A program made the translations under genes and the position numbers. From Pomphorhynchus laevis (Eukaryota; Acanthocephala; Palaeacanthocephala; Echinorhynchida; Pomphorhynchidae), in NCBI GenBank assembly GCA_012934845.2, contig WNNJ02002244.1, forward strand, positions 1 to 64,000: a stretch of 64,000 bases of DNA, written 5' to 3'. Below the pieces are notes generated by a model. It did not search any database. It worked only from the letters and a program-made list of their open reading frames with translations, and had not been told where the DNA came from. Each line of letters starts with the position of its first letter. Position 1 is the first letter of the stretch. This document shows positions 1 to 64,000 of this stretch, piece by piece.

Positions 1-640
1 AATATTAATAAATATTAATATTTCTAATATTTTCATTGTAATCAATATCATTTTTTATAATAAGGCTACCTTGATAAATTAGTTCGCGTATTGAATACAT
101 TATTGACTATACATTATTTAACGATTAAGAAATTTTGAATAATTCACACGTAGTACAGCCACAATTTGAATTTCCACTTAAGATTTTAAATCTATTTTTT
201 ATAATATCTCTCTGATTAATATATTTTACGATTTTCTGTTTGATTTATTTTTATAGTACCACGGTTTAAATATGTATCTATTAAATTATTTTAACAATTT
301 CGAAGTAAAATCATTTAAATAATTTAAAAATAAATTTATTTTTAATGTTTATAAATGAATCTATTCTGACATTAAAAATGCAATTATTATAATATTAGAA
401 TTTTCTATAATTGGAATATTTTATTGTTTACGTTCAAATCTATATATATACCTTCATTGTAATCAATATTAGTTTTATTTATAATAAGGCTTCCTGGATA
501 AATTAGTTCGCATATCGAATAAAAATATTAGAGTTTAATACGTATATTTCATCAATATATCGAAACATATATTTCATATCTTTTTATAGTTTAGATTTAT
601 TTTTTTAAACAGTTATGAACAAATTCATATTCTATAAAGA
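1..640. other. AT-rich, gene-free; short diverged repeat pair
   Basis: No coding or RNA gene is seen. Positions 33-103 and 452-527 are diverged copies of one sequence, both containing an ATAATAAGGCT...TAAATTAGTTCGC core, so part of the stretch is an old local duplication about 420 bp apart. The remainder is low-complexity A+T. Confidence 0.6.
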
Positions 641-765
641 TTAAAAATAAGTCAGTTATAATTGGATTATAGCTGACTTATTATTCTACATTCTATAATT
701 ATTGGAGCTGGATCAAAGGAAAGAATAAATTATTTTTGATATTTCGCTAACTACCATTATTATTC
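640..765. repeat. Hairpin and end of a dispersed foldback family
   Basis: Around 646-683 the sequence AATAAGTCAG is followed by its inverse CTGACTTATT after a short loop. It is followed at 700-760 by ATTATTGGAGCTGGATCAAA and TGATATTTCGCTA, a signature repeated at 6302-6490 and 6925-7030. The AAGTCAGCTATAATTGG-type segment also occurs at 58940, where it encodes part of a Penelope-like RT (motif PIIADL), so this may be a retroelement end. The family identity is not known to me. Confidence 0.5.
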
Positions 766-859
766 ATTGGCCGCCAAAAGAGCAAAGCTCAAAACAGGGA
801 CATCACAGTAAAAAAGGAAGAGAGAAATAAAAAATAGTCAACAAAATAGCTGAAACAAG

Positions 860-1752
860 TCAGGATTCAAGGCAGAATTCAGCACGAAGATAATTCTTCA
901 ATTCTGATACATGTGTGGCCTCAATAACAGTAGATGGTAATTTATTCCAATGTTTGACAATTCGATGTCTTATGTCACCTCGGTTCCGCTTCGGTCCCAG
1001 TTTGTGTACAAGTTATAGCTTGTGTCCTCGTAGATTTTCATTACCAGAAAGTGTAAATAGAGGGTTTAAAACATGCTTAGAAGAGTACAGTGTCATCCAC
1101 ACCAACATCAAATCTGCTTTAATTAAGGACGTCTCAACATCGCATATGCCTAGAACTTCTAGTCTCTGAGGGTAGGGAATATATCGAATAGAAGAAACCA
1201 TATGGCTAGCTTTACAGATAATGCCTCAAGTAAATGCAAATCACCCTTAGACTGTGGAAAGACTGCTGATGAAGCATATAGTATATGAGAAAGGACAATC
1301 GAGGGGAACAGCACCCTAAATGAGTCAACATCTATTGAACCTAGCGTTCTTCGTAGTAGCCCTAGGATGCGTTGACATTTGCTTACAATATATCTTACAT
1401 GAGGACCCGATGACAGATTATTAGATAATATAATATCAAGATCCTTGACTTGATCAACATTCTTGATGGTAGCACCGCCTAAAGTGTACGAGCCGGAGTA
1501 CATCAACTGACCTAAATGCATGTGATAGGTATTTTCTATGTTAATAGTAAGATCATGTGAGTTGCACCACGAGTGTATGAAATATATGTCCTTCTGAAGC
1601 CAGTTATGATCTGAAAGATCCCGAATACCATTCCAAATTTTGATATCATCGGCGTACATCGAAAATGAGCAATTGACATGACATATGTTATTGACACATA
1701 TGTTGAAAAGAGTAGGACTTATGACTGAACCTTGAGGTACACCATTCGACAT
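860..1752 (-). pseudogene. CR1-type non-LTR retrotransposon RT, 5'-truncated
   Basis: The minus-strand frame begins at RT motif B (NGVPQGSVISPTLF) and contains the catalytic motif C as MYADDIKIW, followed by the CR1-like thumb (QRILGLLRRTLGSID). Near 1160-1200 the frame shifts into a second segment with PYPQRLEVLGI and GNENLRGHKL. After an in-frame stop near 1013 it continues with HRIVKHWNKLPSTVIEA, the conserved C-terminal end of CR1/Jockey-group polyproteins. The N-terminal endonuclease and RT motif A are missing. It is a dead 5'-truncated copy, normal for target-primed retrotransposition. The YADDIKIW plus H-M-H-L-G style is familiar from trematode CR1 elements. Confidence 0.85.
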
Positions 1753-1859
1753 TGTTCGCCAACGTGATAAAGTGCTTTTAACTTTCAGATACTGTTAGCA
1801 TCTTCAGAAAATTACCTAACAGTAGTTAGCTAGTGAACTATTAGAGACATATATTCAGC

Positions 1860-2270
1860 AAGAGTAAGGAAAACCAAACCAATTTGAATTTGAAATCGGA
1901 GAACAGATGTGGGTCAAACTAGGGAACAGTAAAAGTACGACACAGTGTAAGAAATATATCATTATAGGAATAACATCAGATGCGTGTATTGACGTGGACA
2001 GAATACTACGACATATGAACGATGCCAGACACGTTGTTGAACCTAGATCATTTTGTACTGAACAATCAGGATTAATCAGCGAGCGCGACTTGAAGAACAA
2101 AGACTGATGACGAAGCTGAGGAAGTCAAATTTATTGAAATGGATTCGACCGACGACGAGTACGATCAGGTAACAATATGTGTAAGTGAAGACGACAACAA
2201 TGTTCTCCGAAGAAGTGAAAGATTAAGACGTCGGCTAGCATATTTGAGTGACTACGTTGATAATGATTAA
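1860..2270 (+). pseudogene. Ty3/gypsy-like integrase C-terminal tail, frameshifted
   Basis: A frame from about 1889 reads FEIGEQMWVKLG, like the GPY/F-type chromatin-contact region at the integrase end of Ty3/gypsy Pol (F-x-x-G-x-x-V-W/L-V), then a short acidic linker. At about 2104 it needs a frame change to continue with DDEAEEVKFIEMDSTDDEY and then RRSERLRRRLAYLSDYV before a TAA at 2268-2270; an RRSxRxRR tail is usual at the end of such Pol proteins. No upstream integrase core is left. It lies tail-to-tail with the CR1 fragment and was probably a separate insertion. The clade cannot be assigned. Confidence 0.6.
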
Positions 2271-3254
2271 GCTATGATAGTATTATACTGGTTTGTAATA
2301 TTTGTTTGGATGCAACAAAAACCCCGATTGTGGATCTTGAAAATAAAGTAAACAGTACAACGGCGTACTCCTGCATGTTAGCCTTTATTGGCGGAACGTT
2401 ATAGGAGTGATAAATAAATTTTCTGGTTGGTCTGATACAAAACTCACTGTTGAGGGACATCTGGAATATTGTTGTTAAGCGCTTCTCTATGCACCAGTGA
2501 AACCATTTTTAACGAATTAAATTTCGTCATAATTCAACTCAAATTTGCATTCAGTAACTCTATCGCAGCGATTAACGAAAAAATCAGTATCTTCAAATTT
2601 ATATTATCCAAAATTCTATCTCACAAAAATGCATAAGCTACTAGGAAGCAGAACAACCTTTTCCACTAAACGTCATTCAGTGCAATTTTAGAAGAGCTAC
2701 TTATCGTCTTTTCCCAGTCAAAACACCGACGTTATTGTCTTTTAGTAACTTAATTCAATATATACCCTTCCGAAAGTATTTAATTTCTATCGCAGAGAAG
2801 TTAGTTGTTATATTACAATTATAATACATACATTACCCTTCTTTGGTCAGCTTTATCCCAAGATCTTTATAATGTATTAAAAATATCATTCAGGTCTTAT
2901 CTAATTCTTTAAATGGTCCTACCCTCTATTGTTTAGGGATATCACCGAGTAAAGATGATAAACGCTTTAGTTTGTCCAACATTCAGATTAGAAAATAAAA
3001 ATACGAAAATAGACACATTCTATATTGAATAGTTGGTTGTGGTTATAATGTGTTGTATTGATAGCAGTGCACATCAACTATCTAATAGAGTGTAAATCCT
3101 GAGATATTGCCACATGTAAAGAAAGTATCCGATGTCATCAATTAGCCGAATAATTGCGTTCTAAACGATGCTATTGAACTTGACCAGTTTTGCCGTTTGA
3201 GAAGTGGTGAAAAGTGGTCGTGAACAGTAAAATTTTGAAAAATATGAAGGAAGA

Positions 3255-3562
3255 TCAACGATCTTTGTAATACTATTGTGTGCTCCGACGGTGGCAAAAA
3301 TATGGTCCAGTCAATTAATTACCGTCTCAGAAGATTGATTTTGACACATGAATCCAAAAAGAAATCACAAGAATTTATTGGCAGCAATAAGTGGAAACAT
3401 GTATTGTTCAAACTAGATAATGAATACTTGAAATTCACCCAGATGTTCTGGAAAGGAAGTGGTAGTTTTATTAGGCGGTCACAAGGGTGCTTGAAGAAAG
3501 GTGGCTTTTTTCTATCACAATCCTTGCTCTCCGAAGTAATTTTTAAACATCATATATCGTGA
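3255..3562 (+). pseudogene. Possible BEL/Pao integrase fragment
   Basis: The 94-codon frame begins CSDGGKNMVQSINYRLRRL, close to the second catalytic Asp region of BEL/Pao integrases (SDNG-x-x-F-x-G-A), followed by SNKWKHVLF and then IRRSQGCLKKGGFFLSQSLL, which resembles the post-catalytic G-x-Y-E-R-L-V-x-x-V-K-x-C-L-K-K and LL-T-x-x-x-L-x-x-V-x-x-E block. The third catalytic residue is not clearly preserved. The match rests on pattern memory alone. No protease, RT or LTR is visible next to it. Confidence 0.45.
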
Positions 3563-5640
3563 ATAGCGATTTATGGATATGGATGAATTGGTAAATACGA
3601 GTTATACCATGGCGGCACAACTTATTGTGCACCTTTTTTTAATCAGAAAGTTGGGAACCCTGAGATACATGTCTCTCGCTATTTAGCTCAATTTTGTACT
3701 TATCCGCGATCCTCAAAAATATTTGTAAATTGCCATTATGTACTTAAATGTTTGAACTGCCAATCATAAAGTCGTGCAGATAAACAAAAGGATGCGTCGA
3801 AATTTTCAAACAATTTACAATATATTATCCAGCGTCAGACAATTTATCTGTACTCCGTAACAGTTAGGAATCGTCACCTTGACGAAGTCTGGTATTGCAC
3901 GATTTTGACATTGTAACATAGGTGTATCGCGACGTTGACAGTACCCGACACATCGGATATTAAGACTGCAGCGGCATTGTGTTGTTTTAATTTACAAACT
4001 TTCGCGATGCCATTTTTTCCAAATTCGGCAGATCGTACTGTTGATTGGGCATGATGGCGTAATTGGATCGGGCAGAAATAGCATACACATCTTTATTTTT
4101 TGGCAAGCTTTAGGTTGGGGTAATTCGTTGTCGCTTTGCTGAATTTTGCTTGTCGCTTTTACTTTATTTAATTGAGGTAATGGATTATTTCTTTCAACTA
4201 AATTTATCTTTACAAATAAAGATAAATTGATAAAATAGATTAGATAAAATTTTATGCAATTTTATCTGATTTCCTCTACGTGGATAAAATACCTGCATAA
4301 ATTTTTAAACGACTTGAATAAATTCAAACATATGCTGGAAGCAAGATGTGGGGCTCTAAGACATTCTTAAATATGTAATTAAGCGAGACAGCCCAATTAC
4401 GCATTTGATGTATTTAAACACACAGGTTACTTCATTTTCCGAAAAGAGTGTCCCAGAGCAAAGACAAAGGCTAACTAAGAATATCGTGCCCATAACTATT
4501 TAGCACATTTCAAATTACTAAGAATTTCCATCAATTGTCAATATGGCTAACAATAACTGTAAAGCATATAATTAATATTAGACTACTTATTACTTCACTA
4601 TAAGACTGTACATATAAAAGATGTGTCTTGCAGCCACCGCAATTTCATTCTTCTCGATGCAATTGCTTCCAAATACATGAATACTTTTAATTAATTTCTA
4701 TCGGAACATGGCACTTGTGAGCTTAAACTCCTTACTAAAAATCAAAATATTGAACCGGATTTAAATGATGAAGACTTGTGATTAAGGTCATCTATATGAT
4801 CAAAGATATTGTTTGCATTTGCGTCTACACCATTTACAAGCTCAAATTCCAGATAAAATGTTTTTATAATTTTTTTGGACATAAATATAAGTAGAGGATC
4901 ATTTCTAAAGATTGTATGACTTCCCATTGTCATCCATAAATGCCATAATAAAGACAGATGTCCATTTTAATAAACAAGTTCGTCCACTTGTAAATGGCCT
5001 TGAACCACAATTGCATGCTCACTGACCTAACAACTGCAATCTACCTTGCACTATCGACATTCTGCATGTTCCAAAAATGCCTATTCTTCGAGAATTAGAT
5101 GACACGTGACTTTCCCACCCAACCTCCCCAATCATTCTTTGATCTAGCTGAGAAAAAACTGGTACACAGCATTTGAAATATGATTCTTTTAAGTAAATAG
5201 GTTTTTTAGTTGGCCTAACGGATGCAGAACCTTATTTTTATGACTATCGAAAATAAAAAGAAATTTCAACGGTTTTTTGAGTTTTTTAAATGCGCGAGGG
5301 ATTTTAAAGTTAAGCATGCGCAAATAAAATCTATATCTAAAATACCTACCTCCACCGACCCGGAAGGAATGGAATGAACTTACGAAGAATGACAATGGAT
5401 TAAAGATGACAGATAATACTTATTTCTGAGGAAATACAATAATAATTACTTAGGCGCTAGAAATGAGAAGACGGGGATGGAAAGTTTAGTAAGAATTTGA
5501 ACACACTTAATGAATTTTCCGCAAAAGACTGCACTCTTCTACTGTTGCTTGTATTCACGCATAAAAAGTTGTCCAGCTCTTCTTTATTGGATTTCGGACA
5601 AGCTTGTATTTTGTATTGTCGTGATGCAGACGTCACTTGT
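3563..5640. other. No recognised gene
   Basis: Small frames at 4742-4933 and 5189-5395 (both minus) have no recognisable motif and are likely chance. The 3840-4150 part is somewhat GC-richer and may be retroelement-derived, but I could not name a domain. Confidence 0.5.
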
Positions 5641-5642
5641 TT

Positions 5643-5897
5643 GGCGATAAAAATTAATCCAAATCTATAAGGGCATTACTCAGTTTATAATTACGGATTA
5701 TAGAATGGATTATAATTACTCCCATTATAATCCGTTCATATCTCTAGTTATGAACATACATAATTCTGGCGATCAGAATTAATCCAAATCTATAAGGGCA
5801 TTACTCAGTTTATAATTACGGATTATAACGGATTATTGAACGGATTATAATTACTCCCATTATAATCCATTCATATCTCTAGTTATGAACATATATT
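5643..5897. repeat. Tandem duplication, period 125 bp, with internal palindromes
   Basis: Two copies begin GGCGAT at 5643 and 5768 and share TTAATCCAAATCTATAAGGG. Each copy contains the inverted pair GGATTATAAT ... ATTATAATCC around TACTCCC, so each can form a hairpin. Identity is high apart from a few substitutions. Confidence 0.8.
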
Positions 5898-6301
5898 CTC
5901 TTGTCTAGGTAAAACTATGAGTAAGAACGTTTTTAGTTTGACTAACTTTTGGCTCACATTTCATTGTGCAACGACTGACTCTATTATCGACATTGTGCTT
6001 ATGTGGTGCACTTAAACCTTTCATCGTAAACTAATCAAATTATAATACATTCACGTTCGAGGTACTCATGTCATCTTACCTAGTTGATATAACTGCATAA
6101 CACAGTTCAAGGTTACTAGATCTTGTTCCTACTGTAATTACTACCATTTGGTAGTCATTATTGATTACTCTGAAGTTTGGCTAACCCCTCATTGATGTAC
6201 CAGGCTCGTCACGCTTGTGTTGTTTAGAATGTCTGAGTATCCACTATTTAAAAAAATTTACAAGAACACTGAGGGTTTTATTATTTGTATAAATATTATC
6301 T

Positions 6302-6490
6302 ATAAAGAATTATTGAAGCTGAATCAAAGAAAAGAGGAAATTTTGTATTGATATTTCACTAACCTCTGTTATCATCTTCAGAACAGTGCGGAGTAATTTT
6401 CTGAGTAACTTTCTGAAGATACTTACAGATGCTAGCGAAATATCAAATAAAATTTTCGTCTTTTTTGATCCAGCTCCAATAATTATTTAT
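6302..6490. repeat. Foldback (inverted-repeat) element
   Basis: The left arm (6302-6363, TAAAGAATTATTGAAGCTGA...) is the imperfect inverse of the right arm (6427-6490, ...TTGATCCAGCTCCAATAATTATTTA). The centre holds the ATTTTCT-GAGTAACTTTCTGAAGAT motif. Half copies occur at 700-762 and 6925-7030 (TGCTAACAGAAGCTAGCGAAATATC), and the TTAGCATCTTCAGAAAATTAC motif recurs near 1790. No coding capacity. Confidence 0.65.
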
Positions 6491-7030
6491 CAATAATGCA
6501 TCAGTATCAACTATTTAGAATAAATTATTATTAATTATTTATTTTGTATATTATTTTCCACAGTCCACTGTTAAATTGCCATTTTCGTTTATTGTACCCG
6601 CTTCGAAACTCCATGTGTCATGTATACGAAACCCGTCACTGTATGTATCATCTGAGTGACGACTATTTTTATCTCATTACGCGACCTGTATACTAAACCA
6701 ATGCAAGCCTATGATGCAACAATGACTTAAATATAAAAATTTAATGTTTTTTGATTTTTTTATTTTTGTATTTAAATCTTAAATACAAAAATTTATCGTG
6801 TACGTAAATGACACTGTACTTTTGTAAAGGCTGACCCACTTTAAATGCGCATTTAGCTAACATTACATTACGTATTAATTGCATACACATTGTTTTAAAA
6901 CAGAAAAACGTCATTTTTAACCAGAAAAGTAATCTTCAGTAATTTTCTAAAGATGCTAACAGAAGCTAGCGAAATATCAAATAAAATTTTCCTTTTTTAT
7001 TCGATCGAGCTCCAATAATTCTTTATCGAT

Positions 7031-8396
7031 AATATTAAAGTATTTAATAATAAATAGCTTATCGACTATTTAATAAATATTATTTATAATATTATTTTTA
7101 ATATATTAATAATTGCATTATTTGCTTATTCGTGATAATTTTAATTTATTGGAAATTTTATTATCGCTGCAAGCCTATGAATATAGTTATATTTATAAAT
7201 AATTATAAATGCAATTACTTTATAATTATATATTACTTTATATTATAATTTTCTTGTAGCTGTAAAGTGTCACAATTTTTAATTCATGTCAGCATCCATA
7301 ATATTTAAAATGCTTTCCTGTTTTAGTTTCTTCTATCGTGAATTGCCTATGTAATACAATAAGGTTTGCTTTCATTTCTGATTTTATTGTCTGTCTTCGG
7401 CGCTGCGTAACGGTCCCTGCGGTAGAATTTTTCGGGGTGCTGATTTTTTTGCTTATATTTATTTGTCTATCACTTCACAATGACTTTTTATTAAGCAGAT
7501 CAACAACACTGTTATAAAACATCATCTTTATTGTTTCTTAAACAATATAGAACAATTTTCAACCTTGACTTCTATGTCTGTGCTATAATAGAATATATAA
7601 CAAAATTTAATTCTTTCATGAAAAAAATATTTTAAGCATCGTAAAGAAACTGTCGTTGGTATAATACATAATCATAAATAGCACATATAGTACTATCCTT
7701 TGACCGATCCTCTCATATAAGTCCACACTTGTTTAATTAATATCAAAGAAGAATGAAATTAAAAGTGACTGTTGACTTATATGATTGTATTTATTATAAT
7801 ATCGATTAAAATACGTATAATTAGTTAAATGATCTGATCCTTTGATACTCGTAAAATCATGCTTAGAGTTTTATATCATGAAAAATAATGTGCTCTATCT
7901 GAGTTCGACAATTGAAACTTTGTTCAATATCACCGCACAAGACGTGCTTGTTCAAATCAAATTTTTCAACTGGAAATACACAGTTCACTTATACATTGCG
8001 GATACTCTTAACATTTTACAACTTTAAATGTGAATTATATAAAAGTTTTATGATTTTTTATATTTTTAAATTTATAGTACAAAATACGTGGAACTTAGTT
8101 GACTGATTTATTGTAAAATGCATAACAACAGCAACATACAATATTATAAATAATATTCAATAATATATTTCGCACAAATTATTTGAACAATTATATGTGT
8201 TGAAGCCATAATTCGTTTGATGCTTGTGTGTTTGATTGGGTGATAACATTTGTAATATTTTTGTTCAAATGACAATGGAGTAATATTAAACGGTACATTT
8301 TTTCATGTTTATAAGCAGCTTTAAGTAGATATATATCTTTATTTTATTAATCCATTTAATTATATAATATTCTTTATTTTTCATATCTTTTTATTT
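7031..8396. other. AT-rich, no supported gene
   Basis: Two overlapping frames of 60-64 codons at 7842-8106 are hydrophobic and AT-driven with no motif. The rest is low-complexity A+T. I see no gene. Confidence 0.5.
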
Positions 8397-8419
8397 TTGC
8401 TACATAAATTATGGTATTC

Positions 8420-8458
8420 AATAGTAACGTCACAATTCAATAGTGACGTGTTCCATGC
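8420..8458. promoter_or_regulatory. Two-unit copy of the CRE-like 19-bp repeat
   Basis: ATTCAATAGTAACGTCACA and ATTCAATAGTGACGTG follow one another here, preceded by the same TTTTTATTTTTGCTAC leader as the expanded array at 13063. It shows the unexpanded state of that array. Only diverged CRE octamers (TAACGTCA, TGACGTGT) are present. Confidence 0.6.
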
Positions 8459-8459
8459 A

Positions 8460-9434
8460 TTTGCAGAAACTGATTTAATTACTAATTATTTATAAACATC
8501 ATATATATATTTTTTACTAAAATTCACTAAACATTTGAATGTATATTTGTTTCATATATCCTATTTTCTGTATATATATCAAAAATATGATTTAAATATA
8601 TGTTAACTTATTATAATGTTATAATATTGATAATATAATAAATAATATATAATATATAATCAATAATTATTAATATATTCTAAATAGTCTCGATTATGTT
8701 TGATCATTAATCAATTATATTTCATAAACAATTTTTTAAACAATTTTTAATAAACAAATATTTCGCTTTTACAAAAAATAGTAAATTTTCGTGATATCGC
8801 ATTCAGGTTTGGCACTCAGTAATTTGTGATAATATCAGATAACATACATTAACAATTTCTATATGTTGATTGATTACCATCTAAAATTTGACAGTAGAGA
8901 CATACAATATATTTTAATCTGCCAGTTTGTATCATCATCAATTCATACCTTGTTGTACTTCAATGTTCGTATTTGTTAGAATTATGTCATTTAGATATCA
9001 TCCCGAAGCCCAACGACATAAAAGAAAAAACTGAAATCGACTGTATTCTGATAATTAATGCAATATCATTTGAAAATCTAATTGATTTTAATTTTAGCAA
9101 AAATATAGCATTTTATTTTTATGAAAGATGAGAATTTCTATTGAATATTAATTTACGTCTTTTTTAAAACAACGCGATAATTTATTGTCCGCAAATGCAA
9201 ATACTCTATATGACTGTCTACGTCATTTATATACCATAAAAATTACTTAGAAAAATGGCCAAACTTGCCATGCATATTTTTATAAAAAGGTAAGTGTTGA
9301 TAGCCTAGCCCTATCATTAAGGAACTCTAATAAAATTTTCAATCTACGATCTAAATTAATTTGTTTAATTATTTAATCCTCAAGTTCTTTCGGATAAAAC
9401 ATTGTCCAATTTTTAGTGTTTGAATTATTTAATC
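8460..9434. repeat. 975-bp direct duplication, copy 1
   Basis: From ATTTGCAGAAACTGATTTAA to GTGTTTGAATTATTTAATC the sequence is repeated almost base for base at 13549-14523 (I noticed one extra T in a homopolymer). No reading frame longer than chance, no TG...CA ends and no retroviral internal genes lie between the copies, so LTR status is not supported. The near-identity means a recent duplication or gene conversion. Confidence 0.9.
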
Positions 9435-9662
9435 CTCAAGTTCTTTTCTGATTAAAAATTGTTCAATTGTTATTTAGTGTACAGTTTCGTTAGATAATGA
9501 AAGAATGTTTTTCATCTGTTCTGATCCAAGGGTGTAAGTGAAACGACATTTTGAAAGCGTTACAGAATACATTGCAAGTTATGAATGGTTGATCATTGCA
9601 ATTAGACTAATGTACATGAACTTATTAACTGCTTTACTTTTCAGTAATGTGACATAACAATA

Positions 9663-9667
<5 letters not shown>

Positions 9668-9743
<76 letters not shown>
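9668..9743. repeat. (AT)n microsatellite, about 38 units
   Basis: An uninterrupted AT dinucleotide run. The apparent minus-strand frame of repeated Ile-Tyr here is an artefact of the repeat. Confidence 0.98.
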
Positions 9744-9750
<7 letters not shown>

Positions 9751-9837
9751 TATACTAGCAACTATTCGTTACATAAATAAGAATCCATCAAAGGATCACC
9801 AGTCCCGATTCCAATCGATCTTCATGATCTCAAACGG

Positions 9838-9943
<106 letters not shown>

Positions 9944-10065
9944 CTTTAAAAGTAATCAAATTGACTCAACAATTAGCAATACAGATTTATTGACGTTTCG
10001 ACCCAAGCCTTTTTCAATTGTAAGTAGTTAGTAATCAAAAATTTTTAAACTGAAATGATATATAG

Positions 10066-10200
10066 TAGTGCAGGGATGTGCTGAGTAGACAACGGTTCAG
10101 GATTTCTTACGAAATACGGCATTTATACAAAATAATGTTGCTTGTTAGACTTGACTTTGATTTATGACCTTCAGTCTCTATGTCACTTCTAGGCTGTCAC
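10066..10200. repeat. Diverged copy of the 366-bp repeat family
   Basis: GGGATGTGCTGAGTAGACAA, TTTCTTACGAAATACGGCAT and TATGTCACTTCTAG match in the same order the units at 35732 and 36098. It is an isolated copy without its 3' half. Just upstream (9990-10016) is a GACGTTTCGACCC motif also seen inverted at 35490-35530. Confidence 0.65.
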
Positions 10201-12704
10201 TTGTACATACGAATCCGCTTTATTTCTTCTGTATTTTTTTGTTACTGTACGCCAGTGTGAGTTAACTTCGTGCCATCTTGTCAATTTTGCATGAGCTTAA
10301 CTTGGAGTGATGTAAGCAAGTAAATATATTAAGTGGATACCTACATGGGTCTGAACACGTTTTATTCGAGCTGATCTCGTTAAAAGATATCCGCATCACA
10401 CAAAAGTTATTATTAATACCATGCAGTGAAGACCTTTTATTCTATTTTATTGTAGATAAATTTTAGGTAAGTTCCAACTACCTTCTAGATGATTTTTAGT
10501 TAAGTTTCAAATTAGTTCCACACAGGCCTGTTCCGCTCGCTTATCACTAATTATTCAAGTATTCAGTATCAAGTTAAGATTACTCAAATTGTTTCTTTAT
10601 GTATCATTTATCTCCATAAAATATTTAACATGTATTTGCATATGTAATAATAGCATTTAGTAAAACGCTTGTGTTACGCATTGCGGCAAGGCCACCTAAT
10701 TGCGGAATGCGAGGTAACATATCACTGTTACATGTGGGTACCATAAGTCGAGCGAGCAAAGCTGAAACACTCGGTATCTCTTGAAATATAATCCAGGTAT
10801 TTTTAGTCGAAATAATTTGAACTAAAATAATGAATAATTTACACAGTTATAAGGGTTCACTAATTTCATTATGACATTAAAATGTTTTGTCTTACATAGT
10901 TGTTTGAATGACGTTTTCATTTTAATCGGTTTTTTCTATTTAAATAGTTCAATATTTTGTGTTAAATTCACTGAGCTGTATCATCATAATAGCGAGTAAA
11001 CGCGTTTTGTCTTAGTTTCTCAACGCCTATATTTCATTTAAGTGTATTATATCTTAAAATAATCACTGTGCATTTAATCCGTCGTTATATTCAATTGGCA
11101 GCTAAACTGTTAATTTGTTTTTTTTTGTTAATTTTCTTTCACTTGTATCCCGAGCTTTGTTAGTTTCTTCTTGTTGTTATTGCGGCTTTTATTGAACTTT
11201 CTTAAGAGCGAAAACAAAGTTCTTCTGAATTTGTGAATATTCTAGAAATGCAACATTTCATTTGTGTTATGTAATTTAGATGATAATGACAAATCAGCAT
11301 CGCCTTGTAGCTAAAACGTACTTTAATACTCATATATTCGTACTAATTGCTTTTTTACTTACTCTGCGAAGATTACGTAACTACTTTTTTGTTTTTCGTA
11401 ACATGATTTTACGTTTTTATTTTTCTACATTGTTACATGTCTACGCCCGGTAACAATTAGTTTTTGTAGGTTTATTATTAATAAAATATAACATTTAATT
11501 TTTATATTTAAATTTTATATTATATTGAACACGAGAGAGTGAAATAAATAAGCCTTTTTAGTCGAACAGCAGACTCTTATATCTTCACGAGGATAAACTG
11601 TTTTTACAGTAAAGCTTTTTGATTGCAGATTAATGATAATTAAAAAAACAAATTTATTTTACCCTTTCCTGTTTAATCAATAAACATATGAGTGAACATT
11701 CGATTTGTAACAATGATGGTAACAGTAATCATTACTGATGACCTTACAAATAAATAATCGACAAGTGCGTTAATATTATTAGCTGCATAACGATTAAATT
11801 TGTTTAAAAACAATTTTATTTTTGAAATAGTCAAGATCCGACATTTTTCAGAGTTGAATTAAACATTATGTATTCCATGCACTTGCAACCCAAAAGCGTT
11901 ATGTCTAAATTGGTGAGCACTGGTTTCTGTTGAGCTTATATCTCTTGCCATCCACAGTTTTGAACATCTTGCGTGGGTAATTGTGATTTATACAAAGTAA
12001 GTATAAGACCAACAGGAGTGTATGTATTCAGCACATTTAATGGAATTATTAAATCAATCTCAATCAGATATAAACTAACAATATATCTTAACCCAGTGGG
12101 TTAATATAGCCTCAGAGTGGAATAGAATAATTTTCCAGTTTACTCTATCAGCATATAATCTGAGAATTTTGCCAAAATATATGATAATATATTCCCAAGA
12201 GATCGAATTACAACATTTTTTTTGCATTTTAAATTATTAGATCCCGTGTTTTCAGTTTATTAACTTACACTTTAACATCAGCAACGTTACAACACACTTG
12301 GCATTGCCGACTAAATATGTAGCCTTAATTATGTCTTTCTTTGACAACATTCGTATTCGTTTTTCCAAGTAAAGAATTTTTTGTCTAATTATGTTGAGTG
12401 TATTGTATTTTGCCGTGTGTTTTGTATATATTGTGTATTTGTTGATGTGTGTGGCTAATTAAAAGTTGAAAACACAGGATATAATCGTTTAAAAATATAA
12501 TATTTTACAATAAACGTCCTAATTAAAGACGGTCATAGAGGTTTTCTATTTGATATAAAGTTATTATAAATTAAATATTAAAGACTGGAGTTATTTTAAA
12601 GTTGGATAGTTTGATTTTATCGTCGTTACAGAAAATTTTAAAGATATTCAACATTTTTACAAGACTTTTAATATTGTAGACTTGAATTAATGTCTTTCTT
12701 CATA
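10201..12704. other. Gene-free A+T-rich stretch
   Basis: No frame with a recognisable domain, no tRNA-like cloverleaf and no repeat with a second copy in the window was noticed. Confidence 0.45.
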
Positions 12705-12880
12705 TTAGTTAATGATGGTTTTATAGACATGATATGAAAAAGGTTTTCTTTATTATTGCAAGCGTTCAACACACAATGTCCTTCTCAACACACAGTGTCT
12801 TTGAAAAATACATTGTGTTTTGGAAGCTCGCAATTATAGAACTTTTTTCATATCATGTCTATAAAACAATCATTAACTAA
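12705..12880. repeat. Foldback element, arms about 70 bp
   Basis: The left arm starts TTAGTTAATGATGGTTTTAT and the right arm ends ATAAAACAATCATTAACTAA. Both arms include GACATGATATGAAAAA or its inverse and an ACACAATGT core. The centre contains a doubled TTCTCAACACAC-like sequence. No transposase. It resembles a MITE or snapback element of unknown family. Confidence 0.75.
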
Positions 12881-13062
12881 CATTTTTAATGTATGTAGTC
12901 TGTACACTCAAAATTTTATATATAAATATCCTTATTAAAGTTACAGTTGAATTGAACTCTAACTTGGCATGTCGCTAACGCAATTTTAGTACAAATACTG
13001 TCATAATTTGTCTTTATTTTTTCATATATTTTTATTTTTGCTACTTAAAGTATGGTATTCAA

Positions 13063-13246
13063 TAGTAACGTCACAATTCAATAATGACGTAACAATTCAA
13101 TAGTGACGTCACAATTCAAATAGTGACGTCACAATTCAATAGTGACGTCACAATTCAATAGTGACGTCACAATTCAATAGTGACGTCACAATTCAATAGT
13201 GACGTCACAATTCAATAATGACGTAACAATTCAATAGTGACGTGTT
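13063..13246. promoter_or_regulatory. Tandem array of 19-bp units, each with a CRE-type site
   Basis: About ten units of CAATTCAATAGTGACGTCA-type sequence lie head to tail (19 bp, one unit 20 bp). Six carry the perfect palindromic cAMP-response element TGACGTCA (13104, 13124, 13143, 13162, 13181, 13200). The outer units carry TAACGTCA, TGACGTAA and TGACGTGT. TGACGTCA is the consensus for CREB/ATF bZIP proteins in animals; that it acts here is inference. No promoter or gene is visible within several kilobases, so this may simply be an expanded minisatellite. Confidence 0.7.
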
Positions 13247-13505
13247 TTATGTATTTGCCAAAAATGATTTAATATATAAACGTTATATATATTTTTTCTA
13301 CTAAAATTCACTAAAATTGTATGCATCTTCTTTTCATATATTCTATTTTCTGTATGTATATCAAAAATACGATTTAAATATATGTTTACGTATTATAATA
13401 TTGATTATATAAAATCAATAATTATTCATATATTCTAAATATTATCGATTATATTTAATCTATAGTCAATTATATTTCATAAACAATTTTATGTTATATT
13501 TCATA
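13247..13505. repeat. Diverged partial copy of the 975-bp repeat
   Basis: After the CRE array the sequence follows the 8460-8740 order (TTTTATGTATTTGCC, ACTAAAATTCACTAAA, TATATCAAAAATACGATTTAAA) but with many substitutions and indels. So array plus unit were together before the younger copy at 13549 was placed directly behind it. Confidence 0.7.
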
Positions 13506-13548
13506 AAAATATGGATTATATTAATTTTAATATTAATTATTTATGTAT

Positions 13549-14523
13549 TTGCAGAAACTGATTTAATTACTAATTATTTATAAACATCATATATATATTT
13601 TTTTACTAAAATTCACTAAACATTTGAATGTATATTTGTTTCATATATCCTATTTTCTGTATATATATCAAAAATATGATTTAAATATATGTTAACTTAT
13701 TATAATGTTATAATATTGATAATATAATAAATAATATATAATATATAATCAATAATTATTAATATATTCTAAATAGTCTCGATTATGTTTGATCATTAAT
13801 CAATTATATTTCATAAACAATTTTTTAAACAATTTTTAATAAACAAATATTTCGCTTTTACAAAAAATAGTAAATTTTCGTGATATCGCATTCAGGTTTG
13901 GCACTCAGTAATTTGTGATAATATCAGATAACATACATTAACAATTTCTATATGTTGATTGATTACCATCTAAAATTTGACAGTAGAGACATACAATATA
14001 TTTTAATCTGCCAGTTTGTATCATCATCAATTCATACCTTGTTGTACTTCAATGTTCGTATTTGTTAGAATTATGTCATTTAGATATCATCCCGAAGCCC
14101 AACGACATAAAAGAAAAAACTGAAATCGACTGTATTCTGATAATTAATGCAATATCATTTGAAAATCTAATTGATTTTAATTTTAGCAAAAATATAGCAT
14201 TTTATTTTTATGAAAGATGAGAATTTCTATTGAATATTAATTTACGTCTTTTTTAAAACAACGCGATAATTTATTGTCCGCAAATGCAAATACTCTATAT
14301 GACTGTCTACGTCATTTATATACCATAAAAATTACTTAGAAAAATGGCCAAACTTGCCATGCATATTTTTATAAAAAGGTAAGTGTTGATAGCCTAGCCC
14401 TATCATTAAGGAACTCTAATAAAATTTTCAATCTACGATCTAAATTAATTTGTTTAATTATTTAATCCTCAAGTTCTTTCGGATAAAACATTGTCCAATT
14501 TTTAGTGTTTGAATTATTTAATC
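13549..14523. repeat. 975-bp direct duplication, copy 2
   Basis: Near-identical to 8460-9434. The right break is sharp: shared sequence ends at GAATTATTTAATC and is followed by CATCATCGTC here but CTCAAGTTC in copy 1. Confidence 0.9.
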
Positions 14524-14692
14524 ATCATCGTCATTATATATTAATGAAATTAATATATTTATTTAGTAAATTAATTTATTTAGTAAATTAATCCTATGTA
14601 TAACAATTCAGCTCTTTATCTGGGACAAAAAATAATTATTTTTTGTCCAGAAAAATAATTAAATGATAATAATAAAAAAATAATAATTAAAT

Positions 14693-15185
14693 GGTGTACT
14701 TATAAATAAATCATTGTTTTCCTCACAAGGAGTCATAAGCAGCATTCTAAATATCATCATCAGACCAAGAAATAGAACCGAATTATTCTCGCAATATTCA
14801 AAGTGGCTAAGTATGGCAAGTTATCCTATGTGTGACGACAAACCTCAACAACGGTATAAGCGTTTTGATCTAACGGAGCTCATCAATACTGTGACATCCA
14901 TAAGCACCTTAACACACGCTTAAATAGTGTTTAAAGCTCGAAAAACAGAACTGCCCTTAATCTGAATAATCAGATATGATTTAGCATAAGCTCTGGGCAG
15001 GCAGTGCGTAATGCGGATTAACCATGCATCAGGCACTAAATTCCTTTTAATAGAAATGCTGTTTTACAGGGACACTCTAAAGTGTACAAATATATAAAAT
15101 ATAATTTGTTGTTACACCTGCCGTGGGACACACAATGATGTACTCGTAAATAAATTGCTGTTTTTCTCATTAGGATGCATAAACA
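14693..15185 (-). repeat. Decayed copy of the hammerhead-bearing 464-bp unit
   Basis: This copies the 54762-55570 repeat: GTGTACTTATAAATAA, CCTATGTGTGACGACAAAC, ACCTTAACACACGCTTAAA, CATGCATCAGGCACTAAATT and TTGTTGTTACACCTGCC recur in order, and the unit restarts at about 15110 as in a tandem. On the minus strand at about 14854-14896 the ribozyme core is damaged: TTGATGA instead of CTGATGA and ATCAAAA instead of GCGAAA. A fossil retrozyme or PLE-LTR-like unit. Confidence 0.8.
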
Positions 15186-15189
15186 TCTG

Positions 15190-15330
15190 ACATAAACTAC
15201 TGGTCTGTATTGCGATTCTGCCTAATTTGAGAACAATTGTTAGTATTTTAAGTATTTACGCAGTTCATCAATGCAAAATAATACATCTCTACTGTAATAA
15301 TTGTTTTGCATTTTAGCAAAAATAAAGCAT
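15190..15330. repeat. Dispersed repeat fragment
   Basis: CTGTATTGCGATTCTGCCTA, TGAGAACAATTGTTAGTATTT, and AATACATCTCTACTGTAATAATTG are also found in order at 30683-30860. The tail TTTTAGCAAAAATAAAGC also resembles 14180-14250. Confidence 0.65.
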
Positions 15331-15403
15331 TTTATTTTTATGCAAATCGAAAACTTCTATTGAATTTTATTTTCGGCTTTTACGTCGTTACGGTGTTTAT
15401 GGC

Positions 15404-16004
15404 ATATAGTTCCTATTTTATCAAAACTACTCGCTTGTATTGTGATTCTTCCGAATTTGAGGACAATTGTTAGTATTATATTGACAATATCCTGATTTAA
15501 CTTTATTTTTGCGTTAAAAGTCATATTTTCTCTTTGCATAAAATGCTATTATTTTTCTGTACAGTAACTAGTTTAAATTTATTTATTATGCAATCATCGT
15601 CATTTGATGACGACATGAACAATGCACTGCTATGCTATAATCTTTACTTAATAATTATATATCAAACGCCATAAAGGTAAGAAATCGATAAAAGCGATTG
15701 TCAACTTAATTGTTTCTACTAATAGATATTTCCCAATTGGTAAAATTGGGGATACAAAATATGTTTTACTTTGTCATTGTTTTAAGTTTGACATTGATTT
15801 AAACAACATTCAGTACGTGCATGGAATGTATAGCATTTGCATAAAAGTTATATACATACTGGACGAATAATAAATAAATAAATAAATTTAATAAATAAAT
15901 TATTAATTAAATTTAATATTATTAATTTAATATTAAATTAAATATTATTAATTTAATTATTATTAAATTATTAATTTTTTATTAAATAAATTAACTCAAG
16001 TGTT
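15404..16004. repeat. About 560-bp dispersed duplication, copy 1
   Basis: From ATATAGTTCCTATTTTATCA onwards the sequence matches 32607-33165 nearly base for base for about 450 bp, then diverges through an AT-rich insertion (15868-15985) before a shared TAAATTAACTC-AGTGTTTAT end. Contains a CATTTGATGACGACATGAAC segment but no open frame. Likely a non-coding mobile or satellite-derived repeat. Confidence 0.85.
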
Positions 16005-16204
16005 TATAAATAAAGGTTTTTTTCACAATGCAACCGATAATTACGTAGAGAAAGCAAAAACTTCCCAGCTCGATGAGATCGGAAGGACTCTGTCAATTGT
16101 CCTTACAAATTCTTTACTAAGTTTCCTAGGCAGAGTATTAAGGCCTGATTTTTCTCTTCTATTAATTAAAGGATTTCCAAATCTGACAGCCTGTCGTATT
16201 TCTT

Positions 16205-16752
16205 AACAGACGAGACAGCCTCCATGAAACTAGTCGGTTTAGGTTTTGCCATCGGTGTCTCTTCTGGTAACCCTTGAAGAATTGACACGTTTTCGACCAC
16301 GCGGGGTGCTCACCCCCGCAGTTTGAGCAGCATGGTTTATTTTTCCATTTTCCCGGATAAGTATTAGATGTACCACACGTCCGGCACTTCTGGGGGTAGG
16401 GAACATTCTGCAGACCAATGCCTCACTGATGACAATTATTGCAGTGGGCATGTTAGTGAGTCGATTTCCACTATAGAAAATTCCAAGTTGTACTTCATAA
16501 AAGGATCGCAAGACAAGTTAGATAGATTCTGAGCTACATATACCGGGGTATTGCAAAACGCCACCGGGATGGGAAATCCTTTGTTGCCTTAATGAAAGGA
16601 ATATTAAACTTGTTTCCTAGAATCGATAAACTTTCATCTGAGATGAAAGTTGGAATATTGTAAATCTTTAGTGCGGTAAGGATAAGTTTAGACGAAATTG
16701 TTGCTAGTTCTATTATTTTTATGAAACGTTCTATAGATATTATATCATGCAA
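16205..16752 (-). pseudogene. Non-LTR retrotransposon ORF1 (gag-like) with zinc knuckles, frameshifted
   Basis: The minus strand has an N-terminal piece (16534-16752) and, in another frame at about 16270-16400, PYPQKCRTCGT followed by NKPCCSNCGGEHPAWSKTC. The C-x2-C...C-x2-C-x3-GEHPAW-x3-C pattern is the CCHC zinc-knuckle end of the nucleic-acid-binding ORF1 of Jockey/CR1-group elements. At least two frame changes are needed. No RT follows, so it is a truncated relic. A related zinc-knuckle fragment is at 31740-32040. Confidence 0.7.
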
Positions 16753-17509
16753 TAGAATGAAGATTGGATGTAAATATACTTTAAATGGTTACTTTGCTAT
16801 TGTTCCAAGCGCGCAGTATTTGCAGTGAATGCTGATACTACCTAGATTACTGAATGATAAACAATGAACATTGACTTTCCCTTGAAAATTTTGATCACGA
16901 GACTACTTTATGCTTTATCCGATATAGAAATTTGTTTTATATTAAAGTCGTGATTTGGCTTTTAATATAAAAAATGTAGAATTAAATGTAACAAAATATT
17001 TGTTTGTAAAATTCACATGTGTTTAAGAAGTTTTCACCGGATACCATGTATTCGTAAATTAAACTGGACATTTAGTAAAACTCTTAATAGGTCACAAGAT
17101 CAAAAATCAAATATAATTATACTAATAAAAATTATAAATCGACCCAAATTTTTTATCAATTTATATCAAATTTTTTTAATAGATTAATTGCTAATATATA
17201 TTAATATTAATATTAAAACTAATATTAAAACTATAATTTATTTTTTTATCAAAAAATATCAAAATAATATTATCAAAAAAATACTTTTTATCAATAATAG
17301 ATTAATTGCTAATATATTAATTGCTAATATATTGATTATATATTAATACTAATTTGATATGTAACTATAAATTTTTTATTTTTATAAATATTTTAATGTT
17401 ATAAACATTCAATATGTTTATATTATATATAATATACAATATATTGATATTATTGCATATAATATGAAAATAAAATGATATATACAGGCATTAATTAGGC
17501 TTAATTTAT

Positions 17510-19570
17510 TTCTAAATTAACACCAACAGTTAGAGATTTTGTCCAACAGAAGATGTTGGCTTATAAGTCAACTTTGTCAGATAAATCAGTAGGAGCTGTA
17601 GACAAGTACCGAAGGGCAATGAGAGCTTCAGCTCGAGCACTTACCGAAGCGAAGAAGGCGGCTTGGGAGAAGTTTGGAGAGCACCTAAAACTTGATTATA
17701 GGTCAGTTTCGAAGATGTATTGGAGGACGATCAAGAACCTTCGTGTTGGGAAGCAGAAAACTTATCAAACTGTCTATGACAAGACAGAATCTATGCTGAC
17801 TGGCATTGAAGAAATTCTTTGTTGTTGGAAAGAGCATTTTAGGAGTCTCCATAATCCGATTGATATGCCAAACTGTCTATGACAAGACAGAATCTATGCT
17901 GACTGGCATTGAAGAAATTCTTTGTTGTTGGAAAGAGCATTTTAGGAGTCTCCACAATCCGATTGATATGCCTTTTATTGTAGAAGTAGAGCCTTTAGAA
18001 CCAATGGAAGAGCTCATTTATTTGGAAGAGGTCATTGTTGTTGTTAAAAACTTCTTAATGACAATTATTCTGGAGTAGATAAGATTCGACCTGAAGCTTT
18101 AAAGGCTCTCGACGTTGTTGGTATGAAGTGGCTAACACGGATTTTCAATGTTACATTGAAGTCGGGCAAGGTTCCTAGTGAGTGGCGAACTGGGGGTAGT
18201 GGTACCGATCTTTAAGAAAGGTGACTGAAGAGTGTGTTCTTATTATCGGGGCATCACTCTTTTTAGCCAAACTGGTAAGCTATTTGCTAGGATTCTTAAG
18301 TTAAGGATACGAGCTATAATTTAGGGACCGTTGCAAGAGGAACAATTCGGCTTTCGTCCAGGTCGTAAAACTACGGATCAGCTCTTTACTCTCTCAACTA
18401 TCCTTGAACGGTCTTGGGAGTTCGCTCAACGAGTCTACATGTGTTTTGTAGATTTTGAGAAGGCATTCGACCGAGTTCTGCGAGAGAGGTTATGAGAGGT
18501 ACTAAAGGAGTATGAAGTACCACACTGTCTTCGGGTAGCTGTGGCTTCTCTGTATAAACAAAGTATGAGTTGCGTTCGTGTTCTAGGTGGTTATTCTGAA
18601 TCATTTCTAGTAGGCGTTAGGTTGCGTCGGGGTTGTTCTTTGTCTCCACTTTTGTTCCTTGTTTACACGGACAAAATTTCGAGACAGGCTGCTCTGCGGA
18701 TGTCGGTATTCAGTTCGGTTCGATCATGATACCATCTCTGCATTTTGCAGATGACGTTGTTTTGCTGGCTTCTTGTCCTGAGCATTTACAATGCCTACTA
18801 GATCGATTCACGATGGAATGCCAAGCAACAGGAATGTTGGTTAGTACCTCCAAGACTATCGATGTGTTCGTGTCGGATTCAGATGCCAATGTCAATCCGG
18901 ATTGGGGAGAATGTTCTTCCTGATGAGGAGGATTTCAAGTATCTTGGGGTATTGTTCTCGAGGGACGGCATGAACATCAAGGAGATTGAGAAGCGGATTT
19001 GTGCAGCTAACACAGCAATGCGTTCTTTGTACAGGTCTGTCGTGGTGAAGCGGAAGTTGAGTGTTCGGGCGAGGTTTTCGGTTTACCACGCAATCTTCGT
19101 TCCTATCTTAACCTATGGTCATGAGCTTTGGGTTATTACCTAAAGAATAATATCTCGGATACAGTCAACAGAAATGAGGTTCCTTCGCGGTGAGTTCTGT
19201 CTTAGTTTTTGAGATAAGGTTAGGAATTCGGTCATCCGGGATGGGCTCGGAGTAAAATCGCTGCTTCTCCTCATCGAAGAAACTCAGCTGAGGTCGCTAG
19301 GACACGTTCTAAGGATTCTACGGATCGCCTTCCTCGGAGGTTTTATTAGGCCGGACTGGCTGGAAAGAGACCTCGAGGTAGACCTCGATACCGGTGGAGC
19401 GATCAAATCTCGAAACTGGCCGAAGATCGCCTTAGGCTATCTGATAAATAATTCAAGTCTGTCACCCAGGATTGCGATGTCTGGAGTAGTTTGGTTCGTG
19501 AACTGCTTTCACGACCCGACACCCGGAAAGTGGTTGTCAGGAAAAAAATTTATATTATTATTTTTTCTTG
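17510..19570 (+). pseudogene. Rex1-like non-LTR retrotransposon RT, multiply broken
   Basis: Pieces in order: pre-RT block (GAVDKYRRAMRASARALTEA, 17553-17850); finger block (NDNYSGVDKIRPEALK, about 18050-18110); VPSEW and FKKGD with the RGITLF block (about 18170-18270); EEQFGFRPGRKTTDQLF (about 18340); motif A FVDFEKAFDRV (about 18440-18480); RRGCSLSPLLF (18628); motif C LHFADDVVLLAS (FADD codons 18744-18755); thumb FKYLGVLFSRDG; SLYRSVVVKRKLSVRARFS; and a C-terminal LRSLGHVLRI block. Stops and shifts occur throughout, including a 103-bp tandem duplication at 17767-17972. The wording matches the Rex1/Babar group known from fish, as I remember it. The copy starts abruptly near 17515 and ends near an ATTATTATT tail. 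Confidence 0.85.
17767..17972. repeat. 103-bp tandem duplication inside the Rex1-like RT
   Basis: AAACTGTCTATGACAAGACA at 17767 recurs at 17870; I noticed one substitution between the copies (CATAATCC versus CACAATCC). Since 103 is not a multiple of three it breaks the frame, so it arose after or at the death of the copy. Confidence 0.95.
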
Positions 19571-21041
19571 ATAAGAAATTGTTGTTGTTACTTCTAAATT
19601 CAATATTTATTGGTTTAATATTATATCAATAACCAAATAATTTAACAAGCTAACTTTGGAATTCTTTTGTTCACAAATTTTGTATCATCGATTGCTAATT
19701 TCACTAATTGCTTAATTTATCAATGATTTTATCTCTTAGTTGCCGTTACACCTTCCGATATATACATATATATACCTACCGATATATACATATATATAAC
19801 CTGTGTGTTATTACTCTACACACTGTGTATAATATGATTTGTTTGTTACTTGACAAAGCTATTAATTAAATACGTAATGTTTGAAACAGAGTTGGATGAC
19901 AGTATCTAAGTAATTGAACTACTACTTGGCAAAATTTTAATCATAATGTCACCATTAAATAATTTTGTATCCTGGATATAACTGCCAAAATTTAAAGCCA
20001 ACAAAACTTGATATAGTACGTTTAATCATAAATATGAAAGTTTATAGTAATTTAAACATGAATGATTAATATTGGAAGAATGGTCAGCAAAGACTTATTC
20101 AATAAATATTCAATTGTTTCTAGTTTTGAAACATGGGCTAGGAAAATATGATTAGAAATAACAATATGTTCAAATATTTGATGAAATTCACGTTGAGCTA
20201 AAAGCTTAAATTACAAACTGCTTATATAAAATGGTCTTTGGTTATGTAGAATTGCTATTTTGTATGGGAAATAAAGAGTCTTATATGAAGCGTTCAAAAT
20301 CGATTTTCATTCGAAAAACCATAGAAATACATTATTCTTCCATGTCCTTATATATGAATACGCCATGAGTTTTTAATTCTACGTTTTTATTTCTTATATT
20401 AGTAAATACAATAAAATGTTTAATTATAAATGAAATTATGATTGCTATGTGCTAAATAATAATTTAATACTATGAATGACTATTTATAATCATATAATAT
20501 GATGACTATTCTATTTCCTTTTTCGAAATTGTAGCTTTTCATCTGTATTCTATTTAACAGGATAAGTACTCAAATGGTTTACTGCTTTTGCATAATAAAA
20601 AATCACAGTTTTATCAATATTCGAGTATATACATCATTTCATTATTTCATACCTTATAAAGCGTGCGTAGTTCTAAAAAGTACATGTATCATCGTAGTTG
20701 ATGAAATTGACATAGAACAAACTTTAATTTTCTAATATAAAGTGGTTATTAGAAAGAACGGCGATCCTGGCAGTTTTTAAATCAAAATTCTTAATCAACT
20801 TGGTGTAACCACCATTGAATGATGAAATATAACTATTTATTTGATTTAGTAATTTTCAATCGGAACTAAGTGCAATAAAATTACCTTATACAAATACATT
20901 GTGTTTTTCACAAAGTATTAATTATAAACATTATCAAAAAATATAAAAAACTTAACACCAAAATTGATAAATTTTAAGAATTACATTGGTGTGCCAGCTT
21001 ATGTTAGTTTTTAAAAACATTTTACTGCAATAAACATTAGA
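19571..21041. other. Gene-free A+T-rich stretch
   Basis: Only a short doubled CCGATATATACATATATA at 19755-19797 stands out. No coding or RNA gene is seen. Confidence 0.45.
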
Positions 21042-21165
21042 ACTGCAATAATTTATTTGACGTTTCGGCCAATCTCAGTGATCACTTTTTAAAGGGTCAT
21101 AATCTCAGTGGTTCTTTAAAATTGTCACTGAGATTAACCGAAACGTTAGATAAATTATTACAGTT
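21042..21165. repeat. Foldback with GACGTTTCGG arms
   Basis: The left arm 21042-21082 (ACTGCAATAATTTATTTGAC...) is the inverse of the right arm 21125-21165 (...GATAAATTATTACAGTT), with CGTTTCGGCCAATCTCAGTGA against TCACTGAGATTAACCGAAACG. The central part repeats AATCTCAGTG. A small non-coding snapback repeat. Confidence 0.8.
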
Positions 21166-23976
21166 TTGTGGTTAAAATGCTTTTAAAAATTGCTAATAAA
21201 ATTGCTTCTAAAATTATTTTAAAATCAAATATTTATAATTTTGGGTTAAGATAAAGTTCCGATTTATTTCTTAATTCATATTTGTTTAAAATTAAATATT
21301 ATTTATATATAGATATTAATTGTGAATTGTTCTATTTTATTTAGTGACTTTGCGAGAATACTTGTATTGTAACACAATACAAGTCTTTCCTTTGTGAACA
21401 CGAGACAAAAATATGCCTATTTTTCGAATTGATAATAAAATTTAAGCTTAATTGAGTTTTTATTTAAGGTGAGAGAGTAATTAACGCAAGATATATTAAT
21501 GTGTGAACGTGTTAAATATTTTCTTGTGTGTTTGATTTTCAATTAAAGATAGTTCACTTCATAAGTAGTTGCCTTTGTTATGTAAATTCAAATTATAATT
21601 AAGGCGATACTTTTAATTTTAACTTTGATGCTGTTAAGTAACATGTTAGGTATTGCACAATTTATTGCGTCATCAAATCCAAAATATTAATTGTGTTATA
21701 TTCTTACTTCTTTTAAATTCTCTCTACATATATAAATATACTTTTGATTACACGGCACAAAGCGTTAGCATCAATTACACAAAGTAGAATGAACAAACAA
21801 TTGGTTTCTTCTGGTGACGTCTTTCATCCGGTTAGCAATGAATGCTTATACTGTGTATGTGACGCAATGCTCAACCACATTGGCGGAAAATATTATTTCA
21901 CAAAAACTGCAATCACGCCCTCATTCTCTGTTGTAGTATATCTTAAAGCAAGTTCTGTCTTTAATTGATAAAAGAGTGATCAACGCAAATCAATAAACCA
22001 TTTTCAATCACGAAAACAACTATAATATATAAGGTAAGCATTTCAAATAAACTTAATGCTGACTTTAAAACTTACCAACATAATAACCACCGTTGTATTG
22101 CAGCAGAACACATTTAGGCTGTGATAACAAGAGTGAGCGAAAATAATTTATTATTAAGAGACATAATTACCAAAATGGACAAATGTTGTCGTTCAATTTA
22201 AGATAAAATTGCAGTCAAATTGATAATTCTTAAGCACAATTTCAATTCTTTATATATTTTTCTGGATTTTGAAGCTTATTAAAATGGCTTACACTAAAAT
22301 ACAAATTAAAATTATAATTTTTTGAACCAGATTTTAATTATTCATTTCATCAATAGCTTAATTTTGCTTAATAAATTGTTTTAACATCATAATAAACATA
22401 AATATCACTTTTTAGCTTTAATGCCGTTTGAGCTCTGAAGGGATTATCATGTCTAAAGTAAATAATGTTTTTAAAAAGGATACGTTCAACAATTTTCATA
22501 AGGTATCACTTTAAACGTTTAGGAGGCACACATAGTGCCTTGAAATAATGCTTATATTAATTGCCCATTGAAGAATGAATGTTTTTTTATTAGTTCTGTA
22601 TTGCGAGAAGTCTTTTGAATCCGCATCCATATTATCAATATTTTAAAAGAAAATAATTAATATATTATTGATAAAATTTTAATTAATTTTAAAGTACCAG
22701 CTACAAAAATACAATCTATATACGTGATATTGACAGATTAAGTCGACAGATTTAGTAGAAATAATTTGTATTCACATTTATGGCATCGGAGAAGCAGCAC
22801 GCATATACGAAAATTGACAAAAAATAACTCTTAATAGGAAATACATTATATATTCTATAAAATACATTATAAAATACATTCTATATGTAATGATATATCT
22901 AATATAATTTTTATTTTCTAATATTTATCTAATTGTTGTAAATTGTAATTAAGAAATTGTAAATAAAGATGCTGATTTTATAACATAATATTTAATTTAA
23001 TTTAAACTAATCGAGTTAGACTAAGAGATTAATTAATATTTTATCTAAGACTAAGAGATTAATTATGTAATTAAGGATTTAAATTGTTTTAAATTGTTTT
23101 TTTTATTTGAGCAAAGTTGTAGGTAGAAATGAAATAAGTCAACAAATTAAATTTAAGAGGTCATGTACATCATATTTATACGCGCTACACGGGGACATGA
23201 ATAACCGTAAACATTTTTACATTAAAGAAATAGAAGAACACATGCATTTATCGAAAAATGAACATTTTTATTTAAAATTACTATTTCTTCGAATTTATGT
23301 ACTACCAACGTCGTCAGCAAAAATCAAGATTGTAATCATCCAGCAAATAGAAAACTGTCTATATCCGGTTTCCGGTCATCAGAGGAACTTCCTAGTAATC
23401 AGGTTTCGGTTTCTGTTCCTCCACCCAACATAGCAGCGGTCAAAATAAATGCTAATGATGCATATCCTCTGATGCAGTTTGATTATATAGCATATACCTA
23501 TAGACAATACTTAAAATTTCGTTAATTAATGTATTTAATCATTAAGTCATAACGAGAAAATGTTTTGTGGTCAGATATTATTCCTTAGATATTAACACAG
23601 CAAAGCAGCTTGGCCAATTACATGCCAATGTTATATTTCCTCTGATATAATATGATTATCTAGCACACAGTATATGTAATTTATTATTCTAACACACATG
23701 ATTTACTAGTTGTAAATAATTATCTAAATTTAAGGGTTTAAACTTATTTCGTTTAGTTTAATATTTAGAGTATCCTAGTTTAAAATATGTTTTAATTAAA
23801 TTATTTTAAATAACTTTTAAGAAAACCAATTTCATTAAATATTATGGCAATATTTCTAAAAAAATATTTCATGCATTATATTTAATATTATTTGGTATGC
23901 ATAGATGCTCAAGCAAACAATTTATATTTTAATTTCAATATGTTATCTTTACGATGTAATCATTTTAATTAAAAAT
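21166..23976. other. No supported gene; small hairpins only
   Basis: Frames at 21744-21968 and 23107-23433 (108 codons) show no domain, no splice context and AT-driven composition. A clean 11-bp hairpin ACTTGTATTGT/ACAATACAAGT lies at 21369-21393. Confidence 0.4.
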
Positions 23977-24163
23977 ATAGATATTTCAATTAAAAATATT
24001 ATAAACATAAAATTAATATTGATGATATAATTGCATACAATAAAATAATTTAAAATTTTAATTGATGTCATTCTAATGATTATAGATATTTTAATTAAAA
24101 ATATTATAACCATAAAATTAATATTGATGATATAATTGCATACAATAAAATAATTTAAAATTT
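23977..24163. repeat. Tandem duplication, period 105 bp
   Basis: ATAGATATTT-AATTAAAAATATTATAA-CATAAAATTAATATTGATG at 23977 recurs at 24082 with only a few changes. AT-rich, non-coding. Confidence 0.8.
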
Positions 24164-26280
24164 ATTTTTTATTGTATACAATTACATATTTTATACAAGT
24201 CTATGCATTATTGCAATTATATACATATTATTGAAATTCGTAAAATGCCATTATTATATTTAGTTTAAACAAAGTATAAATCAAATTGAAGTATTTTTTA
24301 AATTTATAGATTGCGTATAGTCAATTTCATTTCACTTATCTTTAACGTTACTTTATAAAATATTTTACTATAAAAATTTAAAGCCTTATAATCTATTAAT
24401 TATATCTAAAAATTGTACTATATATTAAAATATTATTGTATATAATATATATTGTATTATATTAATATAATATTAATATAATATTTTATATATAATTTAA
24501 TATATAAATTCTAACTCTATACTTTATTTTATATTAAGGTTCATACGAACCTTCTTAATCATTAATACTAGTTTTATAATTTAAATTTTTTTAAAATATT
24601 TCTTAATACGAAACACATTTTTTATAATTATTAATTGCAAACATGGTCGCACCGTAAAATTTCTAAATTTATAGAAATTTTGCAAATTTATAAATTTGCA
24701 AATTATGATTTGCATAATTATTATAATAATTAATAATAATTAATTATGATTTGCATAATTATTATAATTTGCAAATTATTATTTGCATATTTTGCAAATT
24801 TCTAAATTTGCAAAATATGCCTATTTTGAAGTTCACTGGAGAATAATTATGGAAGTATAAATTTCTAAATGACCCAAACATAATTTGAAATTACACAGAA
24901 AGTCTGGTTATATATTTTAAAATATGCTTTTTAAATGAATATCATCAAACAAAACACTATTTGGTTTACATTGATTTTAATTTTAATTTGGTTTATTTTT
25001 TTAATTTGAAACTAAATTTTATCTACATTTTATTTAAGATTTTATTCGATTAAGACGTAATCGTAAGTTGATTGAAAATCACTTCCGCTAAGTTTAATTA
25101 ACTTAAGAAATTAAACAGCACATACCTTATTGATAAATACATTATATAGTCACAAGATCTGTCATCGCAATAAAAATATTTAATGCTAAGCTTTAGCATT
25201 AATTTTATTTGCTTCGATACAAGTTTTATGGGATATTTTACGTGTATAGTTTTATAAGTAGGTTTTATTTGTTAATATAATCATTGAATTGTTAAAGCAG
25301 ATAATATTGTAGAAATTTATCTTTTAAAATCTTTCTATTCTGGCATTTTGTTTATAAATATTCTTTTTATTTCTATATTACTTTCACGAAATAGTAACTT
25401 ACGTGCAAGGAATCAGAGAAAAGTTAATCTAAAAATTTTTTATCTTGTCGGCAATTTTTGATACGAAACACATTTTTTGCATGTGTGAGAATGCCATATT
25501 TCTATTTTATATTGAGTGCAAAAAATAATGCTGTGGATGTAATGTCTACCTTAATATTAATTTAATTAGTTTGGACAACAACGTAAATAATGTAGACTTT
25601 GAGCTAACAGGAGTCACCCTTACTCTAAATGAGTTGATATCCTTAGAGAATCATATGTTTTATTAATTTATTCGCTTATAAATTATTTGAGTTGAATTTA
25701 AAATTTTAAAAGATCCGTAATAGATAACAGATATAATATAAATATTATTAAAAAGTGGTTTCGGTAACTTATTGTCAACTGTAAACAAAATTTGAGTTAA
25801 TTTATTAATTAGGCAATTATTATTTATTATCAATTATCAATTTTATTTATTAGGCAATTTATTTTATATTTCCTGTTGTATTAATTTATTAATTTATTAA
25901 CCCATTAAAATAGTTGTTTTATATCGTTAATATTAAAATAATGGTTCTTTAGTAGAACCAAATAGTAGGTCAAAATCAATATTAAATAAGCTAGAATTGA
26001 CAGTTAGTTATTGTTACCTTTTAGATGAGTTATACTCATCTTTTACATTATGTGCGACCACTAAGTCGTTCAAAGATATTGGAAATTGCACTTTAATTAT
26101 TTTGAATATAATCAAAGAAAAATATTTAATAACATAAAGCATAACATTAAGCATCTATATATTTTGATTTAACAATTCGTAACAATCAAAAAATTTTAAA
26201 TATTATTTACTGGTTTATTTTAAGAAAAATAATTATTTTGGAACAAATTACAATAAGCCAAAATTTTAATTTTATATTCG
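24164..26280. other. AT-rich gene desert with nested palindromes
   Basis: 24660-24830 is built of nested palindromes around AAATTTGCA and ATTATAATAATTAATAA, with ATTTGCAT at 24708, 24749 and 24781. No gene is seen elsewhere in the stretch. Confidence 0.5.
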
Positions 26281-27340
26281 CAATTTTGTATATTGGGTCG
26301 CTAGGTGTAGTCTCAACCGATATGTCGTCAAGTGATAGATTTGGTTTGAGTCTAGCCTATTTCCGGTTAACCTATATGGTGCGATTTTGCCAACACCTTT
26401 ATTTGCAGGCGGCTAAAAACTGACCGGCTTGTATCAGCCGTAGTTCAAGCTTGTTGGTGGACTAGCTCGGAACCCTCTTATGACCCTAGTTGTGGATTAA
26501 TATTAAGAATGCAGAAGAAAGTCAATAAAGTATTGTTTCCTCACAACAGAAGATAGTGGACTATCAGAGGATATGGTACACAACAAAAATCTAAACAAAA
26601 GCATGTTTTCTTAATAGCATTGGATTACTAAAGGATATGAGGAACATAAATGAACAAAAAGACAACGACAGTGACAATGCCGATAATAATCAATATAATG
26701 GATCAAAATCGCAACAATGGACAGCTCACCACTAACCAAACGAATTGATAATATCGGGTGCTGTGTGCTCGGGAGGTTGCGCAGAATGAGCGAAACAAAC
26801 GTCGACAATGAACTCAGCGGACTGGTCTATCTGCAGGAACATGGAGTGTGACTTCGCTGACGGATAAAGAACCAGATCAAGTGATGAAGGTAAATTGATT
26901 CAGTCGTGAAAAAGTCGGAGTTACCTCTCTTTATTATTCTGGTTATTACTCACTTGGATCACGGTTGGACCTTGCACTATTCGGGAGTTGTTATGGAAAG
27001 GCGTCGACAGACGAATGTGGGAATACTCACAACCTCTCGATTATTGTTAGCTGCAAAGAAGTAACACCGGTAAATGTAAGTTTGGCATCCTTGAATATTG
27101 TAGTCGAAGAAGGAAAGGAGTTAAGTGTTATGTGTGCTTATTCACCCAATACTAACTCTTAATACGCAGCTTTTGCTGATGATATTCGGGATTTACTTGA
27201 TGGTAAACCTGCCGGTGAATCTCTCATTTTATTGGGCGACTTCAATGCTCACGTTACTAATGACTGTACTACCTGGATAGGAGTTGTAAGGATGAACATA
27301 ATCCCCGATCTGAACGCAAGTGGTGTTTAGTTGTTGCATT
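26280..27340 (+). pseudogene. Rex1-like element, endonuclease (EEP) fragment
   Basis: Coding similarity begins at about 26843 (VTSLTDKEPDQVMKV), runs through SLYYSGYYSLGSRLDLALF, a damaged central part, VMCAYSPNTNS, and the catalytic LILLGDFNAHVTND block of apurinic-type endonucleases (the GDFNAH Asp and Asn), then GVVRMNIIPDLNASGV. At least one in-frame stop follows CAYSPNTNS. 26290-26840 is GC-richer, non-coding and probably the 5' region. The wording fits the N-terminal half of the same family as 17510-19570, but in a separate insertion that ends at 27340, right where the 192-bp satellite starts. Confidence 0.8.
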
Positions 27341-27348
27341 TCCGTATA

Positions 27349-29312
27349 TAAGAAAGTTATCGTGATTGATATATTATCTAGATTAATTGCATAATTAATA
27401 ATCTTTAATAATCAAAAAGATAAAAAAGATAAGTTCTGATTTTTCAAAAATATTCTTTATTACAGATTAATAATTTAAACGTTTATTATTTTTGATAAGC
27501 GTATATTATTATTTTTGATACAGAAAGTTATCGTAATTGCTATATTCTCTTAATTAATTGCATAATTAATGATTTCATTAATCAGAAATAATCAAAAGAT
27601 AAACTATTTGTTTATCTTTAATAATCAAAAAGATAAAAAAGATAAGTTCTGATTTTTCAAAAATATATTTTATTACAGATTAATAATATAAACGTTTATT
27701 CTATTTTTGATACAGAAAGTTATCGTAATTGATATATTCTCTTAATTAATTGCATAATTAATGATTTCATTAATCAGAAATAATCAAAAGATAAACTATT
27801 TGTTTATCTTTAATAATCAAAAAGATAAAAAAGATAAGTTCTGATTTTTCAAAAATATATTTTATTACAGATTAATAATATAAACGTTTATTCTATTTTT
27901 GATACAGAAAGTTATCGTAATTGATATATTCTCTTAATTAATTGCATAATTAATGATTTCATTAATCAGAAATAATCAAAAGATAAACTATTTGTTTATC
28001 TTTAATAATCAAAAAGATAAAAAAGATAAGTTCTGATTTTTCAAAAATATATTTTATTACAGATTAATAATATAAACGTTTATTCTATTTTTGATACAGA
28101 AAGTTATCGTAATTGCTATATTCTCTTAATTAATTGCATAATTAATGATTTCATTAATCAGAAATAATCAAAAGATAAACTATTTGTTTATCTTTAATAA
28201 TCAAAAAGATAAAAAAGATAAGTTCTGATTTTTCAAAAATATTCTTTATTACAGATTAATAATATAAACGTTTATTCTATTTTTGATACAGAAAGTTATC
28301 GTAATTGCTATATTCTCTTAATTAATTGCATAATTAATGATTTCATTAATCAGAAATAATCAAAAGATAAACTATTTGTTTATCTTTAATAATCAAAAAG
28401 ATAAAAAAGATAAGTTCTGATTTTTCAAAAATATTCTTTATTACAGATTAATAATATAAACGTTTATTCTATTTTTGATACAGAAAGTTATCGTAATTGA
28501 TATATTCTCTTAATTAATTGCATAATTAATGATTTCATTAATCAGAAATAATCAAAAGATAAACTATTTGTTTATCTTTAATAATCAAAAAGATAAAAAA
28601 GATAAGTTCTGATTTTTCAAAAATATATTTTATTACAGATTAATAATATAAACGTTTATTCTATTTTTGATACAGAAAGTTATCGTAATTGATATATTCT
28701 CTTAATTAATTGCATAATTAATGATTTCATTAATCAGAAATAATCAAAAGATAAACTATTTGTTTATCTTTAATAATCAAAAAGATAAAAAAGATAAGTT
28801 CTGATTTTTCAAAAATATATTTTATTACAGATTAATAATATAAACGTTTATTCTATTTTTGATACAGAAAGTTATCGTAATTGCTATATTCTCTTAATTA
28901 ATTGCATAATTAATGATTTCATTAATCAGAAATAATCAAAAGATAAACTATTTGTTTATCTTTAATAATCAAAAAGATAAAAAAGATAAGTTCTGATTTT
29001 TCAAAAATATATTTTATTACAGATTAATAATATAAACGTTTATTCTATTTTTGATACAGAAAGTTATCGTAATTGCTATATTCTCTTAATTAATTGCATA
29101 ATTAATGATTTCATTAATCAGAAATAATCAAAAGATAAACTATTTGTTTATCTTTAATAATCAAAAAGATAAAAAAGATAAGTTCTGATTTTTCAAAAAT
29201 ATATTTTATTACAGATTAATAATATAAACGTTTATTCTATTTTTGATACAGAAAGTTATCGTAATTGCTATATTCTTTTAATTAATTGCATAATTAATGA
29301 TTTCATTAATCT
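27349..29312. repeat. 192-bp satellite, about 10 tandem units
   Basis: Unit phase marker CAGAAAGTTATCGTAATTG begins at 27531, 27713, 27905, 28097, 28289, 28481, 28673, 28865, 29057 and 29249, that is 192 bp apart except the first full unit (182 bp). An older diverged unit starts at 27349 and the last is cut at 29312. Each unit contains the hairpin GATAAACTATTTGTTTATC and palindromic TTAATTAATTGCATAATTAA. Units differ at only a few sites, for example ATTGATATATT versus ATTGCTATATT. Confidence 0.97.
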
Positions 29313-31735
29313 TTGAAACTTGTGCTTTCTCTTTTGATTTATCAAGTTTTGTTTTTTTTAATACATTTCTTTAATCAGGCCAATTAATAAATGCCGATTA
29401 ATATATTTTTCAGTTTCAAAATAAGAATTATTAATTATATTCTTAATTTATTATGTTATTGCCAATTTAATTTTTAATATGTGAATAAAACACTATCTAT
29501 CAAACAGACATACCTAACATAGAAAGATTCAATTTTGTCACCAAAACGTGCACACATATTGTGAAAATTACTGAAATTTTTTTAATTTCTTTAAATGTAA
29601 AGCAATGCTATGTAGCAGCGATGTTTACAAACGACAATACTACTGCTAATGTTGTCACTGTGTAATCACGAGCACCGAATCGCGAGCGTGCGGGAGGGAG
29701 AAGCATATAACGTGTCTTATATTGAAGTTATGTCTATTACATAAATTTTTAAATTTAAAAATTTTAAAATAAAACTACATCTTTACCTATTTGCTTTTAA
29801 ACAGATGTCAATATGCAAGATTGATTTGACTGAAACTATTTTTAGTTGCTACATTAGAGATCAATAATTTTAATCGGATATGCTTTAGCCCCATCCTCTT
29901 GGCATTACTCACTAATTTTTATACCTTCAAAATTTGTAAGGAAATCATAAGGTACCATATGCGGTAAACTTACTTTCTTCAATGATGAAGATATATCTAA
30001 TGATGAGTTTGATATCACCGGATCAACATTTTCATTATGATCACTTAGTCGATGTTAATATTAACATCCACCGTAAATCGTTTCGCCAGTTATTAAATAG
30101 CGTTTACTCTTTTCAAAACGGCAGTTTCGGAGTAATTAACGTCTTTAAGATTGATAAAGGTTAATCCGTTATTATTAACGAAATCCTTTCTCCTTTGTAT
30201 TATTACGAGAATATATTTTGTTTTACAATTCAGTTTATACAAATTATTTTCAAATACATTAAAGATATATCGTAGGCCAAATTAATTCCTAAATTTGTTT
30301 TTATGTAATCAATACAAACTTGGGTTTTATTTTTTGAAAATTTCAAGTTAATGATTACATAATATTTATATAACAAAGACAATTTTTTAATAATAATTAA
30401 AATATAGTATTTTTAGTAACATATTATTAAACTATTGCCAACTTACTACATAAATGTGAGTTTTATATAATACAAGTTAATTATAATACAAGTAATAACA
30501 AGTATAACTTGTATTATAATACAAGTAATTTTATAAGTTAAATTAAGTTACATTTTGTTCATAACTTTCCAGTGTACATTTATTTAAATTTGAATTCTGA
30601 AATATTTCCAATATTTTCTAAATTTATCTTGTTGTCTTGTAAATTGTAATTCTTGTCCTATTGTCTATCGTATATAGTTCCTATTTTATCAAAACTACTC
30701 GTCTGTATTGCGATTCTTTCGAATTTGAGAACAATTGTTAGTATTTTAAATATTTACGCAGTTAATCTCAGAATTTATTTTCTTCTCATATAATTTAAAT
30801 TAAATTAAACTCATAACTCTAAATAATACATCTTCACTGTAATAATTGTTTGGCTAATTATTATCCAGTATCACCCAGCATATGACAAAAAATTGTTTGC
30901 TTTATGTATATATTATAATTCTACATTGCTTATCGAAATGCGATTGAATTCATAAATATCTTCCCACGAGGAGCGAGGGATCAATATTTAATAATATAAA
31001 TAGTATAGTCTTTAATTAAAGTATATCACTTAATTTATATTACTTATATTTTGTCGTTTTACTATTTTACATTACCATAAAACGCAATGTTACTTACTAA
31101 ATATATAAGATGTATATAACTATATAATTAATAGCCATATAAGATATATATAAATATATCTTATTTTATTACTGTATAAATAGCAGTTTACATGAAATCA
31201 AGGTTTTAAATCCTTACGATTCTTCTTCGGAAATTGTAATCAGTAATTTATAATCAGAATGTTGAAACTTTCTAATTTCGTTTTTTAAAGAAGAATCGCA
31301 ATGAATCGAAACACTATATAGAATATTGTTCGTTTGCCGTTGATAGAATTATTGCTTCATAAAATCAATTAAAATATCTAAATTGGATTTGAAAATAAAA
31401 TAATTGTAAAAAAATACTATTTTATCATACATTTACTAGTAAACTTTATATTTTATATTATGTATTCGTGTTATTTGCAATAGTAAATAAAACCTATCTC
31501 CAATTGCAAAAGGGTTTATTAAAGAAATATCATATTTTCTTGATTTTTGTACAAAATTTTCTGTATTTCGTTCATACTTCGTTATAAATCACATTATATG
31601 TAATAGTAAATTCATTATTTGCATTTTAAATCTTTAAACGTTCCAGGTCTGGATTTAATTTTTTGCAGTTTTAAACTGCAATATTGTGAGATTTTGAGAG
31701 TTCAGCCGTTGTGAATGAAATAAGGTACTGCCCTG
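29313..31735. other. No supported gene
   Basis: The 60-codon frame at 29982-30164 has no motif. 30662-30860 is a diverged copy of the repeat at 15190-15420 (TATAGTTCCTATTTTATCAA, ACAATTGTTAGTATTTTAAA). Short AACTTGTATTATAATACAAG palindromes lie near 30480-30530, and 31216-31305 is a weak snapback CGATTCTTCTT/AAGAAGAATCG. Confidence 0.5.
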
Positions 31736-31739
31736 TGTA

Positions 31740-32440
31740 GGCTCTCACACTATATGGGGCCGGGGCAGGTATCTTCTCCGTGATCATTAGTACATGTTTC
31801 ACACTTCTTAGGTTCGGAACACAAACACTTCCAATATCTCCAATTATGGCATATCTGATAATATGGATATGTAAGATAATCGGCTGAGATGTATTTAGAG
31901 ATCAGGTTTGCCCCTAGAAAGGTGTTATAGGAGTTCAGCTTCAGCACCATTGAGTTCTTAATTGAGATATTACCAAAGGCAACCGAAATTGCCTTTTGAC
32001 TTTTTATAAATCTTACATTCGAGATACCACACATTTTTCACAGATCAAGAATATCGTCATCAGTAATAACTGACATTAAGTTCGAAATCTTGACTTATAT
32101 CATAATTGGCTTAAATGTTGCCGTCCCCAATTCTTGCAAATTATCGTTGAAGAACTGTAGATAAGCCTCTGTTAGTTTGGCCGCTGTCAATGTGGTACTG
32201 CCGTATTTAGGCTCTTGCGGAGTTATAAATTACTCGCTTATGATTCTAACTGACAACAAATGGCCGTAATAACTACAGAAAAATATTTTCATGTTTCAAT
32301 GGGGCTGTCAGAGTAATCGTCACTAAATTACCCAGTTTCCGAACTAGTGGCAGCTCTCCATCATGCTAAGAATGAATATCGTCTTTAAAAACCCTTACCT
32401 ACTCGTTATTTTCGAATTGCTTTGAAGAATCGATACTCAC
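31740..32440 (-). pseudogene. Non-LTR ORF1 (gag-like) remnant with decayed zinc knuckle
   Basis: The 94-codon minus frame at 31750-32034 ends YYQICHNWRYWKCLC then SEPKKCETCTNDHGEDTC, which retains the C-x2-C-x4-H-x4-C layout of an ORF1 zinc knuckle with some metal ligands lost. Upstream on the same strand, in other frames, NLQELGTATFKPI and SNLMSVITDDDILDL continue the RRM-like region typical of such proteins. Related to, but not the same copy as, 16205-16752. No RT follows. Confidence 0.55.
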
Positions 32441-32469
32441 TTTATTGCACTTTTTCCCCGCCATATCCT

Positions 32470-32610
32470 GATTTATTGCATCCTGTTTATATTATATTAT
32501 ATTAATTATATTATAGTATATTATATTATATAGTATAATATATAGTTATATTATATTATAATATATAGATAATTATAATATATATATGATATTAATTATA
32601 TTATAATATA
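32470..32610. repeat. TATA-rich low-complexity tract
   Basis: Irregular TTATA/TATAT repeats with short palindromes, directly abutting the duplicated unit that follows. Confidence 0.8.
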
Positions 32611-33165
32611 TAGTTCCTATTTTATCAAAACTACTCGCTTGTATTGTGATTCTTCCGAATTTGAGGACAATTGTTAGTATTATATTGACAATATCCTGAT
32701 TTAACTTTATTTTTGCGTTAAAAGTCATATTTTCTCTTTGCATAACATGCTATTATTTTTCTGTACAGTAACCTAGTTTAAATTTATTTATTATGCAATC
32801 ATCGTCATTTGATGACGACATGAACAATGCACTGCTATGCTATAATCTTTACTTAATAATTATATATCAAACGCCATAAAGGTAAGAAATCGATAAAAGC
32901 GATTGTCAACTTAATTGTTTCTACTAATAGATATTTCCCAATTGGTAAAATTGGGGATACAAAATATGTTTTACTTTGTCATTGTTTTAAGTTTGACATT
33001 GATTTAAACAACATTCAGTTCGTGCATGGAGTGTTAGCATTTGCATTGAAAGTTATATACATACAAGTTGTTAACAAAATCCTTATTATTATATACTGGA
33101 CGAAATTTCTGTTCAATGTTGATTACTTTTATTTTAAATAAATTAACTCCAGTGTTTATGATGAT
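32607..33165. repeat. About 560-bp dispersed duplication, copy 2
   Basis: Matches 15404-16004. This copy lacks the AT insertion and has an extra ACAAGTTGTTAACAAAATCC segment after ATATACATAC, so the two copies have different indel histories. Confidence 0.85.
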
Positions 33166-33942
33166 ATTTAATTTGCTAAGCGAAATAGTTTGATTGAATG
33201 ATAATAAAACGACATTATTTCAGTGATTCAAATATCTCTTAGTTATAGCATTGCTTGAGGAAATACATTATTTGTGTGCACAATTTTACATTTATGTTTT
33301 AAGTTATAGAGCGAGCGCAATTTGATAACATAGAAGATTTGTTATAACATCATTAAGCATCGGTAATAATGTATAATTATTACCGATGATAATATATATT
33401 ACCTATAATATATATGCGAATTTATATATTAACCATTTAAAATGTTTAAACTGATTTTTTATACATTATAGCACATATAATATAATGCCGATATACTTTA
33501 TTGTATTGCCATTATATAATAAATATCCAAACATTACAATGTATTCACATTACATTCGACGAAGTATTTATATTATAATATTTTAGTTTATATTGATATA
33601 CATATATGAATAAGAAAAAATATTATCATATATTGTTTTAATAAATGTGATTATCGATAATAATATATCCTAATAAATTATATGCTAATTGTGTTATATA
33701 AAATATTTCATATATATTGTTATTGTTTCTGTAGTTGAATAATTATTGTTTCATATAATTTGATGTTGCTTTAGTATATCGAATGTAGTAATATAAAATC
33801 AAAATTTATATTTGTGTATATTTGTATTTTCCCATTTTTACATAAGTTTTAAATATTTGAAATTTATTGTGTGTCCTTAATATATTACAAGTTTATTTTA
33901 TTTCTCAATTCTTATTTTCTTTTACAAAGTTAAAATGTTTTC
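33166..33942. other. AT-rich, no gene
   Basis: Low-complexity A+T with a TTACCGATGATAATAT/ATTACCGATG-type local inversion near 33360-33400. Nothing else seen. Confidence 0.5.
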
Positions 33943-34363
33943 ATATTTTTGAATTACATTATTATATTAATATTATTATATTAATATAATAATATTATTA
34001 TATTAATATAATATATTATATTATGTCGGTTGTTTCCGGCAACTGTAGTGCTATCTCCGTCTTTTTGTTACAAAAGACGGAAACAACGTACAGTTTGCAC
34101 AAGTGGAAATGTTTTCCTTACAAACTGTATCGTTTGTTTTTACAGAAAGGCAGCAGAGGAAAATTTCAGCAGATCATTAAAGGACCGAAACACGAAAGGT
34201 AGGCGTAGGCTCACTGCTGATGAGGTCCACCTACGCTGATTGTAGTGTACAGTGCTGCATCTAGGATTAAAGAATTCACACGAGGATAATTGATGAAGCC
34301 GACCAAATGTTATAGTTTCGATATTTTTGAATTACATTATTATATTAATATTATTATATTAAT
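33943..34363. repeat. GC-richer 300-bp insert between 43-bp direct repeats
   Basis: ATATTTTTGAATTACATTAT... (43 bp) occurs identically at 33943-33985 and 34321-34363. Between TAATA tracts lies a GC-richer block (34024-34318) with a hairpin GCGTAGG...CCTACGC at 34203-34235. The plus frame of 69 codons at 34030-34239 shows no domain. Could be a small insertion or a duplication spanning it. Confidence 0.6.
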
Positions 34364-35579
34364 AATATTATTATATTAATATCATATTATTACATTATTA
34401 TAATTTACTTAATAAATTAACACAAATTAATTTTGATTTTAAAATAATATGTTTGCATCGAAATTAAATTGCACGATATGCCATACACGCTACATTCTTT
34501 ATCAAATTGACGAGTTTGCAAACTCGTAAACAGTTGCCATTAGTTTTATATAATTATATACTATACAATTTGAAAATGATGACAATCTTAACCTGACAGT
34601 ATTTGGCCAAAGTCATGACACTTAACCTGTACGGATTGGGTCAAAGTAATGATAATCTTAACGTTTACGTATTGGCCTGCTCGAAATGATTACCGTAGGT
34701 TATACATTTCTTCTCTTATGTCAATGAAAATATTTATCAATTACGTAATTGTTCTTTGGCCTTTGTTAGCCAGATTTGTGTTTTACATTTTTGTTTTCTG
34801 TAAGTGTTAACCTCCTCCTCCTTATGTCATTGCCAGGTCAGTATCCTGAATTTGAAAAGCATACAAAATATTTCATGACAAAATTTCAAAAACGAAACTT
34901 TCAATTTAAGGATACAATTTAGGCGAAAAAAAAAGATTTTTTGTTATCATAAGAAACAAATACGCCCAGCGCATTACTGGACATAACGCGTGCCAGTAAA
35001 TCACATGATTTTACGATTTTCTTTTCTGTTTGTACCACGAGGCGAGGGCTGAATGCAAAATTGCTCGTGTAAAGATTTGGTACAATCACAATATCACAAT
35101 ATCTTTTAAGACTCGACTTTATGTTTTTATATTAAAGTTAATATAAAACATCGAGCAATTGTATTCATTAGAATATATAAAAGTTACTGGTTATATAAAA
35201 GTTATTTACCACAAGTAATTATCAACTTAATAATATGCAATAATAAAAATCAATAATATCAACAGTTAATGTTTATTATTCACTAAAAATAATTAATATT
35301 AATTGTAATAATAATATTATAAATGTTGATATTTATAAATAATAGCCCACAATAACCCACAATATTTATAAATATTGTGAGTTACTGCATATTAAATATT
35401 TTCGTATGTGTAAATTCGAGGTATTTACTGCTGCTGTGACACTCGAGGAGTACTTGTTCATATTTAAATATAAATATTCACTGTTACAATTGAAAAAGGC
35501 CACAGGGTGAAACGTTAATAAGTAAATTCTTCAATTTTCTGGTGTAATAACATTTATCAAATATATATTGAGTGTTGCC
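34364..35579. other. No gene; palindrome and GAAACGTTA motif
   Basis: A perfect 22-bp palindrome CACAATATTTATAAATATTGTG lies at 35358-35379. 35485-35530 carries ACAATTGAAAAAGGCCACAG then GGTGAAACGTTAATA, the inverse of the 9985-10025 motif. No gene is seen. Confidence 0.5.
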
Positions 35580-36430
35580 GAGTATATATAACGGTAGTGC
35601 ACAGATGTGCTGAGTAAAGAACGCTCCAGAATTTTGCTGTGCGGACCATCCTTAAACACTAGGCAGATGTTGTTGCTGAATAGTCACTGCACTCGTGGGA
35701 TCCTTAATGGATACGACATGTATAATGGTGGTGCACGGATGTGCTGAGTAAACAACGGTCCACCATTTCTTTCGAAATACGGCATTTATCCTAAATGGTA
35801 TTGCTTGATAGACTGGACTTCAATTCACAACTTTTAGTTACCATGTCACTTCTACATGACCACTTAAGCATAGAAATGATGAGTACCCGGCAACACTCAT
35901 CAGTAGAATGAGGTACACACTGGTCGTTTCGGTTGCCTGTGTGACATTGTGAATAAAGGCGTTTCCGACACTTTGCTTAATTGTCTGAGGCTTGCGCTCT
36001 TTACCGGATCGAATTGCTGTTCGGACCATGTCTAAAATTGTCTGAATTGTCGCTGCACTCGTTGGATCCTTAATGGATACGGCATATATAATAGTAGTGA
36101 ACGGATGTGCTGAGTATACACAGGTCCAGGATTTTTACGACAAGCGGCATTTATGAAAAATTGTGTGTATTGATAGACTGAACTTTGATTCACGACTTTT
36201 AGGCACTATGTCACTTTATAGACGACCACTTTAGCACAGAAATGATCAAGTACTCGACAACACTTATCAGTAGAATTAAGGACCAATTGGTCGTATTGGT
36301 TGCCTGTGTGACATAAAGGCGTTTGCGACATTTTGTTCAATTGACTAAGTCTTACGCTCTTTACCAGATCGAATTGCTGTGCGGACCATCCTTAAACACT
36401 AGGCAGAGGTTGTTGTTGAATTGTCATTGC
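35580..36430. repeat. 366-bp tandem repeat family, about 2.3 units
   Basis: CGGATGTGCTGAGTA occurs at 35734 and 36100 with a partial CAGATGTGCTGAGTA at 35602. Units share ACGGCATTTAT, ATGTCACTT, CAACACT-ATCAGTAGAAT, TTGCCTGTGTGACAT, ACGCTCTTTACC-GATCGAATTG and TGGATCCTTAATGGATACG. Units are about 80-85% alike, so old. On the minus strand the unit holds TACTGATGAGTGTTGCC and GGCAACCGAAAC, a hammerhead-like pair in permuted order (see rejected). A relative is at 10066. Confidence 0.85.
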
Positions 36431-36831
36431 ACTCGAATAATTAAAAGAGCTAATGATTTGATCATTTTTTGGCGATTACATTGTATAAATCAATTATAAG
36501 TTACGGAGAAGAAAGTTTTATTATCTTGAATGCGTGATAGTTTAAAAACAAATTGTTTTACAAGTTTTTTGTTTTATTTATACGACCTTTGATTTGGATT
36601 TCTTGAGATCTAATTGTTTCCAAGGATTAATTTATAGAATTGAAAAATTTACTCTTAAATTTTTATTAGAATTTATTTAAAATTTTAAAAAATTTATAAA
36701 ATTTATAAATGCTTTTTTATTTCAAATTTTTGTCTTTAATAAACACAAATGTTTTTGTTCAATCAATAAAGTATTAATAGGTTTAAACTTTAAAATTAAT
36801 ATAAATATAATGCAAATACTTGTAATTTTAG
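36431..36831 (+). promoter_or_regulatory. Upstream region of the BICRA gene
   Basis: A+T-rich with no clear TATA/initiator that could be told from background. Immediately before the start codon the sequence is TGTAATTTTAG|ATG, a good 3' splice site abutting the ATG. This suggests either a 5'-UTR intron or spliced-leader trans-splicing of the mRNA; both are inference. Confidence 0.45.
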
Positions 36832-37111
36832 ATGTCTGATTCAAATAAACCAAAGACTTTCATGGATATCTTCAAGTAAGTCCTTTATATTTTTATCGAA
36901 TAATATTTATTTATTAATTATTATTTATTTTAACTATTTTGTCACATTTCAGAGATCCTAATGCTCTGGATGATTTTCTGCTCTCACAGTGCCAAAATCA
37001 AGATGTATGTTAAAACCATTATTTAGTATTATTTACATCGATTTAAATATAGGACGATGACGATTTATTTGACTTTGACACCAGTCGAGATTCAGACAAA
37101 TCAAAATCAAG
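36832..37111 (+). CDS. BICRA: BICRA exons 1-3: conserved N-terminal motif
   Basis: Three tiny exons (44, 52, 59 nt) separated by introns of 77 and 48 nt encode aa 1-51. FMDIFKDPNALDDFL corresponds to the vertebrate LLDVICDPQALNDFL motif, and the following acidic run to its DxDDLLD stretch. Splice sites: AA|gtaagt, cag|A, GAT|gtatgt, tatag|GAC, AG|gtaata. The start is the first ATG; no in-frame upstream ATG follows the adjacent acceptor. Confidence 0.82.
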
Positions 37112-40100
37112 GTAATATTTGAGATTATGATATCAAAATAAGATCTAACTTTTATTATATAAAACTGATAAAATAATGCATATGGTGATAAACGATAAAG
37201 TCATTAAAACCTCATTTGTTTCATAGCGAATTCATAAAGAAAATTCACTCATTAATCTTGATACCGATTCATTAAAAAACTTAAATTCGTTTATTATAAA
37301 AAAATAGTTAAAAAAATTAAAAATTATCCCGGCATTATTAAATAAATGTCTATTAAAATTAAACATTATTTTATTAAAATTAAACATTATTTATTATTTA
37401 TATCCAGTCATTATCCACATTTATACTATTTAGTTAAAAAGTTAAGCTACTCTATTAAAATAAAAAGTTCGTTTCTAAATCCAGGTATTATCCACATTCA
37501 TACTATTTAGTTAAAAATCAAGCTACTCTATTAAAGAAAATAAAAATTTGGGAAGCCATTGTTAATTGATCTTTGCAGAATAATACATGTATCAGCTAAA
37601 TAACTTGATATAAAATCTTATTAGGTGGAAATTGAATATTTAATTATTTAACATTCTTAGTAAAGATATAGTTGTTGTTTTTTTCCTAATATTAAAAATA
37701 TTTCAAATTTTCATTTGCTGAATATGGATTTTCAATTCAATAAAGCTATGAAAAAAACAGTAGAACTCCTTCCGATTCAAGGATTTCGAAGAATATTTAA
37801 CTAAATTATATTCTTAGTCATAATAAATAATCCTCAAGAGAAAAATATTTGAAATACTTTTCTCGTGTGGATAATTTATTATGACTAAGTATAGGATTAG
37901 ATGCACGAATGTAATTTTAACAGAATTTAACTAAATATTTTCGTGATTCGCATTTTTTAGAGAAAACGATTTATCTTATTTGATAAAGCCAAATTATGAA
38001 ATGATCGCGTTTAGGGCATCTTCTAATACGGGTAAAGCGTATGCTGATTTTTCAACACATCGCAGTGGGACAACTGCGACTCCTCCCACAAATGGTCCAA
38101 TACCAGCTCCGCTATTTATTATGCAACAAAATGTAAATATTAACAACGAAAATGCTGCGCATGATGATATAAATGGGACTACTTCCCGTGACCATATTCC
38201 TACTACCGGTGGTAATAATGGTCAATCGGCAACAACGCCAAATAGGCCTAGTGTAATGTCAGGTGCCCATAATACAACTTTGAAAGCGAATACGACAAGT
38301 CACAGGCCACCACATAATACCACAGTATTAAGTCAAATGATAGGTGCTCAGACAAATATTAATGTCATTGTGAATCAGACTATTTTTGACCGCAATGAAC
38401 AACAAAAACAGCGGCAACAACATAATGATGCCTCAAAATCTAATGATATTGCAATTCGTCATTCACAGCATCAACAAAAGTTAAATTCGCTGATTAAATC
38501 ACAGTCATCATCGAATCGGTCATCTCCTCAAATCGATCATTCATCAGACGGTGCTATCGGCATTGCATCGGCAAATTCAATGATAATGATGAATCATCAA
38601 ATGCATGCCGCAATGTTAGAAAACGCTGCTGCTTCAGCAAATCAGAAACGCAATCGAATGCGAGCGAGTAATGTTACCTTACAGCATTTAATTAGCAGCC
38701 AAACTGGTGGCGATGAAATCCCAACTTCCGCTTCTGCGAGCAGTGTCAGTGCTACTAATAAGCGAACACGTACGACTCGAAAAAATACGTCGATGCCGTC
38801 TTCGCAATCGATGATTACCATGCCATCATGTGACCAGCAACTACAAAATAGATCAATTCGAAACGTACTCACTAATCAACTTGGGTCATCGAGTTTACAA
38901 TCTCTTTTAGGGTCTGGTGGTACCGAACAAGATATGCAATCTCCATCTTCGATACATATCATGAACACGCTTAATAGACAGCAGCAGCCGTCACCTATTC
39001 GATCAGCTAGACAAATGTCCCCTCTTAGTCGGAATGTACAGTTTGGATCAAACGATCATAATAATCGATTAAATGCATTTATTCCGATTGGGGAGACTGA
39101 ACAAAATGAGAATGGACGAAATATGGAACAAAACTTCAATCAGTTCAATGATCAACAACGGCAACCTAATGTAATACCACAGCAGCAGAGACAAATTGCG
39201 GACATGCCAATGGAATATCTGTGGCCATTGTTGCAAAAGTCTGTTAGACAGCCGGATAGAGCCCAGAACGGTCAAATGTTTGTTATAAGATCAGCGGCGA
39301 ATTCACCGACACAATCATCCAACTTACAGCAGATAAATCTATCTACAATTCATCAACAGAGACAACTTCAACAGTTAATTCAACAGCAAAATCAATCTTT
39401 GCAAGGATCTGTTGATAATTCTACGGCTAATCTGCCAAGCATATCGTCTACGGCTACCATCGGCAGCAGTAAAACGCAGTCTAAACGAGTTCGAAAAAAT
39501 AACCAGTCCTTTTCTAGTGGTGATAGTAATCCACAACAGCACAAACGGCAACAGAGTATCGCTGAAATGATTAACCAAAACAATTGTTTGCTACAAAACG
39601 TGTCTCTCCAACAGCAAAGTTATGCTGTACCACAATCACCCCAGCAGATATGCGACAGTTCGTCTAACACAGCTGCGGTTGTAGCTGCTGCAAATCAAAT
39701 ACAACAACGCCGTTTCGAATTATCACAGCAACAGCAAAGGCAGTCGTATCAGCAACAGATCATATCTCAGCTAAATCAATCTCGCAACTTACAGCTGGGA
39801 TTAATGAACAATCAACTAAGCGGTGTTCGTGCTCAGCAATTAAACATTGCAACTCCCGTAACTCAACAACCCCAGCAACTAAAGCCTCAACTTTACAACT
39901 TCATCAGACAACGATCTACTTCTCCAGCTGGCTCTGCGGTTGCACGTCCATCACTACAACATAATCAACAGCATATTGTCCCCATATTGTCAAATAATGC
40001 TGCTCACTTGACAATCTCTCCGACTACGAGCAGTGTCGCACAGATGCCACGTTCTAACTATCTGTATTTTCAGCAACAAGCCACCAATCAACAAATACAG

Positions 40101-43100
40101 CTTAGTAACTTGCTGCAGAAAAACCAGCAGAGACCGCAACAATCCCCAATGCTGAACGCAGCTGCTCAATATGATATTTCTTCATCGCAGCATCTCGGTG
40201 CAGTTGGACAATTTACACAAAGACAAAATCAACAGTTTATACAGCATGCTCAGCAAATGAACACCAGATTTAATAATGATACATCTCTACCTCAACAGCT
40301 TCCACAGTATATATCCTCCACCCAACAACGTCTAACTAGGCAATCATTAAACAAATATTTGGAAGGTTTATCAAACAACCCTAGAATCCATCAACAAATC
40401 CAGCAACAACTATCTGATCCTGGAAATCAGAACCAGTATCAGCAGCATAAGATTATGAACAGTCTCATTTCACCACATCCTACAAACTCTAATATGGGAG
40501 GGATGGAACCATCCGTTGCTGCCATGCAACAGCAATCTCATTTAGTTCAACGGTATTCACCTGCGTGTGAACAACAGACTTCTACGGATGCAGCAGCTTT
40601 ACTTGTTGGACGGTTACAGCAGGCTCAGCGAGAGCTCCAACAAGTGCCGGTGAGTCAAATTTTACAGCAGCAGCAGACCCAACAGCTGTCTCAGCAGCTA
40701 AGCACAGACCAGCATCAACAACAGTTCTTATATCAACAGCTGAATCATCAACAAGCAGTAATGGCTCATCAACAGCTGCAACAGGCTGTTTCCCAATATC
40801 AAAATGTGCCTTCTCAAACCACATTAGCGACCATCAATAGCAGCGGCCAGCAGAAATCAACATCGAAAAAGAAATTAACAGGTAAGCAACGATCAAAGAA
40901 ACTACATCAATCACAATCAAACAGTCAGCAGCAATCGTCAAATAGCAAACAGCAACAACAATCTACAACAAACAATGAAGTATTTTCAGGTCAGAAAATT
41001 AATAATGAATTGGATTCCATGGCATTGGCTGCAGCACACCAACAACAGGTTAGAACATTTTTGTACTAGATCAACTTAATATTTTACATTGCTCTTTTAA
41101 TGTTAATGATATAAGAATTAATAAGAATAATTCATAAATAAGAATTAAATTAATATTAAATAAGTAATAAAGACTAAGTAAAAGTAATAAGCAATTAAAT
41201 TAATATTAAATAATTAATATTAAAAACATATTCTAAATGGCCTCGTTAAGTGTCAAGGTGAATCCTGTCGCGTCGCATTTTAAGTGCATGAGTTGAGGCT
41301 GAATGCAAAGATACCGACTTCGATACGCTCTCTAAGGGATCATTTGTTAATTATCGTTCCGTCATCGACACTTTTTGAAAGCTTTGTTGCGAATCTGCTC
41401 GAGCAAATCGTCTTTAAATTTCTTATTCCGTCTCTTTTCGCTTGCCCGTAGTTTTGTTTTCACTATCAAAATTGATCATACTATTGGGAGGTGGAGGAAA
41501 TTCGTCGATGTGCATTGAGTCATGTGCATTTAATGATCGTTTTGACTGATTGATGTTATAAAGAATTTGACTGATTGGTGTTATACAAGATTCTTACCTC
41601 AACTAACAGACACATAAATTCTTAGATTCTATTCGTCGTTCAAAGCTTTGGATTGAAATTCGTTGGAAACGGGTAACAGGCCTTCAACAGCATAGGTATC
41701 GTCATTTGTGCATTTTGAATGCATCACAATAAGTGTCAAGCGTCCGGTTAGAAGATACGTTTCCTATGTTCAGACGCATCCTGTTGTCATAATCAAAAGC
41801 CGACATTGGAAGCTGGTCGACTGTGAAGCTAACATGGCTTTAGTGTTGCCCCTCATTAGTGCAATGGAGGTATACTGATATAAGCGTGTGAGCGTCACTT
41901 CGTAATCGATTCCTCGCTGCTTCGATCTTGTGCTTATATTTCCTTCCTTGAAATTGACAGCGTACGACGTGACAGCGGCGAGTTGTACGTTGGTGGCTGA
42001 GTGACGGTATGCGGTTTGTTGAGAGAGGATGAATGCAAGATAAGGGTTTCTAAAAAAGTGGATGTCTTCCGGGCGTTTATGTAGATCCGTGATAATTCCT
42101 CGCACTTCCCTGGTTACAACCATTCAGACAGATTGTGCAGCTGCGAATACACGTTGCGAATTGCCACAGTTTTTAATACTCTTCGTACTGGTAAGTGAGC
42201 GAGCGTATTCCTCTTTTATCTATCATACCCATTCATCGGTCTAATCGATAGTTTACTTTCGTGCAAAGGAATCTCAAGCTACATTCGGGCTTGTATGCAT
42301 AACTGTGAGAGCTTTAGTTCCATTTGGATGTTGTATTTAGCACGGCGCTAAGCTAACTCTTAGCTTTAAAACACGACACTGGGTGTTGTCGGTACGATCT
42401 ATTTCCCTAGATGATTGTGTCATTTAGCGAAAATTTGGAATATCCAGGAAATAGTGAAGCGTCTAGACTGTATGCCTCTTCGACCTTTACAATGTGGATG
42501 AATTCGTAATAAACAATTTTTTTTTATTTTCAATATTATTGTTCCCATAGATGGGACATATTTTCATCACGACTACTTGCTCAATTGAAAATAATCTATC
42601 ATCGATTTAGTCACATGAAAGCTTGATGAAATTGTTCGAGCTGAGATCATAAAATATCGTAAGAATATTTTATTATTGTAAAATAATAATTTTTATATTT
42701 ATATTAAGTTATATATGCTGATTATACAATAAAATTATCATTTTTTATTTCGAAAAATAAAACGTAAGCCATTTTTATCAAATATTTTTATATTTATCAA
42801 ATTTTACGGTAAACATGTTAATACTGTCTTAAATGAAACCTATTTAAAGTTCAAAAATGTTGAAATTATAAAAAATAATAATTTAATATCACCATATTAT
42901 GCTAATATGCAAATGGAAGAATATAATCAATATATTGTAATATATTTAATATATTTAATATATTGAATAATTCAATATATTGTCTAAGGACCTTTGATTA
43001 AATGATTTATTAAAGGGCTATCTTTCGGTAACTTTGTAGACTAAAATAACTTTCAAATGCGACTTTACAATTTAAAGTAATTGGCTGTTTAAATTTTTCG

Positions 43101-46100
43101 TTTAAAACTTTGCTCTTGAAAGGTTTAAAACATTTTTACATTTTGCTTGCGTGTTAGATAATTCCAAGCTTCAAGCTGAAAGTAATTCTTAAGTGCAATT
43201 AAAACATATAACTTTCGACTTAGCACTCTGAAGTCGATTTACTGACTGAAATGGTTGACCGTTTACTTCATTTAAGGTCATCCAGCATTTTAATTTCAAA
43301 CTTTTAACGTTTACTTTACGATTTACGTTTCCTTTTTGTAAGATTTTAGAATCCAAATTAAGATTTTGCAATAAAGTATTCATAAATCTAAAACTTTTAT
43401 TCTTTGCTGCTTTGATTATTTACCAAATCATTAAGTATTAATAATATTATTTATTATACAATTTTGATCAAATATTTCGATGGCACGTAGGCACATCATT
43501 ATCAAGGTTTGACTAATCAAATTATTTTGACTTCAAAATAATTTTTATTGATTTTTATTTTCATATTGAATAATCCTTGATAATAATGTGCCCACGCGCC
43601 ATCGAAATATTGGATCAGAATTGTATAATGTCTCTTTGCCTTATTTGCACTATAATGACAAACGAATACACTTATTAACTATAAATAATAATTTATAATA
43701 ATTGAATTTATATTTCATTGAACTGTTTATAAAATATTAATGTTTAATTAATATAACATAAATTATAGTTAGTTCACAAGGTAGCGAATCAAAGTGATCA
43801 AAATCCTTTTAAACGGATTAAAACATTTAATTATTATTATATTATATAATATAATATAATATTATATAATATTATATAATATAATATTATATTAGTTATA
43901 AGATCAATATCCGGTTTATTATTTGAGTTTTTTTTTATTTATTAAATGTTTTGTTTGTTAAATCTATTATTTTGTGCAATGCAGTTGATAAGTTTTGTTT
44001 TCATTTTATGTTTTGGTTTATTTTTATTTATTTAATTTAAATTTTTAAATTATTTTTAATAATTCTTTATGAAAAATGTTTAGCGTGCTACAATTCGTAT
44101 GCCAGCACCACAATCCATTGATTATGGCGTTAATATGATACGATCAGATCTATCAATGGATCCGTATCTCCAACGATATCAAAAGAAACAAATTCGGTGT
44201 AGCCAGCAATCCTTTAATTCTGGATTTCAATTACCAACTCCAACGACTTCGATGAATTTAAGAACCGCTATTGCAACAGTAGCTAATCAGCAGCATTACA
44301 AACAGAATACACCATCAACTTCAACACTTTTAAAACCTGTCGATTTAGATATTCTAAAGGTTTGTTAGATTTTTGCAAATTGCACTCAAAGCAATTTGCA
44401 AAAATTGCTTTGAGTGCGATTATCGTGTAATCGGGTAATTACCCGGTATTATTATTAAGGTATAATTACCTTATCGGGTAATCATGCTAAAATATGATTT
44501 AAATAAAATATTTATTTAAATAAATATTAATATAGTATTAACATTATAAAATATTATTATACTATTTTAATATAAAATAATTTAAATAATAAATAAAATT
44601 CTGTCAAAATTTAAATTACTTTTATCTTAGAATAGAGCCGCTTAACTTCATTAATCAGATTTAAATTTCTAGTTAATTAATTGTTTTGTATTTTTGATTA
44701 AAAATCAAGGTATGGGGATTTTATTAGGTGAGAATGTATCTCGCCTAAACTACTAAATCGTAAACTAACTCAAAGCAGCTAGTATTTTGTAAGAATAGTG
44801 TTGTAAATCTTTGTGTTGAAACTGACTAGTATTTATTCAGAATCTGTCAAGATACAATTTAGCAACGACCTTTTTTTCTACATTGAAATAAAATAAAATT
44901 TTTAAAATTGTGTACTACCTTGGTTACTTACTTGCTGTTGCTGTGATTATGCCTAATTAATAAAATAATAAAATTTATAACACAATAATAAAATTTATAT
45001 ATTAAATATATATTTATTTATATATTATATATTGAACTATTCATAATGATAGCAGCAGCGATTGAAATTTTGATCTGAACCCTTTTTATCTAATAAATTG
45101 TCGTTTATTTGGTTCCATTCTATAAATAATAACAATTTATTATACAAATATTTTTATTATACAATTTTATACAATTTTGGGACATTGTATAAAAATTTAT
45201 ACAAGTTGGGACATTACTCGTTGGAAAGCTGCTACGGCGTTAGTTAGGCCAAAAGGCATGCGTTTAAAATGGAAAAGCTGATCCGATGCTTCGAATGCCG
45301 TGAATTTTCTATCTTATGTTTTGTTTATTTTATAATTATATTAAATACGTAGACTCAGTTAGCTGATTTGATTTATACAAATATTTTAAAATTTTTAAAT
45401 TGGCAAAATCTCTTTAAAGGTATAAATCAATTTTTATCTATACTATTTGTCTAAATGTATAAATCGATTTATTTACCCTTTAATTATGTGAAATCAGCTT
45501 ATAGGAAAGCGTATAAATTAAAATCACCGTGAAAATTGTAAATTACACAATTTCCAATTAAAATTTAAGTATTTAAATTTCTTTTAAAATAGATGTAATT
45601 ATTATAAAATTTTGAATATTTAACGAATATTATAACGAATATAATATTAAATGTAATGCTAAATTGAAAAACTGTTAAGCAATTCAGCATAAGTGACTTT
45701 TGACAACGTTATCATGAGCATCGGCTTCATTCATCGATCAGTTTGAATTATATAAATGCAAATTCAATAAATTCAATAATACAATGCAGGTATGTGCTGT
45801 TTGAAATAATGAAGGACAATATTTTCACCTGTGGTCAATTAACATCGGCTTCTTGTTAAAGTACTGCACCTAGCTGAAAGTTGCATAGATAATTTTCTCC
45901 TAGTATTATTCAAGACTAATATAAATTATGTTTTTAAATATTGTGCCACACCCATATTATTTTATCAATGATAACGACTCAATTTTGCTATCTATTTATA
46001 TCGACAGTTGCTTAAAATGGTTTTAGTTTTGTCCGCTAAGCAGTAAAATAAATCTTTAAATTACTTGATAAAATAATTTTATTTATTTATTTATTTGGTA

Positions 46101-48383
46101 GATAAACTTGCTAAGTATAGTAAATGCGAATTTTAAAACAACTTTATTTTAGAAGTCTGGTATGTACGGTACGCCAACACCGTTATCCAAAAAGGCCCCG
46201 ATCAATAAAAGAAATCAAAGACAGAATGTTATTGCAGAAAAGTCCGTTGCTCCTTCAATAGTGAATGAAGATGAAAATGAAGTAACGTCACTACAACCTC
46301 AAAAGCAAAAATTGCAGCGCTGGGAGGAAGCTGTTCTTAATTCACGTTATATCAATAGCAACGACACTTGGCGAGAAAGCGAAGAATTGGCAGCAATAAT
46401 TGACATGGTAAATATTAATATCAAATAAGGTTATTTGAAAATACGTTCTATATATTTGAAGTTTGATGAAGATGAGACGATGTTAGAACTTGAAAAAAAG
46501 ATAAAGGCAGAAAATGAAGAAAGGGAAAGGGCTCGTATCATTGCCGAAAGGGAGAAAGCCATTAAACAGGCCAGAGCAGAGCAGCGAAATACATACTTAC
46601 AGTACTGTAAAAAGCAATACGACAACCCAGATTTACAGACACCGTTCAAAAGTAAATTAAATGCAGCACAGAGATTAGCGCCTTATTTTACTCTTGTTGA
46701 TCCGGATGATGTTAGTGGAGATACTGGTAAGTTCGTGACTATGAAATTCCTGGGAATATCAAAAGTTTAGAGTCTTAAAATTATTGTAAAGATATTGAAC
46801 TATCTGTGATAGTCGCAGTTTATAAAGAATAAAGCTATACACTTTATCGAACAAATTTAAAGCGCAAACTTTAAATGACGGCTTAAGATATTTGTTCAAT
46901 ATCGTAACATATTCCAAAGCAGTTAAATACACTCGTATATCATGTAATATATAATTATTTAGCTATAGATACATGCTTCTTATGGTTTCTTATGTTTCTT
47001 TAATTCTCTTAAAAAAAATTTATGATTATATTTTCAAATTTTTTTATATTTCTAAATATTTGACAAGAGGGAGTGTGAGAACTTTCCGCGTGAATTATGT
47101 ACACAATCATTTTTAGCCAGACGCGGAAGAACGACGATAACAGTAGCAAGTACCGTTTCGTCATCACAATGACTCATCAGTGCCAGATCCCTCCCACTGC
47201 TGGATACAGAGGAGGATTGACAGTCCTCCTCTGTATCCAGCAGTGGGAGGGATCTGGCACTGATGAGTCATTGTGATGACGAAACGGTACTTGCTACTGT
47301 TATCGTCGTTCTTCCGCGTCTGGCTAGAAATAATTGCGTATATAAAAATTTGACTTTTACTAGTCAAATATAACATATGATTATATAATGTATATTAAAT
47401 GTTAATTGTACTTGTAATTATTTAGAGGATACAATCGAGCTAATCACATTATGCTGATCGAGCTAATCACAGTATTGTATATGAATATAGGCAGATACGA
47501 AAGTAGCAATTTCGTATACGAATATATCAAAACGTTGTAGATTATAAGAAAATATTGCAGTTTCGTATACGAAAATGCAAATTTTCTTTAAAAATTAAAA
47601 TAAATTATTTTATTTAGTAAAAACGATATGATTTAAATATTTGTAGCAATTTACTTACGTAACAGTTTGTATATTTAATATAGAATGTATATTTAATTAA
47701 AAATCTTATTTTAATTTTTCGAATTTTGAGAAGAAAAAAAATTAAATTAGTAATTACATTTATCATATATTTCCAAATAAACTTTTTTTTATTTATAGAC
47801 AATAAAGAATTCAAACCGTTATCTGTTGTAAAATTACAAGGAAACGTTAGAAACATCGCTAACAGATACAATCGATGTTTAAATAGATATAAACAAGTAA
47901 GTGTTTTAATTGGATTTGATGAAATAGTTTAACTGTATGTTTAGTTCCATAAGGACAGCATAAACATACTAGATCCGGTTTTGATAGCAAAAGAACATAT
48001 TTCATTTGAGCGTAGCATGCTGGATGGTAAGTTGTTAGCTTTTTTTTCAGGCATTTGAATTAACTCTGATATTATTTGCTGTAGATGAAAAAAGCTCGAA
48101 TACAGTGATGGAGAAACATCTGAAGCTTCCCAACCGCCCGGATCCGCTACCATTACATTGTCTTTTCCACACAGATGCAGTAAAACGGCCAATTGATGGC
48201 CGTGAAGAAATACGGAAAAGAATAAAACACGTTGAAGAGTGGGATGCAGATGAACCCGATGACAATCCGTATGGATCTAGGATGTGCTTCTGGGACGAGA
48301 TTAACAAAGATCCAGACGGATTTCCTGGGTTCTTATTTTTCAGGAATCATCCGGCCCCAACTGGCAGTGCTAATAACAACTGA
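36832..48383 (+). CDS. BICRA: BICRA/GLTSCR1-family subunit of the ncBAF chromatin remodeller
   Basis: Ten exons: 36832-36875, 36953-37004, 37053-37111, 37961-41048, 44084-44359, 46153-46407, 46462-46726, 47799-47896, 47945-48026, 48085-48383. All introns are GT-AG, phases join without a break, and the total is 4518 nt (1505 aa plus TGA). Human BICRA is of similar length. BICRA or BICRAL defines the non-canonical (GBAF) SWI/SNF complex and contacts BRD9 and the core ATPase module in the nucleus; this role is taken from the family. Support in the sequence: N-terminal FMDIFKDPNALDDFL then an acidic DDDDDLFDFD, matching the conserved BICRA N-terminus; a long Q/S/N-rich centre (aa 52-1081); and a GLTSCR1-like domain from about aa 1300 to 1410 with LQTPFKS and AQRLAPY. 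It is the only gene here with no stop or frameshift. Intron 6 (54 nt) has a weak TTTGAAG acceptor; the intron 8 acceptor was chosen at 47944 for its better TTTAG. Confidence 0.88.
37112..37960. other. BICRA intron 3 with tandem repeat and hairpin
   Basis: 849-nt intron. 37411-37540 holds two copies (period about 78 bp) of TATCCACATT-ATACTATTTAGTTAAAA. 37813-37889 is an imperfect 32-bp-arm snapback (CTTAGTCATAATAAATAATCC ... ATAATTTATTATGACTAAG). It ends in CGCATTTTTTAG. Confidence 0.75.
37961..41048 (+). CDS. BICRA: BICRA exon 4: giant Q/S/N-rich exon
   Basis: A single 3088-nt exon encodes aa 52-1081, dominated by Gln, Ser and Asn with short polyQ runs of mixed CAA/CAG codons and no pure trinucleotide tract. 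There is a basic patch KRTRTTRK near aa 265 and KQRSKKLHQ plus TSKKKL near aa 1020, possible nuclear-localisation signals. No folded domain is evident. It is probably an intrinsically disordered, transcription-coactivator-like region. Coding continues past the frame's apparent stop only by splicing: the donor CAG|gttaga at 41048 is followed by an in-frame TAG at 41067. Open frames on the opposite strand here are shadows. Confidence 0.88.
41049..44083. other. BICRA intron 4 with unrecognised GC-richer block and a foldback
   Basis: 3035-nt intron. 41230-42500 is clearly GC-richer than its surroundings and has a 117-codon minus frame (41770-42123) with no domain I recognise. GAGGCTGAATGCAA-like strings at 41295, 42025 and 35045 suggest a dispersed element. 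43455-43626 is a foldback with 53-bp arms (ATTTCGATGGC...CATTATCAAGG against its inverse). Confidence 0.6.
43455..43626. repeat. Foldback element in BICRA intron 4
   Basis: TATACAATTTTGATCAAATA at the left end is the near-inverse of TATTGGATCAGAATTGTATA at the right end. The arms also share CGATGGC-CGT-GGCACAT-ATTATCAAGG. The 66-bp centre is A+T-rich. No coding capacity; a MITE-like snapback. A half-related GTTTCGCCATTATCAAG occurs near 52020. Confidence 0.8.
44084..46407 (+). CDS. BICRA: BICRA exons 5 and 6
   Basis: Exon 5 (44084-44359, aa 1082-1173) and exon 6 (46153-46407, aa 1174-1258) are both phase 0. Exon 5 contains RSDLSMDPYLQRYQKKQIR and exon 6 LQRWEEAVLNSRYINSN followed by WRESEELAAIIDM, fitting the linker before the GLTSCR1 domain. 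Residue content is ordinary compared with exon 4. The intervening 1793-nt intron holds a gypsy RT fragment and a hairpin. Confidence 0.8.
44382..44417. other. 15-bp perfect hairpin just inside intron 5
   Basis: GCACTCAAAGCAATT and its exact inverse AATTGCTTTGAGTGC flank a 6-nt loop, starting 22 nt after the 5' splice site. A CGGGTAATTACCCG palindrome follows at about 44430. Such a stem could affect donor use; that is inference. Confidence 0.8.
45205..45313 (-). pseudogene. Ty3/gypsy RT scrap in BICRA intron 5
   Basis: About 105 bp on the minus strand read RKFTAFEASDQLFHFKRMP then FGLTNAVAAFQRVMS. This is RT palm motif B of Ty3/gypsy elements (PFGLTNA-x-x-x-FQR). No flanking Pol sequence is left. 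It is antisense to the host gene. Confidence 0.8.
46462..48383 (+). CDS. BICRA: BICRA exons 7-10: GLTSCR1 domain and C-terminus
   Basis: Exon 7 (aa 1259-1346) is a charged helix (LEKKIKAENEERERARIIAE) leading to TYLQYCKKQYDNPDLQTPFK and AAQRLAPYF, which match the start of the GLTSCR1 domain (x-PF-x-S-x-x-x-A-x-x-R-L-L-PY). Exons 8-9 give NIANRYNRCLNRYKQ and DPVLIAKEHISFERSMLD, corresponding to the family's LNKYR...MIDR-x-F-x-x-EE segment. Exon 10 adds a conserved-looking EEWDADEPDDNPYGSRMCFW tail that I do not know from vertebrates. Introns 8 and 9 are 48 and 58 nt. Intron 7 (46727-47798) contains the 103-bp foldback. Confidence 0.85.
47114..47326. repeat. Perfect 103-bp foldback with half-hammerheads, in BICRA intron 7
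   Basis: Positions 47114-47216 and 47224-47326 are exact reverse complements around a 7-nt centre. Each arm contains a hammerhead catalytic half: CTGATGA, stem II GTCATTGTGATGAC, then GAAAC. The 5' cleavage strand (GTC|TGCCAG in the sister element at 50.8 kb) is missing, replaced by the centre TTGACAG. So neither arm is a complete ribozyme. The outer flank GAGTGTGAGAACTTTCCGCG is shared with 50811, which marks one family. Confidence 0.9.
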
Positions 48384-49200
48384 AGCAGTTATGAAAGCAC
48401 TGCCAGGTTTTAATTATTTCCAGAATTTTAAGTTTAAAAGCATTTATACATAGCCCACTACGACTGTGATTTTGTTTTTCTTTTGTAATGTACATCCAAG
48501 TTCTTTCAGTTTCGTTATAAATTAGTAGTTTGTACTGACTTTTTGTTTTCCGGTTTAAAATTTGGCGAATATCTATTTCCATTACAAATGCTTATGTTAC
48601 TTTCGGAATAGTTTTGCTGCTAATTAGCTACAGAGAAAGTAACCTTTAAAAAAGCACCATAATGTGTAAATGGGAGGTTTGATTGACTGAATATAGTTTT
48701 TTATATGGATGTTTTTTTATTCTTTTTGTTCTTCTGTAGCTGTTTTGTTTCCTGTAATGCTGTCTAAATATGTATACTTTTAATTGTAAGAAAATTGTTT
48801 GCATAACGTATTCTTTGATTCGTTAAATTGACCTTATTGATTATTCTCACAGAAATTTTAGTTAAATTCTTTCAGAAATTTTAGTTAAAAGACTAGTTTA
48901 AAACAATTCTAATAGTCAATTCTAATATTTCATTTATAACAAATAGTGAGATGCATAAGTACTTGAATAAAATTTATGTATTTTAAATTAATAGTCAAGT
49001 TATAATTAATATATCATAAGATATTAAGTACTCATAATATAGATATATTTACATCTATATTTATATCTATATATATAGATAAATAGATATATAATAATAC
49101 AAGATATATAATAATATATTTAAGATATCTAATATGTGTTTATTAATATTTCACTTAAACTATCAAAAAAAGTGTAAGATAAAAGATTATGAAGATTGTA
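48384..49200. terminator. BICRA 3' UTR and candidate poly(A) signal
   Basis: The A+T-rich sequence after the TGA has no further coding sign. The first AATAAA on the + strand that I found is at 48966-48971, giving a 3' UTR of about 0.6 kb if used. Variant signals nearer the stop cannot be excluded. 49030-49110 is a TAGATATA-rich tract. Confidence 0.4.
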
Positions 49201-49209
49201 TCAATAAAG

Positions 49210-50705
49210 GCTAAAAAGGCTGTAACATTAGAGCTTTAAAATCAAAATTGTAACAAAAAATCTTTAAAATTAAAACTTTAACAGATTAATAACACAAATG
49301 TTTTAAAATGAAAACTGTGACAGAGAAGCTTTAAAATGAAAGCTTTAACAAAAATGCTTAAAAATGAAAACTTAAGATAAAGGTTTTAAGTGAAAACTGA
49401 GACATAAGAGATTTAATAATAATTTATTTAAAGTGGCAAATGTGTGGCAGCTACACGCTTACAACTACACTAACTAACAAAAATAAATCAAAGTCATACA
49501 GATAAATTAGTTAAATTGTTTAAATGGTATTGGATTTGGCGTTTGTAGTACGGCATTGATGTTTATTGGCGTATATGAATGGGCATATGATTCCACAACA
49601 GAGGAGCGGTCACCAGGAAGGAGCGGAATCCAAAGGAGGTAGAGTGGTTTGGGACATGTAAAAAAGGGAATTACGGGAACGCAAAGAACAGTAAACATAA
49701 CAAGAATTGTCGAGAGAAGGAAGGTTGAGAAATGAAGCGGTAGGAAAAGGTACAAGGCGGAAAGCAACGAGAAGAAGACGAATTTAAACACGACAATAAA
49801 TTGTAGACAAATCGAGAGACGCGAGATGGTGGGATGTATGATCAAAACGACGAAGACGGAGGAGAACTCGGACGGCTGCGTTTACGATGCGTTGTAGTGG
49901 AAGAAGAGTGGATTGAGGTGATTTGGAAAATAGACTAAGACAATAATCGAGTCAAGAAAAAAGGAGAGAAGATATAAGAGTCATACAAGAAGGGAAATCT
50001 ATCAATCTACGAATTTGACGGAGGTTGCGGAGTATCAAGGTAGATGAGCGTACTTTATCACTAACGAAAGGTTTAAGTGAAAGTCGGTTGTCGAAATGTA
50101 AGCCTAATAGAACGAGATTATCAACGATAGGAAAATAAAAAGTGTAACAGAAAACCTATAAATTAAAACTGTAACAGAACCTCTTTTGAATGAAAACTAA
50201 CATTAAAGCTTTTAAATGAAAACTAACAGGAAAGCTTTAAAATTAAAACTGTAAAAGAAAAGCTTTAAAATACAAACTGCATCAGAAAAGCTTTAAAATA
50301 AAAACGGCAACATAAAAACTTTTAAATTAAAATTGTAACATATAAGCTTTAAATTGAAAACTGTAGCATAAAAGCGTTCAAAGTTAAAGATTTTAAAAAG
50401 AGGTTGAATAAAAACTGTAACAGAATGCCTTTTAAATAAAAAGTATTATTCAGAAAATCATTATAAAATAAAAATTGTAGCAGGAAAGCTTTAAAATTAA
50501 AGTTTTAACAGAAAAGCTTTAAAATAAAAACTGTAACAAAATGCCTTTTAAATGAAAACTTTTCATTTAAAAAAAGTTTTCAGCTAAAAATTGTAACAGT
50601 AAACTTCTAAAATGAAAACTGTTACATAAAAGCCTTCAAATGAATACTGTAACAGAAAGGCTCTTAATGAAAACTTTAACAAAAAAACTTTTTAAGTTTT
50701 TAAGT
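49210..50705. repeat. Degenerate 27-28-bp minisatellite, split by a retroelement
   Basis: Units of the form AAAACTGTAACAGAAAAGCTTTAAAAT run from about 49210 to 49420 and again from about 50130 to 50700, with many point changes. Between them lies the CR1/L2-type RT fragment (49500-50116), so the retroelement went into a pre-existing array or was captured by it. Confidence 0.85.
49500..50116 (-). pseudogene. L2/CR1-type non-LTR RT, C-terminal part only
   Basis: The minus strand reads LGLHFDNRLSLKPFVSDKV, TLILRNLRQIRRLIDF, then after a frame change LDYCLSLFSKSPQSTLLPLQ, RIVNAAVRVLLRLRRFDH, SLRSRNSLFLHVPNHS and FRSFLVTAPLLWNHMPIHIR. This is the thumb and C-terminus of CR1/L2-clade polyproteins (SRLDYCN-x-LL, Q-x-x-x-NAAARVL, SLRS-x-x, APxLWNxLP-x-x-R). 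It is 5'-truncated and broken by at least two stops or shifts. The 112-codon minus frame at 49507-49845 is a different-frame shadow of it. Confidence 0.85.
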
Positions 50706-50874
50706 GCGAAGCTAATTTACAGATCAATCGCAAAAACAATTTGGAAAGCACAAATATGCGAACAATATTTTTTTTATATTTACAAATTAAATTTTATATG
50801 AATTCAAGGAGAGTGAGACCATTCCGCGTGAATTTCTTGTAAAACATGTGAGCCAGACGCGAAAGAATGACGAA

Positions 50875-50953
50875 TGCCGTTTCGTCATCACAATGACTCA
50901 TCAGTGCCAGATCCTTCCCACTACTGGATGCAGAGGAAAACTGGCAGACGGCA
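50875..50953 (-). ncRNA. Hammerhead ribozyme, type III topology, apparently intact
   Basis: Read on the minus strand: stem III 5' strand TGCCGT (50953-50948), cleavage base C at 50947 (GUC triplet), stem I TGCCAG (50946-50941) paired with CTGGCA (50910-50905) over a 30-nt arm that can fold further (UUCC/GGAA), core CTGATGA (50904-50898), stem II GTCAT-TGTG-ATGAC (50897-50884), core GAA (50883-50881), stem III 3' strand ACGGCA (50880-50875). Stem III is six Watson-Crick pairs and all core bases are present. Predicted cleavage lies between 50947 and 50946. Type III is common in plants and viroid-like RNAs and unusual in animals. Confidence 0.8.
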
Positions 50954-51047
50954 ATCAACGAATGAATCAATATGAATGATGTACTAGTACTCGATGATGT
51001 GACTAGAAATTTTCTAGTACATCATTCACATTGAATCATTCGTTGAT

Positions 51048-51125
51048 TGTCGTCTGCCAGTCCTCCTCTGCATCCAGTAGTGAAATGGATCTGCACTGAT
51101 GAGTCATTGTGATGACGAAACGGCA
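51048..51125 (+). ncRNA. Hammerhead ribozyme, type III, damaged sister copy
   Basis: The opposite arm: TGTCGT (51048-51053), C17 at 51054, TGCCAG (51055-51060), CTGCA (51091-51095), CTGATGA (51096-51102), stem II GTCATTGTGATGAC (51103-51116), GAA, ACGGCA (51120-51125). A one-base deletion in stem I (CTGCA for CTGGCA) and a G-U in stem III weaken it, but the core is intact. Confidence 0.7.
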
Positions 51126-51155
51126 TTCGTCATTCTTTTGCGTCGGGTCTAAATG

Positions 51156-52450
51156 TTTTGCATTGAATTTTATATGGTTTCTGAAAATAGTCCATTATCA
51201 ATATTAAGCGTTATGTCGTATTTTTTCTCGTGTTAACTTGATTAAAACGGAAAACATTTTATGTTTGAAATGCACAGCTTACTGTTGTTTCAATCAATTC
51301 ATTTAAATGTTTACGAATATCGAGTTGAAAGGGATGTGTAGTTTTGAAAATGCCAGTCGAATGCAATATTTTGTGATCCATGAAAAAATATGAATATAAT
51401 TTAAATTTTTTTTAAAAATTAAATGTTTAATAATCTGAATAACCCAGGATATACTGTATTGTTAATGGACTTTCAGTATTAGGTAACCAAAGGTCTAAAG
51501 AGACTATGCATTTCCACGAAATCTTAATAAGTCTACACATAGAGTTTGGTTTAAACGAGAACAACGATTTATTTATACATCTTCCAGCTTCATACCCTAT
51601 TCATTGCACAACGACTCAATCCACTCTAAAAGTATTAATTATAACTAAGAATTGAATCCTTGAATTCTTCCGCGTCAAAGAATGAAAATGTTGCTTTTTA
51701 TCAGAAATATAATTTTTGTGAATTATAATATATTTTTTAATAAATATATTTTATTTACATAATCAAATAAATTATATTATTTTTATTGATATCGTATATT
51801 TTTACGTATTATGAAAATAGACATTCAGAGATTGACCATTTTTAAATTGCAAACGGAGTTTAAAATTTTATTTAAACAAAGTGACGGCATATCTAATCTT
51901 CGAATTTCTATTTAATATGTAAATATTATATTAATAATTTACAATTTATAAAAAATATTATTTAATAAATACTGAAACATTTTGCAATAAGTAAAGGCGA
52001 GTATTTCGCAGCACAGTTTCGCCATTATCAAGAATCCATCAAAATATAATTTGGTATCTAGGTATCGGTATAAAGGTTATAGGTCAAGAGGAGGAACTGC
52101 TCTCGGTATCACTTCCACTTGAATGAAATAATAAATTGTCAATTTGAATAATATATGTTTCATTGTTTATAAAAGATCTGCTCTGCATATGCTAACCATG
52201 TATTTGATCATGTTTAGTCCGAACAGCATATTATAATAATATCATCTTAATATTTAAGAGAAAATAATCTTATTTAAGAAAAAATAATGTGGACGATACC
52301 TCTGTTTTTAAGCCGTGAATGAACAAGTGATTTCGGTTTCATCTTAAATCTTTAATAGATAATATTATATTTTATTATATTATTATAGTATTATATAAAA
52401 TAATATTTGATATTAATATTATATTAGCTCCTAGAGCACTAAACCATTCT
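51156..52450. other. No recognised gene
   Basis: A+T-rich. 51985-52040 holds TATTTCGCAGCACAGTTTCG followed by CCATTATCAAGAATCCATC, faintly like one arm of the 43455 foldback. Nothing else supported. Confidence 0.45.
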
Positions 52451-52454
52451 AAAG

Positions 52455-54090
52455 CACAATCAATGGATATTGCAAAGTCGTTGGAAATTGCGAATAGAAA
52501 TGCTGAACAATACCAACTTAAACATCAACAACTTGCTGCCTCAATTGAATTTCTCAATATCGATAAAGAAAAACATGAAATGAGAATGTCGGATATTTAT
52601 GTTGCCATATTTTTAAGAAAATGTTGGATTTGTGGAAATAATTGGCATTAAAGAAGATAACATTGTCAGGCGAAAGACACTAAATTTCTAAATTTTGGCA
52701 AGCTAGAACACTGGAAAATGTTTCCGCTATGTGTTTAAACAATTATCAGCAGATATTAAAATATGCACCGCATCAAAACGATCTCCCAATGAAGCAACAA
52801 ACATAACATCATAAATACGCGATATTGTTTTAACAATAAATCGATAAACACTGTCGGCAATTATTGATTTTGCAAGTTCAAGCAGCTATGTGAACACAAA
52901 AGTTGCACATTATCTTCAATTTACCATACACGAATATTATATTATTATTAACCTTGCGTTTTTAAATACACATATTTAAATACGAGGGCATTGCTTTGTT
53001 AATATACACATCAGCCAAAAGGAAATGAAGCTGTAAAGCTCAACATTTTAAAGGACCTTTGCCATACGTTATCCTAGGTCTTGACTCCCAAAGGTTTCAT
53101 GAAAGCATTCGTTTTGTCCACAATTGCGCATAAAGCGAATTTATTGTTCCTATAGAAAACAATACGTGCGACATCATGAAACCCGGCATGCTGAAAACTC
53201 CTCTTTTTGATTTTACGCCAAAATTCGTCAAGTCTAACGCCACTAAATCAAGAAAATTAGAACTAGATGTTCGGAAATTTACTCATTAAACAATGTGATT
53301 GAAACCTCTCGATCAACGTGGTTGGCTTAAGCTGTACACTTTAAAGGCGATTCGGAGCGCAGAGAGCAAATAATGGTTATTGGCTATTCAAAAACGGTCA
53401 ACAGATACACATCGCTTGACGCATATCCACTACCAAATCTACAAGATACCGTAAACAATACAGTTAAATATCGTGTATTTTCGATGTATAATCTCAAAAG
53501 CGCATATCATCAAATTGGGATTTTGAAGCAAAAATGGAAATACACGGCTTATGAGGCGAATCATATTTTAAAAAGTTCAAGAGATTACCCTTAGGAGGGA
53601 TAAACGAAGGCGACACATTCCAATGTGCAATTGATAACAAGATAGGCGAAGATGGTTTAATCTCTTCATACTCGAACTGGACAATGTCACAATAGCGTGT
53701 TTTGACAAGAAAAATCACGATCTTAATGTAAAGCGTTCTCTTCAAACAGCGAAATGCGAATTCTGACAATAAATCCAAATGTATGTCGTTTTCGTCAAAT
53801 TCATTAACTTACTGGGATATAACATAAGTAATAGAACAATTCGTTCTGATTCTGAGAGTTTACAATAACTCCTTGGAATGCCAATTCTTACAGATTTGAA
53901 GGGCCTTGCATGTATAATTGGAATGCTTGCATACTACTCTAGACCGATATACAATTTCGAATTGAAAGTCAAGATACTCTACAACTGTAGATGAGCTACA
54001 ACGGCAATTGATAGCAAGATAGGAGAAGATGGTTTTCGCTTTGTTAAAGCAAAACAAGTCTGCGCTGATAAATTGTTTCTTCACACATAG
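52455..54090 (+). pseudogene. Ty3/gypsy gag-pol remnant
   Basis: Gag end: helical 52463-52610, then CWICGNNWH and CQAKDTKFLNFGKLEHW, two CCHC zinc knuckles with some lost ligands. Pol: SRSTWLAQAVHFKGD (about 53311), GYSKTVNRYTSLDAYPLPNL (53380-53440), palm FSMYNLKSAYHQIG (about 53478-53520) in which the catalytic D of TIDL is now N, KYTAYEANH, then in shifted frames ISSYSNWTMSQ where YLDN would be expected and the connection region LLGYNISNRTIRSDSESLQ and GMLAYYSRPIYNFELK up to about 53970. Many stops and shifts. The protease is not recognisable, and RNase H and integrase are absent. It ends where the inverted hammerhead unit begins. Confidence 0.85.
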
Positions 54091-54129
54091 AATGACTGGG
54101 CATACGTGGCGACTTATAATTTTGCAAGA

Positions 54130-54500
54130 ATAATTCTGTTTTATTTTTAGTCTGATGAAAATATATAGAATGCTGTCTGTTGTTTATGCCTCCTTGTGAG
54201 GAAAACAGTAGTTAATTTATGAGTACACCATTGAGTGTCCCAGGGCAGGTGTAACAACAAATTATATTTTATATATTTGTACACTTTAAAGTGTCCCTGT
54301 AAAACAGCATTTCTATTAAAAGGAATTTAGTGCCTGATGCATGGTTAAACTGTAATAGTCACTGCCATGCACAGAGCTTATGCTAAATTTCCTCTGATGA
54401 TTCAGATTAAGGGTAGTTCTGTTTTTCAAGCTTTGGACATTGTTTAAGCGTGTGTTAAGGTGCCTATGGATGATTATTAAAGACACGGTACTGATGAGCA
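54130..54500 (+). repeat. Inverted, truncated copy of the 464-bp hammerhead unit
   Basis: Opposite orientation to 54762-55570: GTGTCCCAGGGCAGGTGTAA, TTTAGTGCCTGATGCATGG, TAAGCGTGTGTTAAGGTGCC, ending ACACGGTACTGATGAGCATA at 54500. The ribozyme's stem I and CTGATGA are kept, but the rest of the core is replaced by an alternating TA/CA tract. With the forward copies it forms a head-to-head arrangement, a layout common for Penelope-like insertions. Confidence 0.85.
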
Positions 54501-54762
54501 TATATATACATGTACATACATATATGTACATATATATGTACATATGTATGTATATATACATATATGTTTACAGCTGCACACAATGTATATATATTATATC
54601 ACTAAATTATTATATATAATATAATAATTAAATATAATTATATCATGATTATATTTATAATTATGATAATTATGATAATTATAATCATTATTATATTATA
54701 ATATAATAATATCACTAAATTATTATATTATTATAATATATTATATCACTATTATATCATAT
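54498..54762. repeat. Alternating purine-pyrimidine tract and TATAA low complexity
   Basis: 54498-54568 is a nearly pure alternation of TA, CA and TG (CATATATATACATGTACATA...), self-complementary and able to extrude a cruciform or form Z-like DNA. It is followed by ATTATAATTAT-rich sequence to 54762. It sits at the junction between the inverted and forward hammerhead units. Confidence 0.85.
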
Positions 54763-54962
54763 AATTTGTTGTTACACCTGTCCTGGGACACACAATGGTG
54801 TACTCGTAAATATATCACTATGTTTTCCTCATGAAGAGGCATAAACACCAGGCAGCATTCTATATATCCTCATCAGACTAAGAAATAGAACCGAATTATT
54901 CTTGCAATATTCAAAGTCGCTACGTTTGCCCAGTCATCCTATGTGTGACGACAAACTTCACA

Positions 54963-55004
54963 ACGGTATACGCGTTTCGCTCTAACGGAGCTCATCAGTA
55001 CCGT
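54963..55004 (-). ncRNA. Minimal type I hammerhead ribozyme (copy A)
   Basis: Minus strand: stem I ACGGTA (55004-54999), core CTGATGA (54998-54992), stem II GCTC-CGTTA-GAGC (54991-54979), GAA (54978-54976), stem III ACGCGT (54975-54970), cleavage base A at 54969 (GUA), then TACCGT (54968-54963) closing stem I with six pairs. Stem III is only AC/GU with a two-base loop, but ACGCGU is self-complementary, so two molecules can pair as in dimeric hammerheads of newt satellites and PLEs. All core bases match. Confidence 0.85.
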
Positions 55005-55426
55005 GACTTCTATAATCATCTATAGGCACCTTAACACACGCTTAAACAGTGTTTAAAGCTCGAAAAACAGAACTACCCTTAATCTAAATCATCGAAGGGA
55101 ATTAAGCATAAGCTCTGTGCATGGCAGTGACTATTACAGTTTAACCATGCATCAGGCACTAAATTCTTTTTAATAGAAATGCTGTTTAACAGGGACACTT
55201 AAAAGTGTGCAAATATATAAAATATAATTTGTTGTTACACCTGCCCTGGGACACTCACTGGTGTACTCATAAATATATCACTATGTTTTCCTCACGAAGA
55301 GACATAAACACAAGGCAGCATTCTAAATATCCTCATCAGATCAAGAAAGAGAACCGAATTATTCTCGCAATATTCAAAGTCGCTAAGTATGGCAAGTTAT
55401 CCTATGTGTGACGACAAGCTTCGACA

Positions 55427-55468
55427 ACGGTATACGCGTTTCGCTCTTACAGAGCTCATCAGTACCGT
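55427..55468 (-). ncRNA. Minimal type I hammerhead ribozyme (copy B)
   Basis: Same layout as copy A: ACGGTA (55468-55463), CTGATGA (55462-55456), stem II GCTC-TGTAA-GAGC (55455-55443), GAA (55442-55440), ACGCGT (55439-55434), A17 at 55433, TACCGT (55432-55427). The stem II loop differs from copy A (TGTAA versus CGTTA) while every paired and core base is kept, which suggests selection for structure. Cleavage at A and B would release a 464-nt RNA (55432 down to 54969). Confidence 0.85.
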
Positions 55469-55659
55469 GACTTTAATAATCATCTATAGGCACCTTAACA
55501 CACGCTTAAACATTGTTTAAAGCTCGAAAAACAGAACTACGCTTAATCTGAATCATCAGAGGGATGATTCTGCAATACACACTGCCGTGAATTCAACTAT
55601 AAAGTACGAGAAGCGTACTTTATAGTGAGGTTTAAACTTTCCAGTGAATTTACTTATTT

Positions 55660-57060
55660 CAGTCGAGAATTGATTTAATCATTTCTCTAATTTCGACAGG
55701 TGCGGGTGGTATGGGATTATTAAATGCGTCTTTACGTCACATATTGGTATGCGTGAGTTGTGGTGACGTCGTACACGTTCAATGTGTTGTTGGATTTGCC
55801 TGCCATGGTATCCCCTTCTAAGCAGCGTAGATGTCAGGTTCTGCATGAATGGTTCAATGTCAACACTCCTGTCGCAGTTATGGCTCATACGTAAAGCATC
55901 TCCGTAAGTTATCGACATCTTCATGCTAGTTAGGTGTTCACTAGTAGCATGTATGTAAGAAGTTGTGTTTTCCGGTTTTCGGTAGAACTTAGCGAAAAGT
56001 CTGCCTTTTTTTATTGAAAACCTCCGTATCTAAGAAGGGTAGGCTGGATCCGATCGTGTACGTGAGTTCTTAATGCCCATCTTTTTCATTTTAGAAGTAA
56101 ATTCGTGGGCAGTGCTTGGATCTTCGTACCAGACTACCAATATGTCATCATTGTGTTTTATTGCAGCTTTGGTTGCTGCTATCCCTTCTTCATATTGAAT
56201 GTTTGTATATAAGCTGTTGACATCTGCGGTGATGAGGCAAACTTGGTGGTCTTGTCAAGGTATCATGGCTAAACGCTTCTTTAGCTCAATCGAATTTGAG
56301 ATGTATGATGGGGTCGACATTGCAAGTTGCATAATTTGATCGTGAAGAAACCGCGCAAGGCGTTAAGTTGATGTACTAAAACTGCTGACGATTGATCTAC
56401 CAATGAATGCTCGCCCAGGTTAATGTACTTATGGAAGTAGATAAAATGCTCCGACTTTAGAATTCGACATTATCAGTGCTGCATATTCATGTGCTTGGAG
56501 TGACTTTTTTGCAACCTCACTCAGGAGAAAGTTTGAGATGGTTTCTGCGGCATCATTAAGTCGATCTTCAGTAGACACTTCGTATGTGGAGGAACTTAGC
56601 TTTCTAGTTCACTCTGTAATGTATTCAGACCTGCTCCCGATGACCGCTTGACAAATCTTATCCGCTCGCTTAATTATTATGCTTGAATCATTTCGGAGCT
56701 GTATTAATGCTCTTTGTAAATGCGGTGCGAGGTTGCAGGGTGAATGTCTCGTGACACCCTCTTTCACGTAGGGGGTCCATACACGCTTGACAAATAAGTT
56801 ATTGTACAAGACTTTATCAGACTCAGGAAGTTTAGATTGTTTGATGCTACTCGTTGTAGGTTGGTTGCTAGTGCGAATCTGTCAACAGGGTGATTAACAG
56901 CGAAGTTCAGCCCTAATTGTAGTAGCTCATCTTGATCTTCAGTTAGACAAATTCCTTCCGATGTTTCGATGGGTTTAGCGAGACCTCGCGTAGTAGATAC
57001 TGGTCGTAAGGGGTGACATCGTCGATTTAGATGATGTAGCAAATTTTGCAATTGTTCTGG
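55660..57060 (-). pseudogene. Penelope-like element RT, internally deleted
   Basis: Minus-strand order: N-terminal LTEDQDELLQLGLNFAVNHP (near 56930); LRNDSSIIIKRADK (the PLE KDKxIVIxxADKG block, near 56680); fragments like KYINLGEHSLVDQSS (near 56420) and ARFLHDQIMQLAMSTPSYIS; motif A ITADVNSLYTNIQYEEG (near 56220); immediately KHNDDILVVWYEDP (motif C, near 56150, with Y replaced by N); then KFYRKPENTTSYIHATS, YGDALRMSHNCDRSVDIE, LRRGYHGRQIQQHIERVR and IIPYHPHLSKLEK, the PLE C-terminal signature. RT motif B and about 150 residues between A and C are missing. Stops occur in between. The GIY-YIG endonuclease is not found downstream; hammerhead units lie there instead. Confidence 0.87.
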
Positions 57061-58425
57061 CTAGACTCGTAGGTGCGTCTATCTCGAAATCTTTCTAGCT
57101 TTTTTGTAAAGACATTTTTCGTAAAACCAGTGGTCGAGGGACGTACGTTCACGATTATAAACGTGTGCGTAGAAATTGCGCAGTATAACAATTATGCGCA
57201 TGGTGTATTCATCCAGAGCGAGATTCCATTACCTTTCCATCCGGTGACGATATTCCTTGACAACCAAGTTTCAATTGACAGTCATAGTGTTGTTTAACTT
57301 GGGGCCCTTTGGAGGTATACAATTTTTTGTGCAATATGTTAGAAACTGTCTATGAGCAAAAATTGTAGATCACTGCTGGGGATTTAGCTAGATCCAGGTT
57401 CGGATTCGGAAATTGATATTATATATATTAACTTTGTTTTTTGAACTTTTAGTGTATCTACACTCGCCCCGGGACACATACCGGTGTACTTGTGAGTTTG
57501 TGAGGTTTCTCCTATATATTGCAATACTTATATTCTCTCGGGACTCTTCTCTGTTGTAGGAAATGCGAGTCTGACCCGATTTTATTCCTTTCTCTCTGAC
57601 CTTATTCGCCAACATCAGATCACCTCTCATGACCTTATTCGCTGTCGGGTAGAAAAAGATACGTTGCTTAGAAGGGGGTTCCACTTTAATCCCATCAGAG
57701 TGGATTTCTTTCAGGCACCTATCTAACTCATACCTAGAATTGGTAATGAGAGTTTGACCGAATTTAATTCCTACCTCTCATCGCAAGGTACCGCGATACT
57801 TTCGACTACCTATAAACATCGTTTATTCAATCCCAATCAAACAAAACTAAAGGTTCTAGCTAAAATGCTACACTTTCCCAATCTATCACTTTCAGTCAGA
57901 CAGGCTCTCTCGAGCAAATATTAAAGCTCAGATATAAATCCCAGCTGAGTAAGGATAAGGTGAGCATTGCCAGTTTTAACGCTTATCAGTCTTCATTTGG
58001 AAGTTATTCAAGGAGAAGTTATTCTACTAGAGGGAGAGAGCTTTAGGTTTTTATTAATATTATATACCTTGATAAAGTTTTAGAGGAATTACTATCCCTT
58101 CACAATTATGGAGCCACTCAGTCTTTTCAATCAATCACCAACTGAGGTGACTCCATTAGCAGAGATTTATCTGTTGTTACAGATATCCTAAACTTCTGGG
58201 ACCATTTCCGGGCACCTCCAGATCCCACTCGTGTCTGTCAACCTTTGACAAACAGTCAGATAAATGAGGTCGCCATCACCATTTTTTCAATTACCATCGG
58301 ACGAGGCGGCTTTTAGCCACCTCGTCAGATAAAGCTGGCGTAATCATTAGGTGAAGGGTATTTTTAGCGAAGAAAAAATCGATAACATGTCCTAAAGATC
58401 TGCGGTCCATTCCGATGCTGAATTC
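57061..58425. other. Unassigned, GC-richer sequence next to the PLE
   Basis: 57465-57500 (CGCCCCGGGACACATACCGG) resembles the CCTGGGACAC-CA-TGGTGTACTC part of the 464-bp unit, so a diverged terminal repeat may lie here. The 98-codon minus frame at 57388-57684 and plus-strand strings such as FNSYLSSQGTAILSTTYKH near 57760 match no family I know. Confidence 0.4.
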
Positions 58426-58427
58426 CC

Positions 58428-59290
58428 TCATATCTTTTTACGAATAAGCGCTTGCGCGTAGTTATTATAGATATTATAACATATAAATGTATATCTAAAT
58501 CCAAATATAAAGTTAATTAATTTTACTAACGCTTCTTTAATATCTACTAAATCTAAATTTGTACTTTCTCGATCAAATAAAATCGCTATTATGTATATCG
58601 CTAAAATCACTGTATATGTATATCTTTTTCCGAATATAAGATTAATTAATTTTTCAACGCTTCTTTAATATCTACTAAATCTAGATTTGTATAAAGCGTA
58701 CTAAAATTGTACGTATTTAATATTTTAATATTTAATATTAAAAATATTAATATTAAATTTAGTTAAATATTTTAATATTTATTAAAATATTTAACGATTC
58801 TTATAATTTAATATTATCCGTATATTTATATTTACTTGATGGTTTAATTTTTGTAAGATATACGTTATAGTTATTATAACATATATATGTATATCTTTTT
58901 CCGAATATAAGGTTAATTAATTTTGCTGACTTATTAAAATAAGTCAGCTATAATTGGGCTACTATTACCACCCATTGGAACACCTTTTATTTGTCGAAAT
59001 ATAGATGTCCCTACCTTTAAACAATTTTGATTTATCCAAATATTTAAGGATTTTATTAATTCAATTTTATCCATATATTTATATTTATTTGATGGTTTAA
59101 TTTTTGTTAGATAGGCGTTATAATTATAACATATATATGTATATCTTTTTCCGAATATAAGATTAATTAATTTTTTCGACGCTTCTTTAATATCTACTAA
59201 ATCTAGATTTGTATAAAGCGTACTAAAATCGTACGTATTTATATTCTGAAAATTTATTCCTTTTGTGTGTAATATATATAATATATACAT
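58428..59290 (-). pseudogene. Second Penelope-like RT fragment with copied pieces
   Basis: The best frame (58934-59290) reads YDFSTLYTNLDLVDIKEASK (RT motif A), a spacer with FGKRYTYICYN, then TSIFRQIKGVPMGGNSSP and IIADLF (motif B and the following conserved LADLF), close to PLE-type RTs (DFSTLYT, GIPMGTNCAPLLADLFL) but a different lineage from 55660-57060. It is cut right after LADLF. The motif-A piece (TCTTTAATATCTACTAAATC on the + strand) recurs at about 58530, 58665 and 59190, and the KRYTYICYN piece also at 58884, so parts were copied locally. Confidence 0.7.
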
Positions 59291-59840
59291 ATATATTATA
59301 TAAGATTATTTTCTTTCTCGATCAAATAAAACCGCTATTTTCCGATCTTATAAACAATGGTGGCTTAGAAATGAATCTTTGAAATTTTTACCAAAACTGG
59401 TCGTTGTACTCAATCAGCCTCACGACTGCCGTTGTGCAAAACTGATTTAGCCGATTTAACTAGATAACTGATTCTACGTATTTTATACTATATAAAAATC
59501 AAAAATAAAGATACATAATTATAAATAATAAATAATTATATAAAATATTATATATTTTATGTATTTTCAAGAATACATAGTTTTAGTATTTCTGACAGAG
59601 GTTATATTACCGGGAAGCAAAGTCCACAGGTCAATAATAACTTGTCAGTAGAACAAGTTATATCAGCTAACCGAGTCTACGTATTTTATACTAAATATAA
59701 ATCAAAAATAAAGATAAATAATAAATAACTACAAGATTTTATATAACACTTTATTAAACTTTATAGTGCTTTATGGTTTGTAGCACACTGTAATGAATTA
59801 GCTGGTGAACTTGTGGCAAACGTTTACGTTTACACATCAA
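59291..59840. other. AT-rich, no gene
   Basis: A short sequence TACGTATTTTATACTA-ATA-AAATCAAAAATAAAGATA is present twice (59475-59515 and 59680-59715). No gene seen. Confidence 0.5.
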
Positions 59841-60517
59841 ACATATGCCGAACCGTTGTATAGTTTCGCAACGGTTCAACGGTTGCTTTGATGGCTGGCA
59901 TTCATAGTGAACGGGACGCATATAAGTCATCATCTAAAACGATTATGTAGTGGGTAATGGCATGTACGTGTGTTTAAATCAAATCATTGGCTGTGGGGCT
60001 CAGATCCCACTGGACCTGAGGCCATGAAGATGATAGAGTTAGTTGACAAGTTTTTCCGGAAGACGATGATTTCTGATTTCTGACGGCTTTTACTTTCTAT
60101 TTTTGTTTTAATTCTATTTAACCTATGTATAATTTTTGTTAAGAAAATCATTATTATTAATCAAATCAGCTAACAATTATCATAAACATATGCCGAACCG
60201 TTGTATAGTTTCGCAACGGTTCAACGGTTGCTTTGATGGCTGGCATTCATAGTGAACGGGACGCATAAATGTCATCATCTAAAACGATTATGTAGTGGGT
60301 AATGGCATGTACGTGTGTTTAAATCAAATCATTGGCTGTGGGGCTCAGATCCCATTGGACCTGAGGCCATGAAGATGATAGAGTTAGTTGACAAGTTTTT
60401 CCGGAAGACGATGATTTCTGATTTCTGACGGCTTTTACTTTCTATTTTTGTTTTAATTCTATTTAACCTATGTATAATTTTTGTTAAGAAAATCATTATT
60501 ATTAATCAAATCAGCTA
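59841..60517. repeat. 345-bp tandem duplication, GC-richer unit
   Basis: 59841-60169 and 60186-60517 are nearly identical (ACATATGCCGAACCGTTG ... AATCAAATCAGCTAA); I noticed only two or three substitutions. Each has the hairpin AACCGTTG...CAACGGTT followed by a third CAACGGTTG, and ends in a T-rich part with ATTATTATTAAT, as in 3' tails of non-LTR retroelements. A TCAGCTAA also precedes the first copy at about 59663. Non-coding; may be a SINE-like or retroelement 3' end. Confidence 0.85.
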
Positions 60518-62224
60518 ATAATAAAATAAATAATTGCTATAAGATTTTTTATAATTTAAATCGAGTTAAAATAAAAAATTGAAATTTAAAATAAAAGTCA
60601 TTAGAAAAATAAATAAAAGTCAATAAAACAAATAAAAGTCATTAGAAAATCTTTCAATATGTTTTATTTAAGAAATTCATTATTATTTCAATGTCTGTTA
60701 CACTCGCGTAATAAACGAGAGTTAATGAGTGATTTCTTTGTTACTCGATACATAAATTTATTTCAATACATAAAAATGTATTGAGAATTCCACTTCTGAT
60801 TTTGATGCCTGAATGAATATTTTGTTCTGTGGATTTTATATAGGCCGTACAGGGCAAGCTTTATTCCATACAGTAGTATCCAACTTTTACGCTGCTTCCA
60901 ACCTCACGAAATCAACTTTATCTTCTTTCAAGTATCACGAGCATCGAAAAAGTTTGAAATATCAGGTCTACGGAAGAGTTTAATTTATGAATCAAAGACA
61001 TTATTTACTTGAAATCATTAGGGACGAGCGTCCTTGTTGTAGAATGCAAGTTTTGCTCCTGTTGTATTTTCGTTTTGATGCACCACCAGGAGAGTCCGCT
61101 GCCATGATAATAAAAACGTTATTCCAAAAAACTTGAAACAAAAAAGATTTTCCGTATACCATTGAATTGTTACGGCTACGTGTAAGGATATGACTGCAAC
61201 TCGTGACCCGCTATCTGAGTGACACCTTTCAGTGAATCAATAATAAGAAAATAACATTTGAGATGCAAACTAAAAATTTGTATCGATTTGTGTTTGTTTA
61301 TTAATAAAAAGCTAATATTATATATTTCTAATATATAAGTGAAATCAAAATCATTGGAATGATTTGTGAACCGTCGCTTCACTTCCGATTTCAAACGGAT
61401 TCAAATTAATAAGAAATTTTCTAGAAAAGAAATTTATTCAATTCAAAGTGTTAAAACCTCGCATCTGCGTAACTGGTAACTTCGCATGCGGGTATTTGTT
61501 TTTGTTTATTAATAAAAAGCTAATAATATTATATTTTTAAAATATATAGTAAATATATTTTTATATATAAAATAAATAAAAATGATCCTTCAATTTGATA
61601 AATAATGTGAGATTAAGTCTTTAAATTAATGACAATTTATTTTAAACTTAGTTTTCTGCAATTCTTATAATTGTTTACCGTCATACTGTATTATTTTAAT
61701 TTAAATCATACTCAGATTGAATAGAAAACTATAAATGCTATATATTTATAGAAAACTAGAAATGTCATATACAAATGTAGATACACCATTCAAAAATGGC
61801 GTTAAGATCGATTCTGTTTTGTTATCAAATTACATATGATTTGATTAGATTAGACTGTGATCCTTCAATAAAATTTACTTTCGTTAGTTTGACATATTAC
61901 AAAATATTGTATTAATTATGAAATTAATTATTCCTTAAGCTTTAAAAATTGTATAGCAATAACGTTTTATTATTTGAAATGAAATATTTGTATACAATAA
62001 AAATTGTATTAATTCAATCATTAATCTGACACTAGAATTATTCTTTCATTAGTTTGATATGTTCATTAATTCAAAATTTAATTCATATTAAATTTTTAAG
62101 TTTAATTTTTAAATCCTCAACTTTTAAGCTCATGCTCTTTTTATTGATGACTTCAAATAATTCCTTTGATTCATAAATTGAATTCTTCCGTAGAACTCAT
62201 GAAATCAGATTGATTTTATAGAAT
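60518..62224. other. No firm gene; short GC-richer coding-like patch
   Basis: 60845-60990 (+) has a 50-codon open stretch with GFYIGRTGQALFHTV, faintly like the YIG-x-T part of GIY-YIG endonucleases. 61020-61130 reads RDERPCCRMQ and FRFDAPPGESAAMII in another frame. Neither could be assigned. The rest is A+T-rich. Confidence 0.35.
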
Positions 62225-63542
62225 TACAGCCCTTTTCAATTTTATAGTCACTAATCCCCTTTTTTATTTTTATAGTCACCTTTTTTCATTTTTATAGTCC
62301 CCCTTTTTTATCAATATTTTTTCAGACCCTTAAAAATGAATTTCTCCTTTTAATGGAAGTAATGAAAATAATACCGATGATAATGATATTGGAAGCGATT
62401 ATAATAACGATGGCTTACGTAAAAAAAGACAGACTATTAATAGACGTTTAGTAGAGCTTTTTCTAGAATTACTAAATAAAGGAATGTCTTTTAAAGAAAT
62501 TGTTCCCATACTCAATGTATCCTCAAGAACAATAAAACGACTTTACAAAAGATACACCGAAGGTGAGTTTGTTGTAATGTCTACATTTAGATCTGACCCT
62601 GAAAAGAAAATCAATACATTAAAAGATTTTTCTTTTGAGAAAAATATTATTGCTTCAGAAATCAGTCTTAATCCATGTGTTAGCTTAAAATCACTTGCGA
62701 AAAATTAAAACATAATAATGTATGTGGCTCATATTCAGTGCCAACAGTGTCAAGAATAATAAAAAAGATGAATTATTCTAGGAAAACTTTAACTTTAGTG
62801 CCGATAAATAGAAACAGCAATTCTAACAAAGACATAAGAGCTCAATATGGTACAGCATTTTCTAATATACATCATGATCAATTGATATTTTTAGATGAGA
62901 CTGGTTTTAATCTACATTCTTATCAAAGAATGGGATATTCACCTATCAATACAAAGTGTTTTATCAATGTTCCAAATTCAAAGGACACGAATATTTCATT
63001 TTAATGTGCTATTAATAATACAGGTATTGTAGGCTACCAAATAAAAAGCGGAAGTTTTAAGTATTTAGATATTCTTAATTTTGCTGAGACTAAACTACCT
63101 ATTTTGACACAAGATAATAGGAAGTATATAACTATGTACAATGCATCAATCCATAAGACAGCAGAGGTGAGGGAGTCGTTTTGTAGAAGAAACTATATCT
63201 TAAAGTTTTTACCTCCGTATTCACCTCAACTCAATCCAATAGAAGAGTTTTTCTCATGCTTAAAGTCTAGGGTGAAACAAAGAGAAGGCGCTGCTAATAG
63301 GGATGTTCTTATACATACGATTGAAGATATTCTAACTAATGATATATTTATAATTGAGAGGTTTTTAACCATATGCGTACATGGATAGAAAAAGCTATTG
63401 TTCGTACTGATTTTATTTAATTAGAATAAAATTTTATATTTTTCTATTATTTATTTTTTAACTTTTTATTAGTAACTATAAAAAATGAAAAAGGTGACTA
63501 TAAAAATGAAAAATGGTGACTCTAAAATTGAAAAGGACTGTA
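62225..63542 (+). mobile_element. Tc1/mariner-IS630 superfamily DNA transposon, complete ends
   Basis: 27-bp imperfect terminal inverted repeats start TACAGCCCTTTTC at 62225 and end GAAAAGGACTGTA at 63542; the outer TA is the target-site duplication and the ends CAG...CTG fit the superfamily. TTTTTATAGTCACC-like subterminal repeats lie inside both ends in inverted orientation. The element is about 1.3 kb, the usual size. Its single transposase gene is broken (see next). Few TIR mismatches indicate moderate age. Confidence 0.93.
62370..63388 (+). pseudogene. Tc1/IS630-type transposase, inactivated
   Basis: The N-terminal helix-turn-helix region (LLNKGMSFKEIVPILNVSSR, 62465-62535) is followed by a frameshift near 62700. 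The next frame has VSRIIKKMNYSRKTL (second HTH), the first catalytic Asp in IFLDETGFNLHSY (near 62895), a stop at 63002-63004, then MYNASIHKTAEV, where the expected second Asp (MDNASIH) is Tyr, and FLPPYSPQLNPIEEFFSCLK with the third acidic residue. Spacing from the second position to the Glu is 34 residues, so originally DD34E. One frameshift, one nonsense and one catalytic substitution make it dead in cis. Confidence 0.88.
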
Positions 63543-64000
63543 AATCTACACTCTTCAAATGGCATTTGAAGAGTGATGGTATTTTAAACAACATTCATTT
63601 TCTAAATATCCAACATTAACACCTGAGATGTTATCTATTAATGCCCACTGCATTCTCTCGGTTTGGGATGAAAGTAAAAGATAGTATTTACAAAATTGAA
63701 AACAAAATTGTTTAAATATTAACAGGTACTTGCAAGTTAAATTATACTTGTAGGCTCCTTATCTTTGACTTGAACAGGAATTGCTATTGTGACCGTTTGA
63801 TAACATCAGACTTAGTGTAAATGTTGAGAGATTATGGTTTGATCTAAAGATAGTGAATCGATTTTAAGAAGAGGGATTATTGAAAGAATTGGACAATACA
63901 AGCGAGATAGATGGACATTGTAGATGACAAAATTTGCAGCAACGACATATTGAACGTTCATAGCAGAGAATGTTGATAGTGTTCAGCTTGTCGTGATAAG
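63543..64000. other. No gene; short hairpin
   Basis: Next to the transposon end is a perfect 10-bp hairpin CTCTTCAAAT-GGC-ATTTGAAGAG (63551-63573). Nothing further recognised up to the window end. Confidence 0.5.

Follow-up and report, generated by a model that had tools for sequence, protein, structure and literature searches.

The 464-nt direct repeat found in the window (the whole stretch of 64,000 nt of Pomphorhynchus laevis DNA that was analysed) is probably a non-autonomous retrozyme with a minimal hammerhead ribozyme of the Penelope-like element (PLE) type, whose mobilisation in trans would be carried out by the reverse transcriptase (RT) and endonuclease of PLEs. The anatomy of the array ends suggests, within one genome, a connection between hammerhead repeats and the PLE machinery that had earlier been proposed on weaker grounds. 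PLEs have been called a strong candidate partner of retrozymes (PMC7229834), and a 2020 review notes that there is no conserved retrozyme motif from which the mobilising autonomous retrotransposon could be deduced (PMC7761336). In the accessible parts of the open-access literature, no paper was recognised that links the ends of retrozyme arrays to PLE start sites; this comparison did not extend to the papers that described PLE hammerheads in 2014 and 2017.

The window contains 1.75 units of a noncoding 463/464-nt direct repeat on the minus strand, for which no long ORF is listed; the array is a 5'-truncated copy, and its partial units diverge by 7-10% from the full unit. The array and the related copies in the window comprise the following features, of which the flanking partial units, the inverted third copy and the degenerate second locus go beyond the first-pass annotation:

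55433-55564, minus strand: first unit, 5'-truncated (unit positions 333-464)
55427-55468, minus strand: minimal type I hammerhead, upstream copy, predicted cut 55433/55432
54969-55432, minus strand: full 464-nt unit, from cut site to cut site (unit positions 1-464)
54963-55004, minus strand: minimal type I hammerhead, downstream copy, predicted cut 54969/54968
55489-55503, minus strand: GTGTGTTAAGGTGCC, upstream of the hammerhead, with a second copy at 55025-55039
55221-55275, minus strand: "tail" between the 3'-end sites A and B of the full unit, with TCCCAGGGCAGGTGTAACAACAA resembling PLE tails
54753-54968, minus strand: last unit, positions 1-217, which stops at 3'-end site B and is followed by AT-rich DNA
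54500-54752, no strand: spacer of AT-rich and (TA)n sequence that separates the inverted copy from the 3' end of the array
54078-54499, plus strand: third copy, inverted, covering unit positions 19-443, its tail facing that of the array
14692-15185, minus strand: second locus of the repeat, degenerate and with a mutated core, covering positions 123-464 and after them 1-174

Two minimal hammerheads with an intact core had been described in the first-pass annotation, and an exact pattern search recovered both, with two matches in the 64-kb window and none in 100 shuffles, while a stem-and-core descriptor gave no match across 30 simulated windows. Each motif has a stem I of six pairs (ACGGUA/UACCGU), a stem II of four pairs (GCUC/GAGC) and the elements that define type I hammerheads (CUGANGA, GAAA, an NUH triplet, stems I and II). 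CUGAUGA, GAAA and CGCGUA are identical between the two, loop II (UGUAA vs CGUUA) is the sole difference, as had been observed earlier, and the two cuts would fall 464 nt apart at the bonds predicted earlier. The checks by Rfam and by folding that had been suggested along with these claims gave negative results. Nothing in the window reached the Rfam gathering cut-off, and at a relaxed E-value only Hammerhead_HH9 was matched between 53500 and 56000 (17.6 and 16.9 bits, E 0.69 and 1.1, cut-off 52); single-strand folding of each motif was no better than that of shuffled sequences (z 0.39 and 0.60). The hammerhead assignment is therefore based on the identity of the motifs, their conservation from copy to copy and the dimer folds, and not on stability.

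A canonical helix III, as expected of metazoan retrozymes, is absent from the window motifs: by sequence, stem III would consist of two pairs and a 2-nt loop, and its ACGCGU is unable to close inside one motif. The earlier proposal that a dimer may be the active form is supported in part by folding. In two-strand folding the dual hammerhead is energetically possible (-27.5 kcal/mol vs -28.4 to -29.7 kcal/mol for the best dimer), and its topology is that of the best predicted dimer in two of the three pairings of the window copies, but the 54969 copy paired with itself is predicted to prefer another fold (-29.7 vs -27.5 kcal/mol). The dimer idea and the retrozyme/PLE layout are both already known in principle (PMC7229834, PMC7761336). 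Minimal hammerheads in the pseudo-LTRs (pLTRs) of PLEs and Terminons were the subject of 2014 and 2017 papers, and a 2017 paper reported that PLE hammerheads cleave as dimers (all as cited in PMC7761336). The window motifs resemble them in being tandem, of type I, without a usable stem III and possibly active as dimers, and differ in that they occur here mostly in noncoding arrays.

When the 506-nt query was compared with the whole 249-Mb genome, at least 222 matches were found on at least 36 contigs besides the window's own, a lower bound, as 37 of 1414 candidate places were scored; an additional search revealed 7 further contigs with the 464-nt repeat. The longest array (C616) has at least 20 matches across 9.1 kb, i.e. 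about 20 units. The hammerhead core is intact in 113 of 124 units, and in a sample of 193 projected units or pieces the mean minor-base frequency was 0.012 at the 37 hammerhead positions versus 0.032 elsewhere in the unit. Metazoan retrozymes are characterised by tandem repetition of a noncoding unit, a few hundred bp long, that carries a type I hammerhead, as is the case here. They are also expressed as unit-length RNAs, linear and circular, and the first-pass annotation, whose comparison with retrozymes and PLEs was right in outline, predicted a corresponding 464-nt self-cleaved RNA. According to Cervera and de la Pena 2020 (PMC7229834), metazoan non-LTR retrozymes are likewise dispersed, noncoding tandem repeats of low GC content with type I hammerheads, occurring as dimers to long multimers. 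Unlike these, with their RNAs of about 170-400 nt, the present family has a 464-nt unit, a minimal PLE-type hammerhead and a PLE-like tail signature at the array ends. Two further motifs were noticed in other loci: a hammerhead candidate on the minus strand of L007, and a hammerhead-like motif with a long stem I near a different PLE (L033:2607-2660).

A genome search with Rfam Hammerhead_1 gave 65 matches, 62 of them above the cut-off, which belong mostly to one canonical type I repeat. This second hammerhead family has a unit of about 296 nt (L074-L085, e.g. L084:1501-1796) and fits the layout of metazoan non-LTR retrozymes as described in PMC7229834. The 464-nt and 296-nt units are dissimilar except for a 22-nt stretch, TTTmAGyGTGTGTTAAkGTGCC (BLAST E 0.001; L084:1755-1776 in the second family), to which GTGTGTTAAGGTGCC belongs and which possibly serves as a promoter or a binding site.

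The 3' ends of the arrays are concentrated at two sites. In the 464-nt family, 24 of the 35 true 3' ends fall in unit positions 150-170 or 203-226, versus 2 of the 34 5' ends (among the matches listed, for arrays of at least one unit, and with intervals drawn after seeing the data). Thirteen ends are of A type and 11 of B type, 11 of the 35 lie outside both intervals, and the 5' ends are scattered from position 1 to 442. Sites A and B are about 55 nt apart in the unit, and both are AT boxes. An (AT)n run of at least 8 was present within 60 nt of 20 of the 35 3' ends versus 5 of the 34 5' ends. The copies stand in differing flanks, and a target-site duplication of at least 7 nt was found in none of 33 insertions (control mean 0.63).

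The 296-nt family is a replicate of the two-site 3' ends, with sites of its own. Its 3' ends lie at 150-160 or 208-216 in 25 of 37 arrays, versus 1 of 37 5' ends; after one contig-edge array was dropped and the repeated C2913 copies were counted once, the counts became 23 of 34 and 1 of 34, with 11 of the 34 3' ends outside the paired sites. These counts rest on the best 150 of 175 matches, in which pieces shorter than about 105 nt are absent, so the 5' ends at 1-10 (9 of 34) and the 3' ends at 259-296 (3 of 34) may be artefacts; the other 5' ends in this set spread from 34 to 191. Unequal crossing-over and gene conversion in an ordinary satellite, with the hammerhead as a passenger, could account for the long arrays and for the agreement of adjacent units at common variable sites (84% of calls vs 71% when shuffled), as local homogenisation would give. 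Crossing-over predicts random ends, however, and here the 3' ends are mostly fixed, the 5' ends scattered, the (AT)n mainly on the 3' side and the copies in differing flanks, which makes this explanation very improbable.

Paired 3'-end sites recur in PLEs of the same genome. For a PLE with a 2854-nt tandem unit, 35 of 45 rows end within the query, 20 of them at q234 and 11 at q179, i.e. 55 nt apart. Many of its copies are 100% identical over the pLTR query, and the element apparently was active recently; by match spacing, it stands head to tail on C923, C997, C1370 and C1755 (L086). A second PLE, with a 589-aa frame (Pfam RVT_1, E 2.2e-8) and a GIY-YIG-like stretch recognised by eye, shows the paired-site pattern in part: 8 of 20 rows end within the query (6 at 152-153, 1 at 212 and 1 at 180), and the 12 that reach the query end (216), in (AT)n at L037, L038 and L039, are not end counts; ten more distant rows were left out. 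The hammerhead-like motifs of both elements look degenerate. ATATAT-like AT boxes occur at both sites in all four families, 50-59 nt apart, and on C553 (L039) one AT-rich tail joins a 464-nt array to the second PLE in tail-to-tail orientation.

The tails between the sites are also partly alike. The 464-nt unit and the 2854-nt PLE share TCCCAGG...GGTGTAA..CACAA, and their tail alignment is better than those of all 4161 other locus windows and 347 other unit windows, with 10 of 5000 shuffles as good. Between the 464-nt unit and the second PLE, none of 353 other windows and 9 of 2000 shuffles were as good. The likeness of the 296-nt tail to that of the second PLE is weak: none of 179 windows was as good, but 161 of 2000 shuffles were. 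The 464-nt and 296-nt tails show no significant likeness, with 777 of 5580 window pairs scoring equally well. In all these comparisons the likeness was seen by eye before testing, and the tail limits were picked after seeing the data.

Published work on PLEs describes the tail as the stretch of 30-40 bp between two RT start sites, which in the PAc system in vitro border the tail while both strands are extended (PMC11167929). The insertions described here agree with the integration of Penelope/Poseidon elements (PAc, PMC11167929; A. vaga, PMC3846280) in having two putative start sites that border a tail, AT-rich targets, 5' truncation and apparent extension of both strands, with inverted head-to-head copies that carry the tail on one. 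They differ in that the copied RNA would be noncoding, the sites are 50-59 nt apart rather than separated by a 30-40 bp tail, and target-site duplications were not found; some A. vaga Penelope insertions also have no such duplication (PMC3846280). Of the marks of PLE mobilisation, the two tail-bordering 3'-end sites and the head-to-head copies with the tail on one are present, and the target-site duplication is not. The two-site 3' ends common to two hammerhead families and to PLEs are evidence for the partner of these retrozymes and point to a short signal that can be tested.

A relic PLE adjoins the array in the window:

55607-57136, minus strand: relic Penelope-like ORF, upstream of the array on the minus strand, with ITADVNSLYTNI followed by further RT-like stretches, all picked out by eye, and with stop codons
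57471-57489, minus strand: exact match to the motif GTACACC-N5-GTGTCCC from the tail of the unit, lying upstream of the relic ORF

The 464-nt repeat might be the pLTR of the neighbouring PLE, and solo pLTR arrays by-products of its cis transposition, with no separate element involved. The relic ORF and the tail motif upstream of it would fit this, as would the unit pieces beside relatives of the relic at C586 and C1515; solo pLTRs are also known for A. vaga Penelope (PMC3846280). Such an origin is nevertheless rather unlikely, because noncoding arrays outnumber the PLE (at least 222 matches in 37 scored places, versus 10 matches on 7 contigs) and long arrays span many units. The DNA of the relic has relatives on 6 other contigs (74-88% identity), of which C2172, C102 and C1882 contain no 464-nt unit in the examined flanks (C1771 was outside the comparison), and among the relatives scanned the tail motif was found only at C1515, inside a unit piece. 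Motifs in the region upstream of the window's PLE are collinear with the unit, but 15 of 580 control windows of real sequence score equally, so homology is not claimed for this region. An RT and GIY-YIG ORF between pLTRs, as expected for an autonomous PLE, is not present at the window locus, where a GIY-YIG part was not seen by eye in the relic ORF, and no autonomous PLE was found whose pLTR is clearly homologous to the 464-nt unit.

Mobilisation in trans, the preferred reading, may be further specified from pairs of inverted copies. Head-to-head pairs with 5' ends within 200 nt number 9 in the 464-nt family, 7 in the 296-nt family and 7 in the PLEs (n=23); two C2913 pairs were counted once, and L024, L074 and L078 duplicate L020, C1798 and C308. 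One arm with an A end and one with a B end were found in 11 of the 23 pairs under the end-count intervals and in 16 under loosened ones (A 150-170, B 195-240, for both retrozyme families), and none of the 23 has two like ends, strict or loosened. If the arms were independent and even, the chance would be about 5e-4 for 11/11 and about 1.5e-5 for 16/16, with the intervals being post hoc. The 464-nt family alone gave 4 of 9 A/B pairs in the strict count and 5 of 9 in the loosened one. The pairs at L050, C1798, C2913, C308 and C518 fit only with loosened intervals, and 7 of the 23 do not fit even then (two at L017, and L055, L067, C285, C283 and C28). Two of the A/B pairs (C1927 and C125) have as their B end the query end in (AT)n. 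Two further candidates, C2459 and one L050 pair, did not enter the count, being uninformative because of an unlisted second 3' end or a locus edge. PLE pairs 1-5 kb apart, which are outside the 23, are also A/B (C1370, C261, C2727, C1637), and C2888 is uninformative. In A. vaga Penelope one of the two inverted pLTRs is reported to carry the tail in some cases (PMC3846280); A/B pairing thus fits a known trait of PLEs and makes it more precise. In vitro, PAc showed no strand difference in start site (PMC11167929). The pairing makes inverted PLE copies a countable prediction on the priming of both target strands.

Variation within units bears on the RNA that was copied. Mean r2 was 0.30 across the cleavage junction versus 0.05 between positions 63-92 and 157-178 within the unit (95% CI of the difference 0.07-0.47, bootstrap over 40 loci), at sites chosen after inspection. 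Given the linkage across the junction and little of it near site A, units seem to move with their hammerhead junction intact, the breaks lying near site A rather than where the ribozyme would cut. Together with the array ends, this makes linear monomers cut by the hammerhead an improbable template; in the copied RNA the junction seems to have been either uncut or joined again, and both a circle and an uncut multimer are possible templates.

Some short arrays are uniform at 12 common variable sites (L003, L005, L020, L025, L051, L053), and others are mosaics with two unit types in one insertion (L001, L002, L007, L013, L017, L055), as is the window array itself. Uniform arrays are compatible with a circle, and mosaic ones with a multimer, with jumping between templates or with exchange at a later time. 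The possibility that arrays are copied from uncut multimeric transcripts, with the hammerhead irrelevant to transposition, has to be taken seriously, its chances being not far short of even. A single monomer circle cannot give mosaic arrays at birth, and in PAc, according to PMC11167929, hammerhead mutants insert equally well and unprocessed RNA is described as the dominant substrate. If multimers were copied, the order of monomers might be conserved between arrays, and at rank 3 from the 3' end same-rank units are indeed slightly more alike (0.970, n=36, vs 0.955-0.958); at ranks 1-2, however, which hold most of the data, they are not (0.950 and 0.943 vs 0.946; region 231-464). The uniformity of the short arrays and the conservation of the ribozyme also speak against this possibility.

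From the array anatomy and the end sites common to PLEs of the same genome, mobilisation in trans may be pictured as follows. The PLE protein would recognise the tail stretch of the retrozyme RNA and nick AT-rich DNA, and cDNA synthesis would begin at either of the two AT boxes flanking the tail and run toward the 5' end of the RNA, through the intact hammerhead junction, over part of a unit to several units. Both DNA ends would be extended, so that a site-A product and a site-B product join head to head. The hammerhead, as a dimer of neighbouring units, would cut multimeric transcripts, and the cut pieces may be ligated into circles, letting the enzyme copy more than one unit. A stronger version might be ventured, and is offered tentatively, as it is more doubtful than probable: that hammerhead retrozymes carry a portable start signal, two AT boxes on either side of a tail with TCCCAGG...GGTGTAA, through which Penelope RT trans-mobilises them, with one box used per DNA strand, so that A-start and B-start copies join head to head, and with multi-unit arrays as rolling-circle products of ribozyme-made RNA circles.

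Several other repeats and frames were observed in the window. A frame with the RT-like FSTLYTNL, without a Pfam match, lies at 58934-59305 and 59839-60483, near two 300-nt direct repeats that are 99% identical and 345 nt apart. A 55-nt stretch (57542-57597) has at least 39 matches elsewhere in the genome at 85-94% identity. The HTH_23 and DDE_3 frames at 62340-63388 are probably remnants of one DDE transposase gene.
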